A DNA stretch of 64,000 bases. Origin: Palaeococcus pacificus DY20341. GTDB taxonomy: Archaea; Methanobacteriota_B; Thermococci; Thermococcales; Thermococcaceae. The first letter of the stretch is position 1. Every line of letters starts with the position of its first letter. The translations under genes were made by a program, and so were the position numbers. Shown piece by piece: positions 1 to 64,000 of the stretch. The stretch covers positions 1,648,480-1,712,479 of the forward strand of contig NZ_CP006019.1 in NCBI RefSeq assembly GCF_000725425.1, in the 5' to 3' direction. Below the pieces are notes generated by a model. That model worked only from the letters and a program-made list of their open reading frames with translations, was not told the origin of the DNA and ran no database searches.

Positions 1-253
1 TAGCAGAAGGTTTGTAAAGCTCGAGGACTTCTAAATCCTCTATAACATTCCCTTCTCTAACCTTAAGCTTAACCTTTCCACCATAAACCTGCAAGTCTAA
101 TAGGCCGTAGATGGCATCCTCAGCTTCCAGAGGAGTCTTGAACTTCATTATGAACTCTCCCTCTTTTTCATCGATGAGCTTAACCCAGTACTCATTCTTC
201 CTCTTGAAGGGACGGGTTACCTTTGGTTTAAACTTGTCAATGATAATCTCCAA
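1..253 (-). CDS. Conserved hypothetical protein, 3' part cut by window edge
   Basis: An open frame on the minus strand runs without a stop from position 253 to the left edge, about 84 codons. I place the start at the TTG at 253 because a GGAGGTG ribosome site (260-266) lies six bases upstream; the GTG at 262 overlaps that site and is less likely. The visible protein is basic at first (FKPKVTRPFKRKNEYW) and then mixed alpha/beta with no membrane segment or signal peptide. I do not recognise the family. It diverges from the DUF531 gene across an AT-rich gap of about 140 bases. Confidence 0.6.
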   Translation of the reverse strand, partial: MEIIIDKFKPKVTRPFKRKNEYWVKLIDEKEGEFIMKFKTPLEAEDAIYGLLDLQVYGGKVKLKVREGNVIEDLEVLELYKPSA

Positions 254-396
254 TGGATTCACCTCCACCTATTGCCAAATGTTATAGGCAACACACTTAA
301 AAAGTTTAGCTCGTCTAAATTTTTTAGCTTAAAAGCTTTTAAGTCTTTTTCTTAAAAATTAGTAAAGAAATCTAAAAGCTAAGGAAGGAGTTAAAA

Positions 397-945
397 ATGA
401 TTACTCTAGGACTTTACAACTCATATGACCCAAATAGAATTCACGAAGCACACCTGAGAGCAATAGCTAGAGCTGCACCTATATGCTATGCCTTTGAGTT
501 CCACCTAGCACTGATTGGCTTCCCCTTTGAGGAGAAGAAAGCCATAGACCTAGCTGAAAAAATAGCTCAAAACACCACAATTGGAGAAGGGGGTAAGTAC
601 TTAATAGAGCTGGCAAAGAGGAATAAGCTTCACCTCTTAGACTTCCCAAAAAAGGGATTTCCTCCTCAATTCGGACACATAGTTGCGACTACAAGAAAGC
701 CCAATGAGAAGAAAGCTATTAAGTCCTTAGAAATTGCAGAAAGAGCTTTAAGGGGAGAGAGCTTTTTCTTAATAGTGGGCCTTGGAAGGCACGGCCTACC
801 AAAGGAGATATTTAAGCTCAGCGAGTATCACCTAGATATAACCGATGGAAAGAGAGTGAGCTTTGAAACCTGCACTGCTATCGGCTCGATTCCTACCAAA
901 ATTAGAACTTTAATGGAGGCGTTAAAATGGATGAAAAAATGGTGA
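397..945 (+). CDS. DUF531 family protein
   Basis: A 182-residue soluble protein that matches my recollection of the archaeal DUF531 family (N-terminal MITLGLYNSYDPNRIHEAH, then a GLGRHGLPKEI segment near residue 130). The glycine-rich loop late in the chain and the overall size recall SPOUT-type RNA methyltransferases, but that link is inference and no function is established here. The ATG follows an AAGGAGG-like site. The stop lies 19 bases inside the next gene, so translation with the signal peptidase is probably coupled. Confidence 0.75.
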   Translation: MITLGLYNSYDPNRIHEAHLRAIARAAPICYAFEFHLALIGFPFEEKKAIDLAEKIAQNTTIGEGGKYLIELAKRNKLHLLDFPKKGFPPQFGHIVATTRKPNEKKAIKSLEIAERALRGESFFLIVGLGRHGLPKEIFKLSEYHLDITDGKRVSFETCTAIGSIPTKIRTLMEALKWMKKW

Positions 946-1391
946 GAGAGATTAAAGAGACAATAATCTTTCTTGTAGTTTCCGTAATAGTCGTTTTTGT
1001 AGTCCACAGCGGTTTAAAAATAGCCTTGCATACTGATTCTCCTCTCGTTATAGTGGTAAGCGGCTCAATGGAGCCCGTTTTTTATAGGGGAGATGTTGTA
1101 CTGCTCGAAGGTGTGAGCCCTGAAGACATTAAAATAGGCGACGTTGTCGTTTACAAGAGACCCTTCACAAAGTATCCAATAATACACCGCGTTAGAGGAA
1201 TAGAGGAGTACAATGGAGAAAGGTGCTTCGTTATTCAAGGAGATAACAACTTTATCCACGACTTTTACCCAACGTCCGAGGGCGAGATAGACTGCGTGCC
1301 CGGTAGTGCAATAGAGGCCAAGGCTTTGGTAGTCTTCCCAAAGATAGGATACATCCCCATGGTAATAAAGGAAAGGCTGGGATTAGCTTAG
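927..1391 (+). CDS. Signal peptidase I, archaeal S26B type
   Basis: A 154-residue membrane-anchored serine protease that removes signal peptides from Sec-exported proteins at the outer face of the membrane. An N-terminal helix (residues 13-34) is followed by the nucleophile box VVSGSMEPV (Ser47). The box YPIIHRV supplies His87, which replaces the bacterial lysine, and VIQGDNN supplies the conserved Asp. The length is that of a minimal archaeal enzyme. GGAGGCG lies seven bases before the ATG. This is presumably the general signal peptidase; a second and larger paralogue is at 31555-32628. Confidence 0.88.
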   Translation: MDEKMVREIKETIIFLVVSVIVVFVVHSGLKIALHTDSPLVIVVSGSMEPVFYRGDVVLLEGVSPEDIKIGDVVVYKRPFTKYPIIHRVRGIEEYNGERCFVIQGDNNFIHDFYPTSEGEIDCVPGSAIEAKALVVFPKIGYIPMVIKERLGLA

Positions 1392-1446
1392 CGGTCAGGG
1401 GCCGATTAGCTCATCACCACTCAGCAACCTACCTTCACATCATCCC
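1391..1446 (-). ncRNA. Candidate C/D-box guide sRNA in the 3' region of the radical SAM gene
   Basis: Read on the minus strand this stretch has full C/D-box architecture: C box ATGATGT (1443-1437, one mismatch to RUGAUGA), a 12-nt guide (1436-1425), D' box CTGA (1424-1421), a 3-nt spacer, C' box GTGATGA (1417-1411), a second 12-nt guide GCTAATCGGCCC (1410-1399) and D box CTGA (1398-1395). Two 12-nt guides and a 3-nt spacer are what Pyrococcus and Thermococcus sRNAs show. The terminal stem is short. There is no promoter of its own; it starts about 10 bases after the stop of the radical SAM gene, so it may be processed from that mRNA. By the N+5 rule the first guide would direct 2'-O-methylation of a C, and so would the second. 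I could not name the targets. Confidence 0.72.
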
Positions 1447-1454
1447 TACCATTT

Positions 1455-2282
1455 TCACATGACACAGCACTCATAAATTATCTCCACATCTCTAATGCTT
1501 TTTGCCCATTCAATAACTTTTCTGGGTGGGTTTGTAAGCCTATCCACACCTGCCAAAATCGCTCCCTTATCAAATTCCAAGCGCCATTTTCCGAGAGGCC
1601 GCATACACCCTATGCTCAGCTCACCATCAAATTTCTCCCGAGCGTATTCCACAACTTTTAAGCTCTCTTCAACGCTTGGCCGCTCTACACTTTCCATCTC
1701 CGTGCCCTTTGTAGGAATCAAAACGTCTAAAACGAGCACATCTATAGGATAGTCCAAAAGCATGTCAATAGCTTTATACTCCCACCAAACCCTTCCAAAG
1801 TCGAGGCCTATGGTTATGTGAGGCGCTACCTTAACGCCTGCCTTAGTGAGAACGTCTAAAATCCTAAGGTAGTCCTTAACGCTCTTATCTATCCTATAAA
1901 CACGCTTTATTACTTCATCATTGGCTACAAAATCGAGAGAAACAGCATCAACATATCTAACCCATTCCAAATCACTCTCGTCTATAAAACCAACGTGAGC
2001 GTTTAGCTTGAGCTTTGTCTCAGCTTTTATGCGCTTTATTTCCTGAGCATACTTATCGAGGGGCACCTTTAGACGGGAGTCCAGACCTCCGCTGAGCAAA
2101 CAGCCGGCATAACCTTCTTCCTCCAAGGTCTTGCAGTAGTCAACGAGGTTTAAGCGATTAACTTTGCGCATCCCCTCAAGGTAGTGCTTTCCACAGTGGG
2201 CACAGTTGAGAGAGCAGTAATCCCCTGTGAGCGAGATTGAAGGGAAACTGATGCCTGGAATGTAGATTTTAAGCTTTTTCAT
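1455..2282 (-). CDS. lipS2: Radical SAM protein, probable LipS2-type lipoyl synthase subunit
   Basis: A 275-residue radical S-adenosylmethionine enzyme. The cluster motif YCSLNCAHC (CX3CX2C, residues 22-30) sits near the N-terminus, followed by the SGGLDSR stretch typical of SAM binding. The chain ends in ECCVM, so a further Cys pair is available. It lies directly downstream of a lipoate-protein ligase gene. In Thermococcus kodakarensis lipoyl groups are made by a two-subunit radical SAM lipoyl synthase, LipS1/LipS2, unrelated to bacterial LipA. Context and size point to one of those subunits, which would insert sulfur into an octanoyl chain. Which subunit this is remains inference; the partner is not in the window. 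Confidence 0.65.
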   Translation of the reverse strand: MKKLKIYIPGISFPSISLTGDYCSLNCAHCGKHYLEGMRKVNRLNLVDYCKTLEEEGYAGCLLSGGLDSRLKVPLDKYAQEIKRIKAETKLKLNAHVGFIDESDLEWVRYVDAVSLDFVANDEVIKRVYRIDKSVKDYLRILDVLTKAGVKVAPHITIGLDFGRVWWEYKAIDMLLDYPIDVLVLDVLIPTKGTEMESVERPSVEESLKVVEYAREKFDGELSIGCMRPLGKWRLEFDKGAILAGVDRLTNPPRKVIEWAKSIRDVEIIYECCVM

Positions 2283-2321
2283 AAGTTAACCCCCAGTGTC
2301 TCGAGCTTGTTCATGTGAATC

Positions 2322-2386
2322 TTTCACTTTACTGAACTTTTCTCAAAGGCTTTCAATAAAGTGAAAAAAGCTATCTCGAAAAGTTC
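2322..2386. repeat. Interleaved inverted repeats between ligase and radical SAM genes
   Basis: Two perfect inverted repeats cross each other. TTTCACTTTA (2322-2331) pairs with TAAAGTGAAA (2357-2366), and GAACTTTTC (2334-2342) pairs with GAAAAGTTC (2378-2386). The order A-B-A'-B' would allow a pseudoknot or two competing hairpins in the minus-strand mRNA. The second arm lies in the last codons of the ligase gene. It could be a regulatory RNA fold, a processing site, or an operator for the downstream gene. Confidence 0.5.
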
Positions 2387-3126
2387 CATTCATCCTTTCC
2401 ATAGCGCTCTTCAATTATTTTTTCGACTAATTCGAGCTCATAATCTGTCAGCTCACCTTCTTCAAGTGGGAACTCCTCAAAGAACTTCTGCTTTAGGAGC
2501 TCATACACTTCCATCATTGCCATCTCCACGCCTTCACGCTCGAGCGTCGTTACGCGTTCCCAAATGCTGCTCACACCTTTATCGGCAAGCTTCTTTTTCG
2601 AGACCTTGAGGACGGAAGCTAGAATGTCCACCCTGGTTGCATACATAAAGGTGCCGTGCTGGAGTATAACACCTTTTCTCCTGGTTTGGGCAGAACCGCT
2701 TATCTTCTTGCCGTTTGCTATAATGTCGTTCAACCCAGCAAAATCCGCGTTTAGGCCAAGCTCTCTCAACGCAGCCACTAATGGAGAGGCCAAAAAGCGA
2801 TAGCTCGCATTGATGTCCTTTAAGTCTGGGTGAGCGTTTTCGCCAATAATCACTCCATAGGTTATCTCACCATATTCGTCATGAAAGACGCTCCCACCAC
2901 CCGTAATTCTCCTCACAACTGGGATGTTAAGTTCACGGCACTTGTCCATGTCAACATCGTGCTCAACACTCTGAAACCGCCCTATTGTTATAGAACTCGG
3001 CTTAAAGATGTACAGCCTAACAGTATCCTCAACTCTACCCTCTATCCTAGCCCTCATTATAGCCTCATCTATCGCCATTTGAATCTCTGGACGCGCTGCT
3101 ATAATCGGTATAAATCGCATATTCAT
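2371..3126 (-). CDS. lplA: Lipoate-protein ligase, N-terminal catalytic domain (LplA-N type)
   Basis: A 251-residue BPL/LplA-fold enzyme expected to attach lipoate or octanoate to lysines of E2 or glycine-cleavage H proteins. The RRITGGGSVFHD motif (about residues 71-82) binds the acyl-adenylate, and KKISGSAQTRRKG (about residues 140-152) carries the catalytic lysine. The protein ends after the catalytic domain: the C-terminal accessory domain of E. coli LplA is absent, as in the bipartite archaeal ligases whose C-domain is a separate polypeptide. Its ATG begins inside the stop codon of the upstream gene (TAATG), and the radical SAM gene follows after 88 bases, so the three genes form an operon. 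Confidence 0.85.
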   Translation of the reverse strand: MNMRFIPIIAARPEIQMAIDEAIMRARIEGRVEDTVRLYIFKPSSITIGRFQSVEHDVDMDKCRELNIPVVRRITGGGSVFHDEYGEITYGVIIGENAHPDLKDINASYRFLASPLVAALRELGLNADFAGLNDIIANGKKISGSAQTRRKGVILQHGTFMYATRVDILASVLKVSKKKLADKGVSSIWERVTTLEREGVEMAMMEVYELLKQKFFEEFPLEEGELTDYELELVEKIIEERYGKDEWNFSR

Positions 3127-3479
3127 TACCTCTCAACGCTTGCTTCTATCTCCTCCACTTCATCCATAATCTCTTCCTCTTCTTCCTCCAAGAGGAACTG
3201 CTCCTCAAGCTTCTCTTCCATGGCAAATTTCTTTCTCTCCTTCATTGTAAGCTTTTCAGCCTCAGCAACCATGTTTAAGAGAACAGCAGCCAATCTAGCA
3301 GCAGTTTCAGTTCTAAGTGAAGCTTTAGCCTCAACGTCTTCGTTGTGTATTACCATGCTAACGTTTGCAGGCCTAAAGTTGCCGTAGTTATCAATATGCG
3401 CTTCCCAAAGGCTTAGAGCAATGTACTTATCCTTTGAGCCCATATAAATCCTAATAGTGTATCTCGGTCTGTTCGTCAT
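3126..3479 (-). CDS. Small protein with acidic C-terminal tail, function unknown
   Basis: A 117-residue protein that I do not recognise. Residues 1-75 look like a compact alpha/beta domain (starting MTNRPRYTIRIYMGSKDKYI), followed by a helical segment and a run of glutamates (LLEEEEEEIMDEVEEIEA). It is the first gene of the lipoate operon and overlaps the ligase by one base. It is not obviously the missing LplA C-terminal domain, because the glycine-lysine pattern at that domain's start is not seen. A role with the ligase is suggested only by position. Confidence 0.65.
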   Translation of the reverse strand: MTNRPRYTIRIYMGSKDKYIALSLWEAHIDNYGNFRPANVSMVIHNEDVEAKASLRTETAARLAAVLLNMVAEAEKLTMKERKKFAMEEKLEEQFLLEEEEEEIMDEVEEIEASVER

Positions 3480-3524
3480 AATACCACCTACCTAAATTAG
3501 GGCATCCAAAATAAAAGGCTTTTG

Positions 3525-3538
3525 AAAAGATTTAAAAG
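3525..3538 (+). promoter_or_regulatory. BRE/TATA box for the C/D sRNA and metal exporter
   Basis: AAAAGATTTAAAAG gives a purine BRE and a TATA box (TTTAAAAG, 3531-3538). Transcription would start about 25 bases downstream, at roughly 3558-3561, exactly where the terminal stem of the C/D sRNA begins. Confidence 0.5.
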
Positions 3539-3559
3539 TTCCTCCTCAAACTTTCTAAC

Positions 3560-3617
3560 ACCCAATGAAGAGTTCAGCCTTACCTGAGTTGTGATGAGGG
3601 AGTGACGGACTGAGGGT
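3560..3617 (+). ncRNA. C/D-box guide sRNA with both guides matching 16S rRNA
   Basis: Seen directly: a terminal stem ACCC/GGGT (3560-3563 with 3614-3617), C box ATGAAGA (3565-3571, one mismatch), a 12-nt guide GTTCAGCCTTAC (3572-3583), D' CTGA (3584-3587), spacer GTT, C' GTGATGA (3591-3597), a 12-nt guide GGGAGTGACGGA (3598-3609) and D CTGA (3610-3613). From memory of archaeal 16S rRNA, the second guide is complementary to CCGUCACUCC at the base of helix 44 and the first to AAGGCUGAA in the central pseudoknot region. The N+5 rule would give U1406 and about G902 (E. coli numbering) as methylation sites. The RNA ends six bases before the CDF start codon, and its 3' stem contains the only ribosome-site-like sequence of that gene. 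Confidence 0.8.
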
Positions 3618-3622
3618 CAAAA

Positions 3623-4483
3623 ATGGACAATGTATACAAGCCCATGGTCGTTAGCATTGTGGGGAACATTATTCTGGCAGTCCTAAAGGTTACTGTGGGT
3701 GTTATATACTCCAGCTTAGCATTAATCTCCGATGGAATCCACTCACTATCTGACATCATAACAAGCATAATAGGGAGCTTGGGTATAAAGATCTCTTCAA
3801 AGCCTCCAGATGAGAGTCATCCATTTGGACACTCGCGTTTTGAGGCCCTCTTTGCATTTTTCATTGGTATGGCACTGTTTCTAGTGGCGTATGAAATAGG
3901 GAGAGACTCTATAAGTCGGGTGCTCTCGGGATACTCACTAGAAGTAAACGCCATAATGTTAGGCGTCACCGTGATTTCAATCATCTCAAAGGAAGCAATG
4001 ACTCAATATTCCCTTAGAGTAGGAAGAAAGCTCAACAACCAGATACTCATAGCTGATGCTTACCACCATAGGAGTGATGCTTTGAGCAGTGTAGCTGTTC
4101 TAATAGGACTTTTGCTCCAAAAGTTTGGCTTTATCTATGGAGATGCTTTAGCCGGCCTTATAGTGGCTGTTTTAATAGGAAAGGTTGCAGTTGAAGTTGT
4201 GCTTAAAAATGTGAGCTATTTGACGGGCACTTCCCCTCCTTTTGAGCTCTGCGAGAAAATAAAGAAAACAGCACTTAGCGTAAAAGGCGTTGAAGGAGTG
4301 CACGACCTTAGGGCACACTATGTGGGGCCAAAGCTCCACGTTGAGCTCCACATAGAAGTTCCAATGACTCTAACGCTGAAAGAAGCACACGACATAAGTG
4401 AAGAGGTTAGGGAAAGAATTGAACGCCTTGAAGAAGTGGAGAGGGCCTTTGTGCATGTCGATATAAAAGGGGTTACAAAGTAG
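3623..4483 (+). CDS. Cation diffusion facilitator (CDF) metal efflux transporter
   Basis: A 286-residue membrane protein expected to export divalent metal (Zn, Mn, Fe or Co) in exchange for protons. There are about six transmembrane helices in residues 10-200. The metal-site motifs are SDGIHSLSD in helix 2 and AYHHRSDAL in helix 5, both giving HxxxD patterns; HPFGHSR lies between helices 2 and 3. A cytoplasmic C-terminal domain follows (residues 205-286, with HVELHIEVP and the late HVDIKG). The start ATG lies just after a C/D sRNA, so both may share one promoter. It ends 11 bases inside the convergent decarboxylase gene. Confidence 0.9.
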   Translation: MDNVYKPMVVSIVGNIILAVLKVTVGVIYSSLALISDGIHSLSDIITSIIGSLGIKISSKPPDESHPFGHSRFEALFAFFIGMALFLVAYEIGRDSISRVLSGYSLEVNAIMLGVTVISIISKEAMTQYSLRVGRKLNNQILIADAYHHRSDALSSVAVLIGLLLQKFGFIYGDALAGLIVAVLIGKVAVEVVLKNVSYLTGTSPPFELCEKIKKTALSVKGVEGVHDLRAHYVGPKLHVELHIEVPMTLTLKEAHDISEEVRERIERLEEVERAFVHVDIKGVTK

Positions 4484-5627
4484 CCAAAATTTCCCTTAAA
4501 TCTTCCAAAAAGGCCTCCAAATGCTCCCTTCTAACGTGGGGCATCATCACTATTCTTATGTAGCCTCTGTGAGCGCTTATCCCCCATCCCCTATCTTTGA
4601 GGGCCCGCTCGATTGTTTTGAGGTTCTTTGCCCCAAATGAGACTATGTTAAGCATTGGCTCCCTTATGAGATAAATGCCTTTCAAAGCCCTGATCTGTTC
4701 AGCAAACCAAAGAGCGTTTTCCATAGCTTCCCTCACAACTTCTTTATAACCATTGAAACCCAAATGCTTTAAAAGAGCCCAAACTGCTATAGCACTAGCA
4801 CCAGGCCTCGTTCCCGTAATCATCGGGTGGGAAACTTTGCCCCCTGCTAAATAAGGTGCGGGAATACTTATTGAATCCACAAATTTCTTTTTCCTAAATA
4901 GTATCCCTCCCGCTGGGATTGGAGCCATACCCATCTTGTGCGGGTCAATTGTAATGCTTTGCACGCCTTTGAGCTTGAAGTCAAAGTCGGGCAGCTCATA
5001 ACCCAAGACCTTTGCAAAGGGAATAACAAAGCCACCAAAAGCAGCATCGACGTGGAGGGGGATTCCATAGTCAAGAGCTAGGTCTGAGAGAGAAGGAATA
5101 TCATCAACCACACCTAAACCCGTTGTTCCAGCTATTCCAACGATACCTATCGTGTTGTCGCTGATTTTACTCTCCACATCGTTCACATTTACAGAGTAGT
5201 CCTTATTGAGCTTAGCCCAAACGAGCTTGACTTTTAACAAGTCGCTCGCCTTGAGGAAGGAAAAGTGAGCACTCTTAGGAAGAATGAGCTCGGGCTCTTC
5301 AACATCGCTGACATTCCTAAATGCTCTCACCGCTAGGATATTTGCCTCTGTTCCACCGCTAACTATGTTTCCGTGAGCCTTTTTAAGGTGCAGAAGTTCA
5401 CCAAGCATTTGAATAGCTTCCCGCTCAATTTTTTGACTTCCAACGTGGAGTCCTGGATCTCCAAGGTTTCTATCCATGTACTTGCGAACTATCTTCTGAG
5501 CAAGCGGATGAGGATATGTGCACATTGAACCCAAGATTTTGCCCGAATCAAACGTCAAATCCAAGCTTAGGCGCTTTTCAAGCTCCCCCATAACTTCTTC
5601 CTCGCTTAGGCCATCCTCTGGAATCAT
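4473..5627 (-). CDS. mfnA: PLP-dependent L-aspartate/L-tyrosine decarboxylase, MfnA family
   Basis: A group II PLP decarboxylase. The lysine that binds PLP is in ITIDPHKMGMAPIPAGG, and HVDAAFGGF supplies the aspartate and histidine that hold the cofactor. GSMCTYPHP and RNLGDPGLHVG are typical of archaeal MfnA. In T. kodakarensis the homologue makes beta-alanine for coenzyme A by decarboxylating aspartate, which is the likeliest role here; tyrosine decarboxylation as in methanogens is the alternative. I chose the ATG at 5627, preceded by GGTGGGA, over the ATG at 5654, which has no ribosome site. From memory, homologues also begin near this point. Confidence 0.87.
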   Translation of the reverse strand: MIPEDGLSEEEVMGELEKRLSLDLTFDSGKILGSMCTYPHPLAQKIVRKYMDRNLGDPGLHVGSQKIEREAIQMLGELLHLKKAHGNIVSGGTEANILAVRAFRNVSDVEEPELILPKSAHFSFLKASDLLKVKLVWAKLNKDYSVNVNDVESKISDNTIGIVGIAGTTGLGVVDDIPSLSDLALDYGIPLHVDAAFGGFVIPFAKVLGYELPDFDFKLKGVQSITIDPHKMGMAPIPAGGILFRKKKFVDSISIPAPYLAGGKVSHPMITGTRPGASAIAVWALLKHLGFNGYKEVVREAMENALWFAEQIRALKGIYLIREPMLNIVSFGAKNLKTIERALKDRGWGISAHRGYIRIVMMPHVRREHLEAFLEDLREILATL

Positions 5628-5674
5628 TCTCCCACCTTGCATAGGGTTGTTCATTGGACGTTTAAACTTTGTGC

Positions 5675-6862
5675 TTAACTTATTTTCTCTTTAGTTTTCT
5701 TTAGGTAAGCCTTAAAGAATTGAGGCGTAGTTAGTGCTGTGAGCATCGAAACCGCCACTATGGCAGCAAAAATTGTTTGATCTATTAACTTGCTCTCGAG
5801 CCCAAACTTCAAAATAGCAAGCTCCAAGCTTCCCCTACCTCCCATTCCAATACCCACCAAGAGGGACTTCCCCCAATCAAAGCCAAAAACTCTCATTCCA
5901 AATCCACAGCCTATGAGCTTGCCAAAAACTGCCGCCAAGTACAAGAGTACAATCAGCGCTAGGTTTACGTCGCTGATTTTTGGATTAAATATTAAGCCAA
6001 CGTAAATGAAAAACAGTGGGATGAAGAACTCAGTTAGAACCACCTGCAGCTCGCCTATGAGCTCATTGAGCTTAATGCGGCTTATAATGAGGGGGTCTTT
6101 TCTTTCTCTAAGGCGGCTTATAGTGAGACCTGCCAAATACGCCCCAATTATACGATTCAGCCCAACTTCTTCTGCCAGCAGAGCTAAAAAGAACGTTAGT
6201 ATTAATGTAAATGTAAAGAAGGTGTTTACATCCCTGATTATGTTGTTAATCCACTTGGAACGCTTGAAGATTAACTCAGACGCTATCAAAACTGTGACAA
6301 TGAATGTGACAATTTTAATCGTCAAGATCACTAGAGAAGAGGGAGTAAACTCTCCCCTAGCTAAAGCAGTGATCACACCAATCAAATAAACCGCTATGAT
6401 ATCATCGGTGAATGCAGCCCCCATTAAAATTGATGAAACGTCTCTATCTGGCCTTTCACGCATTATAACCCCACTAGTAACCTCTATTGCCGTATTGCCT
6501 AAAACAGCGCCTGCAAAAATTGCCGCCGCGAGGCCATAGCCTCCAAAGTAGTAAACAGTCAAAAAGCCGAAGAGGAAGGAAAAAGCCACTCCAAAAGAAG
6601 CCACAACAACTGCTTTTACTTTATTGATGGCTATTGTGGCAAAATTGCTCGTCAATCCGGTGTAGAGCATCATCATGATTAAACCAAACTCCGAGAGAAC
6701 CTTGAGTTCATTGCTTGGTGTAATGATGTTGAGTACAAAGGGACCCAAGATAATGCCCGTTAAAACGTGAGCAATGATTGGGTGTATCTCTTTCTTTTCA
6801 AATAGCCACTCAATGCTTTTTGCAAAAACTAGGAGAATCGATAGGTCTAAGATGTAGTTCAA
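5675..6862 (-). CDS. Monovalent cation:proton antiporter, CPA2 (KefB-like) family
   Basis: A 395-residue integral membrane protein with about 12 helices and the fold of CPA2 Na+/H+ or K+/H+ antiporters. HPIIAHVLTGIILGPF near residue 30, FTDDIIAVYLIG near 150 (the DD pair is the ion-binding motif) and GMGGRGSLELAIL near 345 are visible. There is no C-terminal TrkA domain. It probably exchanges Na+ or K+ for H+ and so serves pH and salt balance. It starts at a TTG behind GGAGG, two bases after the stop of the small membrane gene, so the two are co-transcribed. Confidence 0.87.
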   Translation of the reverse strand: MNYILDLSILLVFAKSIEWLFEKKEIHPIIAHVLTGIILGPFVLNIITPSNELKVLSEFGLIMMMLYTGLTSNFATIAINKVKAVVVASFGVAFSFLFGFLTVYYFGGYGLAAAIFAGAVLGNTAIEVTSGVIMRERPDRDVSSILMGAAFTDDIIAVYLIGVITALARGEFTPSSLVILTIKIVTFIVTVLIASELIFKRSKWINNIIRDVNTFFTFTLILTFFLALLAEEVGLNRIIGAYLAGLTISRLRERKDPLIISRIKLNELIGELQVVLTEFFIPLFFIYVGLIFNPKISDVNLALIVLLYLAAVFGKLIGCGFGMRVFGFDWGKSLLVGIGMGGRGSLELAILKFGLESKLIDQTIFAAIVAVSMLTALTTPQFFKAYLKKTKEKIS

Positions 6863-6863
6863 C

Positions 6864-7115
6864 TCACACCCTCCTACCCAACAGTGCTACAGCTATCCAA
6901 AGAATCATCAGGACTATTGCAAGGAGCATAGCTATCGTAGCACCCTTTTGAGTTCCAAAGACTATTGGAATGGGGCCTATCATTATAACCCCTCCAGTTT
7001 CAACATCCACATTAGACTCGCCGCTAAGTGCGCTCATCATTGTGCCGATAAAGACCATTAAGAAACCCGTGAATATCAGCACTATTCCCGCTATTACTAG
7101 AAGCTCTCCCCTCAT
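6864..7115 (-). CDS. Small membrane protein, TIGR00304/DUF131 family
   Basis: An 83-residue protein with two transmembrane helices (residues 5-29 and 59-78) around a short loop containing VETGGVIMIGPIPIVFG. That loop is the hallmark I associate with the archaeal TIGR00304 (DUF131) family, whose function is unknown. It is the first gene of a two-gene unit with the CPA2 antiporter, so it may be an accessory subunit of the transporter, but that is inference from position. Confidence 0.75.
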   Translation of the reverse strand: MRGELLVIAGIVLIFTGFLMVFIGTMMSALSGESNVDVETGGVIMIGPIPIVFGTQKGATIAMLLAIVLMILWIAVALLGRRV

Positions 7116-7202
7116 GGTTCATCACTTAAGGTTTAAGCACTCCTTTTTAAAACTTTAACCCAAAGGATTATTAAACATCAGATAGCTAAAATTTTGAGGA
7201 AT

Positions 7203-7895
7203 ATGTTGGTGCTGGTGGATTTAGACGATACCCTTTGCAACACATGGGAGGCAGCAAAATATAGCGTCTTAAGGCTCTTGCCTCACTTACTGAAAAAGAG
7301 GAAGATTAGAGCGCTCATATATATCCTAACTCAGCGGTATAAAGAGTTAGAGCAGTCAAAAGAGCTCCACATTCTGGATTTGGATAAGCTATTGGAACAG
7401 TTCATGGAAAGGGTTTATAGAAAAGTTTCGGAGAAAGACTTAGATGAAATGCTTGATTTGGTCGATAGGACATTTTTCTCAAATCTAAAGCTCTATCCGG
7501 ATGCAAAAGACTTTCTGGAAGGCTTAAGGGAGATGGGAGCGAAGATAGTCCTCATAACTGATTCTTCATCATACTGGCAGAGAAAGAAGCTCGAGTATTT
7601 GGACATCAAAGACTATTTCGATGCTCTAATAATAAGCGGCGAGACTGGAATAAGCAAGCTTGATCCCCACAACTTCTTTTTGGCGAAGAAGATGTTTCCA
7701 AGGGAAGACGAAATTTACATGGTAGGGGATAGAGATGAGACCGACATGAAAGGAGGCAAGACTATTGGAGCAACAACTATACTTGTAAAGAGAGGCTACT
7801 TTCAAGCCAGACGGCCGGAGTATGCAGACTACATAGTGGGAGACCTTAGAGAAGCCTTGGAGGTGATAAAGCGTGAGCATGAAAAGCGAGCTTAA
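7203..7895 (+). CDS. HAD-superfamily hydrolase (phosphatase)
   Basis: A HAD-family enzyme of about 230 residues. The nucleophile motif DLDDTLCNTW is at the N-terminus, motif II is LITDSS, a lysine follows the cap domain (GISKLDP), and motif IV is GDRDETD. These are the residues of a Mg2+-dependent phosphohydrolase, with a helical cap in residues 20-100. The substrate is unknown. Start choice is uncertain: ATG 7203, TTG 7206 and GTG 7209 all follow a GAGGA at 7196-7200; a TTG at 7194 lies before that site. The 3' end overlaps the next gene by 23 bases. Confidence 0.82.
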   Translation: MLVLVDLDDTLCNTWEAAKYSVLRLLPHLLKKRKIRALIYILTQRYKELEQSKELHILDLDKLLEQFMERVYRKVSEKDLDEMLDLVDRTFFSNLKLYPDAKDFLEGLREMGAKIVLITDSSSYWQRKKLEYLDIKDYFDALIISGETGISKLDPHNFFLAKKMFPREDEIYMVGDRDETDMKGGKTIGATTILVKRGYFQARRPEYADYIVGDLREALEVIKREHEKRA

Positions 7896-8493
7896 AAGAA
7901 AGGCACTTCACTTAACAGGGCTGAGCATCCCCATGATATACCTGCTTTTCGGTAGGGAGTTCACACTTAGATTTACAGGATTTTTCTTGATTCTCTTCGT
8001 GATTCTCGAGCCATTTAGAATAGTTGAGCACCTGCGAGACGGCGTGAAGAAGAGGCTCCATCTGTATGTGGACGAAGAGATAATAGCAAAATTTGAGGAT
8101 GAACTGGATAGCATAGCGAGAGAACACGAAAGGTACTGGATTGGAGCGCATATATACTTCACCTTAGCCGCACTCATCGTCATTTATCTGTTTCCAGAGG
8201 ACATAGCCATAGGTGCTATTGCCGCTGCTACATTGGGAGATGCAATGGCAGCTATAATTGGAAAGAGCTTTGGAAGACATCGCTTCAAAAACGGCAAAAG
8301 CTTAGAAGGAAGCTCAGCTTACTTCCTAACAGCCCTTTTAATTCTAGTGCCCTTAACAGACTTACCGCACGGCATAATAGGGGCATTAGCAGGGGCTATA
8401 ACGGAATTCTATGAACTACCGCCGGATGATAACTTTTCAAACCAGCTGGCAATAGCTGTAGTGCTCTATGTGTTTAGAATAGCACTATTTTAG
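7873..8493 (+). CDS. Dolichol kinase / CTP-dependent DAG kinase-like membrane protein
   Basis: A 206-residue polytopic membrane protein of the SEC59/DGK1/VTE5 family, which transfers phosphate from CTP to polyprenols or diacylglycerol-like lipids. ELKRKALHLTGLSIPMIY at the N-terminus, the TLGDAMAAIIGKSFGRHRF segment near residue 125 and GKSLEGSSAYF are the family landmarks. The expected substrate is a polyprenol or an archaeal ether lipid. The GTG start lies five bases after a strong GGAGGTGAT site inside the HAD gene, so the two are translationally coupled; a phosphatase and a lipid kinase in one unit may act in lipid-carrier recycling. Confidence 0.8.
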   Translation: MSMKSELKRKALHLTGLSIPMIYLLFGREFTLRFTGFFLILFVILEPFRIVEHLRDGVKKRLHLYVDEEIIAKFEDELDSIAREHERYWIGAHIYFTLAALIVIYLFPEDIAIGAIAAATLGDAMAAIIGKSFGRHRFKNGKSLEGSSAYFLTALLILVPLTDLPHGIIGALAGAITEFYELPPDDNFSNQLAIAVVLYVFRIALF

Positions 8494-8516
8494 AGAATAA
8501 AACAAAAAAAGAAGAG

Positions 8517-11138
8517 TCATTGAATTTGAACTTCAGCAAACGTGCTTATGTTATCTTGGTCGCCCCACTCGTTGTCGCTGTCGTGCATGCTTGGATCATC
8601 GGGCAAGCTTTCAACGGCTGAATCCCCAGCGCTTGAGCCTGTTACCCAAGCGGTTATGTAGACTTTGCTTGCTTTTCCTCCCAAGACCTCCCATGGAATT
8701 GCTACCTCCAATGTTTGAAGGCCATTTACTTTACCTGTCCATGCAATAAAGCCTATCTCCGCTATATCGTAGCGCTCCCAGCTAGTTCCATTCCAAATGC
8801 TTAGCTGTGCTGCTTCAATTGAATCTGTTCCTTTCTCTCCAAAGAACTCTCCTTTCCAGTAGAAGTACATTTGGGCATCAATACCCCTTGTAAATGCCAT
8901 CTTCCTATCCCATGCATCAGTATTTCCAGTGTATCCCCCTTCTTTGTAGTCCAAGCCAATTCCGTAGGCCACTCTCCATGAGGCTTTGTTGTCTGTAGTT
9001 AGGGCTACGTAGAGATAGGTATCATCATAATCAACATAGAGGGCTTTTAAGTTTGCTCCATCCTGGCCAAATCCTTGCGTATCTTCCGCTACTTTCGTTT
9101 CAGCACTCCAATCATCTAAGTTACCATCCACAGTCTTAGTGAGCTTCGATACCAAGTCCTCCTTCTCAGCAATTTCTAAAAAGCTTTCAATTTCTTTTTG
9201 AAGCCTCAACAACCTGGAATATGCAGAGAATATCTTTGTAGCACCTCTGAGCTCATAATGAGGCATGGAGATGAGGTTTTGACCTTCATTATAGAGCTCT
9301 TGGCTTTCATTGAGCTTAAGCTTAAATTCCTCAATTTGTTGCATGTACTTCTCAGGTAGCCTCATTGCAGAGAGGTTTTCCATAATATCAAGGGTTTGCT
9401 GGTATTTCGGCCAATAGAGCTTCGGCCATACATAGACACCCATTTTGACGAGATCATTTTGAGTCTTAGCGATTCTTCCAACATCAATCTTAAGCGTTGC
9501 AATGTTGTTGTTCTCATTGACCTCTTCTATTTCATTGTTGGGATCAACAACAGCTTTTAATTCATGGGTTCCCCATGCTTTCGAGTATTCGTAAGTGTAG
9601 CTCAATGAAATGTTGCCCTTTGCAGAAACATTCACTATCCAGCTCTTTATGAGGTTATCGTCATCAAAAAGCTCCACAGTAACGTTTTGAGCGTCCACTT
9701 CACCAAGGTTCTCCACAGTGATTGTGAGGTTTGCAGGCTGCCATTGCTCAACATTTAGAACGTTTGAGGAAATGCTAACGGCCAGCTCGGGTTTTGGAAT
9801 TGGGATCTCGATTACAGTGAGGTTTGAGAATGTGTCACTATCTCCCCACTCATTGCCACTATCAGCTACAACGGAGCTTTCGGGAAGTACATCAACCGCA
9901 GATCCACCTCCTCCTGTTACCCATGTAATAACAGCGATTTTGTTTGTTCTTCCCCCTATAGCACTCCATGGGATTTTAATTTCAAGAGTTTTCAAACCAA
10001 TGGAACTGTTTCCTGTCCATGCAAAGCTTCCCCCAACATCGCCGACTTTCTTATACTCCCATCCGCTTCCTGTCCAAGGTAGAAAAGCAACGTTCTCCTG
10101 CCCATCCACAGTGGGCTTTGCTTGTGACTTATCCCACCACGTATAGAGTTCGTAATCAATTGCATAGCCACCTTCAAAGTTTATGCTTCTTCCCCAGGCA
10201 TCACTCGTTCCAGTGTATCCGTTCCCGCTTCCGGGATCAACATCAATACCTATACCATACGCCATATCCCAATTGGCATTGTTGTTCGCTTCGAGTGCTA
10301 TGTATAAATACTGATCGTCGTAAGAGACATAGAAAGAACTTAGATTTCCACCATCAACACCATATCCTAAATTGTCTTTTGCTACAAGCTCATAGCCCGC
10401 CCAATCGCTTAAGTCTCCATCGATGGTCTTTGGAGCTAGAGGAAGGGTTATAAAATTCGTTAAAGTATCACTGTCAGTCCACTCCGAATTTCCTGTAGAG
10501 GGATAATTAACGTCGGGGTCAACTGGAAGGGTATCAACTGCAGAATCCCCATCGTTATTTCCAGCAACCCAAGATATTAGTGCCAAGTTAGAGGGCTTTC
10601 CACCTAAAGTACTCCAAGGAATCTTTATTTCTATTGTTTGAATGCCACTATCACCACCAATGTACTCATAATCCCCGACATCTTTCATGTTTCCAACGAA
10701 TTGCCAACTGCTTCCATCCCACTTACGAAGTTCCATCCAAGTTATTTGACCATCTTGAGCTTCTGCATATACTATATACTCCGGTAGATATGTCCCATTA
10801 AAGTATATTTTCTTTGCCCAAGGATCGCTACTTCCACCACTAGCACTTCCCGGATTAATGTCAATCGCAATCCCGTAATCAGGCCAATATTTAGCCGTAT
10901 TATTAGTTTTGATGGCGATGTAGAGATATTCGTCATCCCAAGCCACGTAGAGGTTGTCGAGATTTGCTCCAGGAACAGTGCTATCAACGCCGCGAGACAC
11001 TAAATCCAGTGTGCCCCAATCGTTTAGGTTTCCATCGATAATTTTAGTGCCATAGAGCGCATTTACAAACCCCACTGTCGGTACTACACTCAACACAATC
11101 AAAACAATAATGCCCAGACTAACTACTCCCAACCTCAT
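8517..11138 (-). CDS. Secreted protein with three glucodextranase-C/CBM-like modules and a CARDB domain
   Basis: An 873-residue exported protein. A signal peptide (about residues 1-27) is followed by three related modules of about 200 residues, near 33-225, 232-440 and 665-873. Each opens with IDGxLxDW and closes with an EWxDxD(T/N) acidic motif. Between modules two and three come a CARDB-like beta domain (about 450-555) and a helical stretch (560-655). Such modules occur at the C-termini of archaeal amylopullulanases and glucodextranases, and are thought to bind starch, Ca2+ or the S-layer. No catalytic domain, lipobox or C-terminal membrane anchor is present. It is divergent from 4-alpha-glucanotransferase across a TGM-rich promoter, so a role in capturing starch outside the cell is inferred. 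Confidence 0.8.
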   Translation of the reverse strand: MRLGVVSLGIIVLIVLSVVPTVGFVNALYGTKIIDGNLNDWGTLDLVSRGVDSTVPGANLDNLYVAWDDEYLYIAIKTNNTAKYWPDYGIAIDINPGSASGGSSDPWAKKIYFNGTYLPEYIVYAEAQDGQITWMELRKWDGSSWQFVGNMKDVGDYEYIGGDSGIQTIEIKIPWSTLGGKPSNLALISWVAGNNDGDSAVDTLPVDPDVNYPSTGNSEWTDSDTLTNFITLPLAPKTIDGDLSDWAGYELVAKDNLGYGVDGGNLSSFYVSYDDQYLYIALEANNNANWDMAYGIGIDVDPGSGNGYTGTSDAWGRSINFEGGYAIDYELYTWWDKSQAKPTVDGQENVAFLPWTGSGWEYKKVGDVGGSFAWTGNSSIGLKTLEIKIPWSAIGGRTNKIAVITWVTGGGGSAVDVLPESSVVADSGNEWGDSDTFSNLTVIEIPIPKPELAVSISSNVLNVEQWQPANLTITVENLGEVDAQNVTVELFDDDNLIKSWIVNVSAKGNISLSYTYEYSKAWGTHELKAVVDPNNEIEEVNENNNIATLKIDVGRIAKTQNDLVKMGVYVWPKLYWPKYQQTLDIMENLSAMRLPEKYMQQIEEFKLKLNESQELYNEGQNLISMPHYELRGATKIFSAYSRLLRLQKEIESFLEIAEKEDLVSKLTKTVDGNLDDWSAETKVAEDTQGFGQDGANLKALYVDYDDTYLYVALTTDNKASWRVAYGIGLDYKEGGYTGNTDAWDRKMAFTRGIDAQMYFYWKGEFFGEKGTDSIEAAQLSIWNGTSWERYDIAEIGFIAWTGKVNGLQTLEVAIPWEVLGGKASKVYITAWVTGSSAGDSAVESLPDDPSMHDSDNEWGDQDNISTFAEVQIQ

Positions 11139-11142
11139 TTTG

Positions 11143-11229
11143 AGTCACCCCGGGTGATAATTGTTCACCCTAGTTGATATATGAGCATAAAATATTTATA
11201 TATCTTTTTGAATATCACTAGTAGTGATA
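11143..11229. promoter_or_regulatory. Three Thermococcales glycolytic motifs in a divergent promoter
   Basis: A perfect TGM, TATCAC-N5-GTGATA, lies at 11213-11229. Two imperfect copies, AGTCAC-N5-GTGATA (11143-11159) and GTTCAC-N5-TTGATA (11163-11179), lie 20 bp apart centre to centre. The TGM is the known site of the TrmB-family regulator TrmBL1 (Tgr), which senses maltodextrins. The TATA box of the plus gene (TTTATATA, about 11195-11202) lies upstream of the perfect copy, and a TATA box for the minus gene in the same AT tract lies upstream of the other two. TGMs downstream of TATA act as repressor sites, as expected for sugar catabolism. Confidence 0.82.
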
Positions 11230-11249
11230 ATTCACTTGGAGGTGCAGGA

Positions 11250-13229
11250 ATGGAGAAGATCAACTTCATCTTTGGCATTCATAATCACCAGCCCCTTGGA
11301 AACTTTGGTTGGGTGCTCGAGGAGGCATATAACAACTCATACCGGCCGTTCATGGAAATTCTCGAGGAATTCCCAAACATGAAGCTTGCGGTTCATTTCA
11401 GCGGGCCCCTCTTAGAGTGGCTCGATGAAAACCATCCCGATTATATCGATCTCTTGAAAAAGCTCATCAAAAAAGGGCAGCTGGAGATAGTTGTCGCTGG
11501 TTTTTATGAACCCGTTTTAGCTGCGATCCCTAAAGAGGATAGAATTCTACAAATTAATCTTCTAAAGAATTATGCTAAAAGTCTCGGCTATGATGCCAAA
11601 GGAGTGTGGCTGACCGAGAGAGTTTGGCAGCCGGAGCTGGTGAAATCGCTTAGGGAGGCAGGGATCGAGTATGTAGTCGTTGATGACTACCACTTTATGA
11701 GCGCCGGGCTGAGCAAAGAAGAGCTTTATTGGCCGTATTATACTGAAGACGGTGGAGAGGTAATAAGCGTCTTTCCAATTGACGAAAAGCTCCGCTATCT
11801 CATACCATTTAGACCTGTGGAAAAGACAATTGAGTACTTAGAAGGCCTTGTCGATAAAGACCCATCAAAAGTTGCCGTGTTCCACGATGATGGAGAGAAG
11901 TTTGGTGTCTGGCCGGGGACGCACGAATGGGTATACAAAAAGGGATGGCTTAGAGAGTTCTTTGATACTGTAACAAGCAACGAAAAGATTAACTTAATGA
12001 CTTACTCCGAATATCTGGCCAAGTTTACTCCAAAAGGCTTGGTTTACCTCCCAATTGCTTCCTACTTTGAGATGAGTGAGTGGTCCCTTCCAGCGAAGCA
12101 AGCAAAGCTCTTCGTTGAGTTCGTCGAACAGCTTAAAGAAGAGGGCAAGTTTGAAAAGTACCGCGTCTTTGTTAGAGGAGGAATTTGGAAGAACTTCTTC
12201 TTCAAGTATCCAGAAAGCAATTTTATGCACAAGAGAATGCTTTACGTGAGCAGACTTGCAAGAGAGCATGAAGAAGCGAGGAACTACATTCTAAAGGCCC
12301 AGTGCAACGATGCCTACTGGCACGGCGTCTTTGGAGGTGTTTACCTGCCGCATTTGAGAAGGGCAATTTGGGAGAATATAATCAAAGCCCAGAGCTACTT
12401 CCCAAGCGAGGCTAAAGTCTTAGATGTAGACTTCGACGGCAAAAAAGAAGTCATGCTTGAAAATTCTCACTTTATAGCAACTATTAAGCCCCATTATGGC
12501 GGAAGCATCTTCGAGCTGAGCTCCAAAAAGAGAGCGGTAAACTACAACGATGTCTTAGCAAGGAGATGGGAGCACTATCATGATGTCCCAGAGGCCGCAA
12601 CTCCCGAGGAAGAGACTGAAGAAGGTGTTGCAAGCATTCATGAGCTTGGAAAAGAAATTCCAGAAGAGATTAAGCGTGAATTAGCTTACGACTGGCAGCT
12701 TAGGGCCATACTCCAAGACCACTTCCTCAAAGAGGGTGAAACGCTCGATAACTACCGCCTCGTTAAGTACTGGGAACTCGGCGATTTCGTGAACCAGCCC
12801 TATGAGTTTGAGCTGAGTGAAGGAAAGATAAAACTCTGGCGCAATGGCGGACTCTACGGAGAGGAAAAAGTCCCAGCAAAGGTTGAGAAGGAGATTGAGC
12901 TCACGGAGGACGGATTTATAGTGAGGTACAGAGTGGTGCTCGAAAAGCACTATAAAGCCCTCTTTGGTGTTGAGCTCAACTTGGCGGTGCACAGTGTAAT
13001 GGAAAAGCCAGAAGAATTCGAAGCACAGAGCTTTGAAATAAATGATCCCTATGGAATGGGCAAAGTTAGAATAGAGCTCAACAAGAAAGCCAGAGTCTGG
13101 AAGTTCCCGATAAAAACACTCTCACAGTCAGAGAGCGGATGGGACTTCGTGCAGCAGGGAGTTAGCTACACGTTATTATTCCCAATTGAAAAGGAGCTTG
13201 AATTTGAGGTTAGGTTTAGGGAAGTTTAA
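11250..13229 (+). CDS. 4-alpha-glucanotransferase, GH57
   Basis: A 659-residue cytoplasmic enzyme that moves alpha-1,4-glucan segments between maltodextrins, feeding glucose and longer dextrins to glycolysis. GH57 motifs are seen in order: GIHNHQPLG, GVWLTERVWQPEL with the nucleophile Glu123, and VAVFHDDGEKFG with the acid/base Asp214. Length and both residue numbers equal those of the characterised T. litoralis enzyme. The ATG at 11250 follows GGAGGTG; an in-frame ATG at 11181 lies upstream of the TATA box and operator and is rejected. Expression is probably repressed by TrmBL1 in the absence of maltodextrin. Confidence 0.95.
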   Translation: MEKINFIFGIHNHQPLGNFGWVLEEAYNNSYRPFMEILEEFPNMKLAVHFSGPLLEWLDENHPDYIDLLKKLIKKGQLEIVVAGFYEPVLAAIPKEDRILQINLLKNYAKSLGYDAKGVWLTERVWQPELVKSLREAGIEYVVVDDYHFMSAGLSKEELYWPYYTEDGGEVISVFPIDEKLRYLIPFRPVEKTIEYLEGLVDKDPSKVAVFHDDGEKFGVWPGTHEWVYKKGWLREFFDTVTSNEKINLMTYSEYLAKFTPKGLVYLPIASYFEMSEWSLPAKQAKLFVEFVEQLKEEGKFEKYRVFVRGGIWKNFFFKYPESNFMHKRMLYVSRLAREHEEARNYILKAQCNDAYWHGVFGGVYLPHLRRAIWENIIKAQSYFPSEAKVLDVDFDGKKEVMLENSHFIATIKPHYGGSIFELSSKKRAVNYNDVLARRWEHYHDVPEAATPEEETEEGVASIHELGKEIPEEIKRELAYDWQLRAILQDHFLKEGETLDNYRLVKYWELGDFVNQPYEFELSEGKIKLWRNGGLYGEEKVPAKVEKEIELTEDGFIVRYRVVLEKHYKALFGVELNLAVHSVMEKPEEFEAQSFEINDPYGMGKVRIELNKKARVWKFPIKTLSQSESGWDFVQQGVSYTLLFPIEKELEFEVRFREV

Positions 13230-13306
13230 GCTATTTTTCTACCACCCCAATCTTTTTATGTCATTAGTTCAAGCTTATCGATGTAGCGGAAAAGTAGGTG
13301 AGGACT

Positions 13307-14155
13307 TTGAAGCCCCGATTTGATGCTTATTTTTTAACATTTAGAGAGGCTAATAGATTGCTCGTCGGTAGGGGTGAAGTTAGAATAAATTTGGATTTAG
13401 GAAAAACTAAAAGAACACTCACGGTCATTGCGGAGGAGGATAGGGTAATCTTCCCCGATGGGAGTGAAGTGGAGAAGAAGATTTTAGGAAAAATAGCTAA
13501 AGATGAAAACAACATATACTTCGTCAAAGATGGGGGAATATTCAAGGCAGCAATAGCTAAAGAAGGCTTTTACAAGCTTGTTCCGACAATCCCACCCACA
13601 ATAGAGATAAACGGCATTAGAATGCACCGCACGAAGGAAGTAACTCCCTTAGAGGATACCCTCAGCAAAATCAACACAGTAAAGCCAAAGGAGGGAGAAA
13701 TGCTCCTCGACACGTGCATGGGGCTTGGCTATACCGCAATAGAGAGCGCCAAAAGAGGGGCGTACGTAATGACAATTGAAAAAGACCCAAACGTTTTAGA
13801 GCTAGCGAAGCTCAACCCCTGGAGCTGGGAGCTCTTTCACTCGCAGAACATCCAAGTAATCCATGGAGATGCATTTGATGTTGTAAAGCGCTTTAGAGAT
13901 GAGACATTTGATGTCATAATCCATGACCCGCCGCGCTTCAGCCTAGCGGGACATTTGTACAGCGAGGAGTTTTATAGGGAGCTATTTAGAGTGCTGAAGA
14001 AGGGAGGAAGGCTCTTCCACTACGTCGGAAATCCAGGGAAGAAGTATAGAAGAAAAGATTTGCAAAGAGGAGTTATGGAAAGGCTGAGAAAAGTAGGATT
14101 TAAGAACGTTAAGCGGGTTGAGGAAGCGCTGGGACTAGTAGCAAAGAAGGTTTAG
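13307..14155 (+). CDS. SAM-dependent methyltransferase, COG2521-like
   Basis: A class I methyltransferase of about 282 residues. An N-terminal beta-rich domain (residues 1-110) precedes a Rossmann domain with the SAM loop LLDTCMGLGYTAIESAKRG, an acidic residue after strand 2 (TIEKDPN) and the motif IIHDPPRFS in place of the usual DPPY. DPPR motifs occur in RNA and N-methyltransferases; from memory this matches the predicted archaeal methyltransferase group COG2521. The substrate is unknown. The TTG at 13307 lies five bases after AGGTGA and is preferred to the GTG at 13298. Confidence 0.8.
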   Translation: MKPRFDAYFLTFREANRLLVGRGEVRINLDLGKTKRTLTVIAEEDRVIFPDGSEVEKKILGKIAKDENNIYFVKDGGIFKAAIAKEGFYKLVPTIPPTIEINGIRMHRTKEVTPLEDTLSKINTVKPKEGEMLLDTCMGLGYTAIESAKRGAYVMTIEKDPNVLELAKLNPWSWELFHSQNIQVIHGDAFDVVKRFRDETFDVIIHDPPRFSLAGHLYSEEFYRELFRVLKKGGRLFHYVGNPGKKYRRKDLQRGVMERLRKVGFKNVKRVEEALGLVAKKV

Positions 14156-14168
14156 AAAAAAGAAAACC

Positions 14169-16058
14169 TTACTCCTTCTTCCCCAAAATCTCCTCAACGT
14201 TAAATCCTTCTTTTCCTTCAACGAGCTTGCGCTCAAAGAACTCCATTATGAGCTTGTAACGCTTTGCCCTGTGCCTTGGGGAGCCCCTTATACTGTGTCC
14301 GTGGGCGCCTTTCTTAAATATTGCAATGTAAGTCTCTTTTCCTAAGTCCTTAAGCACGTGATAGAACATTACAGATTGGTCCAAGGGGCAGCGGTAGTCT
14401 TCGAGGGAGTGAATTATCAGCAAGGGTGCTTTTACTCTGTCCGCATAGAATAGTGGGCTAAGCTTCTTGTAGTTCTCGTTTTCGAGTGGATTTTCACCAA
14501 TGACCTCTTTATCGAACCAAAGACCAATGTCCGAGAAGGCATAGCTCGTCAGCCAGTAGCTTATTCCATTCTCACTAACGCCAGCTTTGAAGAGGTCACT
14601 TTGCGTTAGTGCCCAGTTAGTCATATACCCTCCATAGCTTATGCCCGTGATTCCTACCCTTTCCTTATCTGCTTGAGGCTCGAGCGTGAAGAATTCCTCT
14701 ATGCCCCTGAGTATGTCTTGGAAGTCCTCTAAGCCCGTTCTTTCAAGCACTCTAAGTGCAAAGTCCTCATCATAGCCATTGCTTCCTCTTGGATTGACAA
14801 AAACTATGTAAAAGCCCTTATCTGCCAAGAGCTGCATCTCGTACTTGAAGTAATATCCATACATACCCTTGGGCCCGCCGTGAACAAAGACTATAACGGG
14901 AGCTTTCTCGCCCTCCTTTATGTCTGGCTTTATATACCACCCGTCAAGCTCTAAATCGAGGCTCTTAAAGCGGAAGTGCTTTATTGGTCTCCTCTTGAGC
15001 TTGCTCAAAATAGGCCCGTTGTAGTCGGTGAGCTGCTTGAGCTCGCCGTCCCATATGAAGGCCTCGCTCGGCATGGTGTCAATTTGCTTGAGGAATACAA
15101 CCTTTCCGTCATCACTCACGTCAAAGCCCATAACCCACGCATTTTCTTCAACGATTGAGATTAGCTCCTCGCCGCTCAGCTTGTACAATGAAACCCTCCC
15201 TTCTCTTGGGCTTAGGAAGTAAACATTCCCTTGGGCATCAAACTTTCCTTCCCAGTTATTGTAGATAAAGCGCTCTGTGAGAGGCTTGACCTCCTCGCCG
15301 TCCCAAATGTAGAGATAATCATGCTCACTGAGCTTTTCTTTCTTTGGCTTACCTATGAGCAAAAGATCCTTTCCGTTTGAGTCAATTGCTGCAAATGAGA
15401 CCTTCTCAAATATCTTCTCGCTCTCACCGTCCTTATACCTAAAGATGTCGTAGAACTTGAAGAACTGAAGCTTGCCGTTCTCTCTGTGGGGGACGTTATA
15501 TATTACCTCATCGCCGTGCCACAGTCCAGAGGAGAACTTTTCAGCCGTGAACTCCTCTAAAATTTCCTCGCCTTCGCTGTCGTAAATCCAAAATGTTGTC
15601 TTTTCACCGTCAAAAAAGCCCTTATTGTCGAACCAAACTGGAACGTCGTACTCAAAGATAAAGTCCTCATCTTCTCTCCTCTTGAAGCCAGTGATTAACA
15701 AGCGCCTATCATCTTCGTTCCAGCTCACGTTTAAAATGTTCTTAACTTCCATGAGCTTTTTAGCGCTCATGCTCCTCAAATCAATCAGCCAGAGCTCGCT
15801 CGTCTTTTTCTCTTCATTTCCTCTGACGAAAGTCAGTTTTGCTCCGCTCGGAGAAAAGCGGGGCATTGAAGCATTCTCCACGTATTTTCTCTCTCCACTC
15901 TCAAGTTCCTCAACGACAATTGTATTCTCGTATTTGTTGTCTTTGAGGTTTGCTTTGGTCAAAACGTAGGCAACCCTCTTTCCATCTTTGGAAATCCTTA
16001 CATCGCTCAAGTAGGAAAACTTTGCAAAAGTGTTTTCATCCCATTCGATATTATTCAT
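14169..16058 (-). CDS. Acylaminoacyl-peptidase / prolyl oligopeptidase, family S9
   Basis: A 629-residue cytosolic serine peptidase. Residues 1-365 form a beta-propeller of repeated WxDE-type strands, and the C-terminal alpha/beta-hydrolase domain holds the triad. The nucleophile Ser is in GISYGGYMTNW (about residue 475), the Asp in HSLEDYRCPLDQS and the His in KKGAHGHSIRG. FVHGGPKGMYGY forms the oxyanion region. It releases N-acylated or short peptides and probably works in peptide salvage. The ATG follows GGTGATAGCG. The gene stands alone, convergent with the methyltransferase. Confidence 0.9.
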   Translation of the reverse strand: MNNIEWDENTFAKFSYLSDVRISKDGKRVAYVLTKANLKDNKYENTIVVEELESGERKYVENASMPRFSPSGAKLTFVRGNEEKKTSELWLIDLRSMSAKKLMEVKNILNVSWNEDDRRLLITGFKRREDEDFIFEYDVPVWFDNKGFFDGEKTTFWIYDSEGEEILEEFTAEKFSSGLWHGDEVIYNVPHRENGKLQFFKFYDIFRYKDGESEKIFEKVSFAAIDSNGKDLLLIGKPKKEKLSEHDYLYIWDGEEVKPLTERFIYNNWEGKFDAQGNVYFLSPREGRVSLYKLSGEELISIVEENAWVMGFDVSDDGKVVFLKQIDTMPSEAFIWDGELKQLTDYNGPILSKLKRRPIKHFRFKSLDLELDGWYIKPDIKEGEKAPVIVFVHGGPKGMYGYYFKYEMQLLADKGFYIVFVNPRGSNGYDEDFALRVLERTGLEDFQDILRGIEEFFTLEPQADKERVGITGISYGGYMTNWALTQSDLFKAGVSENGISYWLTSYAFSDIGLWFDKEVIGENPLENENYKKLSPLFYADRVKAPLLIIHSLEDYRCPLDQSVMFYHVLKDLGKETYIAIFKKGAHGHSIRGSPRHRAKRYKLIMEFFERKLVEGKEGFNVEEILGKKE

Positions 16059-16137
16059 AACGCTATCACCTAAGTTATAAAGAGCCTTAAAAGTATTTAA
16101 ACTTTAACTCTATTAAGGAGAAAGAAAGGTGGGACTA

Positions 16138-16449
16138 ATGAAAGAAGAACACGCCGTCACAGTAATACTAATCACAGGACTTGCCTTATCATTAATTACA
16201 AAGTCATACATTGGAATAGTATTCGCGGCCTTAGGAATTCCTCTCTACCTGGCGTATTTAGCTAGAGAACAGAACATACTCGTCAAGGCCAGGCTCTTCG
16301 ACAGAGATCTGTTTTTAATGATGGGAATAACTCTGGTGATAATCCTAGCATTCAAGAAATTCTCAGATCCAAGAATTGGACTCATTTCTATGGCCGTTGT
16401 AATACCGCTGGCATTTTTAATTTGGGACAGACTAAAGGGTAGAGAGTAG
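16138..16449 (+). CDS. Small integral membrane protein, function unknown
   Basis: About 103 residues with four hydrophobic helices separated by short charged loops (AREQNILVKARLFDRD in the middle). I do not recognise a family. The ATG at 16138 lies six bases after GGTG; a GTG at 16129 behind AAGGAG is an alternative start. The last 18 bases overlap the convergent kinase gene, so each transcript's 3' end is antisense to the other. Confidence 0.65.
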   Translation: MKEEHAVTVILITGLALSLITKSYIGIVFAALGIPLYLAYLAREQNILVKARLFDRDLFLMMGITLVIILAFKKFSDPRIGLISMAVVIPLAFLIWDRLKGRE

Positions 16450-17082
16450 CTCTAAAACCTTCGCAGAATTACCGCTTTTCTTGTATACACCTACCGCATC
16501 TTTAAGTGCATCTAAAAACTCCTCCTCAATTCCAAATTTTTCCCTAATTTTCTTTGAGATTGTATTGTCGTTGAGAAAAACCATTGCCATTGCCGAAGTT
16601 AAGTTTTTAGGCTTCCTCCTCAAGCTGGCTTTCTCGAAGTCAATTATCCACACATCCTTTCCGATTAATATGTGCTTTCCTCCTTGGATTTGGCCGTGAT
16701 CAACGCCAAGCTGATCGAGTTTAAGCGTCTTTTGAGCTATTTCAATTATGTGCCTCTTCTCAACGTCAGCATAAAGAATAGGCTCTCCATCCATAAAACA
16801 CCTTACTAAATAGTCCAAACCCTCAAAGCTTCCTGCGAAAATGAGTTCAGACGTTATACCCTGCCCTTTCAAAAATTCAAGTATCTCCGCTTCACGCTTT
16901 AGAGTTTTTCTCGGAGAGTCCCTGCGCTGCAGTTTTATGAGAACTTTTTCACCTTTCAGCTGACCAGTAAAAACTAAACTAGTGTTACCTTTCGAGTATG
17001 GAATGACATCAGTTATTCCACGCTCTCCCAAATGCCCATAAAACCTTTTGAGGGTGTCTTCATCAAGTAAGTGACTTATCAT
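16432..17082 (-). CDS. Predicted atypical Ser/Thr protein kinase (COG2112-like)
   Basis: A 216-residue protein with the kinase fold. There is a short glycine loop (YSKGNTSLVFTG), a VLIKLQR lysine for ATP, a conserved glutamate (LKREAEIL) and a hinge. The catalytic loop reads VDHGQIQGGKH and the metal loop DFEKASL. The usual HxD and N of the catalytic loop are thus Gln and His, while the DFG-type Asp is kept. The family is archaeal and its substrate is unknown; whether it transfers phosphate or acts as a pseudokinase cannot be told here. Confidence 0.75.
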   Translation of the reverse strand: MISHLLDEDTLKRFYGHLGERGITDVIPYSKGNTSLVFTGQLKGEKVLIKLQRRDSPRKTLKREAEILEFLKGQGITSELIFAGSFEGLDYLVRCFMDGEPILYADVEKRHIIEIAQKTLKLDQLGVDHGQIQGGKHILIGKDVWIIDFEKASLRRKPKNLTSAMAMVFLNDNTISKKIREKFGIEEEFLDALKDAVGVYKKSGNSAKVLELLSTL

Positions 17083-17137
17083 GGCTTTTCGATAACCTTA
17101 AATACCCCAAAGAATAAAATTATTTTGGTGGTAAGCT

Positions 17138-17365
17138 ATGGTGACAGCTTTTATTTTGATGGTTACGGCTGCTGGAAAGGAAAGAGAAGTTATGGAGAAA
17201 CTTTTGGCCATACCAGATGTTAAGGAGGCCTACGTCGTTTATGGAGAATACGACCTCGTTGTAAAAGTTGAGACTGAAACACTAAAAGATTTGGATCAAT
17301 TCATCACAGAAAAGATAAGAAAGATGCCCGAGATACAGATGACATCAACAATGATAGCTATATGA
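17138..17365 (+). CDS. Stand-alone Lrp/AsnC ligand-binding (RAM) domain protein
   Basis: A 75-residue protein that is just the C-terminal RAM domain of Lrp/AsnC regulators, with no DNA-binding helix-turn-helix. The beta-alpha-beta order and the motif VVYGEYDLVVKVE near residue 32 are typical. Such solo domains form ring-shaped oligomers, may bind amino acids and may modulate full-length Lrp proteins. A TATA-like AT tract lies within 40 bases upstream. Confidence 0.85.
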   Translation: MVTAFILMVTAAGKEREVMEKLLAIPDVKEAYVVYGEYDLVVKVETETLKDLDQFITEKIRKMPEIQMTSTMIAI

Positions 17366-17431
17366 AGCTTTCTTTCTTTTCTCAGTTACGTTTTTAAAAG
17401 CTCTTCTCAAACCCTTACTTGGTGAGTGATG

Positions 17432-18061
17432 ATGCCGTATTTGGTGATAGAGCACCTTGAGGAGATAAGCGAGTGGCTCTGGCTTGAATATTCTCATGTA
17501 GCTAAGTGGTGGGGAGATAATCTGATATTTACAAATGTTAGAGAAGATGAGAGAGAAAGACTCGCAAAGCTTGGAAATGTCCTGAGCGAAAGCGTAACGA
17601 AGTTCCCATTCGACCGCTCAAAGATAATAGTCCTCGATCTGCAGGCAGAGGAAGAGCTTAAGCCAGAAGACATTGAGGAGGACACAATAATCATAGTGGG
17701 CGGTATTTTGGGAAACGCCATCCCTACAGGAAGAACAAAGGAGTTCATAACCTCAAAGATGGAGGGCGTTAAGGTAAGGCACATAGGGAAGCCGCAGTTC
17801 TCAATTGACGGGGCGTCAATAGTGGCAAAGCTCATAGCTGACGGCAAAAGGCTCGAGGAGATTGAGTACGAGGAAAACCCAACGATTAAGCTCGATGAGT
17901 TCAGCGAGATGACTCTTCACTACGCAGTGCTGAAGATAAATGGGGAGCTTTTGCTCACGCCCGGCCTTTTGGAGCTCCAAAAGGAGGAGCTTGGATTTGA
18001 CGATGATGAAATAAGTGATGAGGAATTAGATGCTTTTTTCGCAGGGGAGGGAGAGCTCTAA
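17432..18061 (+). CDS. SPOUT methyltransferase, Sfm1/PF04252-like
   Basis: About 209 residues. The N-terminal segment LVIEHLEEISEWLWLEYSH and the following DNLIFTNV match, from memory, the Sfm1 group of SPOUT proteins. Yeast Sfm1 methylates an arginine of ribosomal protein S3. The loop VGGILGNAIPTGRT (about residues 90-103) and GKPQFSIDGASIVAKLI would form the SAM-binding trefoil knot. The C-terminus is acidic. The archaeal substrate is not established. The ATG at 17432 sits six bases after GGTGA; the earlier GTG and ATG codons overlap or crowd that site. Confidence 0.72.
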   Translation: MPYLVIEHLEEISEWLWLEYSHVAKWWGDNLIFTNVREDERERLAKLGNVLSESVTKFPFDRSKIIVLDLQAEEELKPEDIEEDTIIIVGGILGNAIPTGRTKEFITSKMEGVKVRHIGKPQFSIDGASIVAKLIADGKRLEEIEYEENPTIKLDEFSEMTLHYAVLKINGELLLTPGLLELQKEELGFDDDEISDEELDAFFAGEGEL

Positions 18062-18062
18062 C

Positions 18063-18344
18063 TCACCTCAATCCCCTCAGCTTCTCCAAAACCCTCGCCC
18101 TATCCTTTTTGTCTACGATGAGGAAAATCTCTTGTACGCTGCCGTCGCTTTTTGCCAAAAGCTTGAAGCCCGTTAATGTCTCCCTAACAACTTTAATCTC
18201 AAAGCCTCGAGAATCGCTGGCGTAAATGCGCCCAGGGATTACCTTCTTAACACCTTCAATTGAGGATATCTCCTCAAGAACAGGAAGGATGCCCTTCAGG
18301 AGATGATGCTCTCTCTTGACGCCGCGCTTGAAGTACTTGGGCAT
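18063..18344 (-). CDS. Small basic protein, DUF2103-like
   Basis: A 93-residue basic protein (MPKYFKRGVKREHHLLKG at the start) that resembles the DUF2103 family of predicted metal-binding proteins as I remember it. Conserved charged and histidine residues lie in the first 20 positions, followed by a GRI and SRGFEIKVVRET beta region. No function is known. It converges on the Sfm1-like gene with one base between the two stops. Confidence 0.6.
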   Translation of the reverse strand: MPKYFKRGVKREHHLLKGILPVLEEISSIEGVKKVIPGRIYASDSRGFEIKVVRETLTGFKLLAKSDGSVQEIFLIVDKKDRARVLEKLRGLR

Positions 18345-18453
18345 GGATGAGAGTACGGGCCGGGCTTTTTATCTTTTACTGATGATAGGTTCATCCAAAC
18401 AGCAATAAGATTTTTATATTTTTGATGTAGTAAAAATTTTAGGTGAGATAATT

Positions 18454-19857
18454 ATGAAGTTTAGGGCACTGGTGGTAGTACTCCTTGCAATTATGTTCTT
18501 GACCCAGACCCTCACAGCAACGGGGGCGCCTAGCAAAAATTCTCAAACCGCCGCATTGGTGATTATCTCCATGCCCGAGGGAGCTACCGTTAGCATATCA
18601 AACCAAAGCGGAGTATGGTACACCCCCGTTAATATAACTCTGTTCCCGGATGTGAAGGGAGGGGAGTATAAAATTACAATCTCAAAAGAGGGCTATCCTA
18701 CGGCGATAGCCATTATCAATCTGACTCCTAGAGACGTGAAGATCATAAAGGTCGACCTTGAAGGCCTGCGTGCTGCTTTTGGTGAGAATGCAACGGTGGA
18801 GTTTAATGAAGCCCCCTATGAAAGTATTAAAGGAGGACATGCCTCCTCGTGGGTGGGATGCGGGGGCATGTCCTTTTCACCGCTTCGCGAGCCGCCCATG
18901 AACGTCCTGAAGCCGAGCAGCGGCGACCGCTACTTCCTCCTCATCCCAAACAACACCCCCATCCAAACACCGGGATGCATTGTGCTTACGAGGATATACT
19001 TCCATGGGGAGGACGGCTACTCAATCGTGAGCAGCTTCCCATACTTCTCGAGTTATATCCCCCCAATGGCCACGATAGTGGTAAACTCCACACCAAAAGA
19101 CGCTAAAGTATATGTGTTCGACCATCACATCTCTGCAGAATGGTTCACCCCAATGACGCTTAGAGTCCCTGTGATTAAGGAGCCGGTGAACAATGTGACC
19201 CTCTACTACCCCGATTTTGAGCGCAGAGCGGATGGGAAGGTGGTGCAAAAGGTAATCACAAGAAACATCAGCATCATATCCCCCTTTGATACATATAGGA
19301 TCAAGGTTGCCTACGGCAATTATGCTCTTGAAACGATGATTAAACCTGCACCGGGTGAAACGATGACCCTCAACGTGGAATTTGAAACTCTGAGAAAGGC
19401 CTTTGAAGTAGTGCCCATGAACGGGACTTTAAACATCTATACAGACCCCAAAAATGCCGCGCTGATGATAAAGGACTCCTCAGGGGAAATCGTTGCGAGA
19501 GGATATGCTCCGATGCGGCTTAGCCTTCCTCCCGGCGAGTACACCATCACCGCCTCCAAGTACCGCGCTGGAGCCAACGTGGCAAGAGTATATGTTGCAT
19601 CAAACACATCAAAAAGCGTTACTCTCCACCTCTCCCAAAAGCAAGCAGTTCTGAAGCTCAATGTATTCCCAGCAAATGCCACTGTTTTGGTCAACGGCGC
19701 TCGTAGGGGAGAAGGAATTGAGCGGTTAGTTCTGAAGGCTGGAGATTACGTAATCACATTCAGAGCCCCGGGATTTCTTGAACACAAAGAGAGGATAATT
19801 CTCCATCCAGGAGATACAAAAGTGCTGAACGTCACCCTGACACCTCTGCCCACCTAA
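18454..19857 (+). CDS. Secreted PEGA-domain protein
   Basis: A 467-residue exported protein. A signal peptide covers about residues 1-25. Four PEGA-like repeats are visible, starting near residues 33 (VIISMPEGATVSI), 207 (TIVVNSTPKDAKVYV), 323 (LNIYTDPKNAALMI) and 400 (LKLNVFPANATVLV). Each is an Ig-like strand set ending in a Y-x-(I/V)-(T/S) motif. Residues 110-205 form a different insert rich in Pro, Gly and Ser. No membrane anchor follows, so it is probably bound to the S-layer or released. The coding sequence around 18830-19030 looks richer in G and C than its neighbours. TATA: the TTTTTATATTT tract at 18412-18422. Confidence 0.78.
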   Translation: MKFRALVVVLLAIMFLTQTLTATGAPSKNSQTAALVIISMPEGATVSISNQSGVWYTPVNITLFPDVKGGEYKITISKEGYPTAIAIINLTPRDVKIIKVDLEGLRAAFGENATVEFNEAPYESIKGGHASSWVGCGGMSFSPLREPPMNVLKPSSGDRYFLLIPNNTPIQTPGCIVLTRIYFHGEDGYSIVSSFPYFSSYIPPMATIVVNSTPKDAKVYVFDHHISAEWFTPMTLRVPVIKEPVNNVTLYYPDFERRADGKVVQKVITRNISIISPFDTYRIKVAYGNYALETMIKPAPGETMTLNVEFETLRKAFEVVPMNGTLNIYTDPKNAALMIKDSSGEIVARGYAPMRLSLPPGEYTITASKYRAGANVARVYVASNTSKSVTLHLSQKQAVLKLNVFPANATVLVNGARRGEGIERLVLKAGDYVITFRAPGFLEHKERIILHPGDTKVLNVTLTPLPT

Positions 19858-19867
19858 AGGTGAGACT

Positions 19868-21580
19868 TTATGCCTTCTTTTTAACCTTCACTGCAATGCC
19901 CCTTCTTGCTTTAACCATTTCCTCGCCGCTCAAGATGGCTTTTCCAACTGCCACTACCTGCCCTTCTTTGACGACACCCACTATATCATCGGGCCTTATT
20001 TTTGAGTCAGCTTCATTTACACCAACGGCAAAGACATCTCCTCTCAACTCAAAGTCAATCTTGACCCAATAGGAGTTTGTTGCATCGTAAATGCGCTGCA
20101 TTCCAAATGGAGTAACGCTTATAACGCCGTCCTTATATGTGGCTGTCTGCTTGCCCTCAACGAAGAGCCTGAGCATCTTTGAGCCTTTGATTTGGCCTCC
20201 TTCAGGAAGAACGGCCTCTCCTGCACCTAAGCCAAAGTAGAAGTCGAAGACCTTCCTTATACCGTCGTAGAAGCGATATGCCCTGTCCTCTTTGCCAGCT
20301 GTTAAGTCTAAATTAAGTTCCTTAAGAGTATCCCTAAGAGCATTTAAGCTCTCATGGCTTGTAGTGCCTCCTTTCACTGGAACAAAGATTATTTCGCGCC
20401 CGCTCATTTCACTCGCTCTCTTGGCAATCTCAACGTAGGCTTCATCCACATGTGCGACGATTGGCACATTAGGATACTTCTCCAAAGTCTTAGCTAAAAG
20501 CTTTGCAGCTGAGCTAATTTCCTCTTCGCTCCAGTGGCCGGTAACGACTATATCATACTTAGCCAGCCACTCCCACTCCCTTGGAACAACGCCAAAAGGC
20601 GAAGTTAAGATAAGCTCATGGACTTTGTAGCGTCCGCTACCCAAAGCCTCTTTTACAGCTTTTCTATAGAGCATATGGCTCCTCGAGTAGGAGTAGGGCT
20701 TTTTAGCCGAGCACGGGAACAATAGGAGGAGTTCAACGTTCTTAGGTGGTTCGAATCTCTCCTCAACGCGCTGGTGCCACCTTTTAACTTCAGGCCTATT
20801 TTGGGAGGCATCGCTTATGAAGTAAACCGTTTCCTTTTGAATTGGGGTGTATTTTTCGAGATAATCCCCATATTCTTTATCCGCTATCCTCAATATGCCG
20901 GCGTTATACTGGGTAGGGAAGAAGTTTTCAACAAGGTAGCGGAGCTTGCCTTCTTTCAAAGCCTCTCTTACGAGAGCAATAGTTTTTTGGGCAAATTCAA
21001 GAGAGTTTTCTCCTTCTTCCCAAAGCAAGGGAGAGTAAGGGATAAATGCCTTCTTATGGAAGTCGTAGAGCTTTAAGCTCTTAGTGTCAAAGGCATCAAC
21101 GCCGAGGTAGACGGCTAATGGATAAAAGAATGGCTCCAAATCAGTGATTATCATTAAGTTGGGATTTTTCTCCCTTATTAATGCAAGAGTGGCAACAAAT
21201 CTCCTATAATCCTTGACTAAAATCTTAGAGTTGCCCAGATAAACCGCATCGAACTCATTTTCACTCAACACCACATCTAAGAACTCCTCAAGAACGTCCA
21301 AAAACCTTATTGCTGGAACGTAGAGGGTGTTGAACTTCGAATAATCTACCTCATAGAGCCTAGTAAAGGCCTTTTTCACGATTTCAAGGGGGGTATAAAA
21401 GCTGATCGGAATGGAAGGGGCTAAATTAAAGTCATAGCCCTCAAAGTCTTTGGGGTAGAAGTAGGAATTAAAAGGGGACAGAGTAAAATCTAAGCCCGCT
21501 AAAGCAGGAGTCTTCACCAATTTCTGCTCTAACCTAAGTAGCCCAAGTCTTCCAGGGCCTTCGTGTTTTATCGTTTCCAT
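19868..21580 (-). CDS. arcS: Archaeosine synthase alpha subunit (ArcS, TGT-like with PUA domain)
   Basis: A 570-residue tRNA-modifying enzyme. It resembles a tRNA-guanine transglycosylase but has lost base-exchange residues and carries PCSAKKPYSYSRSH (about residues 290-303), the ArcS signature. The C-terminal 75 residues form a PUA RNA-binding domain (GDVFAVGVNEADSKIRPDD). In Thermococcus, ArcS adds lysine to preQ0 at position 15 of tRNA and the radical SAM partner RaSEA then releases archaeosine. RaSEA is not in this window. The length fits the euryarchaeal family. Confidence 0.88.
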   Translation of the reverse strand: METIKHEGPGRLGLLRLEQKLVKTPALAGLDFTLSPFNSYFYPKDFEGYDFNLAPSIPISFYTPLEIVKKAFTRLYEVDYSKFNTLYVPAIRFLDVLEEFLDVVLSENEFDAVYLGNSKILVKDYRRFVATLALIREKNPNLMIITDLEPFFYPLAVYLGVDAFDTKSLKLYDFHKKAFIPYSPLLWEEGENSLEFAQKTIALVREALKEGKLRYLVENFFPTQYNAGILRIADKEYGDYLEKYTPIQKETVYFISDASQNRPEVKRWHQRVEERFEPPKNVELLLLFPCSAKKPYSYSRSHMLYRKAVKEALGSGRYKVHELILTSPFGVVPREWEWLAKYDIVVTGHWSEEEISSAAKLLAKTLEKYPNVPIVAHVDEAYVEIAKRASEMSGREIIFVPVKGGTTSHESLNALRDTLKELNLDLTAGKEDRAYRFYDGIRKVFDFYFGLGAGEAVLPEGGQIKGSKMLRLFVEGKQTATYKDGVISVTPFGMQRIYDATNSYWVKIDFELRGDVFAVGVNEADSKIRPDDIVGVVKEGQVVAVGKAILSGEEMVKARRGIAVKVKKKA

Positions 21581-21590
21581 ATTCTGAGCC

Positions 21591-22490
21591 TCAGACTAAG
21601 TTGTAGCGCTGTAAGAGCAGGAGCTCATCCATGGTGAGCTTCTCACCGCGTTTGAACTTCTCCAAAGCAGCAACAGCCTTCTCGAAGTTGCTGTCCTTTT
21701 TGGCCCTCATTCTCGCAACCATCTTGTAAGCTATTAGCTCTTTGTGCTTGTCCTCGTACTCTCTTATCTTTCTCTCGACTTCTCTAAGCTCTCTCCTGAC
21801 TTCCCTCATCCTCTCCCTGAGCTCAACGACCTTTTGGTGGTACTCATCGGCTTCCTTCTTGATCTCCTTAGCCTTCTCAAAGTTCTCTATCATTTGCTCG
21901 TGGAACTGCTGGCTCTGGTTTGCGAGTTGCTTGATCTCCAAGTTAATGCCCCTTCTTGCCTTCTTGAGGTTGTCAATTTTCTTCCTTACTTCAACAAGCT
22001 TGTTGTGGAATCTATCCGCCTGTTGGAGAATCTCAAGCTCGGTTGCAAGCACTTGGATTTGGTCGACGATTTGCCTCTCCCTTTCTGGGGAAACTGGCTT
22101 TGTTTGCAATTCCCACTCGAGCTTCTCAATCTTCTTCTCGATTTGATCCCTTGGCATGTTAAGCCTTCTCAACTGCTTGTACTCATCTCTCTTTGTCCTA
22201 TACTCCAAAATCTCCTGATAGAGCAAGTCAAGCTGAGCATTTATTTCATCTCTGTTCTTCTTAAGCTCTTGAATTTGTTTGTTTACTTCATCTCTCTTCT
22301 CCTTAAACTCTCTCGCTTTTTGCCTTAAGGCTTGAACCTCCTTATTTTTCTCATCTCTCTTTTGGATCCAGACGTTGAGCTCCTTTTGTAGCTCATCAAG
22401 CTTTATCTGGATCTCCTTCTTCTCATTTTCAAGAGCCTCTATCTCCTGCTTTATCCTCTTAATTTCCTCTGGATCTACTTTCACTTGCAT
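21591..22490 (-). CDS. Long coiled-coil protein, COG1340 type
   Basis: About 299 residues, nearly all heptad-repeat helix rich in Glu, Lys, Gln and Arg, with a short globular C-terminus (GEKLTMDELLLLQRYNL). It matches the conserved archaeal COG1340 coiled-coil group, which is often misnamed phosphoserine phosphatase; no catalytic motif is present. A structural or scaffold role is plausible. The ATG at 22490 lies seven bases after AAGGGG; the ATG at 22496 touches that site. It is 11 bases upstream of arcS, so the two are co-transcribed. Confidence 0.82.
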   Translation of the reverse strand: MQVKVDPEEIKRIKQEIEALENEKKEIQIKLDELQKELNVWIQKRDEKNKEVQALRQKAREFKEKRDEVNKQIQELKKNRDEINAQLDLLYQEILEYRTKRDEYKQLRRLNMPRDQIEKKIEKLEWELQTKPVSPERERQIVDQIQVLATELEILQQADRFHNKLVEVRKKIDNLKKARRGINLEIKQLANQSQQFHEQMIENFEKAKEIKKEADEYHQKVVELRERMREVRRELREVERKIREYEDKHKELIAYKMVARMRAKKDSNFEKAVAALEKFKRGEKLTMDELLLLQRYNLV

Positions 22491-22499
22491 GTCCATACC

Positions 22500-22834
22500 C
22501 CTTCCTTGTTTTTAGAACAGGTGATCATCCTTCCATCGCCTTTATTTAAGCTTCAGCTTAGAAGAGTGCAAAGGTAAATAAAAACTTTTTGGATAGTTGA
22601 CCAAAATGGGGTAATTCCCTAAAAGTGAAAAAGGTCTTAAAATTCCTATTATTTCCAATGCACAACCATAAGCCATCTAATTGCACAGAGACAGCAATAA
22701 AGAGCATTAAATGCACTAAAAAAAGCAGAACTAAAAATTAGTGAACTACCAACGTAATAGGGGATATACAACTGTCGTCGTTTATTATCAAAAGAGTTTT
22801 AATATTGTCATGAGAAAAAACGCTCGGTGAGAGA
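22500..22834. other. AT-rich intergenic stretch without recognised gene
   Basis: No reading frame, tRNA or C/D box pattern was found. It must hold the divergent promoters of the coiled-coil/arcS unit and dph2; the TTTATTTAAGC tract near 22540-22551 (minus side) and AGTTTTAATATT near 22795-22806 (plus side) are the candidate TATA regions. The word TGCAC recurs three times at 22650-22720, with no clear pattern. Confidence 0.45.
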
Positions 22835-23869
22835 ATGCACGAAATCTATGAGAGAGAAGTTTTGAAAAAGCTGAGAGAATTAAACGCTAAAAGGGTTTTA
22901 ATTCAAACGCCTGAAGGCTTAAAGAGAGAAGCACAATATTTAGCAGACTTTTTGGAAGGCGAAGAAATTGAGGCAATAATAAGTGGTGACATAAACTATG
23001 GAGCGTGCGATCCGGCTGATAGAGAGGCGAAGCTTTTGGGGTGTGATGTGCTCATACATTTGGGGCACTCCTATATGCAACTAAATTTAGAGGTTCCCAC
23101 TATTTTTATCCCCGCTTTTGCAAAGGTTGATGTGGTTAAAGCATTAGACAAGAATTTGAACGAGATTAAAAAGCTCGGCAAAAAAATAGCCCTCGTTACA
23201 ACAGCTCAGCACATAATGGATTTAAAAAAAGCTGTGGAGTTTTTGGAAGAAAAAGGGTTCCAAGTTTTCATTGGAGAAGGAGACAACAGAATCTCGTTTA
23301 AAGGTCAAGTTTTGGGGTGCAACTTCACAGCAGCAAAAGTTAACGAAGAAGTTGATGGGGTCTTATTCCTAGGCGCTGGTTACTTCCATCCCATAGGAGT
23401 AGCTCTAGCGACTAAAAAACCAACCCTAGCGGTAAACCCCTACAGCGGCGATGCTCTATGGATGGATAAAGAAGTGGAGCGCATAGTTAGAAAGAGGTGG
23501 GGGCAAATAGCCAAGGCCTACGATGCAAAGAAGTTTGGAGTTATAATAAGCATCAAAAAAGGACAGCTCAGACTTAGAGAGGCTAAGCGCATTATTGCCC
23601 TCCTAAAAGAGCACGGGCGTGAAGCTAAGCTCATAGCTATGAACTACATAAATCCAGATGCTCTAGAAGGCTTTGACTTCGATGCCTACGTTGTGGTTGC
23701 CTGTCCTAGGGTTCCAGTAGACGATGTCGAAAGATGGCGCAAAGCGGTTTTAACGCCAAGAGAGGTTGAACTTCTACTTGGCCTAAGAGAAGACTACGAG
23801 TTCGATGAAATTCTCGGGGGCAAGAGGGAAGAAGATGAACCCCTCGGAATAAGCCTAAAGCTCAGATAA
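22835..23869 (+). CDS. dph2: 2-(3-amino-3-carboxypropyl)histidine synthase, diphthamide step 1
   Basis: A 344-residue non-canonical radical SAM enzyme that transfers the aminocarboxypropyl group of SAM to a histidine of elongation factor 2, starting diphthamide synthesis. The three cysteines that hold the 4Fe-4S cluster, one per domain, are seen at about 58 (INYGACDP), 162 (QVLGCNF) and 290 (VVVACPRVP). The enzyme acts as a homodimer in archaea. The ATG follows CGGTGAGAGA. Confidence 0.92.
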   Translation: MHEIYEREVLKKLRELNAKRVLIQTPEGLKREAQYLADFLEGEEIEAIISGDINYGACDPADREAKLLGCDVLIHLGHSYMQLNLEVPTIFIPAFAKVDVVKALDKNLNEIKKLGKKIALVTTAQHIMDLKKAVEFLEEKGFQVFIGEGDNRISFKGQVLGCNFTAAKVNEEVDGVLFLGAGYFHPIGVALATKKPTLAVNPYSGDALWMDKEVERIVRKRWGQIAKAYDAKKFGVIISIKKGQLRLREAKRIIALLKEHGREAKLIAMNYINPDALEGFDFDAYVVVACPRVPVDDVERWRKAVLTPREVELLLGLREDYEFDEILGGKREEDEPLGISLKLR

Positions 23870-23899
23870 GCTTATTAACTTCAATGGAAAGTGTCTATC

Positions 23900-24286
23900 A
23901 TGGGCTGGGTTGAACTCCTCATAATCCTCTGCACCCTGAGCGCGCTGGTAGGAATATACTATAGTTTTTTAAAAGCCTCTCTTGATACCTTTACATACAA
24001 AAAGCCTAGAAGGGTGTACCTAGCACTTGTATCAATTCTTGCAGTGCTAATCTCCCTAAAGGTGAGCTACGTCCTCGGCTTTGCAACTCTAGTAAGCTTC
24101 TTAGCAGTGGAGCGCCTAAACTCAAGGGAGCTAATGTTGGTGGCATTCTCTACGCAGTTCGGCTTTATGATGGGCATGGCTGTTGTCATGATAATCCTAA
24201 TCTCATTGGGCTTTATCTTTGATATTCCAGCGCTCAAAGTAGAGATGACATTCGAAGACATAATGAGGTTCCTCTCGCAACAGTGA
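23900..24286 (+). CDS. Small integral membrane protein, function unknown
   Basis: About 128 residues with three or four hydrophobic helices: near 3-22, 40-68 (including ALVSILAVLISLKVSY), and 82-110 with a run of Met and Gly. The C-terminus is short and polar. I do not recognise the family. It lies between dph2 and a METTL5-like gene with very short gaps, suggesting one transcript. The GTG at 23891 is an alternative start; neither has a strong ribosome site. Confidence 0.65.
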   Translation: MGWVELLIILCTLSALVGIYYSFLKASLDTFTYKKPRRVYLALVSILAVLISLKVSYVLGFATLVSFLAVERLNSRELMLVAFSTQFGFMMGMAVVMIILISLGFIFDIPALKVEMTFEDIMRFLSQQ

Positions 24287-24295
24287 GGGATTGCC

Positions 24296-24913
24296 ATGAA
24301 GAAAAAGCACCTCGCAATGATCCTCTCAAAGCTTAAAGGGTTTAAAAACCCAAAATTTGGGCTTGAGCAGTATAAAACTCCGGGAAACGTTGCCGCCGAG
24401 CTTCTATGGTTGGCCTATTCTCTGGATGAGATTGAGGATAGGGTTATAGCGGACTTAGGAGCCGGAACTGGAGTTTTAAGCGTTGGGGCCTGTCTTCTTG
24501 GAGCAAAAAAAGTCTACGCTGTTGAAAAAGATGAAGAGGCTTTGAAAATAGCCGAAGAGAACGTTAAATCCCTAAAACTAGAGGAGTGCGTTGAACTAAT
24601 TCACGCCGATGTGGGAAGTTTTCCCCAACGGGTAGATGCCGTGATAATGAACCCTCCCTTCGGCTCTCAAAATCCAAAGGCGGATAGACCTTTCCTCTTA
24701 AAGGCCTTTGAGATAAGCGACGTTGTCTATTCCATTCACTTAGCAAAACCAGAGGTTAGAAAGTTTATTGAGGCTTTCGTTAGGGACAACGGCTTTGAGA
24801 TTACACACCGCATAAACATTGACTTTGAAATTCCAGCTCAGTTCTTCTTCCACAAGAAAAGGTTGGAGAGAATAAGGGTAGATATTTACAGGTTCGAGAG
24901 GACATCATTATAA
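24296..24913 (+). CDS. METTL5-like RNA N6-adenine methyltransferase (COG2263)
   Basis: A 205-residue class I methyltransferase. The N-terminus ends in LEQYKTPGNVAAELLW, the SAM loop is ADLGAGTGVLSVGA (about residues 59-72), VEKDEEAL follows strand 2, and the catalytic box NPPFGSQ (about residue 120) is that of N6-adenine enzymes. Human METTL5, from the same group, methylates 18S rRNA. Modification of 16S rRNA or tRNA is expected here but not shown. It starts nine bases after the upstream membrane gene. Confidence 0.83.
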   Translation: MKKKHLAMILSKLKGFKNPKFGLEQYKTPGNVAAELLWLAYSLDEIEDRVIADLGAGTGVLSVGACLLGAKKVYAVEKDEEALKIAEENVKSLKLEECVELIHADVGSFPQRVDAVIMNPPFGSQNPKADRPFLLKAFEISDVVYSIHLAKPEVRKFIEAFVRDNGFEITHRINIDFEIPAQFFFHKKRLERIRVDIYRFERTSL

Positions 24914-24985
24914 AGTGAAAATAGATGTCACCCTTCCTCAAGAAAAAACACAAAAGAATGAAATTTTCAAGGATACTCCATGCAC

Positions 24986-26068
24986 TCACTCCTTCTCAAC
25001 TTTAACCCTGAGCTCTTCAGCAAACCAGTTTACTCTCTGTGGGAATGGAATTTCAATTCCCTCACTATCAAGGGCTTCCTTAACCCTCTGCACTATTGTA
25101 CTCCTGACATCAAACCATTTTTCGCTCGGCGTCCAGGCTCTAACCGCTATGCTGACGCCGCTATCTTCAAGGTTATCCACAAAGATCATCGGCTCAGGCT
25201 CTGCTAAAACGTAGGCCATCTCATCAAGCGTTCTTTTTATAACATCTATTGCTTTTTGAGCGTCTTCCTTGTATGCAATGCTCACAACAATATCGACCCT
25301 CCTAGCAGGATACTTTTGGAGGTTCACTATCTCGCTGTTGAAGAGCTTCTCATTTGGAATTCTCACCAGAGTGCCGTCCCAAGTTCTTATACGCGTAGAG
25401 AGGATCCTTATATCGTGGACGACTCCCCCATATTCGCCAATTTTGACGGGGTCACCTATCTTGAGGGGTTTGTCAAAATACATGAAAATCCCCGAGATAA
25501 AGTTAGCTACAACTGTTTGAGCAGAAAATCCCAAAATGATACCCGTTATTCCAGCAGCCGCTATAAGTGTTGTTAGTTTACCCGCAAATCCAGCTATGTT
25601 GAGAGCTATGAAAAACGCCAATATAACTACCGCATAGTAGAAGAGCTTCCCCTTAAGCTGAGCTTCTGGCAAGTTGCCCTTCTTTACACCACTCATGACC
25701 ATGTAGTCCTTAGATTTTTTCGCAATCATATATGAGAAATAGAAAACTAGGAATGCCGCTGTTAGGTTGCTGAGTGTTGTCCCTAAAACTTCATAGGCCA
25801 AAATGCCAAGCGTGTCAAAGGCATAGATCGCCGACACAACCAATATGAGCCTGTGAACCATGCTGGCAGTTTCTTCGTTGAATATCCATACATACTCAGT
25901 TCTTCTCGAAATCTCGCTTATGTAGTGTTTAACAAATCTCGCCAAAAATAGACCAATCACCAAAACTATGGCCGCCTTCACAATACTGCCAATTGTTATG
26001 TCGAATACCATATTCTCAGCAAAGAAGCCTTGATTAAAAAAGCCAGTAACATTGTTAGTCACGTTCAT
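24986..26068 (-). CDS. mscS: Small-conductance mechanosensitive channel, MscS family
   Basis: About 360 residues. Four or five hydrophobic helices (residues 25-190) end in the pore helix region AAAGITGIILGFSAQTVVANFISG, followed by the MscS beta domain (FDKPLKIGDPVKIGEYGGVVHDI, then RIPNEKLFNSEIVN) and the C-terminal alpha/beta domain. It opens on membrane tension to release solutes after osmotic downshock. The ATG at 26068 follows GAGGTGGTGAGA and lies next to the stop of the DUF432 gene upstream, so the two are coupled. Confidence 0.9.
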   Translation of the reverse strand: MNVTNNVTGFFNQGFFAENMVFDITIGSIVKAAIVLVIGLFLARFVKHYISEISRRTEYVWIFNEETASMVHRLILVVSAIYAFDTLGILAYEVLGTTLSNLTAAFLVFYFSYMIAKKSKDYMVMSGVKKGNLPEAQLKGKLFYYAVVILAFFIALNIAGFAGKLTTLIAAAGITGIILGFSAQTVVANFISGIFMYFDKPLKIGDPVKIGEYGGVVHDIRILSTRIRTWDGTLVRIPNEKLFNSEIVNLQKYPARRVDIVVSIAYKEDAQKAIDVIKRTLDEMAYVLAEPEPMIFVDNLEDSGVSIAVRAWTPSEKWFDVRSTIVQRVKEALDSEGIEIPFPQRVNWFAEELRVKVEKE

Positions 26069-26070
26069 TC

Positions 26071-26712
26071 TCACCACCTCATTAGAAAATTCGGAAGGGA
26101 TAAGGCTTCTTTTGTGGCGTTTAAACCTTCTTTCGGCGGTTTTCCGGTGTTGTTTACCTCTGGAGTGTGGTTCTTAACTGTAGTTATAAGCAAAGGATAG
26201 TAAGCTTTCTCTTTGTTGTAGAACATGACGCTTCCCTTTATCGGGATAACAATCCTCTCAAGCATCTTCCACTCGTTTGAGGGGTTGCTTACAACTATCT
26301 TTGCAGCCCCAATTGAGTTCGGCTCTTCGAAGTAAAAATCTGTGACGTGGTATCTAACTATAACTCCATTTTCAACCGTGCCGTATAGAGCATACTTCTC
26401 CCTTCCAATGAAGAAGTGGTCAATAGTTAAGTTTCCCACCTTAACTTCAACTTCTATAGGTGCCTCAACAAAGCCCGTTATGGCATCTCCCGGAGGAACT
26501 GTCAAAGGCTCTTTAAATTTAACCATTAAAAGCTTAACACCGTATCCCACAGCCGGAGAAGGGAGTATTTTAAGATTATCACTACCTTTTTTGATGATCC
26601 TCTGTACATTGTCTCTTTTGTAAAGAAGTATTTCATCAGTTTCTTCGAGGATGTGTATTCTCTCGCCACCAATCTTAATTATCTGCGTCCTCAGCTCAAC
26701 ATCTCCAAACAT
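26071..26712 (-). CDS. DUF432 family protein
   Basis: A 213-residue soluble protein matching the DUF432 family as I recall it, mostly beta strands (LTVPPGDAITGFVEAPIEVEVKVGN). No membrane segment or signal peptide is seen. The stop is inside the ribosome site of mscS, and DUF432 next to MscS is an arrangement I remember from other archaea. An accessory or regulatory role for the channel is therefore plausible but unproven. Confidence 0.75.
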   Translation of the reverse strand: MFGDVELRTQIIKIGGERIHILEETDEILLYKRDNVQRIIKKGSDNLKILPSPAVGYGVKLLMVKFKEPLTVPPGDAITGFVEAPIEVEVKVGNLTIDHFFIGREKYALYGTVENGVIVRYHVTDFYFEEPNSIGAAKIVVSNPSNEWKMLERIVIPIKGSVMFYNKEKAYYPLLITTVKNHTPEVNNTGKPPKEGLNATKEALSLPNFLMRW

Positions 26713-26787
26713 AAAGAAAAATAGGAGTCGAAAGATATAAAGTTTGCCTAAAGCTCAACATAAGAAAGTTAAAAACAAAGGATGCAC

Positions 26788-27855
26788 TCAGACCTTCTCA
26801 AATCTGATGTCTTCTATCTTTACATGGGTGAAAATATTTGCCCCGTTCTGCTCGATGAAAACTCCTTTAGCCTCTATAGGAATTGGGAGATTGGCAGATA
26901 AAGTGGCCTCACCTTGTCCTTGAATGTTGCCAAGCGTGTAGGTCCACCTGACGGTTGATACTTTAAAGCCTTTCCCCCCAAGGTTAACTGTACCATCAGG
27001 ATCTATTTCATAATTATACTGGTAGCCCATAAAGCCCCAAGAACCTTTCTTCGCCTTGTAAAGATCCTCCCCCTCAATTGCAGTCCATATTCCAAAAGTA
27101 TAAAAGCCATACCAGCTCGTATAAATGTTTCCTATGTCTGGAATGTTAGATATCAGATCCATATCCCCTTCCTGATATGGCATCGTGCTCATATCTCCGA
27201 CTGCTCCGGGGTTGTAGAAGATGAACCTCTGGTCGCCGTAGGTTATGGAGATCCCAATGACATCCCCACCACCGTAAAGAGAAGCATACAAGGCGAAGAA
27301 GTCAAGTGAGGGGAAGAGGAAAAACGTGTCAGTGTTTTCTGTCCTTTCTTTAACCCATACAGTGTATTCCAATGGAGCTTCCATATCTGCACTGTTGATA
27401 GGGGTTATCTTCCCATAGTACTCATAGACCTCAAACTCACCCAAATCTACCTTCTCCTGCTCTCCGGTTTCCATATTTACCTTGTTTCCGTAAATGTGTA
27501 TCTTTGTCTTTTCACGCTTCTTTTCGACTTTATACTCGTAGATATCTCCTCCTTCCTCAGTTCTGACACGGAGGTGGTACTTGATGTAGGTTATCATGTA
27601 TTTCTGACCGTCTATCTCAATTGGACGGTAGGCATCCCATGGACTGACCCAAGTTGCAGACTCACTTTCCGTCTCTGTATAAGTCTCACTCTCCTCATAC
27701 TCCTCCGTTGAGGTATAACTCTCAGTATAGCTTTGGACTGCACTTTCGGCTTCTTCCTTAACCTTTTCTTTAATTTCCTCGCCACCCCCAATGCAGCCAC
27801 TAACAAAAACTAAACCAACGATAAATAAAGCCAAAATAGCATACTTCCCTTTCAT
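26788..27855 (-). CDS. Lipoprotein of unknown function
   Basis: A 355-residue exported lipoprotein. The signal peptide ends in a lipobox (VFVSGCIGG), so Cys21 would carry the lipid anchor outside the membrane. Residues 30-72 form a Glu/Ser/Thr-rich linker, likely glycosylated. The rest is a beta-rich domain with many aromatic residues (YKVEKKREKTKIHIYG, YNYEIDPDGTVNLGGKG). It is not a known solute-binding fold by eye. It is a single gene, with no neighbour that clarifies its role. Confidence 0.72.
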   Translation of the reverse strand: MKGKYAILALFIVGLVFVSGCIGGGEEIKEKVKEEAESAVQSYTESYTSTEEYEESETYTETESESATWVSPWDAYRPIEIDGQKYMITYIKYHLRVRTEEGGDIYEYKVEKKREKTKIHIYGNKVNMETGEQEKVDLGEFEVYEYYGKITPINSADMEAPLEYTVWVKERTENTDTFFLFPSLDFFALYASLYGGGDVIGISITYGDQRFIFYNPGAVGDMSTMPYQEGDMDLISNIPDIGNIYTSWYGFYTFGIWTAIEGEDLYKAKKGSWGFMGYQYNYEIDPDGTVNLGGKGFKVSTVRWTYTLGNIQGQGEATLSANLPIPIEAKGVFIEQNGANIFTHVKIEDIRFEKV

Positions 27856-27996
27856 AAAGAAGCCCCCTTTCTAAATACTTTAGCTCTCATAATATTTAAC
27901 CGTTCCTTATACAATTCTGTGAACTGTCCCCCACATATAAGTTTACATCCGAGATGTTAGAATAAAACCAACGCAAAAAGACAAAACTTCTATGGG

Positions 27997-28653
27997 TTAA
28001 TGCTCAGTCGTAAGAACCTCAAAAAAGCGAAGGGGCTTGATACCCAAAATACTGCCCACAATTACCGGCAAATCCACTACGAAAGGAACTTTATCAATAA
28101 TACCAATGTCGGAGGTGGCAACTACATCAAAAGATTTGAGCTCATAGTCAGGCGCCTGGGACAGCCTGACCTCCCCCACCACACCGTGCTCATTAAGGGC
28201 CTTCCTCGTGAGCTTTGCTACTTCACCGCTTTTGCTAACCGGAGCGTCATACAGAAAAACGACTTCCTTTAACTCGAGGGAGGCGAGAGTATTGGCAAGC
28301 ATGTTAAGGGTTTTTAAAGTGCCGGGGCTCAGTTTGTACCCCCTTTGATATTTCAAATCTCTTAGAAGGCCGTCCTCACAGAGCACCGCTTTCCCCTCAA
28401 GAAGGGACTCTAGGGTTATGAGGACATTGAAGCCGTCAACTCCAAGCACTCTATCCTTCAGCTCTTCTTTAGAGAGGAGCTTTCTCTTGCGCTCCGCTAT
28501 TGCATTATCGCTGAAAACGCATCTCGCCAAGAAGTGCCTTTCTTTTAGAGAGAGCTTGTAGTGGTTTGCAACGAATTCTAAGGCATATTTTTTCCGATAG
28601 CCTCGATTTAAGAGGTATTTAAAGTCCTGATAAGCTAAAAAGAGAGAGGACAT
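27997..28653 (-). CDS. DUF434 family protein (COG2454-like)
   Basis: A 218-residue soluble protein that fits the archaeal DUF434 family. An N-terminal helical domain (YQDFKYLLNRGYRKKYALEFV, then ERHFLARCVFS) is followed by an alpha/beta domain with VLGVDGFNVLITLES and a VVFLYDAPVSKSGE motif reminiscent of PIN/NYN-like nuclease folds. That resemblance is weak and no function is assigned. Its start overlaps the last base of the HD gene. Confidence 0.75.
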   Translation of the reverse strand: MSSLFLAYQDFKYLLNRGYRKKYALEFVANHYKLSLKERHFLARCVFSDNAIAERKRKLLSKEELKDRVLGVDGFNVLITLESLLEGKAVLCEDGLLRDLKYQRGYKLSPGTLKTLNMLANTLASLELKEVVFLYDAPVSKSGEVAKLTRKALNEHGVVGEVRLSQAPDYELKSFDVVATSDIGIIDKVPFVVDLPVIVGSILGIKPLRFFEVLTTEH

Positions 28654-29420
28654 TAAACCACCTTCTCCAGGACTTCTTCCCCTGCGTGTATCCTAATCCG
28701 GACTTTTCCACCCAAAAGGGAGCTTTTGATTTTCTTGGTTAGTATCTCATCTACTTGGAATATTCCAGCTAAATGCTTCATCCAAATCTCTATCAATATA
28801 GGTTCTTCGCCCCCTTCTTTGATCTCAACCTTGTTGATGGCTAAAGAGGAAACTGCGTGGATATCAACTTTATCCTTCTTATGCGCCAGCCTGCTTCTCC
28901 CTTCCTCCATGTCACAGCCATCAGCTATTGTCACGCAGCTCCCCTCAATGGTAGTGCAAGGAACGGCCTCATCATGAGTATAGATGGCGTTAAGGGTTAA
29001 GGCCTTCAAGAGGAGCCAATCATCCTCCTCAAACGTTTTAGCGAGGCTTTCTATTATAGACTCCGCTAGAATTGTGCTGAAGAGATAGTGGTTTTCCCTA
29101 TGAATCATGTTGCCTACATCATGGAAAAGTGCTCCGAAGGCGACGATAAACTTGCTCCACTCAAAGGACTTGCCCAATTTTTCAGCGGTTGTCTGAAGAC
29201 CAAACTTTTTAATAATCCTTAAAATCTCAAGTGCATTCCTTGTAGTGAGCAAAACGTGAATTGCTCCATGATCATTAAACTGGTAGACGTTTAAAACGAT
29301 GTAGTTTGTTGTATCAAAGTAATGCTTGTATCTAAAGTATGTCTCCTCATAAAGCGTATAGAGGTCGTCGTTGTTCATGAATTGCTTAATCTCACTGAGC
29401 AGAACTTTTTCTTCGTACAT
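28653..29420 (-). CDS. HD-domain phosphohydrolase
   Basis: About 255 residues. The metal-binding HD motif FHDVGNMIHRENHY (about residues 98-111) is followed by further His and Asp residues (THDEAVP and ADGCDMEEGRSRLAHKKDKVD), as in HD phosphohydrolases that act on nucleotides or cyclic nucleotides. An earlier histidine in INDHGAIH-like sequence (FNDHGAIHV) would complete the site. The substrate is unknown. The ATG at 29420 follows GGTGAGAAG and is preferred over the ATG at 29432. It is co-transcribed with the DUF434 gene. Confidence 0.8.
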   Translation of the reverse strand: MYEEKVLLSEIKQFMNNDDLYTLYEETYFRYKHYFDTTNYIVLNVYQFNDHGAIHVLLTTRNALEILRIIKKFGLQTTAEKLGKSFEWSKFIVAFGALFHDVGNMIHRENHYLFSTILAESIIESLAKTFEEDDWLLLKALTLNAIYTHDEAVPCTTIEGSCVTIADGCDMEEGRSRLAHKKDKVDIHAVSSLAINKVEIKEGGEEPILIEIWMKHLAGIFQVDEILTKKIKSSLLGGKVRIRIHAGEEVLEKVV

Positions 29421-29481
29421 CTTCTCACCCATTTAAATAGAAAAGAAGAGAAATTTAAATGTTATGCAAAAAATAAAAAAA

Positions 29482-30528
29482 TCAAGCGTTTTCTTGCTCT
29501 TTAGGATTCATTTCTCTGTACTCGTAAGCAATGCCTTCATCGACTATAACGTAGACATCCTCATCGCCGTCTTTGTAATGCATTATTGGCTTATCCACTA
29601 AGTCAAAAGTTTTCTTTAGATCTTCTTTTGATGCTAAAAATACCTTCTTACTGACATGCTGGGGCACACCTTCAATCATAAAAGCCTCCAAACCCTTAAA
29701 CTCTCTAGGCGGCATCTGACTTCTAATAGTGTATACTCCTCCAAGAAGTGGTGTCAAGAACAAAAGCAGCAAAGCTGGGATAACCTTTTTAGCAGTTGAT
29801 ACCCTTGTTGTTATTCCTAATATCCTGACTGATGTTTCCCTGGTAATCGTATTTGTCAATACTTCTTGAGTTGTCTGCTTTTCATTGGTGAAGTAATATA
29901 GACCTGCTGTGCTGTCTTGCATGAAGTTCATAGTGTGCGTAAAGCTTTCTTTTACTTCCTTACCCGCTATTACACCTATGAGGTCAACTTTTGCTTCGAA
30001 AGTGATCTTACGATTGAGTCTTTTTAGTCCGAGTTCTTCAGAGATTTCGTTCGTTCTATTGTTCAGCTGTTCCAAATTCAGTCCAAAGTTTACAAGGAAT
30101 TTCCCATTGTCGAGCTTTCCGCGTTCACTAAAAAGCTCTTCTTCCCAAAGAACGACTTCTTGATTTCCTTTGTTAACACTGTATGTGACTTTTCCCGTGA
30201 GGCTGTAATTGCCCCTCACAACATCTCCTGGATTAAATCTGTATCTGTAGGTAAACAAAAAGTTCTCTACAAGCGGTATGGGATACTCCTCCCTGCTCAA
30301 TGTATCTCCGTATAGAGTATTATTTTTCAATAAAGCAGTATGGAGAAGAACTCCTTCCTGAGTGTACGTAGCCACTCGTTTGTTGATAACACTATATGAC
30401 TGCGCTCCCATGAGTTTTACGGAATAAAACGAAAAAACAAGTACTAGGACTACTAGAACTCCTAGGACAGCCTTTTTAGTTAAATACTTTTTTAGATATT
30501 CTTCAATCAAATCCCTATCAATTTTCAT
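29482..30528 (-). CDS. DUF5305 family membrane protein
   Basis: A 348-residue protein with an N-terminal transmembrane helix (about residues 19-40), an extracytoplasmic beta-rich domain (about 45-240) and a second helix (near 249-268), ending in a cytoplasmic tail of about 75 residues that contains KSVFLASKEDLKKTFDL-like sequence. It fits the DUF5305 family as I remember it. It closes the minus-strand cluster of TasA-like proteins and the SipW-like peptidase, 43 bases after the Cys-rich protein gene. A role in assembling or anchoring those exported proteins is inferred. Confidence 0.75.
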   Translation of the reverse strand: MKIDRDLIEEYLKKYLTKKAVLGVLVVLVLVFSFYSVKLMGAQSYSVINKRVATYTQEGVLLHTALLKNNTLYGDTLSREEYPIPLVENFLFTYRYRFNPGDVVRGNYSLTGKVTYSVNKGNQEVVLWEEELFSERGKLDNGKFLVNFGLNLEQLNNRTNEISEELGLKRLNRKITFEAKVDLIGVIAGKEVKESFTHTMNFMQDSTAGLYYFTNEKQTTQEVLTNTITRETSVRILGITTRVSTAKKVIPALLLLFLTPLLGGVYTIRSQMPPREFKGLEAFMIEGVPQHVSKKVFLASKEDLKKTFDLVDKPIMHYKDGDEDVYVIVDEGIAYEYREMNPKEQENA

Positions 30529-30571
30529 TTAACTCACCTTCAACAAATTAACATGTGCCAAATGATCCATC

Positions 30572-31558
30572 TCAGTCACATGCTCCCTTCTTATGCTTAT
30601 CATCGTCCTCATTACACTCCTCACAATCGTCATGGCAATCACAGTCGTCATCATGGCATTCATTGCAACACGAACATATAGCAGTAACTACGAGAGAATT
30701 GCTCGTTATGTCGTATTCTTTTATTGTTGCACCATCGTTAAGCGGATAGTCTCCACATGATGTAAACTCTTGCTTTCCTGCCGGGTTTTTCCGTGTGTAT
30801 ATTGTTATATCTATGTAAGCACTTTCTTCTGCTTCCAATGTTACATTCCACTCCAAATGAGTTGATTTTCCATGAGGAGTGAATGCATAAACTCCCTTGC
30901 TTGCACTAGTTCTGTTCTCATCAACCCCAAATTCACCGGGTATTACGTCCTTTATCGTTAAGTTTCTCTCAATACCGTGATTTGTTACTAGTATGCGGAA
31001 CTTCCACTCCAAGTACGTATGAGTGGGAACTGTTGTGTTTCCTTCAAGCAATATTTTTTCTATTGTCGGATCACCCACCACAATAATCCTAATAGGACAT
31101 GTGGTTATCTCAGCATCTCCGCCATCCCAGTGAGCGTAAAACTCCAGAGGAATAATATACTCCCCAGCAGGAACGTCACCTACACTTACATTCCCCATGA
31201 AAGTGTATTTATCTTCCGAAGCTATCTCCCTCTCTACTCCATCTTCAGTTTCTATCCAAACATCCATATTTACCGGAAGACCTGAGTAATTAGGATATAA
31301 GCGAACCCAAACACTCTTAAGCTCGTTTAAGTAGTTTCCAACCGTTAAAGCATCAAAAGTTAGATTACTATTCTTTTCCATAACAACAGTTGCTGCATAC
31401 TCCTCATAACACATAAAGCTTAAATATTCCTTGTCATGAGGAACTACTGCCACTTTAACCTCTCTTCCTGCTTCAAAGTATATAAAAGTCCCACTCGAGC
31501 CGATAACCATCAATGATGACAGAAGCATCACTAGGATAATTGGCAAAATCTTTCTCAT
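30572..31558 (-). CDS. Secreted protein with Cys/His/Asp-rich C-terminal tail
   Basis: About 328 residues. The signal segment ends SSLMVIGSSGTFIYFEAGRE, very similar to the leader junction of the DUF1102 proteins of this cluster, so the same peptidase probably cuts it. A long beta-rich region carries several Ig-like strands, including EWNVTLEAEESAYIDITIYT. The last 35 residues alternate Cys, His, Asp and Glu (CSCCNECHDDDCDC and CEECNEDDDKHKKG). That tail could bind metal or form disulfides outside the cell. The ATG at 31558 follows GGAGGTG and overlaps the peptidase stop (ATGA). Confidence 0.78.
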   Translation of the reverse strand: MRKILPIILVMLLSSLMVIGSSGTFIYFEAGREVKVAVVPHDKEYLSFMCYEEYAATVVMEKNSNLTFDALTVGNYLNELKSVWVRLYPNYSGLPVNMDVWIETEDGVEREIASEDKYTFMGNVSVGDVPAGEYIIPLEFYAHWDGGDAEITTCPIRIIVVGDPTIEKILLEGNTTVPTHTYLEWKFRILVTNHGIERNLTIKDVIPGEFGVDENRTSASKGVYAFTPHGKSTHLEWNVTLEAEESAYIDITIYTRKNPAGKQEFTSCGDYPLNDGATIKEYDITSNSLVVTAICSCCNECHDDDCDCHDDCEECNEDDDKHKKGACD

Positions 31559-32628
31559 CTTCCTAACACCTCCGCTTTGACCTGCCTCCATAACGCCGAT
31601 CGTTTAATTCTTATTTTGAGAATATCCCCCTCCCCAATTCCAGATACAATGTAAACTAACCCCAAGAAAACCGAAGTCTCCAGAAGGATAGCAAATATTG
31701 GGAGAATTGGGCTTATTGAATAAAGCCTGGTTATAATTGATTCGGGTAGTACAGGCATATATGCATTGACTTTAACTTTGTCCGCATATAGCGAGGTTTC
31801 TTCTGGAGTGTTTACAATGACTTTGATAGTTTTCTCCTCGTTGGCCCCCAAATCAAAACGCGTATCAGATATATCCGATATAAAAGGCGTTTCGACCGTT
31901 ATGTGATAAATCATTGGATAAAAGTTCCCATTTTTAATCGTTAGCTCCCTCTCAAAAGTCGAACCCGGTAAGTACCATCCTTCTCTTAGTCCTCCTGCCG
32001 AAGTTACAACATATTCAATTGAAAAAACCTGCCAAGATACGAACATTGATGTGGCTATCATCACAAGCAATAACGCGGAGGCTAATATATAGAGTGTTTT
32101 GAATTTTACTTTAATGAATTTTTTCCTCCCTTTTCGCTTACTTGTTTTCTTTTCAGTGCTGAAGACAACAGCCCCTAAAAGCACAAGGAAAAATGCCAAA
32201 AACATTTTATTGTTGTTTGATATTCTTCCCTGGAGATAGCTCCCTAAGTTGGGTAGCTTAAGGGGGGTCTCACCAAGTATAACCACTTTTCCTGCTATCT
32301 GTTCTTTTGAAATAGGCGGTACTTTTCCATCTTGCTGATCCGTAGCAACGTTGTTGTCTCCCTTCGTTATGTAGCCATCATCTACAATAGCAACTACCCT
32401 GTGGACAGTCCAAGCACCATACATGTTAAAGACGATTATATCCTTAACATCAGCATTCCTTGAGAAAGGATTTATGAAGAAAAGGTCTCCCTTGCTTATA
32501 GTTGGGGTCATACTGTCGGAATAAGCATAAGACATGAAAATAGGTCTATCTAAGAGAACACCCACAATTGAACCCATAATAAGCATGAACACCACGGACA
32601 AAACACCGTATTCAATGAGCCGCTTCAT
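31555..32628 (-). CDS. SipW-like signal peptidase I with an extra C-terminal membrane domain
   Basis: A 357-residue S26B-type serine peptidase. Residues 1-110 hold the protease core: helix 1, the nucleophile box YSDSMTPTI (Ser39), VHRVVAIV (His76) and KGDNN (Asp91). A helix follows near 143-156. From about 170 to 357 there is an added part with a helix (about 180-197), a beta-sandwich-like external domain and a final helix (about 310-330). It is fused to its protease and lies between its presumed substrates, with ATGA overlaps on both sides. This is the arrangement of Bacillus SipW, which processes TasA and TapA. A dedicated leader peptidase for the local fibre proteins is inferred. Confidence 0.85.
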   Translation of the reverse strand: MKRLIEYGVLSVVFMLIMGSIVGVLLDRPIFMSYAYSDSMTPTISKGDLFFINPFSRNADVKDIIVFNMYGAWTVHRVVAIVDDGYITKGDNNVATDQQDGKVPPISKEQIAGKVVILGETPLKLPNLGSYLQGRISNNNKMFLAFFLVLLGAVVFSTEKKTSKRKGRKKFIKVKFKTLYILASALLLVMIATSMFVSWQVFSIEYVVTSAGGLREGWYLPGSTFERELTIKNGNFYPMIYHITVETPFISDISDTRFDLGANEEKTIKVIVNTPEETSLYADKVKVNAYMPVLPESIITRLYSISPILPIFAILLETSVFLGLVYIVSGIGEGDILKIRIKRSALWRQVKAEVLGR

Positions 32629-33137
32629 TCACAGCTACCTCCGAAGGCTTCTATAGTTATCACCTGATTGTAATCACCTAGAGGCAAGCCATGTGTGTCA
32701 AAGCGTATTCCAACTTTGACTGATTCGTCTGCTAAAACAGTAAACTCTATACTTTGGGCCCAAAAGCCGGCGTAATCACCTTTAAAAAATGCAATGTTTG
32801 AAGAAGTAGAATTAACCCTAACACAAATTTCACTAAAACCAGTCTCGCTCTCATTGTTCTTAATCTCAAAAACCTCTTCAAAAACGTAAGTACTGTTTGA
32901 GGATAGGCCTTCACCAAACCCCGGATAAAATGGGCTCTCGTTGCTGATTTCAACTTTTAAAACTCCGTTGCTGAGATAAGAATAGGGAGGAAGGGGGTTT
33001 TCAATAGAAAAATTAGAAGCATTATCAGGAACAGCATAAACAACAGGAATTGGTCTTTCCACGTACCATCCCAAACTGCTAAAGAATAGCACAACTAACA
33101 CAATAACTATATAAGATATTTTTATTATTTTTCTCAC
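32625..33137 (-). CDS. DUF1102/TasA-like exported protein (copy 3)
   Basis: A 170-residue protein aligned by eye with its two upstream neighbours: a hydrophobic leader, then PIPVVYAVPDN, PPYSYLSNGVLKVEISN, FGEGLSSNSTYVFEEVFEIKN and a C-terminal strand ending GGSCE. Its junction reads GWYVERPIP, without the small residues of a clear cleavage site, so it may stay membrane-anchored. Two cysteines (SEICVRV and GSCE) could form a disulfide. It may act as a minor subunit or anchor, as TapA does for TasA. The stop overlaps the peptidase start. Confidence 0.78.
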   Translation of the reverse strand: MRKIIKISYIVIVLVVLFFSSLGWYVERPIPVVYAVPDNASNFSIENPLPPYSYLSNGVLKVEISNESPFYPGFGEGLSSNSTYVFEEVFEIKNNESETGFSEICVRVNSTSSNIAFFKGDYAGFWAQSIEFTVLADESVKVGIRFDTHGLPLGDYNQVITIEAFGGSCE

Positions 33138-33208
33138 TTTTCTTCCCCCTTGAAAATTAAATAATAAGGAGCAAAGGCTCCAAAAATGAAATGACTAAAT
33201 CTTCAGAT

Positions 33209-33739
33209 CTAGTCTTCACATGGCCCAAGTGTTGCATCAAGGTTCAAGGTTCCGTCCACTGAGTCTCCATCGTCTAATCCGTCGCTGTCAATTATCATTC
33301 CAATTTCGACTACTTCTCCTGGAAGAATAGTAACATGGAGCTCATCCGTTCCTGGTTGACCCACGTAGTCTCCCTCAAAGAAGCTAACAGCGCCGCTTCC
33401 ACTGTACTCAATGTTCATACAAATGGTTACGTTTTCCCAGAGATCATTGCTTACTCCGAAAATGTGCTCAAAGATATAGAGTGAGTCTGGACTAACTCCT
33501 TCTCCAAAGCCCTTTTGCCAGTTTCCATTGTTTGTGCTCAAATCAATTACGAGCATACCATTGTAGTTTATGTATGCATAAGGTTGCAGTGGTCTAAGGT
33601 CAATAAGTTCATTGTCGTCTGGGACAATAGCTATATGAACCTCTCTATCAGCCTCGAAGTATGCAAAGCTTGCACTGCTGGCTGTAACAGCGATCACGAT
33701 CCCTGCTATTAGCATGAAGATTCCTAGTATCTTTTTCAT
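33209..33739 (-). CDS. DUF1102/TasA-like exported protein (copy 2)
   Basis: A 176-residue protein. A signal segment of about 24 residues ends TASSASFAYFEADRE, where a signal peptidase could cut after Ser-Ala. The mature part is a single beta-sandwich-like domain with VHIAIVPDDNELIDL, YAYINYNGMLVIDLS, FGEGVSPDSLYIFEHIF and CMNIEYSG, ending LGPCED. An exposed N-terminal strand before a sandwich is the layout used for donor-strand polymerisation in TasA and in archaeal AbpA pili. It starts right after the stop of copy 1. Confidence 0.8.
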   Translation of the reverse strand: MKKILGIFMLIAGIVIAVTASSASFAYFEADREVHIAIVPDDNELIDLRPLQPYAYINYNGMLVIDLSTNNGNWQKGFGEGVSPDSLYIFEHIFGVSNDLWENVTICMNIEYSGSGAVSFFEGDYVGQPGTDELHVTILPGEVVEIGMIIDSDGLDDGDSVDGTLNLDATLGPCED

Positions 33740-33740
33740 A

Positions 33741-34364
33741 TCACTTCACCCCCCCACATACAAAGGGTTGATCTCCTAGCGGCCATGCTTTAATAGTTAC
33801 ATTGCCATAGAAGTCGCCAAGTCCAAAACCACCTGTTGCTAGCTCCATACCAACTCCAAGTTCCTCACCAGGAGCTAGAACGAAACAGACATCTCCAGCT
33901 GCAGTATCTGAGTTGTACGGCTTAGTGTTGGTACCCGTTACGTACATATTTTTGGTCGGGTCATAGAAGGAGAAGGTTCCTGGATCTGAGGAGATTACCT
34001 CCACAACTATAGTCACATTCTCCCACAGGTCATTACTTACATAGAAGACGTGGTCAAAGTTATATCTTGACTGCGGGCTTAATCCTAAGCCTCTAATTGG
34101 CGTCTCGTTGTCCCACCAATCAGGGTCTTCCCATCCTGGCCAGTTGGGGTTGTTCATTGAGAAGTCTATAACTAGCTTTCCTCTGTAGTTTATGTATGCA
34201 TATGGCTGTCCTGGGTGCAGATCAATGAGTTCCACATCGTCAGCCACTACTGCAATGTGACTGCTTCTTTGGGCTCTGTAGTCCCTAAAAGTAGCACTGG
34301 TGCCTAACGCAAAAGCGAAGGCTACTAGAATCCCTAAAATGCCAAGCGCTAAAACTTTTTTCAT
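33741..34364 (-). CDS. DUF1102/TasA-like exported protein (copy 1)
   Basis: A 207-residue protein with a signal peptide of about 25 residues (ALGTSATFRDYRAQR at the junction) and the same core as copies 2 and 3: HIAVVADDVELIDLHPGQ, YAYINYRGKLVIDFS, GLSPQSRYNFDHVFYVSND and a final GNVTIKAW. It carries an extra Trp/Pro/Asp segment (WPGWEDPDWWDNET) near residue 75 and a central insert. It is the first structural gene after the regulators and has its own promoter and a GGAGGGG ribosome site, so it may be the most abundant subunit. Confidence 0.8.
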   Translation of the reverse strand: MKKVLALGILGILVAFAFALGTSATFRDYRAQRSSHIAVVADDVELIDLHPGQPYAYINYRGKLVIDFSMNNPNWPGWEDPDWWDNETPIRGLGLSPQSRYNFDHVFYVSNDLWENVTIVVEVISSDPGTFSFYDPTKNMYVTGTNTKPYNSDTAAGDVCFVLAPGEELGVGMELATGGFGLGDFYGNVTIKAWPLGDQPFVCGGVK

Positions 34365-34437
34365 TTTTTCCCCTCCGGGTTTTTAAAGCGGTGCCCCATC
34401 TCATGATGGAACACTCAACTTACTTCTTGATTGTTAT

Positions 34438-34447
34438 GCTATATAGA
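34438..34447 (-). promoter_or_regulatory. Probable TATA box of the fibre-protein operon
   Basis: On the minus strand TCTATATAGC lies about 75 bases before the first DUF1102 start codon. Transcription would begin near 34415, giving a leader of about 50 bases. It separates the structural genes from the two regulator genes upstream, so both read-through and separate transcription are possible. Confidence 0.45.
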
Positions 34448-34489
34448 CAATTTCTGCTTACTGAGCCGGTAATGAGTTGTTACTTAGCA

Positions 34490-34933
34490 TTATATGCTCC
34501 GTATAACTCTATAGACCTTCATACGATGGATCATGGATAAAAGAAGGTATATGCCAGCAGCTATTGTTAATGGAATGTTGCTAAGCCACAATCCCGTGAG
34601 TGCAAAAATCAATGAAACCCCTGCATAAAAAGTGCTCCAACTTATGTCATGTTTTTCTACAACTTCCATGTAAATATCAACGTCCTCAGGGACAGCGATA
34701 AGCTCTACAATTCCCCTTTCAAAGCTTATTATTCCTGCTCTCTCCATCTTGGGAATGTGTGTCTGCACAAGACTTACATATACGCTTTTCCTATGCCTTC
34801 TGTCAGTCTGCCCTTCTTCCTCGGCTATAAACTCCACTATATCCCTAAGTTCTGCTTTGCCGTTTGACTTCTGGAGATACTCTATCAAAAGCATCCTTCT
34901 TTCATTCCCAAGTATCATAGAAGTGGTAGTCAT
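34490..34933 (-). CDS. Membrane-anchored winged-helix regulator (DUF7344-like)
   Basis: About 147 residues. Residues 8-85 form a winged helix (ERRMLLIEYLQKSNGKAELRDIVEFIAEE, then LVQTHIPKMERAGIISFERG), and residues 103-140 form two closely spaced transmembrane helices. A DNA-binding domain on a membrane hairpin suggests a one-component sensor at the membrane. Similar proteins are common beside surface-protein genes in haloarchaea, from memory. The ATG at 34933 overlaps the stop of the small regulator (TGATG). It probably controls the adjacent fibre operon. Confidence 0.75.
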   Translation of the reverse strand: MTTTSMILGNERRMLLIEYLQKSNGKAELRDIVEFIAEEEGQTDRRHRKSVYVSLVQTHIPKMERAGIISFERGIVELIAVPEDVDIYMEVVEKHDISWSTFYAGVSLIFALTGLWLSNIPLTIAAGIYLLLSMIHRMKVYRVIRSI

Positions 34934-35157
34934 CACACCACCAACCTATAATGCCTTCTACGATTTCCGTTTGTATAAAATACCTCAACAAGGCCTTTTT
35001 CCACAAGCTTTCTCAGCACTTTCTCTACTTTCTGTCGGGTGCATTCTATACCCATTTCATTTAAAAACCGAGTTAAAAATGCTACAGTAAGCTCACCTTG
35101 CTTTTCAAGGAGTCTTAAAATCTCAGTTTCTATAGATCTTTTAGTCTTTTCCAACAT
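34933..35157 (-). CDS. Small winged-helix DNA-binding protein
   Basis: A 74-residue protein consisting only of a winged helix: ETEILRLLEKQGELTVAFL, a recognition helix (CTRQKVEKVLRKLVEKG), and the wing strand VEVFYTNGNRRRHYRLVV. It is co-translated with the membrane-anchored regulator. It may be a local repressor; an inverted repeat 36-68 bases upstream of its start is a candidate site. Confidence 0.75.
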   Translation of the reverse strand: MLEKTKRSIETEILRLLEKQGELTVAFLTRFLNEMGIECTRQKVEKVLRKLVEKGLVEVFYTNGNRRRHYRLVV

Positions 35158-35192
35158 TTACTCACCTTTCACTATGTAATTATTTATCATTG

Positions 35193-35225
35193 TAAGCGGT
35201 ATAGTGGGTCTAAACTTTCCGCTTA
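35193..35225. promoter_or_regulatory. Inverted repeat upstream of the regulator pair, candidate operator
   Basis: TAAGCGG (35193-35199) and CCGCTTA (35219-35225) form a perfect 7-bp inverted repeat with a 19-base gap, 36-68 bases before the start of the small winged-helix gene. The spacing suits a dimeric regulator touching two major grooves. Binding by either local regulator is a guess. Confidence 0.35.
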
Positions 35226-35636
35226 TCCTCACTAATATTATTAAAAGAGGCGATTATGATTAGCATTAACTATAAAGATAACTAGGGCCTCATACTATTT
35301 AAACGTTCCTGAGAAGTTCGATTTCCAACAAAAAGCCGTTCTCACTGCTCTATTGAACACGAGACCAGCAATAAAGATTTAACACCCTCTGAAGCAACAT
35401 GATTCAAATATAGGACATTAGACAGCATTTTGAAAATTTAGAAAAAAATCAATCATTTTCCAATAACTCCAAATATGTTCCGAGGGAGTATGCCAAACGT
35501 ATGAATTATACCCATAGACATCCAAAACCGTCAAGTTACCTCAGAAAGACTTAACATAAACAGAGCCAATATTTCATGGTTCGAATAGCAGAAGTAAGAT
35601 GAAAAATGGGGTTCGACTCTCTGGAGCCCATGTTAA
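35226..35636. other. AT-rich intergenic stretch, no gene recognised
   Basis: No coding frame with a ribosome site or C/D pattern was seen. Beyond the end of the tRNA (minus sense), ATGGG (35629-35625) and CCCAT (35609-35605) could pair across a 16-base loop and are followed by TTTTTC (about 35604-35599), a plausible terminator of tRNA-Gln. Confidence 0.4.
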
Positions 35637-35712
35637 TGGTAGCCCCGCGGGGATTCGAACCCCGGTCGCGGGATCCAAAGTCCCGCATGCTTGGCCGCTA
35701 CACCACGGGGCT
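35637..35712 (-). tRNA. tRNA-Gln (anticodon UUG)
   Basis: On the minus strand a complete cloverleaf is seen. The acceptor AGCCCCG pairs with CGGGGCT, and the anticodon arm CGGGA-CTTTGGA-TCCCG has a 7-base loop reading TTG at positions 34-36. The T arm is CGGGG-TTCGAAT-CCCCG, the discriminator is A and the CCA end (35639-35637) is encoded. No intron is present. A TATA box TTTATAAA lies at 35741-35748, the right distance upstream. Confidence 0.95.
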
Positions 35713-35740
35713 GTGCCCGTTGGATAGATGTGGTGAAGGG

Positions 35741-35748
35741 TTTATAAA
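35741..35748 (-). promoter_or_regulatory. TATA box of tRNA-Gln
   Basis: The palindromic TTTATAAA lies 29 bases upstream of the tRNA 5' end on the minus strand, giving a start site within a few bases of the mature end. Confidence 0.55.
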
Positions 35749-35987
35749 TTTTGCTCTATTATGTGGACTCAATAACAAGCTCTACATAAAAAGCCCACAG
35801 GAGGCTATAAGCATAATATTCCAGTTTAAGCACGTTTTTGCCAGATTAAGGTGTATACTATTATTTATAAGCTAAATTAGCGTTGATGAGGGAAGATTTA
35901 GAGGTCTAAAATCAAACACGCGTTGATGATATAGTTAAGCTGAAAGCAAAATAAAAGAAGATATTAAAAGCAGTTTGGAATAGCTTA

Positions 35988-36407
35988 TTATTTAGCGTTT
36001 TTTCTATCTAAAGATTCCTCCCAGGTGAGTATCATGTGAGTAAAAGTCCCTTCTTCTTCCTTTATGCCCCTCTTAATTTCAGAGACGTGAGCATATTCGG
36101 CTTTGAACTGTTCCAAAATGTAATCTACAGCCTTTTCCGGGTCAGCCTTGTCACCACATGTGTAAACATCCAAAGCAGCATATCTCTCCTCCGGCCATGT
36201 GTGTATGGAGATGTGGGATTCTGCAACTATAACCACTCCGCTGACTCCTGTTGGGGAGAACTTAAAGAAGTAGCTCGATTTGACCTCCATATTGCTTACT
36301 TGTGCAGCTTTTAGGAATATCTCTCTGATCTTGTTTGCATCACTCAAAATCTCTGCATCGCACCCAGCAGCCTCAACAACGTAGTGATATCCAATTGTAT
36401 CACTCAC
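35988..36407 (-). CDS. speD: S-adenosylmethionine decarboxylase proenzyme (paralogue 1)
   Basis: About 139 residues, a pyruvoyl enzyme that decarboxylates AdoMet to supply aminopropyl groups for polyamines. The self-cleavage site is in VAESHISIHTWPEERYAALD, where Glu-Ser is cut and Ser becomes pyruvate; the proton donor Cys is in DVYTCGDK. A second SpeD with the same residues is at 62923-63294 beside the aminopropyltransferase. This copy has a longer C-terminus (to TWEESLDRKNAK) and is unlinked. A GTG start at 36407 lies six bases after GAGGTG. It could be the main enzyme or have a different substrate, as some archaeal SpeD relatives decarboxylate arginine. Confidence 0.85.
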   Translation of the reverse strand: MSDTIGYHYVVEAAGCDAEILSDANKIREIFLKAAQVSNMEVKSSYFFKFSPTGVSGVVIVAESHISIHTWPEERYAALDVYTCGDKADPEKAVDYILEQFKAEYAHVSEIKRGIKEEEGTFTHMILTWEESLDRKNAK

Positions 36408-36468
36408 CGCAACCACCTCACTTATGCTATGGGTTCATAAGCTAAAGTCTATCACCTAACTAATAAAC

Positions 36469-37770
36469 TTAACCATCCCACTTCCTTCTCTCAAAGTTTA
36501 TCGGAGCGATGTAGGTTTTATAGAACTCTCTAAGCCTCCTCGTATGAATCTCAATCCATTCGCCGCTAACCTTTCTCCTAGCAACACCATCCTTAAGTGC
36601 CTGCTCTGCGACGGCACGAGCTTCCTTAGGATACACATCCGGATGTAGAGGAGAGGGTATAATGTAATCTTCACTAAGCTCTTCATCGCTCACAACGCTC
36701 GCTATAGCCTTAGCTGCCGCAATATTCATTTGAAGCGTTATATCTCTCGCTTTAACGTCCAGAGCACCTCTAAAAATTCCAGGAAAACCAAGAACATTGT
36801 TAATTTGATTTGGATAGTCACTCCTACCTGTGGCCACAATCCTAGCGCCGGCCTTTTTGGCCTCTTCCGGCATTATTTCGGGAATTGGATTTGCCATGGC
36901 AAAAACTATTGCATCATCGGCCATTTTAGCGACCATGTCCCCACTAACCAATCCCCCAACGCTCACACCAATGAAAACATCCGCACCTTCCATGGCATTT
37001 GCCAAGCTCCCGCTCAAGTTCTCACGATTGAACTTAGCTACCTCTTCCTTGTAGGGATTTAAGTTTTCTCTCCCCTCATAAATTATACCATGTCTATCTA
37101 CCATTAGAATGTCCCTAACACCCATATAATGCAAAAGCCTGGCAATAGCAATGCCTGCAGCGCCCGCGCCGCTCATAGCGACTTTAATCTCACCAAATTT
37201 CTTTCCCACAAGTTTTAGGGCATTAATAAGGCCTGCAATGGTAACAACAGCAGTTCCATGCTGGTCATCATGAAAAACTGGAATGTCCAATTCCATCTTT
37301 AATCTCTCTTCAATCTCAAAGCAGCGAGGAGCACTTATGTCTTCCAGATTAATGCCTCCGAATCCTTTTGAGATGAGTTTTAGTGTATCAACAATTTCAT
37401 CGACATCTCTGCTATCAATTAGGATCGGAAAAGCGTCAATTCCCGCAAGTGCCTTAAAAAGAACACATTTTCCTTCCATAACAGGCATTCCCGCTAAAAC
37501 ACCAATGTCACCAAGACCTAGAATAGCGCTCCCGTCTGTTGCAACTGCCACAGTGTTTGGGATTATCGTATAGTCCTCATAGCTTTCCCCCTCATGAATG
37601 GCTTTGCACGGCTCAGCAACTCCAGGGGTGTAAGCGAGGGTTAAGTCGTAGAAGTCCTCAAGCTTAACCTTTGGAATAACCTCTATTTTGCCATTACCAG
37701 GAAAATTGTTCCTGTGATACTCTAATGCATCTTTCTTAAGGTTCTTCCTCTGCTCTTTGCTAATTTTCAT
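36469..37770 (-). CDS. NAD(P)-dependent malic enzyme (oxaloacetate-decarboxylating)
   Basis: A 433-residue enzyme converting malate to pyruvate and CO2. LAYTPGVAEPCKAI with the catalytic Tyr, LFKALAGIDAFPI with the lysine, and the metal-binding FEIEERL/FHDDQHGTAVV are seen. MSGAGAAGIAIARLLHYMG is the Rossmann loop. It is the short archaeal/bacterial form without a phosphotransacetylase domain. It serves carbon balance between C4 and C3 acids. The ATG follows GGGTGAAGGAG. Confidence 0.93.
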   Translation of the reverse strand: MKISKEQRKNLKKDALEYHRNNFPGNGKIEVIPKVKLEDFYDLTLAYTPGVAEPCKAIHEGESYEDYTIIPNTVAVATDGSAILGLGDIGVLAGMPVMEGKCVLFKALAGIDAFPILIDSRDVDEIVDTLKLISKGFGGINLEDISAPRCFEIEERLKMELDIPVFHDDQHGTAVVTIAGLINALKLVGKKFGEIKVAMSGAGAAGIAIARLLHYMGVRDILMVDRHGIIYEGRENLNPYKEEVAKFNRENLSGSLANAMEGADVFIGVSVGGLVSGDMVAKMADDAIVFAMANPIPEIMPEEAKKAGARIVATGRSDYPNQINNVLGFPGIFRGALDVKARDITLQMNIAAAKAIASVVSDEELSEDYIIPSPLHPDVYPKEARAVAEQALKDGVARRKVSGEWIEIHTRRLREFYKTYIAPINFERRKWDG

Positions 37771-37910
37771 TCTCCTTCACCCAATGAACAGCTTTGGTTG
37801 TCACCTAATACTTTAAATAGACGTTTCTTTAAATTTGACATACAAAATAAAAACCCAGCAAATAAAAAACTTTATCTTGAGAAATCAAAACAAATTGCCG
37901 GGGTGAAAAT

Positions 37911-38762
37911 ATGAGACCCAAATTCCTAAAGAAACTTGCTGAAATGGAGCATAAAAAGATGATTATGTATCCCTTAATTGTTTTTGTTGTAGCTCTACTC
38001 ATTTTGGCGGTTAAACCCCCCACACTAGGAATTGACCTAGCTGGTGGTGTTGTTGTAACTGCCCAAGGGGTAAGCACAAATCCAGATGAAGTTGCAAAAT
38101 ACGTTAGCGATAAGTTAGGAATAGAAGTTAGGGTGGAGAGCTTTACTAGCTTAGCCGGAGGAGGTATAAACGTTTATGCGCCTGCGGGGTCTTCTCCTGA
38201 GGACATAATAAGCGTTCTAAAGGAAAAGTTCCCAGACGCAAAATACGCACAAAGTGAAGTACAACCGACGTTTGGAGAAATGGCACAAAAGCAGGGAATT
38301 AAAGCTATAAGCTATGCGTTTCTAGGAATGGCTATAGTGGTATTCCTCTTCTTCAGGGTTTTGGTACCTTCATTCACGGTCATATTCTCCGCAATATCAG
38401 ACATGATAATAGCGGTAGCTTTAATGAGTCTAGTAGGAATAGAGCTGAGCCAAGCCACAATAGCGGCTCTGCTGATGTTGATAGGTTATTCAGTTGACAG
38501 CAACATCCTCTTGACAACAAAGCTCCTCAAGAAGAAAGAAGACACGATAAAGGAAGCCTACTTTTCCGCTGTGTCTACAGGTTTCACCATGAGTACTACA
38601 ACTCTAGGCGCTTTAGCATCACTTTGGCTCATCTCAACAGCCCCAGTAATCGACCAAATTGCCGTAGTTTTGGTATTCGGTCTCCTAGCGGATTTCATGA
38701 ACACTTGGGTTCTCAACGCTGGAGTTTTAAAGTGGTATCTCTCAAGGGGTGAAAAGCAATGA
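37911..38762 (+). CDS. secF: Protein translocase subunit SecF
   Basis: A 283-residue membrane protein of the Sec translocon accessory complex. One helix, a short external domain with [14 protein letters not shown], and five further helices including [16 protein letters not shown] and the [14 protein letters not shown] stretch are typical. With SecD it uses the ion gradient to help complete protein export. It overlaps secD by four bases (ATGA). Confidence 0.93.
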
Positions 38763-40279
38763 AGTGGAAAAATCTCCTGCTAAATTGGCGCGTTTTATTG
38801 TTGCTCATCTTTGTAATAGGCTCATTTGCTTCTATAATTGCGTATGGACTAACATTTGGTCTCGACATAAGCGGGGGTACTGCAATAACAGTTAGACTTG
38901 AAAAGCCAGTCGACCAGAACACTATGGATAAAGTTGTTACTTCACTTACTAACAGAATTAACCGTTTAGGTATAGCAGATGTCAAAGTGGAGCCTTGGGG
39001 AGACCAGTACATAATTGTAAAAGTAGCAAACGTTAGTGAAGATACTGTGAGGGGAATTAAAGAGACTATTGAAAAGCAAGGTGTCTTCTACGCTGAATTT
39101 GAGGGAGAGATCTTTGCTACTGGAGAGGATATAGTCCAAGTGTTTGAGTATAGAATTGAACCAAGCACTTATAGATGGCACGTTCCATTCCAAATCTCCC
39201 AAAAAGCAGCCGAGAGATTTGCTCAACTAGCTTTAAACAAGCCGGGGTATCCTGTTGATATGTTTTTAGACCCACCCGTTAACTCCCTCCTTTTAGTGTC
39301 CCAAGAAACTTACAATGTAATGAAGGATGAGTTCAATGCCCAAGCTCCCCAAGCTATGTCACTTCCTGAGCGCATTAAGAAGGCATTCAACATAGATACT
39401 GTGGTATACGCTAACCAAAGCATTGATGAAATAGTTGATTTAGCTAAAGATAAAGACTTGGTGGTGCTGATCGGGGTCAACGGGAACCTAAAGGATGAAC
39501 TTGAGAGCAGAGGGGTTAGAGTTAGGGTTATAGAGAGAGGAAAGGACGAGACAACATACGATTTGATAACAAAAGCCCTAGGTCTATACGGTCCATACAG
39601 CGTTGGTGAAGGATTAACTCACGGCCAAGCTGCGACAAACGTAGAGATTACAGGCTCTTCTTCAAATCCATACCTAGCTCAACAGGAGGCAAGCATAATC
39701 TCCGTCGTCCTTGCAAGTGGTTCACTACCCATTAAAGTTTATGTAGAGGGAACACAATACATCTCCGCCGAGCTTGGAAGAGACTTCAAGAACCAAGTGC
39801 TCATAGCAGGTATAGCTGCTCTATTGGTAGTTGGTGCAGTGGTTTACGCTCACTATAGGAAGCTTAGGATAGCAATACCAGTCGTAAGCACAAGCTTGAG
39901 CGAAGTAATTATAATCCTAGGCGTTGCGGCACTGATTAAGTGGAACTTGGACTTACCAAGTATAGCTGGTATTATTGCGGCAATTGGAACAGGTGTAGAC
40001 CAGCAAATAGTCATCACGGACGAGTTGTTAGGCTCTCAAAGGAAGGAGAGAATAACTAAGAGAAGCGGCGTCCTAAAGAGAATGGGAAGGGCTTTCTTCG
40101 TTATCTTAGCGTCGGCAACAACAACCGTTGTGGCAATGAGCTTCCTATTCAAGTTCTTCGTAGGAGGTCTTAGAGGATTTGCATTCACAACAATATTGGG
40201 CGTGCTGATAGGTATAAGCATAACGAGACCAGCATATGCAGAGATAGCGAAGATGCTTTTGAGCGAGAAGAAGAGGTGA
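38759..40279 (+). CDS. secD: Protein translocase subunit SecD
   Basis: A 506-residue membrane protein. It has one N-terminal helix, then a large external domain opened by [20 protein letters not shown] and containing [17 protein letters not shown], then five helices with [16 protein letters not shown] in the RND-type membrane core. The order secF-secD is the euryarchaeal one. It works with SecF and SecYE in export of the many surface proteins of this window. Confidence 0.93.
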
Positions 40280-40283
40280 TGGA

Positions 40284-40964
40284 ATGTTTGTTGTAGTAAT
40301 GGGTGCGGGCAGAGTTGGATTTTTAGTCTCGAAGATGCTCGAAAGTGAGGGACATGATGTAACCATAATAGAAAGCAATAAAGAGAAGGCAAAGGAGCTT
40401 GCCAACTTGATAAACGGTTTAGTGATAAACGGAGATGCAACAAACCAAAGCGTGCTCGAGGAGGCAAATATAAAGCAGGCAGATGCATTTGCTGCTCTGA
40501 CAGGACAGGACGATGCTAACTTATTGGCATGCATACTTGCAAAGCACCTAAACCCAAACATAACCACCATCCTAAGGGTCAGCAACATTAAGAACAAGCA
40601 AGTCTTTGAGCAAGTTGAGGACTTAAAGAAGTACTTTGACTACGTCGTAAGTCCAGAAGAAATGGCAGCTAACTACATATTTAGAACTATCGTAACTCCC
40701 GGCTTTGATAGAGTCATGCTGCCAAAGGAAGGCGCGGAGATAGTTCAGTTCAGCATAAACAGCGAAAACGATATTTCGGAAAAGCTCGTAAAAGAACTTG
40801 GATTGCCAAGAGATTCCTTAATAGTGGCAGTTTATGACGAAAAAGGAAATCTAATAATACCCTCTGGAGAGACAAAACTCCCAAAGAAGGGCCAAGTCAT
40901 AATATTCGCAAGGGACAAAGCTCTCGAAGAGATAAAAAAGATATTCGAGAAAAAGAGAGAGTAG
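40284..40964 (+). CDS. trkA: K+ transport regulator, TrkA/RCK family
   Basis: A 226-residue cytoplasmic RCK protein. The N-terminal NAD-binding domain carries VVMGAGRVGFLVSKML and the acidic IIESNK that holds the ribose, and the C-terminal TrkA_C domain covers about residues 135-220. It gates a Trk/Ktr-type potassium channel not in this window. It begins four bases after secD and is likely in the same transcript. Confidence 0.9.
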   Translation: MFVVVMGAGRVGFLVSKMLESEGHDVTIIESNKEKAKELANLINGLVINGDATNQSVLEEANIKQADAFAALTGQDDANLLACILAKHLNPNITTILRVSNIKNKQVFEQVEDLKKYFDYVVSPEEMAANYIFRTIVTPGFDRVMLPKEGAEIVQFSINSENDISEKLVKELGLPRDSLIVAVYDEKGNLIIPSGETKLPKKGQVIIFARDKALEEIKKIFEKKRE

Positions 40965-41018
40965 CTTTCTCCCCTTTAATTTTAAATATTCTGAGAGCGA
41001 TTCCTTCTTTGATGCCTT

Positions 41019-42077
41019 ATGTTGAAGTGCCAAATTTGTAAGGCCACATATCCAGATGTTTTTCGCTTAAAGTGTGACTGTGGTGGCCTCTTAGACGTTG
41101 TGAATGAGTTTGAAAAACCCCTCGAGGACCTCTTAAACAGTGATTATTTAGACATTAGAAGATATCTAAACCTTTTACCTGTGAACCAAAAAACTCTCCC
41201 CTCACTAACTCCCCCAATAACCCCAGTTATCGAGAGAAAAATCGAAGGGATGAAAGTTTTATTCAAGCTCGAATACTTAATGCCGAGCGGTTCCTTTAAA
41301 GATAGAGGAACCTACGTCACCGTTGCAAAGCTTAAAGAGGAGGGTATAAAAGAGATAAGCCTCGATTCTTCGGGAAACGCTGCAATAAGCTTTGCTCTCT
41401 TTGGAAAGGCTGAAAACATTAGAGTTCACGTCTTTATTCCAAAACATACAAGTGAAGGCAAAAAGAAGCTCTTAAGGCTTTTAAAGGCAGAGATTCATGA
41501 GATAGACGGCTCAAGAATGGAAGTTCATGAGAAGGCCCAAGAGTTTAAAGGAGCCACATACGTTTCCCACTGGTATAACCCCTATTTTTTGGAAGGGACT
41601 AAATTAACAGCTTATGAAGCTTTTGAACAGATTGGAGAAGTTGAATATGTAATAATACCCACAGGCAGCGGTAGTTTATTTTTAGGCCTATACAAGGGGT
41701 TCAAGGAGCTCGAAAGATTTGGAAAAATAAAGAAGATCCCCAAACTAATCGCAGTCCAAGCAAAGGGATTTGAAAGCTTGGGAAAGAGGAGCAAAGAAAA
41801 AAACATGCTCGGAGAGGGAATAGCAATTCCAGAGCCGCCAAGAAAGGAGCAGATAAAAAGTGCTCTCAAAGAATCTAAAGGAGTGCACATTTCCGTAAGT
41901 GAAGAAGAGACAAAGAAAGCTCTGGAAGAACTCAGATCAATGGGCTTTATTGTAGAAGCAACGTCTGCAGTGGGCTACGCAGGATTTAAACTACTCCTAA
42001 AGAAAGAATTATTAAAAGAAAACTCCAAAACACTAATGCCCTTAACTGGTTCAGGGTTCAAATCATTGACATTATGA
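41019..42077 (+). CDS. thrC: Threonine synthase
   Basis: A 352-residue PLP enzyme that turns O-phosphohomoserine into threonine. A small N-terminal zinc-ribbon segment (CQICKATYP, then CDCGGLL) precedes the fold type II core. The PLP lysine is in LMPSGSFKDRGTYV, SSGNAAISFALFG binds the cofactor ring and PTGSGSLFLGLYKG its phosphate. Its length is slightly short for bacterial ThrC but normal for Thermococcales. The ATG has no strong ribosome site, so the mRNA may be nearly leaderless. Confidence 0.87.
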   Translation: MLKCQICKATYPDVFRLKCDCGGLLDVVNEFEKPLEDLLNSDYLDIRRYLNLLPVNQKTLPSLTPPITPVIERKIEGMKVLFKLEYLMPSGSFKDRGTYVTVAKLKEEGIKEISLDSSGNAAISFALFGKAENIRVHVFIPKHTSEGKKKLLRLLKAEIHEIDGSRMEVHEKAQEFKGATYVSHWYNPYFLEGTKLTAYEAFEQIGEVEYVIIPTGSGSLFLGLYKGFKELERFGKIKKIPKLIAVQAKGFESLGKRSKEKNMLGEGIAIPEPPRKEQIKSALKESKGVHISVSEEETKKALEELRSMGFIVEATSAVGYAGFKLLLKKELLKENSKTLMPLTGSGFKSLTL

Positions 42078-42133
42078 TGAAAATTTTTTCATGAATGCGT
42101 ATGAAATTGTAAAAAATAACATATCATAAGCAT

Positions 42134-42146
42134 AAAGTATTTAAAG
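42134..42146 (+). promoter_or_regulatory. Probable BRE/TATA of the ATP synthase operon
   Basis: AAAGTATTTAAAG is a good archaeal BRE/TATA, about 60 bases before the atpH start, giving a leader of about 35 bases. Confidence 0.5.
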
Positions 42147-42201
42147 CAACCAGAGTAGCCAAAAATGTGCCTAATTTTCACGTTCACAGGAGATGATGCT
42201 T

Positions 42202-42513
42202 ATGGAGGACGTTATTAAGCAAATCGTTGAGGCCGAAAAGGAAGCAGAGGAGAGGATTGAAAAAGCCAAGCAAGATGCAAAGCTTATTATTCAAAAAGCA
42301 AGAGAAGATGCAAAAAACATTGAGAATTCCATAATACAAAAGGCTCAGGAAGAGTCCAAAAAGATTGTTGAGGCAAAAAAGAAGGAAGGCGAGCAAGAAG
42401 CTGAAAAGATTTTAGAAGAGAATGAAAAAGAACTTGAGGAGCTTAAGGCAAGAGCGATAGAGAATTTTGAGAAGGCCGTTGATGAAGCGTTAAAGCTCGT
42501 CAGAGGGATTTGA
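42202..42513 (+). CDS. atpH: A-type ATP synthase subunit H
   Basis: About 103 residues, a single long coiled coil (EAEKEAEERIEKAKQDAKLI and onward). It pairs with subunit E to form the peripheral stalk. It is the first gene of a nine-gene operon in the order H-I-K-E-C-F-A-B-D. Of four possible starts I took the ATG at 42202, nine bases after AGGAG; those at 42193 and 42196 overlap the ribosome site. Confidence 0.88.
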   Translation: MEDVIKQIVEAEKEAEERIEKAKQDAKLIIQKAREDAKNIENSIIQKAQEESKKIVEAKKKEGEQEAEKILEENEKELEELKARAIENFEKAVDEALKLVRGI

Positions 42514-42514
42514 G

Positions 42515-44503
42515 ATGTTTAAGCCCCACGAGATGGTCAAGCTCGAGGTCATCAGCCTTAACAGGTATAAGGACAAGCTTCTTACGTATCTCCATGAAGA
42601 GGGCGTAGTTGAAATAAGGGAAGTTAAAGTTGATATAGCTCAAAAAGACACTCCAAATGAGTTCTATCGAAAGGCAGCATCATACAGCATAGGCATATCA
42701 AGGCTCGTAGAGTTCTTGGGAGCGTTTAAAAAAGAGGGTAAAGGGGGCATAAAAAGCTTCATATTCCCGGAGCCACTCCCAAAGAATCCATTCAAATACA
42801 CAAGCATTGAAGACCTCGTAAAAGAAGTGGAGAACTTCTTAGAGAAAGCTGAACCTGAGATAAAGAAAGTCGAGCAGAAATTAAACTCAACCACAACCGA
42901 GATTGAGAGAATAAAGACTGACATAAACATTTTAGAGCTCCTCTCAGCCCTCGAAATTGATGTCGCCTATATGAGGGGAACAAAGTTTCTAGAGATTGTT
43001 GCAGGAACTGTGGATAGGGAGAAGTTCTCCCCAATGATCGAAGAGCTCACCAAAACCCTCGAAAAAAGGATAGCCTATGTATCCAAAGAACTAAAAGGAC
43101 AATATCTGGTTGTTGTTGTGGTCTTAAAGCAAGATTATGATAAAGCTAATCCAATTTTGGCAAAGTATTCCTTTGGAAGGATAGAAGTCCCAGAGGGCAA
43201 AGGAACACCAAGAGAGTTAATAAAGGAATATCAATCAAAGCTCAGCGAAAAGGAGAGAGAGCTTGAGGATATAAAGAAAGAAGCACAGGCCATCTCTGAA
43301 AAATACTACGATAAGCTCGTTTTTTACCAAGAGCTGATGGAGAACGAGAGGGAGAAAGCAAACACACTAAGCAATTTAGCTAGAACGAACATGACTTTCG
43401 CTCTGTTTGGATGGACACCGAAGGAAAACGTGGATAAGCTGATTAAGGGCATTAAAGAGGTCACAGAAGGCAAAGTCCACATAAACATCAAAGAGCCTAC
43501 AGAGAAAGAACTCGATGATATTCCAATCAAGCTTAAAAACCCGGGATGGGCAAAGCCCTTTGAGCTGTTAACAGAGATGTTTGGTGTACCCAAATACAAC
43601 GAGTTCGATCCTACACCAATATTAGCATTCACATACTCATTCTTCTTCGGCTTCATGCTAACGGACTTCATGTACGGACTGCTAATAGGTGTAATAGCTG
43701 CCTTACTGGTTAAAGGCCACAAGCATCTCGAAGATGGTACATACCAATTCTCAAAAATCCTCCTTTGGAGTGCAGTGTTCACAATGATCATGGGTGTGGT
43801 GTTCGGGAGCTACTTTGGAGATGCCCTCCAAAAAGTTGGCAACGTGCTTGGCTTTAATGTCCCAATGGCAATAGACGCGATGAGAGGGGCACTCACAGTC
43901 CTCATAATAGCTCTCGTAATCGGTTTAATCCACCTTTTCATAGGATACACCATGGGTTTCATAGTCAAGCTGAGAAACGGAGAAGTAAAATCCGCTTTGA
44001 CGGAACAGCTGTCATGGATGCTCATCATAATCGGTGTATCTCTCTTCGCCATTAGCTTGAACAATCCTGCATTAGCACTCCCAGCCAAGGCGGTGTTTGG
44101 AGTAGGATTCATACTATTCATAATAGCAGAGCTCTCAAATGGAGGACTAGCAGCTCTAATGATAATCTCAGACTTCTTCGGCTTCATAGGAAACTGGCTC
44201 AGCTACGCTCGTTTGATGGCCCTAGCTTTGGCAACCTCAGGAATAGCCATGGTCATTAACATACTCGTCGGAATGATATGGGGAGTTAAGCTTGGCCCAG
44301 TACCCCTAGGGATACTCATAGGCCTCGTGCTCTTCATAGGAGGGCACATATTCTCAACAGCAATAAACGCATTAGGTGCTTTCGTTCACGCTCTCCGTTT
44401 ACACTATGTTGAATTTTTCGGAACGTTTTACTCCGGAGAAGGCAAAAAGTTTGAGCCTTTCAAATCTAAGAGGGAAGTGTCAAAACTCGAGTTAGAACTT
44501 TAA
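42515..44503 (+). CDS. atpI: A-type ATP synthase subunit I (a subunit)
   Basis: A 662-residue stator protein. The N-terminal half (residues 1-340) is cytosolic and largely helical, linking to the peripheral stalks. The C-terminal half has about eight helices, including YVEFFGTFYSGEGKKFEPF at the end and the essential arginine in HALRLHYVEF. It forms the two half-channels for the coupling ion beside the c ring. It starts one base after atpH. Confidence 0.93.
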   Translation: MFKPHEMVKLEVISLNRYKDKLLTYLHEEGVVEIREVKVDIAQKDTPNEFYRKAASYSIGISRLVEFLGAFKKEGKGGIKSFIFPEPLPKNPFKYTSIEDLVKEVENFLEKAEPEIKKVEQKLNSTTTEIERIKTDINILELLSALEIDVAYMRGTKFLEIVAGTVDREKFSPMIEELTKTLEKRIAYVSKELKGQYLVVVVVLKQDYDKANPILAKYSFGRIEVPEGKGTPRELIKEYQSKLSEKERELEDIKKEAQAISEKYYDKLVFYQELMENEREKANTLSNLARTNMTFALFGWTPKENVDKLIKGIKEVTEGKVHINIKEPTEKELDDIPIKLKNPGWAKPFELLTEMFGVPKYNEFDPTPILAFTYSFFFGFMLTDFMYGLLIGVIAALLVKGHKHLEDGTYQFSKILLWSAVFTMIMGVVFGSYFGDALQKVGNVLGFNVPMAIDAMRGALTVLIIALVIGLIHLFIGYTMGFIVKLRNGEVKSALTEQLSWMLIIIGVSLFAISLNNPALALPAKAVFGVGFILFIIAELSNGGLAALMIISDFFGFIGNWLSYARLMALALATSGIAMVINILVGMIWGVKLGPVPLGILIGLVLFIGGHIFSTAINALGAFVHALRLHYVEFFGTFYSGEGKKFEPFKSKREVSKLELEL

Positions 44504-44518
44504 AAGAGGAGGTGTTAG

Positions 44519-45007
<489 letters not shown>

Positions 45008-45049
45008 AGCCACTCCTTAGACTTTAATTAATTTTTAGGAGGAAGGGCA

Positions 45050-45661
45050 ATGGAAGGAGCAAAACTAATCATTGAAGAGATTAACAGAGAAGCAGAGCAA
45101 AAGATCAAGTATCTATTAAACGAAGCAAATGCTCAAGCAGAGCAGATAAAAAAAGAAGCCGAAGAGAGGGCCAAATCAAAAGCAGAGTGGATCATAAGAA
45201 AGGCCCAAACCCAAGCAGAAATCGAGAAGCAGAGAATAATAGCCAATGCCAAGCTCGAAGCAAGAAAAAAGAAGCTCCAAGAGCAAGAAAAACTCATAAA
45301 CGAAGTATTTGAGAGCCTAAAAGAAAAGCTTGCCTCAATGCCTGAGGACGAATACCTTGAGACCCTGAAGCTGCTGATTTTAGACTCCCTCAGAGAGCTC
45401 GAAGTGGAGAGTGTAAAAATAAGCTCAAATGAAAAGACACTTGAGCTCCTAAAATCAAAGAGCAGAGCTGTTAAGACATTCATAACCAAAAATCTGGGCA
45501 AGAAAGTGAACATTGAATTTGGCGAGCCAATAAACACCATCGGTGGAGTACTGGTGAAGAGCGAAGATGGAAGCGTCAGAGTTGACAACACCTTTGAGGC
45601 AAGAATCGAGAGAATGAAAAGTGAGCTTAGGGCTAAAATTGCAAAAGCCATCTTTGGGTGA
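45050..45661 (+). CDS. atpE: A-type ATP synthase subunit E
   Basis: A 203-residue peripheral stalk subunit: an N-terminal coiled coil (residues 1-95) rich in Glu, Lys and Ala and a C-terminal globular domain ending in IGGVLVKSEDGSVRVDNTF, the part that grips subunit B at the top of the head. GGAGGAAGG precedes the ATG. Confidence 0.93.
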   Translation: MEGAKLIIEEINREAEQKIKYLLNEANAQAEQIKKEAEERAKSKAEWIIRKAQTQAEIEKQRIIANAKLEARKKKLQEQEKLINEVFESLKEKLASMPEDEYLETLKLLILDSLRELEVESVKISSNEKTLELLKSKSRAVKTFITKNLGKKVNIEFGEPINTIGGVLVKSEDGSVRVDNTFEARIERMKSELRAKIAKAIFG

Positions 45662-46779
45662 TGGGAGTGGAAGTAAACACTATAACAGCACTCTTAGACA
45701 CAACCCTTGCTGTTATATTCACTTGGGTAGGCTATAAAACGGGCTCCATACTCTGGAAGTATACTCCATATTCCTATCCAAACGCAAGAATCCAAGCTAT
45801 GGAAGCTAGGCTCTTTAATGAGCAGAAGTTCTCAGAGCTTGCCGAAGCAAAAACCTTAAACAACTTCGTCATGAGCCTCGAAGACAGCGATTACAAGCCT
45901 TACTTGGGCAAAATTGAAAATTACAGCGCTGAAGCTATAGATAGAGCCCTCAACGAAGCTTTAGCTGATATTTATACGCTAATGACCAAAATCCTCCCAA
46001 AAAGGGTTAACGGGTTGTTTAAGCTCCTATTAGAAGAGTGGGACGTTAGAAATGTATCCGCTGTCGTTAAGGCAAAGCTGAGTGGAGAGGTTGCTAGGGA
46101 CTATATAATCGAGATCGGAACAATTGTGGAAAAAGTAAAAGCAATAGCCGAAGCAAAGACAATGGAAGAAATACTGGTAATCCTTGAGGGTACCGAGTAT
46201 GAAGAGGTCTACCAAAGGCTTCTCTTAAATGAGATAAGCTTAGAGGAGTTCGAAACTGAACTCTACAAGATCTACTATGCCAAGCTCCTAAACTACGCAA
46301 AGAGCAAAAAAGGAGAAGAGAAGAAAATCATAGAAGAGTTCCTTAAGCTCAAGATAGACAAGCTCAACTTGCTCACCATACTAAGGGCTAAGCTCCACAA
46401 GATGAGCGCGGAGAAGATTAGACCAATGATAATTCCCGGAGGAAGCTTGAACCAGAGGGTTATCGAAACACTCCTAAACGTTGAAGACGTTAGCATGGCG
46501 TTAGCGGAGCTCGACTCTACGAAGTATTCAGCTGTAATTAGGGAACAAAGGGAGGCTTTAGAAAAAGGAGACCTAAGCAGCTTAGAAAGAGCCTTTGATA
46601 AGTTCATCCAAGAGAAGACTGCCGAAATGACACGCTTCTATCCACTGAGCGTTGCAATTCCTTTGAACTACATACTGCTAAAGGAGAGGGAAATCAGAAA
46701 GCTCAAAGCAATAGCAAAGCTAATTGAGGATAAAGTCAAGCCAGAGAAGATAAAAGCTATCGTGGGTGAGGCGCTATGA
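45661..46779 (+). CDS. atpC: A-type ATP synthase subunit C
   Basis: About 372 residues, helical, funnel-shaped relative of V-ATPase subunit d that seats the central stalk on the c ring. [14 protein letters not shown] near the N-terminus and [19 protein letters not shown] near the end are typical. Its ATG shares a base with the atpE stop (TGATG), so translation is coupled. Confidence 0.92.
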
Positions 46780-47084
46780 AGATAGTCCTAATGGGCGATA
46801 GCGACACGGTTTTAGGCTTTAAGCTCGCAGGAGTTCATGAAGCTTACTCCTTTGAAGAGACCTCATTAGAGACGGAAAGGGCAAAAAATAAGTTGAAAGA
46901 ACTCATCGAGAGGGGTGACGTTGGGATTATATTGATAACCGAGAGATTGGCTGAGAGAGTTGGTGTCCCAGAAGTCACGTTTCCAATCATCCTTCAAATT
47001 CCCGACAAGTTTGGCTCCTTATTTGGTGAAGATCAACTTAAGGAAATCGTTAGAAGAGCAATAGGTGTTGAGATAAAGAGGTGA
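46776..47084 (+). CDS. atpF: A-type ATP synthase subunit F
   Basis: A 102-residue alpha/beta protein of the central stalk. [15 protein letters not shown] at the start and [14 protein letters not shown] near the end are hallmarks. It overlaps atpC by four bases and ends just before the atpA ribosome site. Confidence 0.93.
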
Positions 47085-47089
47085 AGGAA

Positions 47090-48847
47090 ATGGGAAAGAT
47101 AATTAGGGTTACCGGTCCACTGGTAGTTGCCGACGAAATGAGAGGCTCAAGGATGTATGAAGTTGTTAGAGTAGGTGAAATGGGGCTCATTGGAGAAATC
47201 ATTCGTTTAGAAGGAGATAAGGCAGTTATTCAAGTTTATGAGGAAACTGCAGGTCTTAGGCCAGGAGAGCCCGTTATTGGAACTCAAGCATCACTCAGCG
47301 TAGAGCTGGGCCCAGGTCTGCTAACTTCAATTTACGATGGTATCCAAAGGCCATTAGAGGCGCTTAGGGAGCAAAGTGGAGACTTCATAGCCAGAGGTCT
47401 AACCGCCCCAGCTTTGCCGAGAGATAAGAAGTGGCATTTCACTCCAAAAGCTAAAGTTGGAGATAAAGTTGTTAGCGGTGATATATTGGGTGTTGTTCCA
47501 GAGACGAGCTTAATAGAGCACAAGATTATGGTTCCTCCCCATGTCGAGGGAGAAATAGTCGAGATCGTGGAAGAGGGAGAGTACACCATCGAAGAGGTCA
47601 TTGCAAAGGTAAAGACTCCAAGCGGGGAAATAAAAGAAATCAAGATGTATCAAAAGTGGCCCGTTAGGCAAAAGAGGCCATACAAAGAAAAGCTTCCACC
47701 AGAGGTTCCACTCATCACAGGGCAGAGAATAGTTGACACGTTCTTCCCACAAGCAAAAGGTGGAACAGCTGCAATTCCAGGACCATTCGGAAGTGGAAAG
47801 ACAGTTACACAGCACCAATTGGCTAAGTGGAGTGACGCTCAAGTTGTCGTTTACATCGGTTGTGGTGAGCGCGGTAACGAGATGACCGACGTTCTTGAAG
47901 AGTTCCCCAAACTCAAGGATCCAAGAAGTGGAAAGCCCTTGATGGAGAGAACCGTACTTATAGCAAACACATCAAACATGCCTGTTGCTGCAAGAGAGGC
48001 TTCAATTTACACTGGAATTACTATAGCCGAATACTTTAGGGATATGGGATACGACGTCGCTTTGATGGCCGACTCAACTTCAAGATGGGCCGAAGCTTTG
48101 AGAGAAATTTCCGGTCGTCTCGAGGAGATGCCTGGTGAGGAAGGTTATCCCGCCTATCTGGCCTCAAAAGTCGCTGAGTTCTATGAGAGAGCTGGAAGAG
48201 TAAAGACATTGGGAAGCGACGATAGAATTGGAAGTGTAAGCGTTATAGGTGCAGTCTCACCACCGGGTGGAGATTTCTCAGAACCAGTTGTCCAAAACAC
48301 GCTTAGAGTAGTCAAAGTCTTTTGGGCCCTTGATGCTGACTTAGCAAGGAGGAGGCACTTCCCAGCTATCAACTGGCTTACAAGCTACTCCCTTTATGCA
48401 GATGCTGTCAAAAATTGGTGGCACAACAACGTTGACCCAGAGTGGAGGGAAATGAGGAACAGGACTATGGAGTTGCTCCAAAAAGAATCCGAACTACAAG
48501 AAATTGTTAGAATCGTAGGTCCAGATGCTCTGCCCGATAGGGAGAAGGCGGTTCTCCTAGTTGCAAGAATGATTAGGGAAGACTACCTACAGCAAGATGC
48601 CTTCCACGAAGTTGACACATACTGCTCACCTCAAAAGCAAGTGACAATGCTTAGAACACTCTTGAACTTCTACGACTACACAATGCAGGCTGTTAATAGC
48701 GGAGTCCCAGTTGAAGAGATTGCAAAGCTTCCTGTAAGGGAGAAGATAGGTAGAATGAAGTATGAGGCAAAAGTAGAGAACATTGCAAAGCTCATAGATG
48801 AAACAAGAGAGCAGTTTGAAGAGCTCTTTAAGAAGTATGGAGCGTGA
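47090..48847 (+). CDS. atpA: A-type ATP synthase catalytic subunit A
   Basis: About 585 residues. The P-loop [16 protein letters not shown], the catalytic [13 protein letters not shown] and the arginine-bearing [18 protein letters not shown] are intact. The non-homologous region (about residues 110-200) marks it as an A/V-type A subunit. The P-loop, where Pyrococcus species carry an intein, is uninterrupted here. The ATG at 47090 follows GAGGTGAAGG; the GTG at 47081 is part of that site. Confidence 0.95.
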
Positions 48848-48852
48848 GAAAG

Positions 48853-50241
48853 ATGGTCGGAAAGGAATACTCCACAATTAGCAAGATTTACGGTCCCCTT
48901 ATGATCGTCCAAGGTGTTAAAGGAGTAGCTTATGGTGAGGTCGTAGAGATAGAAGTGGAAGGTGGAGAAAAGAGAAAGGGACAGGTACTCGAAGCAAGGG
49001 AAGACCTCGCTATCGTGCAGGTTTTCGAAGGAACAAGAGATTTGGACGTTAAGACCACAAGAGTAAGGTTCACCGGTGAGACCCTTAAAGTCCCAGTCTC
49101 TTTGGACATGCTTGGAAGGATATTCAACGGTATTGGAAAGCCAATAGACGGTGGCCCAGAGATTATCCCCGAGGATAGGAGAGACATCCACGGTGCTCCA
49201 TTAAACCCAGTTGCAAGGGCTTATCCAAGGGACTTTATCCAAACAGGTGTCTCAGCTATAGATGGAATGAACACTCTAATTAGAGGCCAAAAGCTCCCAA
49301 TATTCAGCGGTTCAGGTTTGCCCCACAACATGCTCGCAGCTCAAATAGCTAGGCAGGCTAAAGTTTTAGGTGAGGAAGAGCAGTTCGCTGTCGTCTTCGC
49401 AGCAATGGGTATCACATATGAAGAGGCAAACTTCTTCAAAAAGAGCTTCGAAGAGACAGGAGCTATTGAAAGAGCTGTGTTGTTCCTCAACTTAGCTGAT
49501 GACCCAGCTATCGAGCGTATAATTACTCCAAGAATGGCCCTCACAGTTGCTGAATACTTGGCTTTTGATCACGACATGCAAGTCTTAGTTATCCTAACGG
49601 ATATGACCAACTACTGTGAGGCTTTGCGTGAAATTTCAGCAGCTAGAGAAGAGGTTCCCGGTAGGAGAGGTTATCCAGGTTACCTCTACACCGACTTGGC
49701 CACAATCTATGAGAGGGCAGGTAGAGTTAAGGGGAAGAAAGGAAGCATTACCCAAATGCCCATCCTAACGATGCCCGACGACGATATTACTCACCCAATT
49801 CCAGACTTGACAGGTTACATTACAGAGGGACAGATAGTTTTGAGCAGAGATTTGCACAGAAAAGGAATTTACCCACCAATTGATGTGTTGCCTTCACTCT
49901 CAAGATTGATGAAGGACGGTATTGGTAAGGGAATGACTAGAGACGATCACCCACAATGGAGCCAACAGTTATATGCAGCCTACGCCGAAGGTAGAAGCTT
50001 GAGAGACTTAGTTGCTGTCGTTGGTGAGGAGGCACTTTCAGAGACAGATAGGCTCTACCTCAAGTTCGCCGACCGCTTTGAGAGGGAGTTTATAGCTCAA
50101 GGATACGATGAAGACAGAAGCATCTTCGAAACGCTCGACCTCGGTTGGGAGCTCTTGGCAATGCTTCCAGAGGCCGAGCTCAAGAGAGTTGAACCAAAGT
50201 ACATCCAGAAGTACCACCCCAAGTACAAGAAGGGCGCTTAG
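48853..50241 (+). CDS. atpB: A-type ATP synthase subunit B
   Basis: About 462 residues, the non-catalytic nucleotide-site subunit that alternates with A in the head. [19 protein letters not shown] opens it, the degenerate P-loop reads [12 protein letters not shown], and [14 protein letters not shown] and [20 protein letters not shown] follow. The ATG at 48853 is preferred to the GTG at 48844. Confidence 0.95.
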
Positions 50242-50270
50242 CCCTCCTTTAACATTTTGAGGTGATTAAA

Positions 50271-50915
50271 ATGCCAGAGATACTCAAAGTGAAGCCAACG
50301 AGGATGGAGCTGCTGAAGCTCAAAAAGAGGATTAAGTTAGCTGCCAAAGGACACAAGCTTCTCAAAGAAAAGCAGGATGCACTGATCATGGAGTTCTTCA
50401 CTATTTACGATGAAGCCCTAAGCTTGAGGAGAGAGCTAAACCAGAAGATGGAAGAAGCTTTCGAGTCCCTCAGAATGGCTGAAATAGAAGTGAGCGTTAC
50501 AAAGCTCAAAGAGATTGCTTTGGGTGTTAGACCAAATAAAGAAGTCGAAATAAAAAGGAGAAACATCATGGGTGTTCCTGTTCCACTAATAGAAGCCGAA
50601 TCATTTAAGAGAACCCCCGAGGAAAGAGGATATTCCTTCGTGTCCACTTCTCCAAGAGTTGACATCGTTGCTCAAAAGTTTGAGGAAGTTTTAGAGTTAG
50701 CAGTCCGCTTGGCTGAGGTTGAAGAAACTCTGCAAAGGCTCGCAAGGGAAATTGAGAAGACTAAGCGCAGAGTAAACGCTTTAGAGTACATCATAATCCC
50801 AAGGATGGAAGCTACTGTTAAGTTCATCGAGCAGCGCTTGGATGAGATGGAGAGGGAAAACTTCTTCAGGCTCAAGAGGGTTAAAGCCCTTTTGGAGGCA
50901 AGGCAAGAGGATTAG
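50271..50915 (+). CDS. atpD: A-type ATP synthase subunit D
   Basis: About 214 residues forming the long antiparallel coiled coil of the central rotor shaft. [19 protein letters not shown] at the start and [18 protein letters not shown] near residue 165 are conserved. The ATG lies five bases after GAGGTGAT. It ends the ATPase operon. Confidence 0.94.
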
Positions 50916-50975
50916 CCTTTTTGTTTTAATATTATTCTGGGCAAACTTTATGAAACCTCACGCCTACTAATTTTG

Positions 50976-51386
50976 ATGCTCATGAAACCTGACGAAGTGC
51001 TGAACAAAGAGCTCTCAAGGATAAATCTTCATCTTCCAAGGCAGCGCAAGAGCTTAGCTCAGCTTTTAAAGGAAGAAGAACCAAAAGTAAAGCTCAAAGA
51101 TGGAAGTGAGCACTATTTCAAAAGAAAAGAGCTCGAATTTTTGGCCTCACTGCTGGATGAGTGGGAGGTCGATAAGCTATACATCCCTATAGTGCTTGAG
51201 ATAACCACAACTTGGCATGGTTACTTCAAGGTTAGGGGAGCTTTAGCTGTTAAGGTAATCGAAAAGCTCCTCGGTACGTATGATATTTTGGAAGAGAAAA
51301 ACGAGCTCACGCTTCCAAGGTATATGCTCCCAAAGATTAGGCGCAAACTCCCGACCACAACCACTTATGCCTTCATCATGGAGTGA
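50976..51386 (+). CDS. DUF61 family protein
   Basis: About 136 residues matching the archaeal DUF61 family: INLHLPRQRKSLAQLLKEE, then ELEFLASLLDEWEVDKLYIPIVLEI-type sequence, and a C-terminal LPRYMLPKIRRKLPTTTTY. The function is unknown. The gene begins 60 bases after atpD with no good ribosome site. Its stop overlaps the ribosome site of the following small membrane gene. Confidence 0.8.
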   Translation: MLMKPDEVLNKELSRINLHLPRQRKSLAQLLKEEEPKVKLKDGSEHYFKRKELEFLASLLDEWEVDKLYIPIVLEITTTWHGYFKVRGALAVKVIEKLLGTYDILEEKNELTLPRYMLPKIRRKLPTTTTYAFIME

Positions 51387-51391
51387 TGGAA

Positions 51392-51664
51392 ATGGAAGAT
51401 GAGAAAATCCTACTCAACTACTTCATGATGACAATTCCCCATGTTACGGTCTTAGCCGGTGCTATCCTAGGCCTCCTCCTTCTAATGAGGATTGAGGTAA
51501 AGCTTGCACTGGGGATTTTTACGCTCCTTTACGGAATTTTTCTAACGATAATTGGAATTATAGTGCGGGAGCAGTTTGGAAAGCTAACCCTTTATCGCTT
51601 AAGCCTCTTTGCATTTATATCCCTCATTGTTATGGGTCTGTTCTTGCTCCTTCCATACATTTGA
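51392..51664 (+). CDS. Small integral membrane protein, function unknown
   Basis: About 90 residues with three hydrophobic helices (about residues 12-30, 36-54 and 65-88). No family recognised. GGAGTGAT at 51380-51387 favours the ATG at 51392 over the ATG at 51386. It is co-transcribed with the DUF61 gene. Confidence 0.65.
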   Translation: MEDEKILLNYFMMTIPHVTVLAGAILGLLLLMRIEVKLALGIFTLLYGIFLTIIGIIVREQFGKLTLYRLSLFAFISLIVMGLFLLLPYI

Positions 51665-51723
51665 ATTTGCTTTTAGCAAACGATTTATAGTTAATCAGCG
51701 AGAAAGAATATTGGTGGGGGAAA

Positions 51724-53343
51724 TTGAAGAAGGCATTGCTGATAGTGCTATTTATGATAATGATGCCCCTAGCATCGGCCCAATTTGGAGAGTTCACAAC
51801 CGAAAACAAGATAATCGTTGTAGCTGGAGATTCCAGCGAAGGTTCCATAATCTTAACAAACGCATTAAACAGCGATTTCAAAGTTGTTTCATTTATAAAG
51901 TTCATAGCTCTCGATGATAACAACAAAGAAGTCCAAGGATTTTCTTTTGAGCTCATACCCGACAAAACGGGTGAATGGAGAAGAAAAGAGAACAAAACCT
52001 TCTACTACAAATTAACCACGAACGAAAGCGTGAATGGCGGGAGCTACACGCTGGAACTGACTTTGTGGGGCTTTACCCAAACGGGAGACCTCTATATAAT
52101 CACCTCAAGAATTCCCGTAGAAGTTATAGAAAAGCCGCTGAAGCTTTTAGACATAGGATCTTATGTTGAAGGAAAGCCACAAAATATAAGCTACGTCCTA
52201 AACGGGGAAACTATAGTTGCCTATGCCCACATCAAAAACTTCAAGAGCTCCCCAGTAATGATAAACGCTACAGCTCAGCTGCTAAAGGGAGACAAAATTA
52301 TAATGGAGAACAAAAAAACGTTTAACGTAAGCGGAAACAACTACCTGGTGAAAAATGAGCTAAAAATCCCATATAATCTCCCCGAAGGAGAATACAAGGT
52401 CAGGTATATTCTCTCATACCCCGAAGAGACATTCACTTTTTCAAAGGACTATTTCGTAACATTTGGAGTTAAGATCTCTTCCATATCCCTAGAGGCTAAG
52501 AACATTCTTGAAGGAGAGAATAACGAAGTTTACATCGACGTAATCTCCGATAGAAACCTCAACGCGGAGATAGCATTGGAGCTCTTTGACAGCAATGAAA
52601 GCCTGCTGACATCTATTAAAAACAACGTAAAAATAGCTCAGGGGAGCAACAGGTTCACATTCAATGTTCCCGCCCCAATCCCCGGAAAAATAAAAGTTAA
52701 GGCAACTTTAAGTTATGGCGATGTTGTTTTAGGAGAAGCGGAGGATGAATTTCTCTCCATAGCCTTCCCAAGCATCGAAAATATCACAATAGTAACCCAC
52801 GATGATGTTGCTATAGCTAAGCTTGAAATAGTTAACCCGAACAATTTTGAGATAGCATCAAAAGTTATGTACTCGTTCTACGTTGGGGACAGCGTTTTAA
52901 AGAGGGAAAAACTGGAGTTACAGTTAAAAAAAGGCACAAATGAGATTGAAATAATTCTCAAAGTGCCTCTGGGTGAGGTAATTAACTACGAGATTTACCT
53001 TGAAGAACTCGGGAAGAGAACACAAAAAACCGGAAGCTTTAAGATTGAACTCCCCCCGAGCACGACTACCACAACCACAGTAGAGCCCACTACATCGAGC
53101 ACAGCAGCAAACACTACAACAACACACATTGGAGATAATGAGGAAAATAACACCGGAAAAGCCGTACTTGTGGTGCTGCTCATCACAATCGTTTTAATTG
53201 CGGCATATATTATGTACTCCCCTAAAGAGAGTAAGAAGAGGAAGAGGCCGAAACCGAAGAGGAAATCACCTTTAGGAAGGTTTAAGAGGCCAAAGATACC
53301 CAAATTTAGGGAGTTTAAGAACATTCCAAAGAAAAAGAGCTAA
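51724..53343 (+). CDS. Surface-anchored beta-sandwich protein with Thr-rich stalk
   Basis: A 539-residue exported protein. The signal peptide (KKALLIVLFMIMMPLASAQ) is cut after about residue 20. Four or so Ig-like beta domains follow (about 25-430). Then comes a Thr/Ser stalk (PPSTTTTTTVEPTTSSTAAN), a likely O-glycosylation site, a single membrane helix (about 480-500) and a very basic cytoplasmic tail (KESKKRKRPKPKRKSPLG onward). The beta domains resemble NEW1/COG1361-type S-layer modules. The TTG start lies after GGTGGGGG. Its ligand is unknown. Confidence 0.75.
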   Translation: MKKALLIVLFMIMMPLASAQFGEFTTENKIIVVAGDSSEGSIILTNALNSDFKVVSFIKFIALDDNNKEVQGFSFELIPDKTGEWRRKENKTFYYKLTTNESVNGGSYTLELTLWGFTQTGDLYIITSRIPVEVIEKPLKLLDIGSYVEGKPQNISYVLNGETIVAYAHIKNFKSSPVMINATAQLLKGDKIIMENKKTFNVSGNNYLVKNELKIPYNLPEGEYKVRYILSYPEETFTFSKDYFVTFGVKISSISLEAKNILEGENNEVYIDVISDRNLNAEIALELFDSNESLLTSIKNNVKIAQGSNRFTFNVPAPIPGKIKVKATLSYGDVVLGEAEDEFLSIAFPSIENITIVTHDDVAIAKLEIVNPNNFEIASKVMYSFYVGDSVLKREKLELQLKKGTNEIEIILKVPLGEVINYEIYLEELGKRTQKTGSFKIELPPSTTTTTTVEPTTSSTAANTTTTHIGDNEENNTGKAVLVVLLITIVLIAAYIMYSPKESKKRKRPKPKRKSPLGRFKRPKIPKFREFKNIPKKKS

Positions 53344-53374
53344 GGTTTTTAACCTCCAAGGTTGAGTTATAATT

Positions 53375-53692
53375 GGCGAGAGGGCTGGGGCTTTCCGCAA
53401 GGAGGAAGTTCCGCCCACCTCACCGGGGCCGCGGTGCCGCAAGGCACCTCCCGAGAGGGAGGGCAACGGAGCAGAAACGACACGTCCCCACAAAAATGTG
53501 AATGAAGGCGGCGAAGGCCTTCGGCAACGAAGGCCGAGCTAACCCGCAGACGATTTGTGGGGGATCGGTGAAACGGCCGTCCCGTGGGGTGCAAGGCCGA
53601 GAAAGGGGCAATGAAGTCCCGGTGCGAGCCCCGTGGTAGGCCGCTTAGTCGAATGCCCCTGAATACAGAAGGCGGGCTATAGCCCTCTCGCC
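53375..53692 (+). ncRNA. rnpB: RNase P RNA, archaeal type A
   Basis: The 12-base P1 helix is perfect: GGCGAGAGGGCT (53375-53386) with AGCCCTCTCGCC (53681-53692). Between them lie the conserved GGAAGTTCCGCCC (CR-I), GAGGGAGGGCAACGGAGCAG (part of CR-II/III), CAGAAACG, and near the 3' end ACAGAAGGCGGGCTATAG (CR-V). The RNA is the catalytic core of RNase P, which trims tRNA 5' leaders. It is strongly GC-rich, as for stable RNAs in hyperthermophiles, and is followed by a short T run (53697-53700). A weak TATA-like TTTTTAA lies at about 53346-53352. Confidence 0.95.
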
Positions 53693-53747
53693 TAACTTTT
53701 CCACACAATATTTTTAGCAAGTTTAGAGAACTTATTTTGGTGAGCTT

Positions 53748-54647
53748 ATGAAGGTAATACCCCTAGCATCGGAGAGCTTAGGTGTTAGGAGCTTAGCGAT
53801 TTATGCTGAAATAGATAAGATGGGAATTCTCATAGACCCTGGTGTAGCGTTAGGGCCTAAACGCTATTCGCTGCCCCCAGCAAAGGCAGAGCTTGAAGCC
53901 TTAGCCAAAGGTAGGGAAAAAATCCAGGCTTACGCTAAAAAAGCAGACATAATAACGATTTCTCATTACCACTACGACCATCACACACCTTTCTTTGAAG
54001 GACTTTATGAAAGCTCATCTCCCGAAAGGGCGAAGGAGATTTATGAAAGCAAAACCCTCCTCATCAAACACCCAAAGGAGAACATAAATTTCAGCCAGAG
54101 AAAACGCTCTTGGGCCTTCTTGAAAGAGGTCGAAAGGATTGCCCGGAAAATTAAATATGCTGATGCTAAGCTCTTTGATTTCGGCGATTTCATAGTCGAG
54201 TTCTCTCCCGCTGTTCCCCATGGAAGTGAAGGCTCAAAACTCGGCTTCGTTGTGATGGTGCTCGTAGATGACGGCACTAAAAGGCTAATCCACGCAAGCG
54301 ACACCCAGCTATTGAATGATAGAGCGAAGGAGTGGATCATAAAGGAAGTACCAGATATTTTGATAGCAGGTGGCCCTCCGACGTACTTGGAATACAGGGT
54401 TAAAGATGCTTGGAGGGTAGGAGTGAAGAATTTAAACGAAATAATAAAAGAAACCAATGCTCAAATAATTCTCGACCACCATTTGATTAGAGACAAGCGC
54501 TATCCCACGTTCTTTGAGGAGCTTGAAAAAGAGCCCTTAACATTTGCGCGCTTCCTCAAGAATGAGGATAAACCCCTCGAAGCTTATAGAAAGGAGCTTC
54601 ACAAAATAGAAAAAGGAGAAAATGCAGAGATTCCTTTTAGCCTTTAA
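53748..54647 (+). CDS. MBL-fold metal-dependent hydrolase, UPF0282 family
   Basis: A 299-residue metallo-beta-lactamase-fold protein. The metal motif ISHYHYDHHTPFFEG (about residues 66-80) has the HxHxDH pattern, PHGSEGSKLGFVV follows and IHASDTQLLND carries the later Asp. It matches the archaeal UPF0282 group, whose substrate is unknown. The ATG lies after GGTGAGCTT. It overlaps the convergent tetR end by 11 bases. Confidence 0.87.
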   Translation: MKVIPLASESLGVRSLAIYAEIDKMGILIDPGVALGPKRYSLPPAKAELEALAKGREKIQAYAKKADIITISHYHYDHHTPFFEGLYESSSPERAKEIYESKTLLIKHPKENINFSQRKRSWAFLKEVERIARKIKYADAKLFDFGDFIVEFSPAVPHGSEGSKLGFVVMVLVDDGTKRLIHASDTQLLNDRAKEWIIKEVPDILIAGGPPTYLEYRVKDAWRVGVKNLNEIIKETNAQIILDHHLIRDKRYPTFFEELEKEPLTFARFLKNEDKPLEAYRKELHKIEKGENAEIPFSL

Positions 54648-55221
54648 TTTCTCTTTCTCTGTACCTGAACATCTCAAAAATTTCCCTTTTCAACGCCTCA
54701 ATATCAAAGTATCCCCTTCCCTCATCTCCCGCTACTAAATAGTGGAGCGCCAAACCATCTAAGAGCGCACCGAAGAGCATGGCCCTGAGCCTTGGATTGG
54801 GGACACCAAGCTCCTCAAAGATACCACCAAAAAGCTCCAAGTATTCCTCATAAAATGCATCCCACTGTCCTAGGCCGTTTCCATGCTTGATACTCTCCTC
54901 ATAAACCTCCAAGAAGAAGCGAGAGAGCTTCGGGTTGTTTAAGATGAACTCAAATGAGTACTCAATCAGCGCTTTAAACTTATCCTCCGGTGACTCTGCA
55001 CTTAGAATTTTAGGAAATATCGTCTTAGCCCACTGCTCAAATCCGTAAAACAGCGCTTCTTTAGCAAGCTCATACTTTGAGGAAAAGTGATAGAAGAGTC
55101 CTCCTTTTGAGATGCCAACTTTCTTCGCAATCTCCTCCATTGAAACGTCATCGTAAGCTCTCTCGCTGAAGAGTTCAAGGGCAACCTCTAAAATTCTCTC
55201 CCTGGTTTCTTTCCTCCCCAT
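54637..55221 (-). CDS. TetR-family transcriptional regulator
   Basis: A 194-residue repressor. The N-terminal helix-turn-helix RERILEVALELFSERAYDDVSMEEIAKKVGISKGGLFYHF is seen in segments (ALELFSERAYDDVSM, KKVGISKGGLFYHFSSK), followed by a helical ligand-binding domain. It is the last gene of the operon with the RND transporter and flavodoxin. A perfect palindrome at the operon promoter (58120-58133) is the likely operator, so it probably represses its own operon until a hydrophobic ligand binds. TetR proteins are mainly bacterial, so transfer is likely. Confidence 0.9.
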   Translation of the reverse strand: MGRKETRERILEVALELFSERAYDDVSMEEIAKKVGISKGGLFYHFSSKYELAKEALFYGFEQWAKTIFPKILSAESPEDKFKALIEYSFEFILNNPKLSRFFLEVYEESIKHGNGLGQWDAFYEEYLELFGGIFEELGVPNPRLRAMLFGALLDGLALHYLVAGDEGRGYFDIEALKREIFEMFRYREREIKG

Positions 55222-55224
55222 TTT

Positions 55225-55695
55225 TTAGCACCCCACTCCGTTCGAATAAAAGCTAGCGGATAGAACGTCATTAATCCATTTTTGGATATTTTCCTTTTGA
55301 TTAAAATCTGGCTTTGCAAGCCACCCCCTCATGATCCCAGCTTTCACAACTTTTGCCGGCACCTTTTTTAAGATTGGCCCGAGGTAGTACTTCTCAATGT
55401 AGCCTTTAGTGAAGTGCCCAAAGAGCTCGGCAAGGCATACGACAAAAACTGCCACTTTCTTATCCCTCAACTCATCCCTGTGTTCCTCCAAAAACTTGAG
55501 GACACTCTTCAATGGCCTTTCGTAGTAGATGGGACTTCCAATTACAACTAAGTTACAGCCCCTCAAGCTATCCACTTCACTCACACGCATTACTTTAACC
55601 TCAGCTTTTCCCTTTATGGCTTCCTCCATCCACTTAACTATCATCTCCGTTGAGCCCCTCTTAGTGTCGTAAACTATGCAGATGCGATTTGACAT
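55225..55695 (-). CDS. Flavodoxin-domain protein
   Basis: A 156-residue FMN-binding protein. The phosphate loop YDTKRGSTEMIVKWM and the 50s/90s loops (GSPIYYERPLKS, VVCLAELFGHFTKGYIEKY) match flavodoxin/HemG-like oxidoreductases. Two cysteines end the chain (NGVGC at the C-terminus). Its redox partner is unknown. The start directly abuts the transporter stop, so the RND, flavodoxin and TetR genes are one unit. Confidence 0.88.
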   Translation of the reverse strand: MSNRICIVYDTKRGSTEMIVKWMEEAIKGKAEVKVMRVSEVDSLRGCNLVVIGSPIYYERPLKSVLKFLEEHRDELRDKKVAVFVVCLAELFGHFTKGYIEKYYLGPILKKVPAKVVKAGIMRGWLAKPDFNQKENIQKWINDVLSASFYSNGVGC

Positions 55696-58101
55696 TCAAT
55701 CACCTCTGTGCCAAAATAGTCTCAAGAGGAGCGGCAAAGTTAGCACTGCCCCAATGAAGCTGTAAATAAGCCCGAAAAGTGTTGTGGTGGCGAACTGGGC
55801 AATCACAGGTATCGGTATCAGCACAAAGACTCCAAAAGCAATTAAGGTCGTTATGGCAGAGTAAAGCACTTCTCTTCCAGTGCTCGACAGCGAGATTGCG
55901 TAGCACTCCTCAAGGCCTTTGCCTTCCTTTCTCTCAAGCGCCCAGCGGTTCGCTATATGGATCGGGTAGTCTATGCCTATCCCAACTATCACCGCCCCCA
56001 CCATCGCGGTCATCATGTTGAGGGGTATTCCAATGAGCTTCATTGTCATAAAGAGCCACCCGAGGGTTATGAAGGGTGGGATGGCAGTTAAAAGTCCTAG
56101 AAGCGGAGAGCGGTGGGAGATGCCAAAAGCCACAGGAAGCACTATAAAGGCAAATGCTAGGCACAGAAAGATGGAGTTCGTCATTGAGTCTCTGATGTCG
56201 TCAAGACCTTTGGCCCAGACTATAGGCATCCCCGTGAAGCTCACCTCTGCGTTAACCCCCTCAAAGTCCTCTCTAAGCTCCTCCATGAGCTTTTTACCGT
56301 GGTAGCCGAGCTTTGTCCTCGTCGCGACCCTGATTATCAAACCATCAAAGTTCCCCTTTTCGTCCCTGTGGATATATTGGTCTCCCATAGGGGTCTCATA
56401 GAGGGCGTTTAAGAAAGCCTTCAGCTGCTCAGGGGCTGCATCGTCATCAATCCTGCCGTCCATGTCCCTATCCACCATAAGATATGCCCTAATGACCTTT
56501 TGATCCTCCATTGCGAAGAGTGGGAGCAGGCTTAAAATCCACTCGGCACGGGCCTTTTTCTCATAAACGACAACATATCTATCATCGTTCATGTTTTCCA
56601 GCGCATTTTGAAGCTGCCCCCACAGCTCAGGGTTCGTTAAGTCCCCATCAACCCTTATGAAAACGGTCTCGGTGCCCACGTCGAACTCCTCGTTCAGGAT
56701 TCCGTAGGCCTTTGTTATGTCCAGGTCGGTGGCGAGCTCTCCCGTTGGGTCGTAGGAAGCTTTCATCCCGAGCCCCATGACCCAGCCGGGCAAGGCCACG
56801 CCGAATATTACGAGGAGGAGGACGAGTACAATGGAGGGCCTGTTGATGAGCCAGAGGAGTCTTTTGATCATGCCGTTCCTTGCCATTCTCTTTCCTTTGC
56901 CGGTTTTAACCTTCCCCACACCTCCTCTCAAGTCTAGAAGCTCCCTCACCGCGGGAACGAATGTTAAGTTGAGTATAAAAATTGCAAGAATCGAGAAGGC
57001 GGACAGGAAGCCAAAATGCCTCATGCTTGGAATCTTGGAGATTCCGTTTGAAGAAAAGCCAACAACGGTCGTAATCATCGCCAAGAGAAGGGCAATCCCG
57101 ACAGTGGAGAGCACGAGGTATGTGGCTTTCTTGGGGTCAGATGTTTCCTCAAGCTCCTCTCTGTAATTCATGAGCACGTGGAAGGAGAAGTCTATCCCAA
57201 GACCGAGAATAAGCACCGGCACCATGCCCGCCATGAAGTCCACTTTCCACCCTAGAATTCCGGCAAGGCCGAAAGTCCAGAGCATCGCGAGAAAGAGCGT
57301 TATTAGAGAAATCGCAACGTCGCTTAAGCGCCTAAAGTTGAGCATCATCAACGCGAGGATTAAAACCAGCGCAATTAAAAATGCGGGAATTAAGCGCTCC
57401 TCCGTTTTCACATAGTAGTAGTTCAGGAGTTGAATGCCGTAAGTTAATGTCTCTTGGTCAACCCCCTTGGCAATTCCCTCAATCCTCAGCTCGACCCTCT
57501 CAAGCTCGTCGCTGGGAATCGTGCCGTCCAGAGAGATATAGATAACCATCTTGCTGCTTTTTACGGCCCCCCTATCGAAGTCCTTCGGTAGGAAAACGAG
57601 GGCGTAGTCCTTCATAACCTGAGGGACGTTAGGATCTCCCATGAAGGCGTTGAAAGTCTCCACAATCTCATCCTTTGACGTGAAGGAGCGCATCTCCTCC
57701 AGAATCTGCTCCTTGGACGGATTAAAGTTCCCCTTCAGGGAGAGCCGGTAGATCGCCAAAAATTCGGGGAGCGAGGTTATGCTTTCGTCCTTGGGCTTCC
57801 TCAGTGCGGAGCTGACGAGATTATCATTCCAGACCTTCTCCGTGATATCCGCCGCTTTTTTGAAGTATTGTGGTGTTAGGACGTCATCACCCTGTAGGAG
57901 CACCATAACAGGCTCAGTGTTTCCAAAGTCCTTCTGGATGTCGTCCATTATCCCGACTTCCGGATAGTTTGGGAAGAGACCTTCAAGGCTCGTCTCCTGC
58001 TGCAGATTAACGGTAAAAGACGTGAAGATGAGCGTAATAACGAGAACCAGAGCTATGGCACTCTTTGGATGAAAAGCAACCCATTTAGCTATTTTCTGCA
58101 T
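55696..58101 (-). CDS. RND/MMPL superfamily transporter
   Basis: About 801 residues in two homologous halves, each with a helix, a large external domain and five or six helices (12 in total). GLGIDFSFHVLMNYREE in the first half and VGIGIDYPIHIANRWALERK in the second are the paired motifs of the membrane core with their proton-relay Asp residues. The family exports lipids, hopanoids or drugs. The coding sequence is visibly richer in G and C than surrounding genes, suggesting transfer. The ATG at 58101 follows AAGAGGTGG. Its promoter holds the TetR-type palindrome. Confidence 0.9.
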   Translation of the reverse strand: MQKIAKWVAFHPKSAIALVLVITLIFTSFTVNLQQETSLEGLFPNYPEVGIMDDIQKDFGNTEPVMVLLQGDDVLTPQYFKKAADITEKVWNDNLVSSALRKPKDESITSLPEFLAIYRLSLKGNFNPSKEQILEEMRSFTSKDEIVETFNAFMGDPNVPQVMKDYALVFLPKDFDRGAVKSSKMVIYISLDGTIPSDELERVELRIEGIAKGVDQETLTYGIQLLNYYYVKTEERLIPAFLIALVLILALMMLNFRRLSDVAISLITLFLAMLWTFGLAGILGWKVDFMAGMVPVLILGLGIDFSFHVLMNYREELEETSDPKKATYLVLSTVGIALLLAMITTVVGFSSNGISKIPSMRHFGFLSAFSILAIFILNLTFVPAVRELLDLRGGVGKVKTGKGKRMARNGMIKRLLWLINRPSIVLVLLLVIFGVALPGWVMGLGMKASYDPTGELATDLDITKAYGILNEEFDVGTETVFIRVDGDLTNPELWGQLQNALENMNDDRYVVVYEKKARAEWILSLLPLFAMEDQKVIRAYLMVDRDMDGRIDDDAAPEQLKAFLNALYETPMGDQYIHRDEKGNFDGLIIRVATRTKLGYHGKKLMEELREDFEGVNAEVSFTGMPIVWAKGLDDIRDSMTNSIFLCLAFAFIVLPVAFGISHRSPLLGLLTAIPPFITLGWLFMTMKLIGIPLNMMTAMVGAVIVGIGIDYPIHIANRWALERKEGKGLEECYAISLSSTGREVLYSAITTLIAFGVFVLIPIPVIAQFATTTLFGLIYSFIGAVLTLPLLLRLFWHRGD

Positions 58102-58119
58102 TTCAACCACCTCTTACCT

Positions 58120-58133
58120 ACCGACCGGTCGGT
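58120..58133. promoter_or_regulatory. Perfect 14-bp palindrome, TetR operator
   Basis: ACCGACCGGTCGGT is its own reverse complement. It lies 19-32 bases before the RND start codon and about 22-35 bases after the likely TATA box (minus strand, about 58155-58163), so it covers the transcription start. Position and symmetry fit repression by the TetR protein encoded at the end of the operon. Confidence 0.8.
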
Positions 58134-58154
58134 TTGTAATTTGTTTGTGCGGCT

Positions 58155-58215
58155 TTTAAGCTTTGTGTTAACCTTAACCATGTAAAAGAGAAGCCGCAAT
58201 GTGAAAAGCTTAAAT
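58155..58215. promoter_or_regulatory. Divergent promoters of the RND operon and nicotinate phosphoribosyltransferase
   Basis: Two similar BRE/TATA elements face apart: AAAGCTTAAAAG on the minus strand (about 58153-58164) for the RND operon and AAAAGCTTAAATC on the plus strand (about 58204-58216) for the gene at 58251. Their likeness also explains the inverted repeat in this gap. Confidence 0.5.
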
Positions 58216-58250
58216 CAAAGGAAAGTCAAGTTAATAGTTAGGTGGTGGTG

Positions 58251-59423
58251 ATGAAGGACTTCTATATAGCCCATGAAGAGGATATTAAATCCGGTAAAAC
58301 CACGGATGTTTACTTCGTAAGGACCAAAACAATTCTTGAAGCAAAAGGGATTCATAAAAAGGTTTTTGCTGACGTTTCAACTACATCCCTACCTAAAGGG
58401 TGGAAGTGGGGTGTCTTAGCTGGTGTTGAGGAAGTAGCAAAGCTCTTGGAAGGAATGCCAGTTAACGTTTACGCAATGCCCGAAGGGACGATATTCCACT
58501 CCTATGAGCCTGTGATGCAGATTGAGGGGTATTACAAAGAATTTGGGATTTATGAGACCGCTTTAATCGGAATGTTGAGCCAAGCGAGCGGAATTGCAAC
58601 CGCTGCGCTGAGGACAAAAATAGCCGCCAAGTTCAAACCAGTTTACAGCTTTGGAATAAGGCACATGCACCCTGCCATTGCCCCAATGGTTGACCGCTCA
58701 GCATTCATAGGCGGCTGCGATGGAGTTAGCGGAGTTTTAGGAGCAGAGATGATGGGTGAAAAGCCTATTGGGACTATGCCCCACGCTCTAATTCTAGTGA
58801 TTGGAGATCAGGTTAAAGCTTGGAAGTATTTCGATGAAGTCATGGATGAAAAAGTCCCGAGAACTGCCCTAGTTGATACGCTGTGCGATGAGAAATTTGA
58901 AGCTCTAATGGCGGCCGAGGCTTTAGGTGAGAGGCTGACAGCAATTCGTTTAGACACACCAAGCTCAAGGAGAGGGAATTTTAAGCGCATAATAGAGGAA
59001 GTACGCTGGGAGCTTGATTTAAGAGGTTACGATCATGTTAAAATCTTCCTAAGCGGAGGGCTGGATGAGGAGAGCCTCAAGGAGCTAGTAGACGTCGCAG
59101 ATGCTTTTGGCGTTGGAGGGAGCATAGCGAGCGCTAAACCAATAGACTTCTCCCTCGATATAGTCGAGATAGAAGGAAAGCCAATAACCAAGCGTGGAAA
59201 GCTGAGCGGAAGGAAGCAGATTTATAGGTGTGAAAAAGGGCACTACCATAGAGTCCCTGCCAATAAAAAGCTTGAGAAGTGCCCAGTCTGCGGAGCAAAA
59301 GTTGAGCCCCTATTAAAGCCGCTCATTGAAAATGGAGAAATCGTTGCGGAGCTGCCAAAGGCTAGAGAAATTAGGGAATATGTTTTAGAACAGGCGGAGA
59401 AGTTTAATCTAAACTTAGAGTGA
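58251..59423 (+). CDS. Nicotinate phosphoribosyltransferase
   Basis: About 390 residues. It makes nicotinate mononucleotide from nicotinate and PRPP in NAD salvage. The phosphoribosyl fold is shown by FSYGIRHMHP-like YSFGIRHMHPAIAPM, AIRLDTPSSRRGNF and the phosphate-binding IFLSGGLDEESL and FGVGGSIA. A zinc ribbon (YRCEKGHYHRVP and CPVCGAKV, about residues 327-350) is appended near the C-terminus, as in archaeal homologues. The ATG at 58251 lies after GGTGGTGGTG. It is divergent from the RND operon. Confidence 0.92.
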   Translation: MKDFYIAHEEDIKSGKTTDVYFVRTKTILEAKGIHKKVFADVSTTSLPKGWKWGVLAGVEEVAKLLEGMPVNVYAMPEGTIFHSYEPVMQIEGYYKEFGIYETALIGMLSQASGIATAALRTKIAAKFKPVYSFGIRHMHPAIAPMVDRSAFIGGCDGVSGVLGAEMMGEKPIGTMPHALILVIGDQVKAWKYFDEVMDEKVPRTALVDTLCDEKFEALMAAEALGERLTAIRLDTPSSRRGNFKRIIEEVRWELDLRGYDHVKIFLSGGLDEESLKELVDVADAFGVGGSIASAKPIDFSLDIVEIEGKPITKRGKLSGRKQIYRCEKGHYHRVPANKKLEKCPVCGAKVEPLLKPLIENGEIVAELPKAREIREYVLEQAEKFNLNLE

Positions 59424-59484
59424 CCTTTTATTTTTTTGTTTAATTTACAGGATAATGGACAAAAGGAATGAAAAGAAAATGGCC

Positions 59485-59709
<225 letters not shown>

Positions 59710-59724
59710 TTAAAAGATTTTCCA

Positions 59725-59746
59725 CGTCTCGAGACGCTGTGAGACG
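59725..59746. promoter_or_regulatory. Palindrome plus direct repeat upstream of ferredoxin, candidate regulatory site
   Basis: CGTCTCGAGACG (59725-59736) is a perfect 12-bp palindrome, and GAGACG recurs 10 bp further on (59741-59746). On the minus strand this lies just upstream of the TATA tract TTTTAAATAAAG (about 59717-59706), the position of an activator site. The binding protein is unknown; it does not match the SurR motif I know (GTT-N3-AAC). Confidence 0.4.
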
Positions 59747-59830
59747 TTATACCGCATAAAAAGCCTCCCTAGTGAATAAAAAATTGCAGAAGTGGGCAAG
59801 TGTGGGTAAAAATTGTGTAGAGAAAAGAGG

Positions 59831-60175
59831 CTACATTAAGCCGAGTTTTCTCTTAAAGTCCTCGCTAATTCTCTCTGGAGTCCACGGAGGGTCAAAAGTT
59901 AGCTCAATTTCTGCATCTTTAACACCAGGAATCTCCAAGACCTTCTCCTCAACTGCTTTTAAGAGCCACATTGTTAGGGGGCATCCAGGAGTAGTCATTG
60001 TCATCTTAACATAAACGGTCTTATCTTCCCTAACCTCAAGCTCATAAATGAGACCCAAATTAACGACATCAACACCAATTTCAGGGTCAATAACTTCCTT
60101 GAGCTTTTCCAAAATCGCCTCTTTCGTAAGCTCAACATCTTTTGAAGTTTGAGCGTTGGTCTTTTCATCCGCCAT
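59831..60175 (-). CDS. MIP18/DUF59 family Fe-S cluster assembly factor
   Basis: A 114-residue protein of the PaaD/SufT/MIP18 group, which helps deliver Fe-S clusters. IDPEIGVDVVNLGLIYELE, MTMTTPGCPLTMW with the conserved Cys, and FDPPWTPERIS are all present. An N-terminal 18-residue tail is extra and polar. It lies 70 bases upstream of no operon partner but next to ferredoxin, consistent with Fe-S metabolism. GGTGAGGAAAA precedes the ATG. Confidence 0.9.
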   Translation of the reverse strand: MADEKTNAQTSKDVELTKEAILEKLKEVIDPEIGVDVVNLGLIYELEVREDKTVYVKMTMTTPGCPLTMWLLKAVEEKVLEIPGVKDAEIELTFDPPWTPERISEDFKRKLGLM

Positions 60176-60239
60176 TTTTCCTCACCTGAAAGGGAGTCTA
60201 AGTTATCAAATTTAAACCTTATGGAACAAACTTGGGAAA

Positions 60240-60977
60240 CTACGAGAGTATATCAAGAATAAGCTCCTTTGCCATGTCTTCCGTTAATACACCCGCTCTC
60301 AGCTCCCTCATAACCCTCTGGATTGAGAACAGCTTTAGCGAGCGGTTTGACTTATACGCGTTCCTCAAGACGGGACACCCAAAATGGAACGTGTAAACGC
60401 CGCCTATGATGTCGATGAGCTCTCCTTTATCCATAGCTAAAAAAGCCGGGAAGTTCAGCATCACAACATCATTTTTTGGATATATCGAGAGGTTCCCGAC
60501 ACTGAGCATATCCCCACTCGCAACGATTTTAACACCATTCTCACGTGCATAGCGCTCAACGCTTTCCATGATTAATGAATGACAAACACCACACAGCGTC
60601 GCCCTCTTTTTAACCCTATCAAGCATTATCTGTCCGTAATCCTCTACTTCTATAAACACCGCTCCGAATTTCTTTAGACGCTTTATTTTCGCCTCTTTCA
60701 TTTGAGGGAGCTTTACAGTCACAGGAGTTACTTTAAATCCTGCCCACCTTAGGCCTAAAACCGTTGCTGTACTATCACTTCCACCCGAAAAGGCAACTAC
60801 AATCTCCTCGTTAAGCTTAGTACGCCTAAATTCTTCACCGTAGAGCCTGTATCGAACCAATTCCTTAAGCCTACTATAAGCTTCCTCGCTTATTTGCTCC
60901 CTAACTCTTTCAAGGGCTTTTAGAGAGCCTTTGAGGCGATACTTTTTCACGAAGTCATTTTCAATTATCCATATCAT
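60240..60977 (-). CDS. PP-loop superfamily ATPase, probable thiolation or related enzyme
   Basis: About 245 residues. The PP-loop VVAFSGGSDSTATVLG (about residues 63-78) binds ATP for adenylation. Two cysteine pairs follow: LCGVCH (about 128-133) and FGCPVLR (about 205). Similar cysteines carry the sulfur or a cluster in TtuA/Ncs6 and ThiI-like tRNA thiolases, but the N-terminal zinc fingers of TtuA are missing, and ASGDMLSVGN is a variant motif. I would not assign a substrate. The ATG at 60977 follows GGAGATAATA. Confidence 0.75.
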   Translation of the reverse strand: MIWIIENDFVKKYRLKGSLKALERVREQISEEAYSRLKELVRYRLYGEEFRRTKLNEEIVVAFSGGSDSTATVLGLRWAGFKVTPVTVKLPQMKEAKIKRLKKFGAVFIEVEDYGQIMLDRVKKRATLCGVCHSLIMESVERYARENGVKIVASGDMLSVGNLSIYPKNDVVMLNFPAFLAMDKGELIDIIGGVYTFHFGCPVLRNAYKSNRSLKLFSIQRVMRELRAGVLTEDMAKELILDILS

Positions 60978-61065
60978 TATTATCTCCAAAAAGCTTAAAA
61001 TAGATGCCCTTTAAAATCTTACTGCAGCCTTTTTCCTCTTGTGGTGAGCTTTTGGAGGTGAGAGC

Positions 61066-62118
61066 ATGAGGGAAATAGTGACCAAAGTAAAGGAGAAAAC
61101 TCCAATTCCAGTCTACGAGAGAACAGTGGAGAATGTTTTGAGCGCTGTTCTTGCGAGCGGTGATTTGTGGAGAATTATTGATTTAAGTGAAGAGCCCCTT
61201 CCATTGGTAACGGAAGTTTTGGGCGTTTTAAGCAAACTTGGGTATATTGAGTTCAACAAAGAGATAATTTTGACACAAAAAGGCAAGGAGTTGGTGGAAA
61301 AGTATGGAATCGCCAAAAGAGAGGATTACACCTGCAAACACTGTGAGGGTAAAACAGTTGAACTCAATGCCTTTAACGACCTCTTGGAGCAGTTCAAAGA
61401 GATAGTCAAGGACAGGCCACAACCAAAGCACGACTTTGATCAGGCATACGTCACACCAGAGACTACAGTGGCTAGAGTAGCTCTCATGCACACGAGAGGA
61501 GACTTAGCTAATAAAGAGGTCTTTGTCTTAGGTGATGATGACTTAACGAGCATAGCTTTAATGCTCTCCGGTCTTCCAAAGAGAATAGCTGTTTTAGACA
61601 TTGATGAGCGCTTAATCAAGTTCATCGAGAAGGCAGCGGATGAGATTGGTTACAGCAACATAGATATATTCACTTTCGATTTGAGGAAACCTCTGCCAGA
61701 CTACGCCCTTAAGAAGTTTGATACATTCATTACCGACCCACCTGAGACCGTGGATGCAGTTAGAGCCTTCGTTGGAAGAGGAATTGCAACACTCAAGGGC
61801 CCTGGATGCGCAGGCTACTTTGGAATAACTAGAAGAGAAAGCTCATTAGACAAGTGGCGCGAGATTCAAAAGCTCCTCTTAAACGAGTTTGGTGTTGTCA
61901 TAACAGACCTCATTAGGAACTTCAATGAGTACGTGAACTGGGGCTACGAAGAGGAGACAAGAGCTTGGCGCTTAGTTCCAATAAAGGTGAAGCCAGGGCA
62001 CAACTGGTACAAGAGCTACATGTTCAGGATACAGACACTAGAAGGTTCAAAAGGCTTTGAAGACGAAATAACTCTCGGTCAAGAGCTTTACGATGACGAT
62101 GAGAGCTCTACAACATGA
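61066..62118 (+). CDS. bpsA: N4-bis(aminopropyl)spermidine synthase
   Basis: A 350-residue enzyme that adds two aminopropyl groups to spermidine at N4, forming the branched polyamine needed for growth at high temperature. An N-terminal winged-helix-like domain with CKHCEGKTVELN (a partial zinc site) precedes the aminopropyltransferase fold, where FVLGDDDLTSIALML carries the catalytic Asp and FITDPPETVDAV the second acidic site. The acidic tail DDDESSTT also matches T. kodakarensis BpsA from memory. It heads a polyamine cluster with pdaD, speD and speE. GAGGTGAGAGC precedes the ATG. Confidence 0.95.
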   Translation: MREIVTKVKEKTPIPVYERTVENVLSAVLASGDLWRIIDLSEEPLPLVTEVLGVLSKLGYIEFNKEIILTQKGKELVEKYGIAKREDYTCKHCEGKTVELNAFNDLLEQFKEIVKDRPQPKHDFDQAYVTPETTVARVALMHTRGDLANKEVFVLGDDDLTSIALMLSGLPKRIAVLDIDERLIKFIEKAADEIGYSNIDIFTFDLRKPLPDYALKKFDTFITDPPETVDAVRAFVGRGIATLKGPGCAGYFGITRRESSLDKWREIQKLLLNEFGVVITDLIRNFNEYVNWGYEEETRAWRLVPIKVKPGHNWYKSYMFRIQTLEGSKGFEDEITLGQELYDDDESSTT

Positions 62119-62391
62119 AATTCCTGAATAAATCCTTTTTCAATCTTTACCCCGTATTTTTATTTAATCTAAAACGCAGTTTTTATCCGTTAGTTTTTAG
62201 TTCTATCGGTTCTTATTTAGCCATTTTAAGAGTTCTCAAAAATTTACGGACAGTTTCGCTTTTGGGCCGAAAACGAAATATTTATAAGCTAACGGTTGAG
62301 CCATAATTAGTAGAGCGTGAAATAAGTAGTGGATTATTATCCAAATCACGAACAAACGAATATTATTCGAAAAAAAAGGTGGTGGAGAGAT
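62119..62391 (+). other. Leader and promoter region of the polyamine genes
   Basis: About 270 bases with no gene. A BRE/TATA, CGAAATATTTATAAG (62273-62287), would give a transcript start near 62308 and a leader of about 80 bases before pdaD. The T-rich part at 62135-62215 probably ends the bpsA transcript. No known riboswitch was recognised. Confidence 0.45.
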
Positions 62392-62865
62392 ATGAGCTGG
62401 ATAACCCCAAAAAAAGCAATTATGGTTGCTGCGAGTGCAGAAGGTGGAACCAAGTTAAATGCATTTGATAACGCTCTCCTAAAAATGGGCATTGGGAACG
62501 TCAATTTAGTTAAGCTGAGCAGTGTTATTCCTGCTCACATAGAGTGGATTGAGAAGATGCCCGAAGTTCCAATAGGAATGCTCCTTCCAACAGTTTACGC
62601 CCATATAGAGAGCGATGAGCCCGGTTCAACAATAAGCGCCGCTTTGGGTGTTGGTATAAGTGAAGACAATAATGGAGGACTAATTTACGAATACAGCGGA
62701 TACTGCACAAAAGAAGAAGCCATAGAGATGGTAAAGAAAATGGTTGAAGAGGGCTTTAGAGTTAGAGGATGGAAGCTTAAGGAGTTTAAGGTTGTAGTTT
62801 CAGAGATTACTGTTAAGGATAAACCCGCGGCAGCTTTAGCCGCAGTAGTTATGCTCCCATACTAA
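62392..62865 (+). CDS. pdaD: Pyruvoyl-dependent arginine decarboxylase
   Basis: About 157 residues, converting arginine to agmatine, the first step of the archaeal polyamine route. The self-cleavage site is in KLSSVIPAHIEW, where Ser-Ser is cut to form the pyruvoyl group. GISEDNNGGLIYEYSG and MLLPTVYAHIESDEPG form the active site at subunit contacts. The ATG at 62392 follows GGTGGTGGAGAG; the longer frame from 62329 is discarded. It is followed by speD and speE. Confidence 0.94.
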   Translation: MSWITPKKAIMVAASAEGGTKLNAFDNALLKMGIGNVNLVKLSSVIPAHIEWIEKMPEVPIGMLLPTVYAHIESDEPGSTISAALGVGISEDNNGGLIYEYSGYCTKEEAIEMVKKMVEEGFRVRGWKLKEFKVVVSEITVKDKPAAALAAVVMLPY

Positions 62866-62922
62866 CACTTTCAATATTTTGAACAATGGAAGAGGTGGTC
62901 AAGATGGATGGGGGTGAGTGCG

Positions 62923-63294
62923 ATGATGGGTGTCGAAAACCCATTAGGTATGCATGTGATTTTGGACTTATACGAATGCGATCCCAAAATATTAGACGAT
63001 ATCGAAAAAATAGAAGAAATCCTCACTAAGGCAGCAGAAATAGCCAACGCGACTGTTATTGACAAGAGATTTCATAAGTTCTCTCCTCAAGGCGTTTCTG
63101 GTGCTGTTGTTGTTTCTGAGAGTCATATCACAATTCACACTTGGCCAGAGCATGGCTATGCAAGCGTTGATGTTTATACCTGTGGGGATCACACAATGCC
63201 TGTGAAAGCGGGGGAATACATCATAAAGGCACTCAAATGTAAAAACCCCACAGTTGTTAAAATCGATAGGGGGATTCTCTTCAGAAAGGACTGA
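62923..63294 (+). CDS. speD: S-adenosylmethionine decarboxylase proenzyme (paralogue 2)
   Basis: About 123 residues. The autocatalytic site VVSESHITIHTWPEHG, the catalytic His within it and the Cys of VDVYTCGDH are intact. It supplies decarboxylated AdoMet to SpeE and BpsA. It is shorter than the copy at 35988-36407 and starts at an ATG five bases after GGTGA. The thirteen bases GGTGAGTGCGATG recur identically before speE. Confidence 0.92.
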   Translation: MMGVENPLGMHVILDLYECDPKILDDIEKIEEILTKAAEIANATVIDKRFHKFSPQGVSGAVVVSESHITIHTWPEHGYASVDVYTCGDHTMPVKAGEYIIKALKCKNPTVVKIDRGILFRKD

Positions 63295-63355
63295 TTCTTC
63301 TTAATCATCTTTTTAAATCCTTCCTTTGATATTTATTTCGAGAGAGGTGAGTGCG

Positions 63356-64000
63356 ATGCATTTCATTGAATGGTATCCGAGAGGTTATGGTGTTGGGTTT
63401 AAGATCAAAAGCAAGCTTTTGGAAACTCAAAGCAAATTCCAGAGAATTGAGCTTTACGAAACTGAGGGATTTGGAAAGCTCCTCGTCCTAGATGGGACTG
63501 TCCAACTAGTTGAACATGGAGAAGAAAGCTATCATGAGCCTTTGGTTCATCCCGTGATGCTCGCACATCCAAATCCGCGCAGAGTTTTGGTGATTGGCGG
63601 AGGAGATGGTGGGACTCTTAGGGAAGTGCTTAAACATAAAACCGTCAAGAAAGCAACTCTAGTAGAGATAGACGACATGGTTGTCGAGATTTCAATGCTT
63701 TATTTGGGGATAGATAGAGGACTCTTAGAGCGGCTGATGAAAAAGGAAGAGCCTAGGGGAGAGCTCATTATTGGAGATGGCGTTGAATACATGAAGAACT
63801 CAGGAGAGAAGTTCGATGTGATAATAGTCGACTCAACAGATCCCGTTGGTCCCGCAAAGCTCCTCTTCAGCGAGGAATTCTATAGAAATGCATATGATGC
63901 ACTAGGCGAAAAAGGGCTCTATATAACCCAAGCAGGAAGCGTCTACCTCTTTACAAATGAGCTTTTGGATGCTTACAAGAATATGAAGAAGGTCTTTGAC
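63356..64000 (+). CDS. speE: Polyamine aminopropyltransferase (spermidine synthase), 3' end cut
   Basis: The first 215 residues are present; about 65-70 are missing at the window edge. [25 protein letters not shown], the SAM-type loop [26 protein letters not shown] and the catalytic [19 protein letters not shown] are seen in order. In Thermococcus the homologue prefers N1-aminopropyl acceptors and makes N1-aminopropylagmatine from agmatine. It is the last visible gene of the polyamine cluster. Confidence 0.95.

Follow-up and report, generated by a model that had tools for sequence, protein, structure and literature searches.

A copy of the archaeal C/D-box sRNA sR60, a predicted guide to U1406 and G902 of 16S rRNA, lies directly upstream of a cation-efflux gene in Palaeococcus pacificus

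The genome of Palaeococcus pacificus consists of a single contig of 1,859,370 bases with two identical 16S rRNA genes, and the window considered here is a stretch of 64,000 nucleotides of that contig. Near one end of the window, a C/D-box small RNA (sRNA) occupies positions 3560–3617 of the forward strand and is followed on the same strand by a CDF cation-efflux gene (286 aa; 3623–4483; PF01545, E = 1.5e-47, and PF16916), with 5 nt between the end of the sRNA terminal stem at 3617 and the ATG at 3623. A gene for a 117-aa protein (3126–3479, reverse strand) diverges from the sRNA; it has no Pfam match and is conserved in the genus of the window and in another genus, labelled g4. Elsewhere, the window carries the archaeal RNase P RNA (RF00373, 199.5 bits; 53376–53691, forward strand), a tRNA gene (35640–35712, reverse strand) and a second known C/D-box sRNA, sR36 (RF01124, 72.2 bits; 1393–1447, reverse strand), located just past the stop codon of a radical-SAM gene.

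The sRNA is a member of a known family, i.e., a copy of sR60, which has been catalogued in heat-loving archaea. A cmscan search of the whole window matched positions 3561–3615 to the full length of the Rfam model RF01309 (model positions 1–55 of 55), scoring 67.6 bits where the gathering threshold is 50 (E = 1.8e-14), and since this RNA is already listed as a guide, its identification is not news. It displays the layout of an archaeal C/D-box methylation guide, in which boxes C, D′, C′ and D follow one another in order with guides of about 12 nt, a short spacer and a terminal stem able to support the k-turn. From 5′ to 3′, the sequence reads as the 5′ arm of the stem (ACCC, 3560–3563), box C (ATGAAGA, 3565–3571, one change from RUGAUGA and also recognizable by column conservation), a 12-nt D′ guide (GTTCAGCCTTAC, 3572–3583), box D′ (CTGA, 3584–3587), a 3-nt spacer (GTT, 3588–3590), box C′ (GTGATGA, 3591–3597), a 12-nt D guide (GGGAGTGACGGA, 3598–3609), box D (CTGA, 3610–3613) and the 3′ arm of the stem (GGGT, 3614–3617), which pairs with the 5′ arm. 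Boxes and guides are shared with the RF01309 model, from which this copy differs by its ACCC/GGGT stem (CGG/CC in the model), its box C ATGAAGA and its D′–C′ spacer GTT. A TATA box, TTTAAA (3531–3536, within GAAAAGATTTAAAAG), stands 29 nt before the stem and would serve sR60 and probably a joint sR60–CDF transcript; a TATA-like hexamer is found between −34 and −22 in 63 of 71 related loci, compared with a mean of 3.7 and a maximum of 10 after shuffling. An earlier note on this DNA had described all boxes, two 12-nt guides, a 3-nt spacer, a terminal stem, a correctly placed TATA box and a position beside the start of a metal exporter, each of which was located as described.

Both guides can pair with the 16S rRNA of the same organism. 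The D guide forms 10 contiguous Watson-Crick pairs with 16S positions 1347–1356 and places the N+5 nucleotide at U1350, whereas the D′ guide forms nine with positions 842–850 and places it at G844. These nucleotides correspond to U1406 and G902 of Escherichia coli, as assigned by the offsets from the universal 1392–1406 and 907 primer sites, respectively. The earlier note had proposed matches of about ten bases at the start of helix 44 (U1406) and of about nine in the central pseudoknot (near G902); alignment to the organism's own 16S bears out both, in a register compatible with the N+5 rule and beyond the eight contiguous pairs that the note had set as a minimum. Among the 30 best-scoring of the 45 tRNA genes, no in-register match exceeded 7 bp, and tRNA targets were dropped. 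So were 23S targets, for which a scan that had one 23S copy in antisense gave at most 8 pairs including one G-U. In one of the two 23S genes, L004 (G000:C1:764909-767965), a 32-nt segment (ATAAGGCCTGAAGGCATCTAAGGCCGAAGCGG) is duplicated exactly in tandem; the other gene, L003, lacks this repeat, which is either real or an assembly error.

Pair counts are weak evidence by themselves, because guides shuffled 5000 times each and compared with 16S and 23S in the correct strands equalled the real pairing in 55 cases for the D guide (about 1%) and in 302 for the D′ guide (about 6%). Taken in isolation, such frequencies would suit a chance array of box-like motifs without any functional RNA, but this explanation deserves practically no credence given a covariance-model score far over the cut-off and the conservation of sR60 in six genera with compensatory changes in the stem. 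It is thus the phylogenetic pattern, and not the number of pairs, that settles the pairing of the guides. sR60 scores over the cut-off in 90 of 94 Thermococcaceae genomes, and the other families of the class yielded no match at E 1e-6. Among 70 tabulated copies from Thermococcaceae (52 of 50 nt and 18 of 52 nt), all 10 pairing positions of the D guide (GGAGTGACGG) and eight of the nine pairing positions of the D′ guide (TTCAGCCT) are invariant in the 52 aligned 50-nt copies, in which position 12 of the D guide and positions 1–2 of the D′ guide vary. The 18 longer copies carry the same guides, so that TTCAGCCT and GGAGTGACGG are common to the tabulated copies and sR60 of the window has the two guides of RF01309. 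The two inner pairs of the terminal stem are Watson-Crick in 70 of 70 copies, through three compensatory types (CCC/GGG, YGG/CCG and AAA/TTT). Nearly invariant pairing bases, variable unpaired positions and a compensating stem are the pattern expected from selection on pairing with 16S. In one locus, L038 (G074), box D reads CTGG instead of CTGA, next to a G-rich stretch that precedes the CDF start, and is possibly decaying or altered.

sR60 is very probably a Thermococcaceae C/D-box sRNA that guides the 2′-O-methylation of U1406 and G902 and possibly also holds both segments during 30S assembly. Whereas its anatomy, pairing and conservation are direct observations, its expression, assembly into a ribonucleoprotein (RNP) and methylation activity are deduced from the family. 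sR60 would associate with L7Ae, Nop5 and fibrillarin to form a C/D RNP, which would base-pair with 16S where helix 44 begins and in the helix 27/central pseudoknot region, the D guide then directing a 2′-O-methyl group to U1406 and the D′ guide another to G902 (E. coli numbering); the same RNP may simultaneously hold these two distant segments together while the 30S subunit assembles. Because the pairing bases are nearly invariant, U1406 and G902 stand as clear and testable predictions for Thermococcaceae ribosomes. It is quite improbable that sR60 acts chiefly as an RNA chaperone, joining the regions around 902 and 1406 while the subunit assembles and directing methylation rarely or never, since the intact N+5 geometry of both guides and the presence of all boxes are what would be expected for methylation; nevertheless, both guides target one rRNA at sites about 500 nt apart, and the 902 and 1406 segments both lie near the decoding site in the established ribosome structure. 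Chaperone use of double-guide sRNAs has been proposed for archaea (PMC4644070). Moreover, the nearest experimental test of these sites counts against methylation: the Pyrococcus abyssi 30S structure, solved at 3.2 Å and combined with mass spectrometry, lists ten non-acetyl modifications, including Am373 and Cm1376 (E. coli 1402), and neither predicted site is among them, there being no ribose methyl at 1380, the equivalent of U1406 given that C1381 corresponds to E. coli C1407, or at G902, although such a map may miss 2′-O-methyls or partial sites (PMC7005279). It is mainly this list that keeps the chaperone alternative open beside the methylation-guide function favoured here.

The second aspect of the locus is the constancy of its downstream neighbour. 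In each of the 75 genomes with a CDF ortholog (cut-off E 1e-50), this gene directly follows sR60 and is read in the same direction, and the CDF neighbour appears to be ancestral in Thermococcaceae. By comparison, the adjacency of sR36 to the radical-SAM gene was found in 1 of 52 genomes, a contrast that is suggestive, as it is drawn with a single yardstick. The distance between sR60 and CDF varies from 7 to 144 nt across genomes and from 7 to 20 nt in the genus of the window and in g4; it amounts to at least 96 nt in 29 of the 58 measured loci and to less than 70 nt in the other 29. Most gaps of at least 96 nt contain a promoter-like element of CDF's own, and a palindrome of the TGTGCATATGCACA type precedes CDF in 23 of these 29 long-gap loci (including L007, L014 and L055) and in 0 of the 29 with gaps under 70 nt. 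Many of the 23 loci also bear a TTAGGCTAAC-type element before CDF, and both kinds of element look like operators of metal regulators. On the other side of sR60, a further sRNA, sR1 (RF01152), is often found in tandem just upstream in g2, g3, g5 and g6 (e.g., L046, L014, L009, L049, L007, L055 and L065), and was seen in no locus of the window's genus or of g4; the last guide of sR1 (..GGTGATCG) is similar to the sequence complementary to the 3′ terminus of 16S rRNA.

The association is not reciprocal, as 15 genomes, some of them incomplete assemblies, have sR60 with no CDF ortholog found. In several CDF-less genomes, mfnA, a frequent downstream neighbour of CDF, now directly follows sR60, and at L018, L065 and L071 C-terminal remnants of CDF alone (approximately codons 262–286) persist near the sRNA, a configuration that reads as loss of the exporter gene and retention of the sRNA. 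Its retention where CDF is missing or reduced to remnants indicates that sR60 is kept for its own sake and that its main job is independent of its CDF neighbour. The idea that sR60 is a leader element dependent on the downstream CDF gene was accordingly ruled out: the gap varies, the ribosome site of CDF is distinct from sR60 in a close relative, and the 15 genomes mentioned above lack a detected CDF.

In P. pacificus itself, the two genes are nonetheless likely to share a transcript, because no further TATA-like hexamer separates the sR60 TATA box from the CDF start (3540–3622). For the same reason, sR60 would also account for nearly all of the 5′ leader of the CDF transcript in this species, and it probably forms the 5′ UTR of the CDF mRNA in the short-gap genomes in general. 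The only Shine-Dalgarno (SD)-like sequence of the CDF gene is a weak GAGG at 3612–3615, inside box D and the 3′ arm of the sR60 stem, an overlap that the earlier note had pointed out and from which it had suggested that production of the RNA and translation of the exporter may compete. The overlap stands, as does the neighbourhood in 75 of 75 genomes, and such competition is possible in P. pacificus. As a conserved arrangement, however, competition for the ribosome site was ruled out, since several short-gap relatives, namely L036 of the same genus and L039, L042, L044, L073 and L074 (including several g4 loci), possess a separate GGTGAT site between the stem and the CDF start.

In the short-gap genomes, sR60 might also act in cis on CDF, either because snoRNP assembly or excision from the common transcript hides or removes GAGG, which would impose a trade-off between RNA and exporter, or because excision, at 3617 in the window, leaves CDF with an essentially leaderless mRNA (a 5-nt leader). 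This reading is compatible with the methylation-guide explanation, and both may hold. It is unlikely overall: the overlap is not conserved, half of the measured loci have long gaps, mostly with the TGTGCATATGCACA-type palindrome, and sR60 persists without CDF. In its favour are the single TATA box at 3531, which makes a shared transcript the simplest assumption, the location of the SD-like sequence in the D box and stem, and an adjacency far more regular than that of sR36 and its neighbour. It would also agree with reporter tests in which overlap of a C/D-box sRNA with the 5′ end of a gene lowered transcription of the downstream gene; because such 5′ overlaps are reported for about 7% of archaeal C/D sRNA genes, with reduced downstream transcription, the arrangement of an sRNA before an open reading frame is unusual but already described (PMC7994747). 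Leaderless mRNAs, for their part, account for about 14% of the mRNAs of Thermococcus kodakarensis (PMC4247193). A more specific version, in which the guide RNA of Palaeococcus-like genomes and of g4 would be carved from the leader of the exporter mRNA, its maturation leaving a near-leaderless mRNA and coupling decoding-centre methylation with metal export on one transcript, is decidedly doubtful; if it were true, the linkage that runs through Thermococcaceae would be what this coupling has left behind. A fixed linkage from which some species have lost the exporter and kept the RNA offers a clean natural setting in which to ask whether a leader-borne guide affects its mRNA.

What may be added here to the catalogued family is small, namely a fixed link between sR60 and CDF and, in two genera, a probable leader common to both; a search of the available literature for sR60 by name returned nothing relevant, and the fixed adjacency is possibly unreported so far. 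With respect to function, sR60 resembles the double-guide sRNAs that act on distant 16S sites (Dennis et al., 2015, PMC4644070), as its two guides target positions of one rRNA that are distant in sequence and near in structure; the helix 44 sites given in the main text of that study correspond to E. coli A1408 and G1494, and 1406 does not appear there. With respect to gene organization, it resembles the C/D-box sRNAs that overlap or abut the 5′ end of a downstream open reading frame (Tripp et al., 2017, reviewed in PMC7994747), in that a start codon of the same strand comes immediately after the sRNA. It differs from that class in that the start codon lies 5 nt past the stem, so that the overlap concerns the SD-like sequence only, and in that six genera retain the same neighbour.
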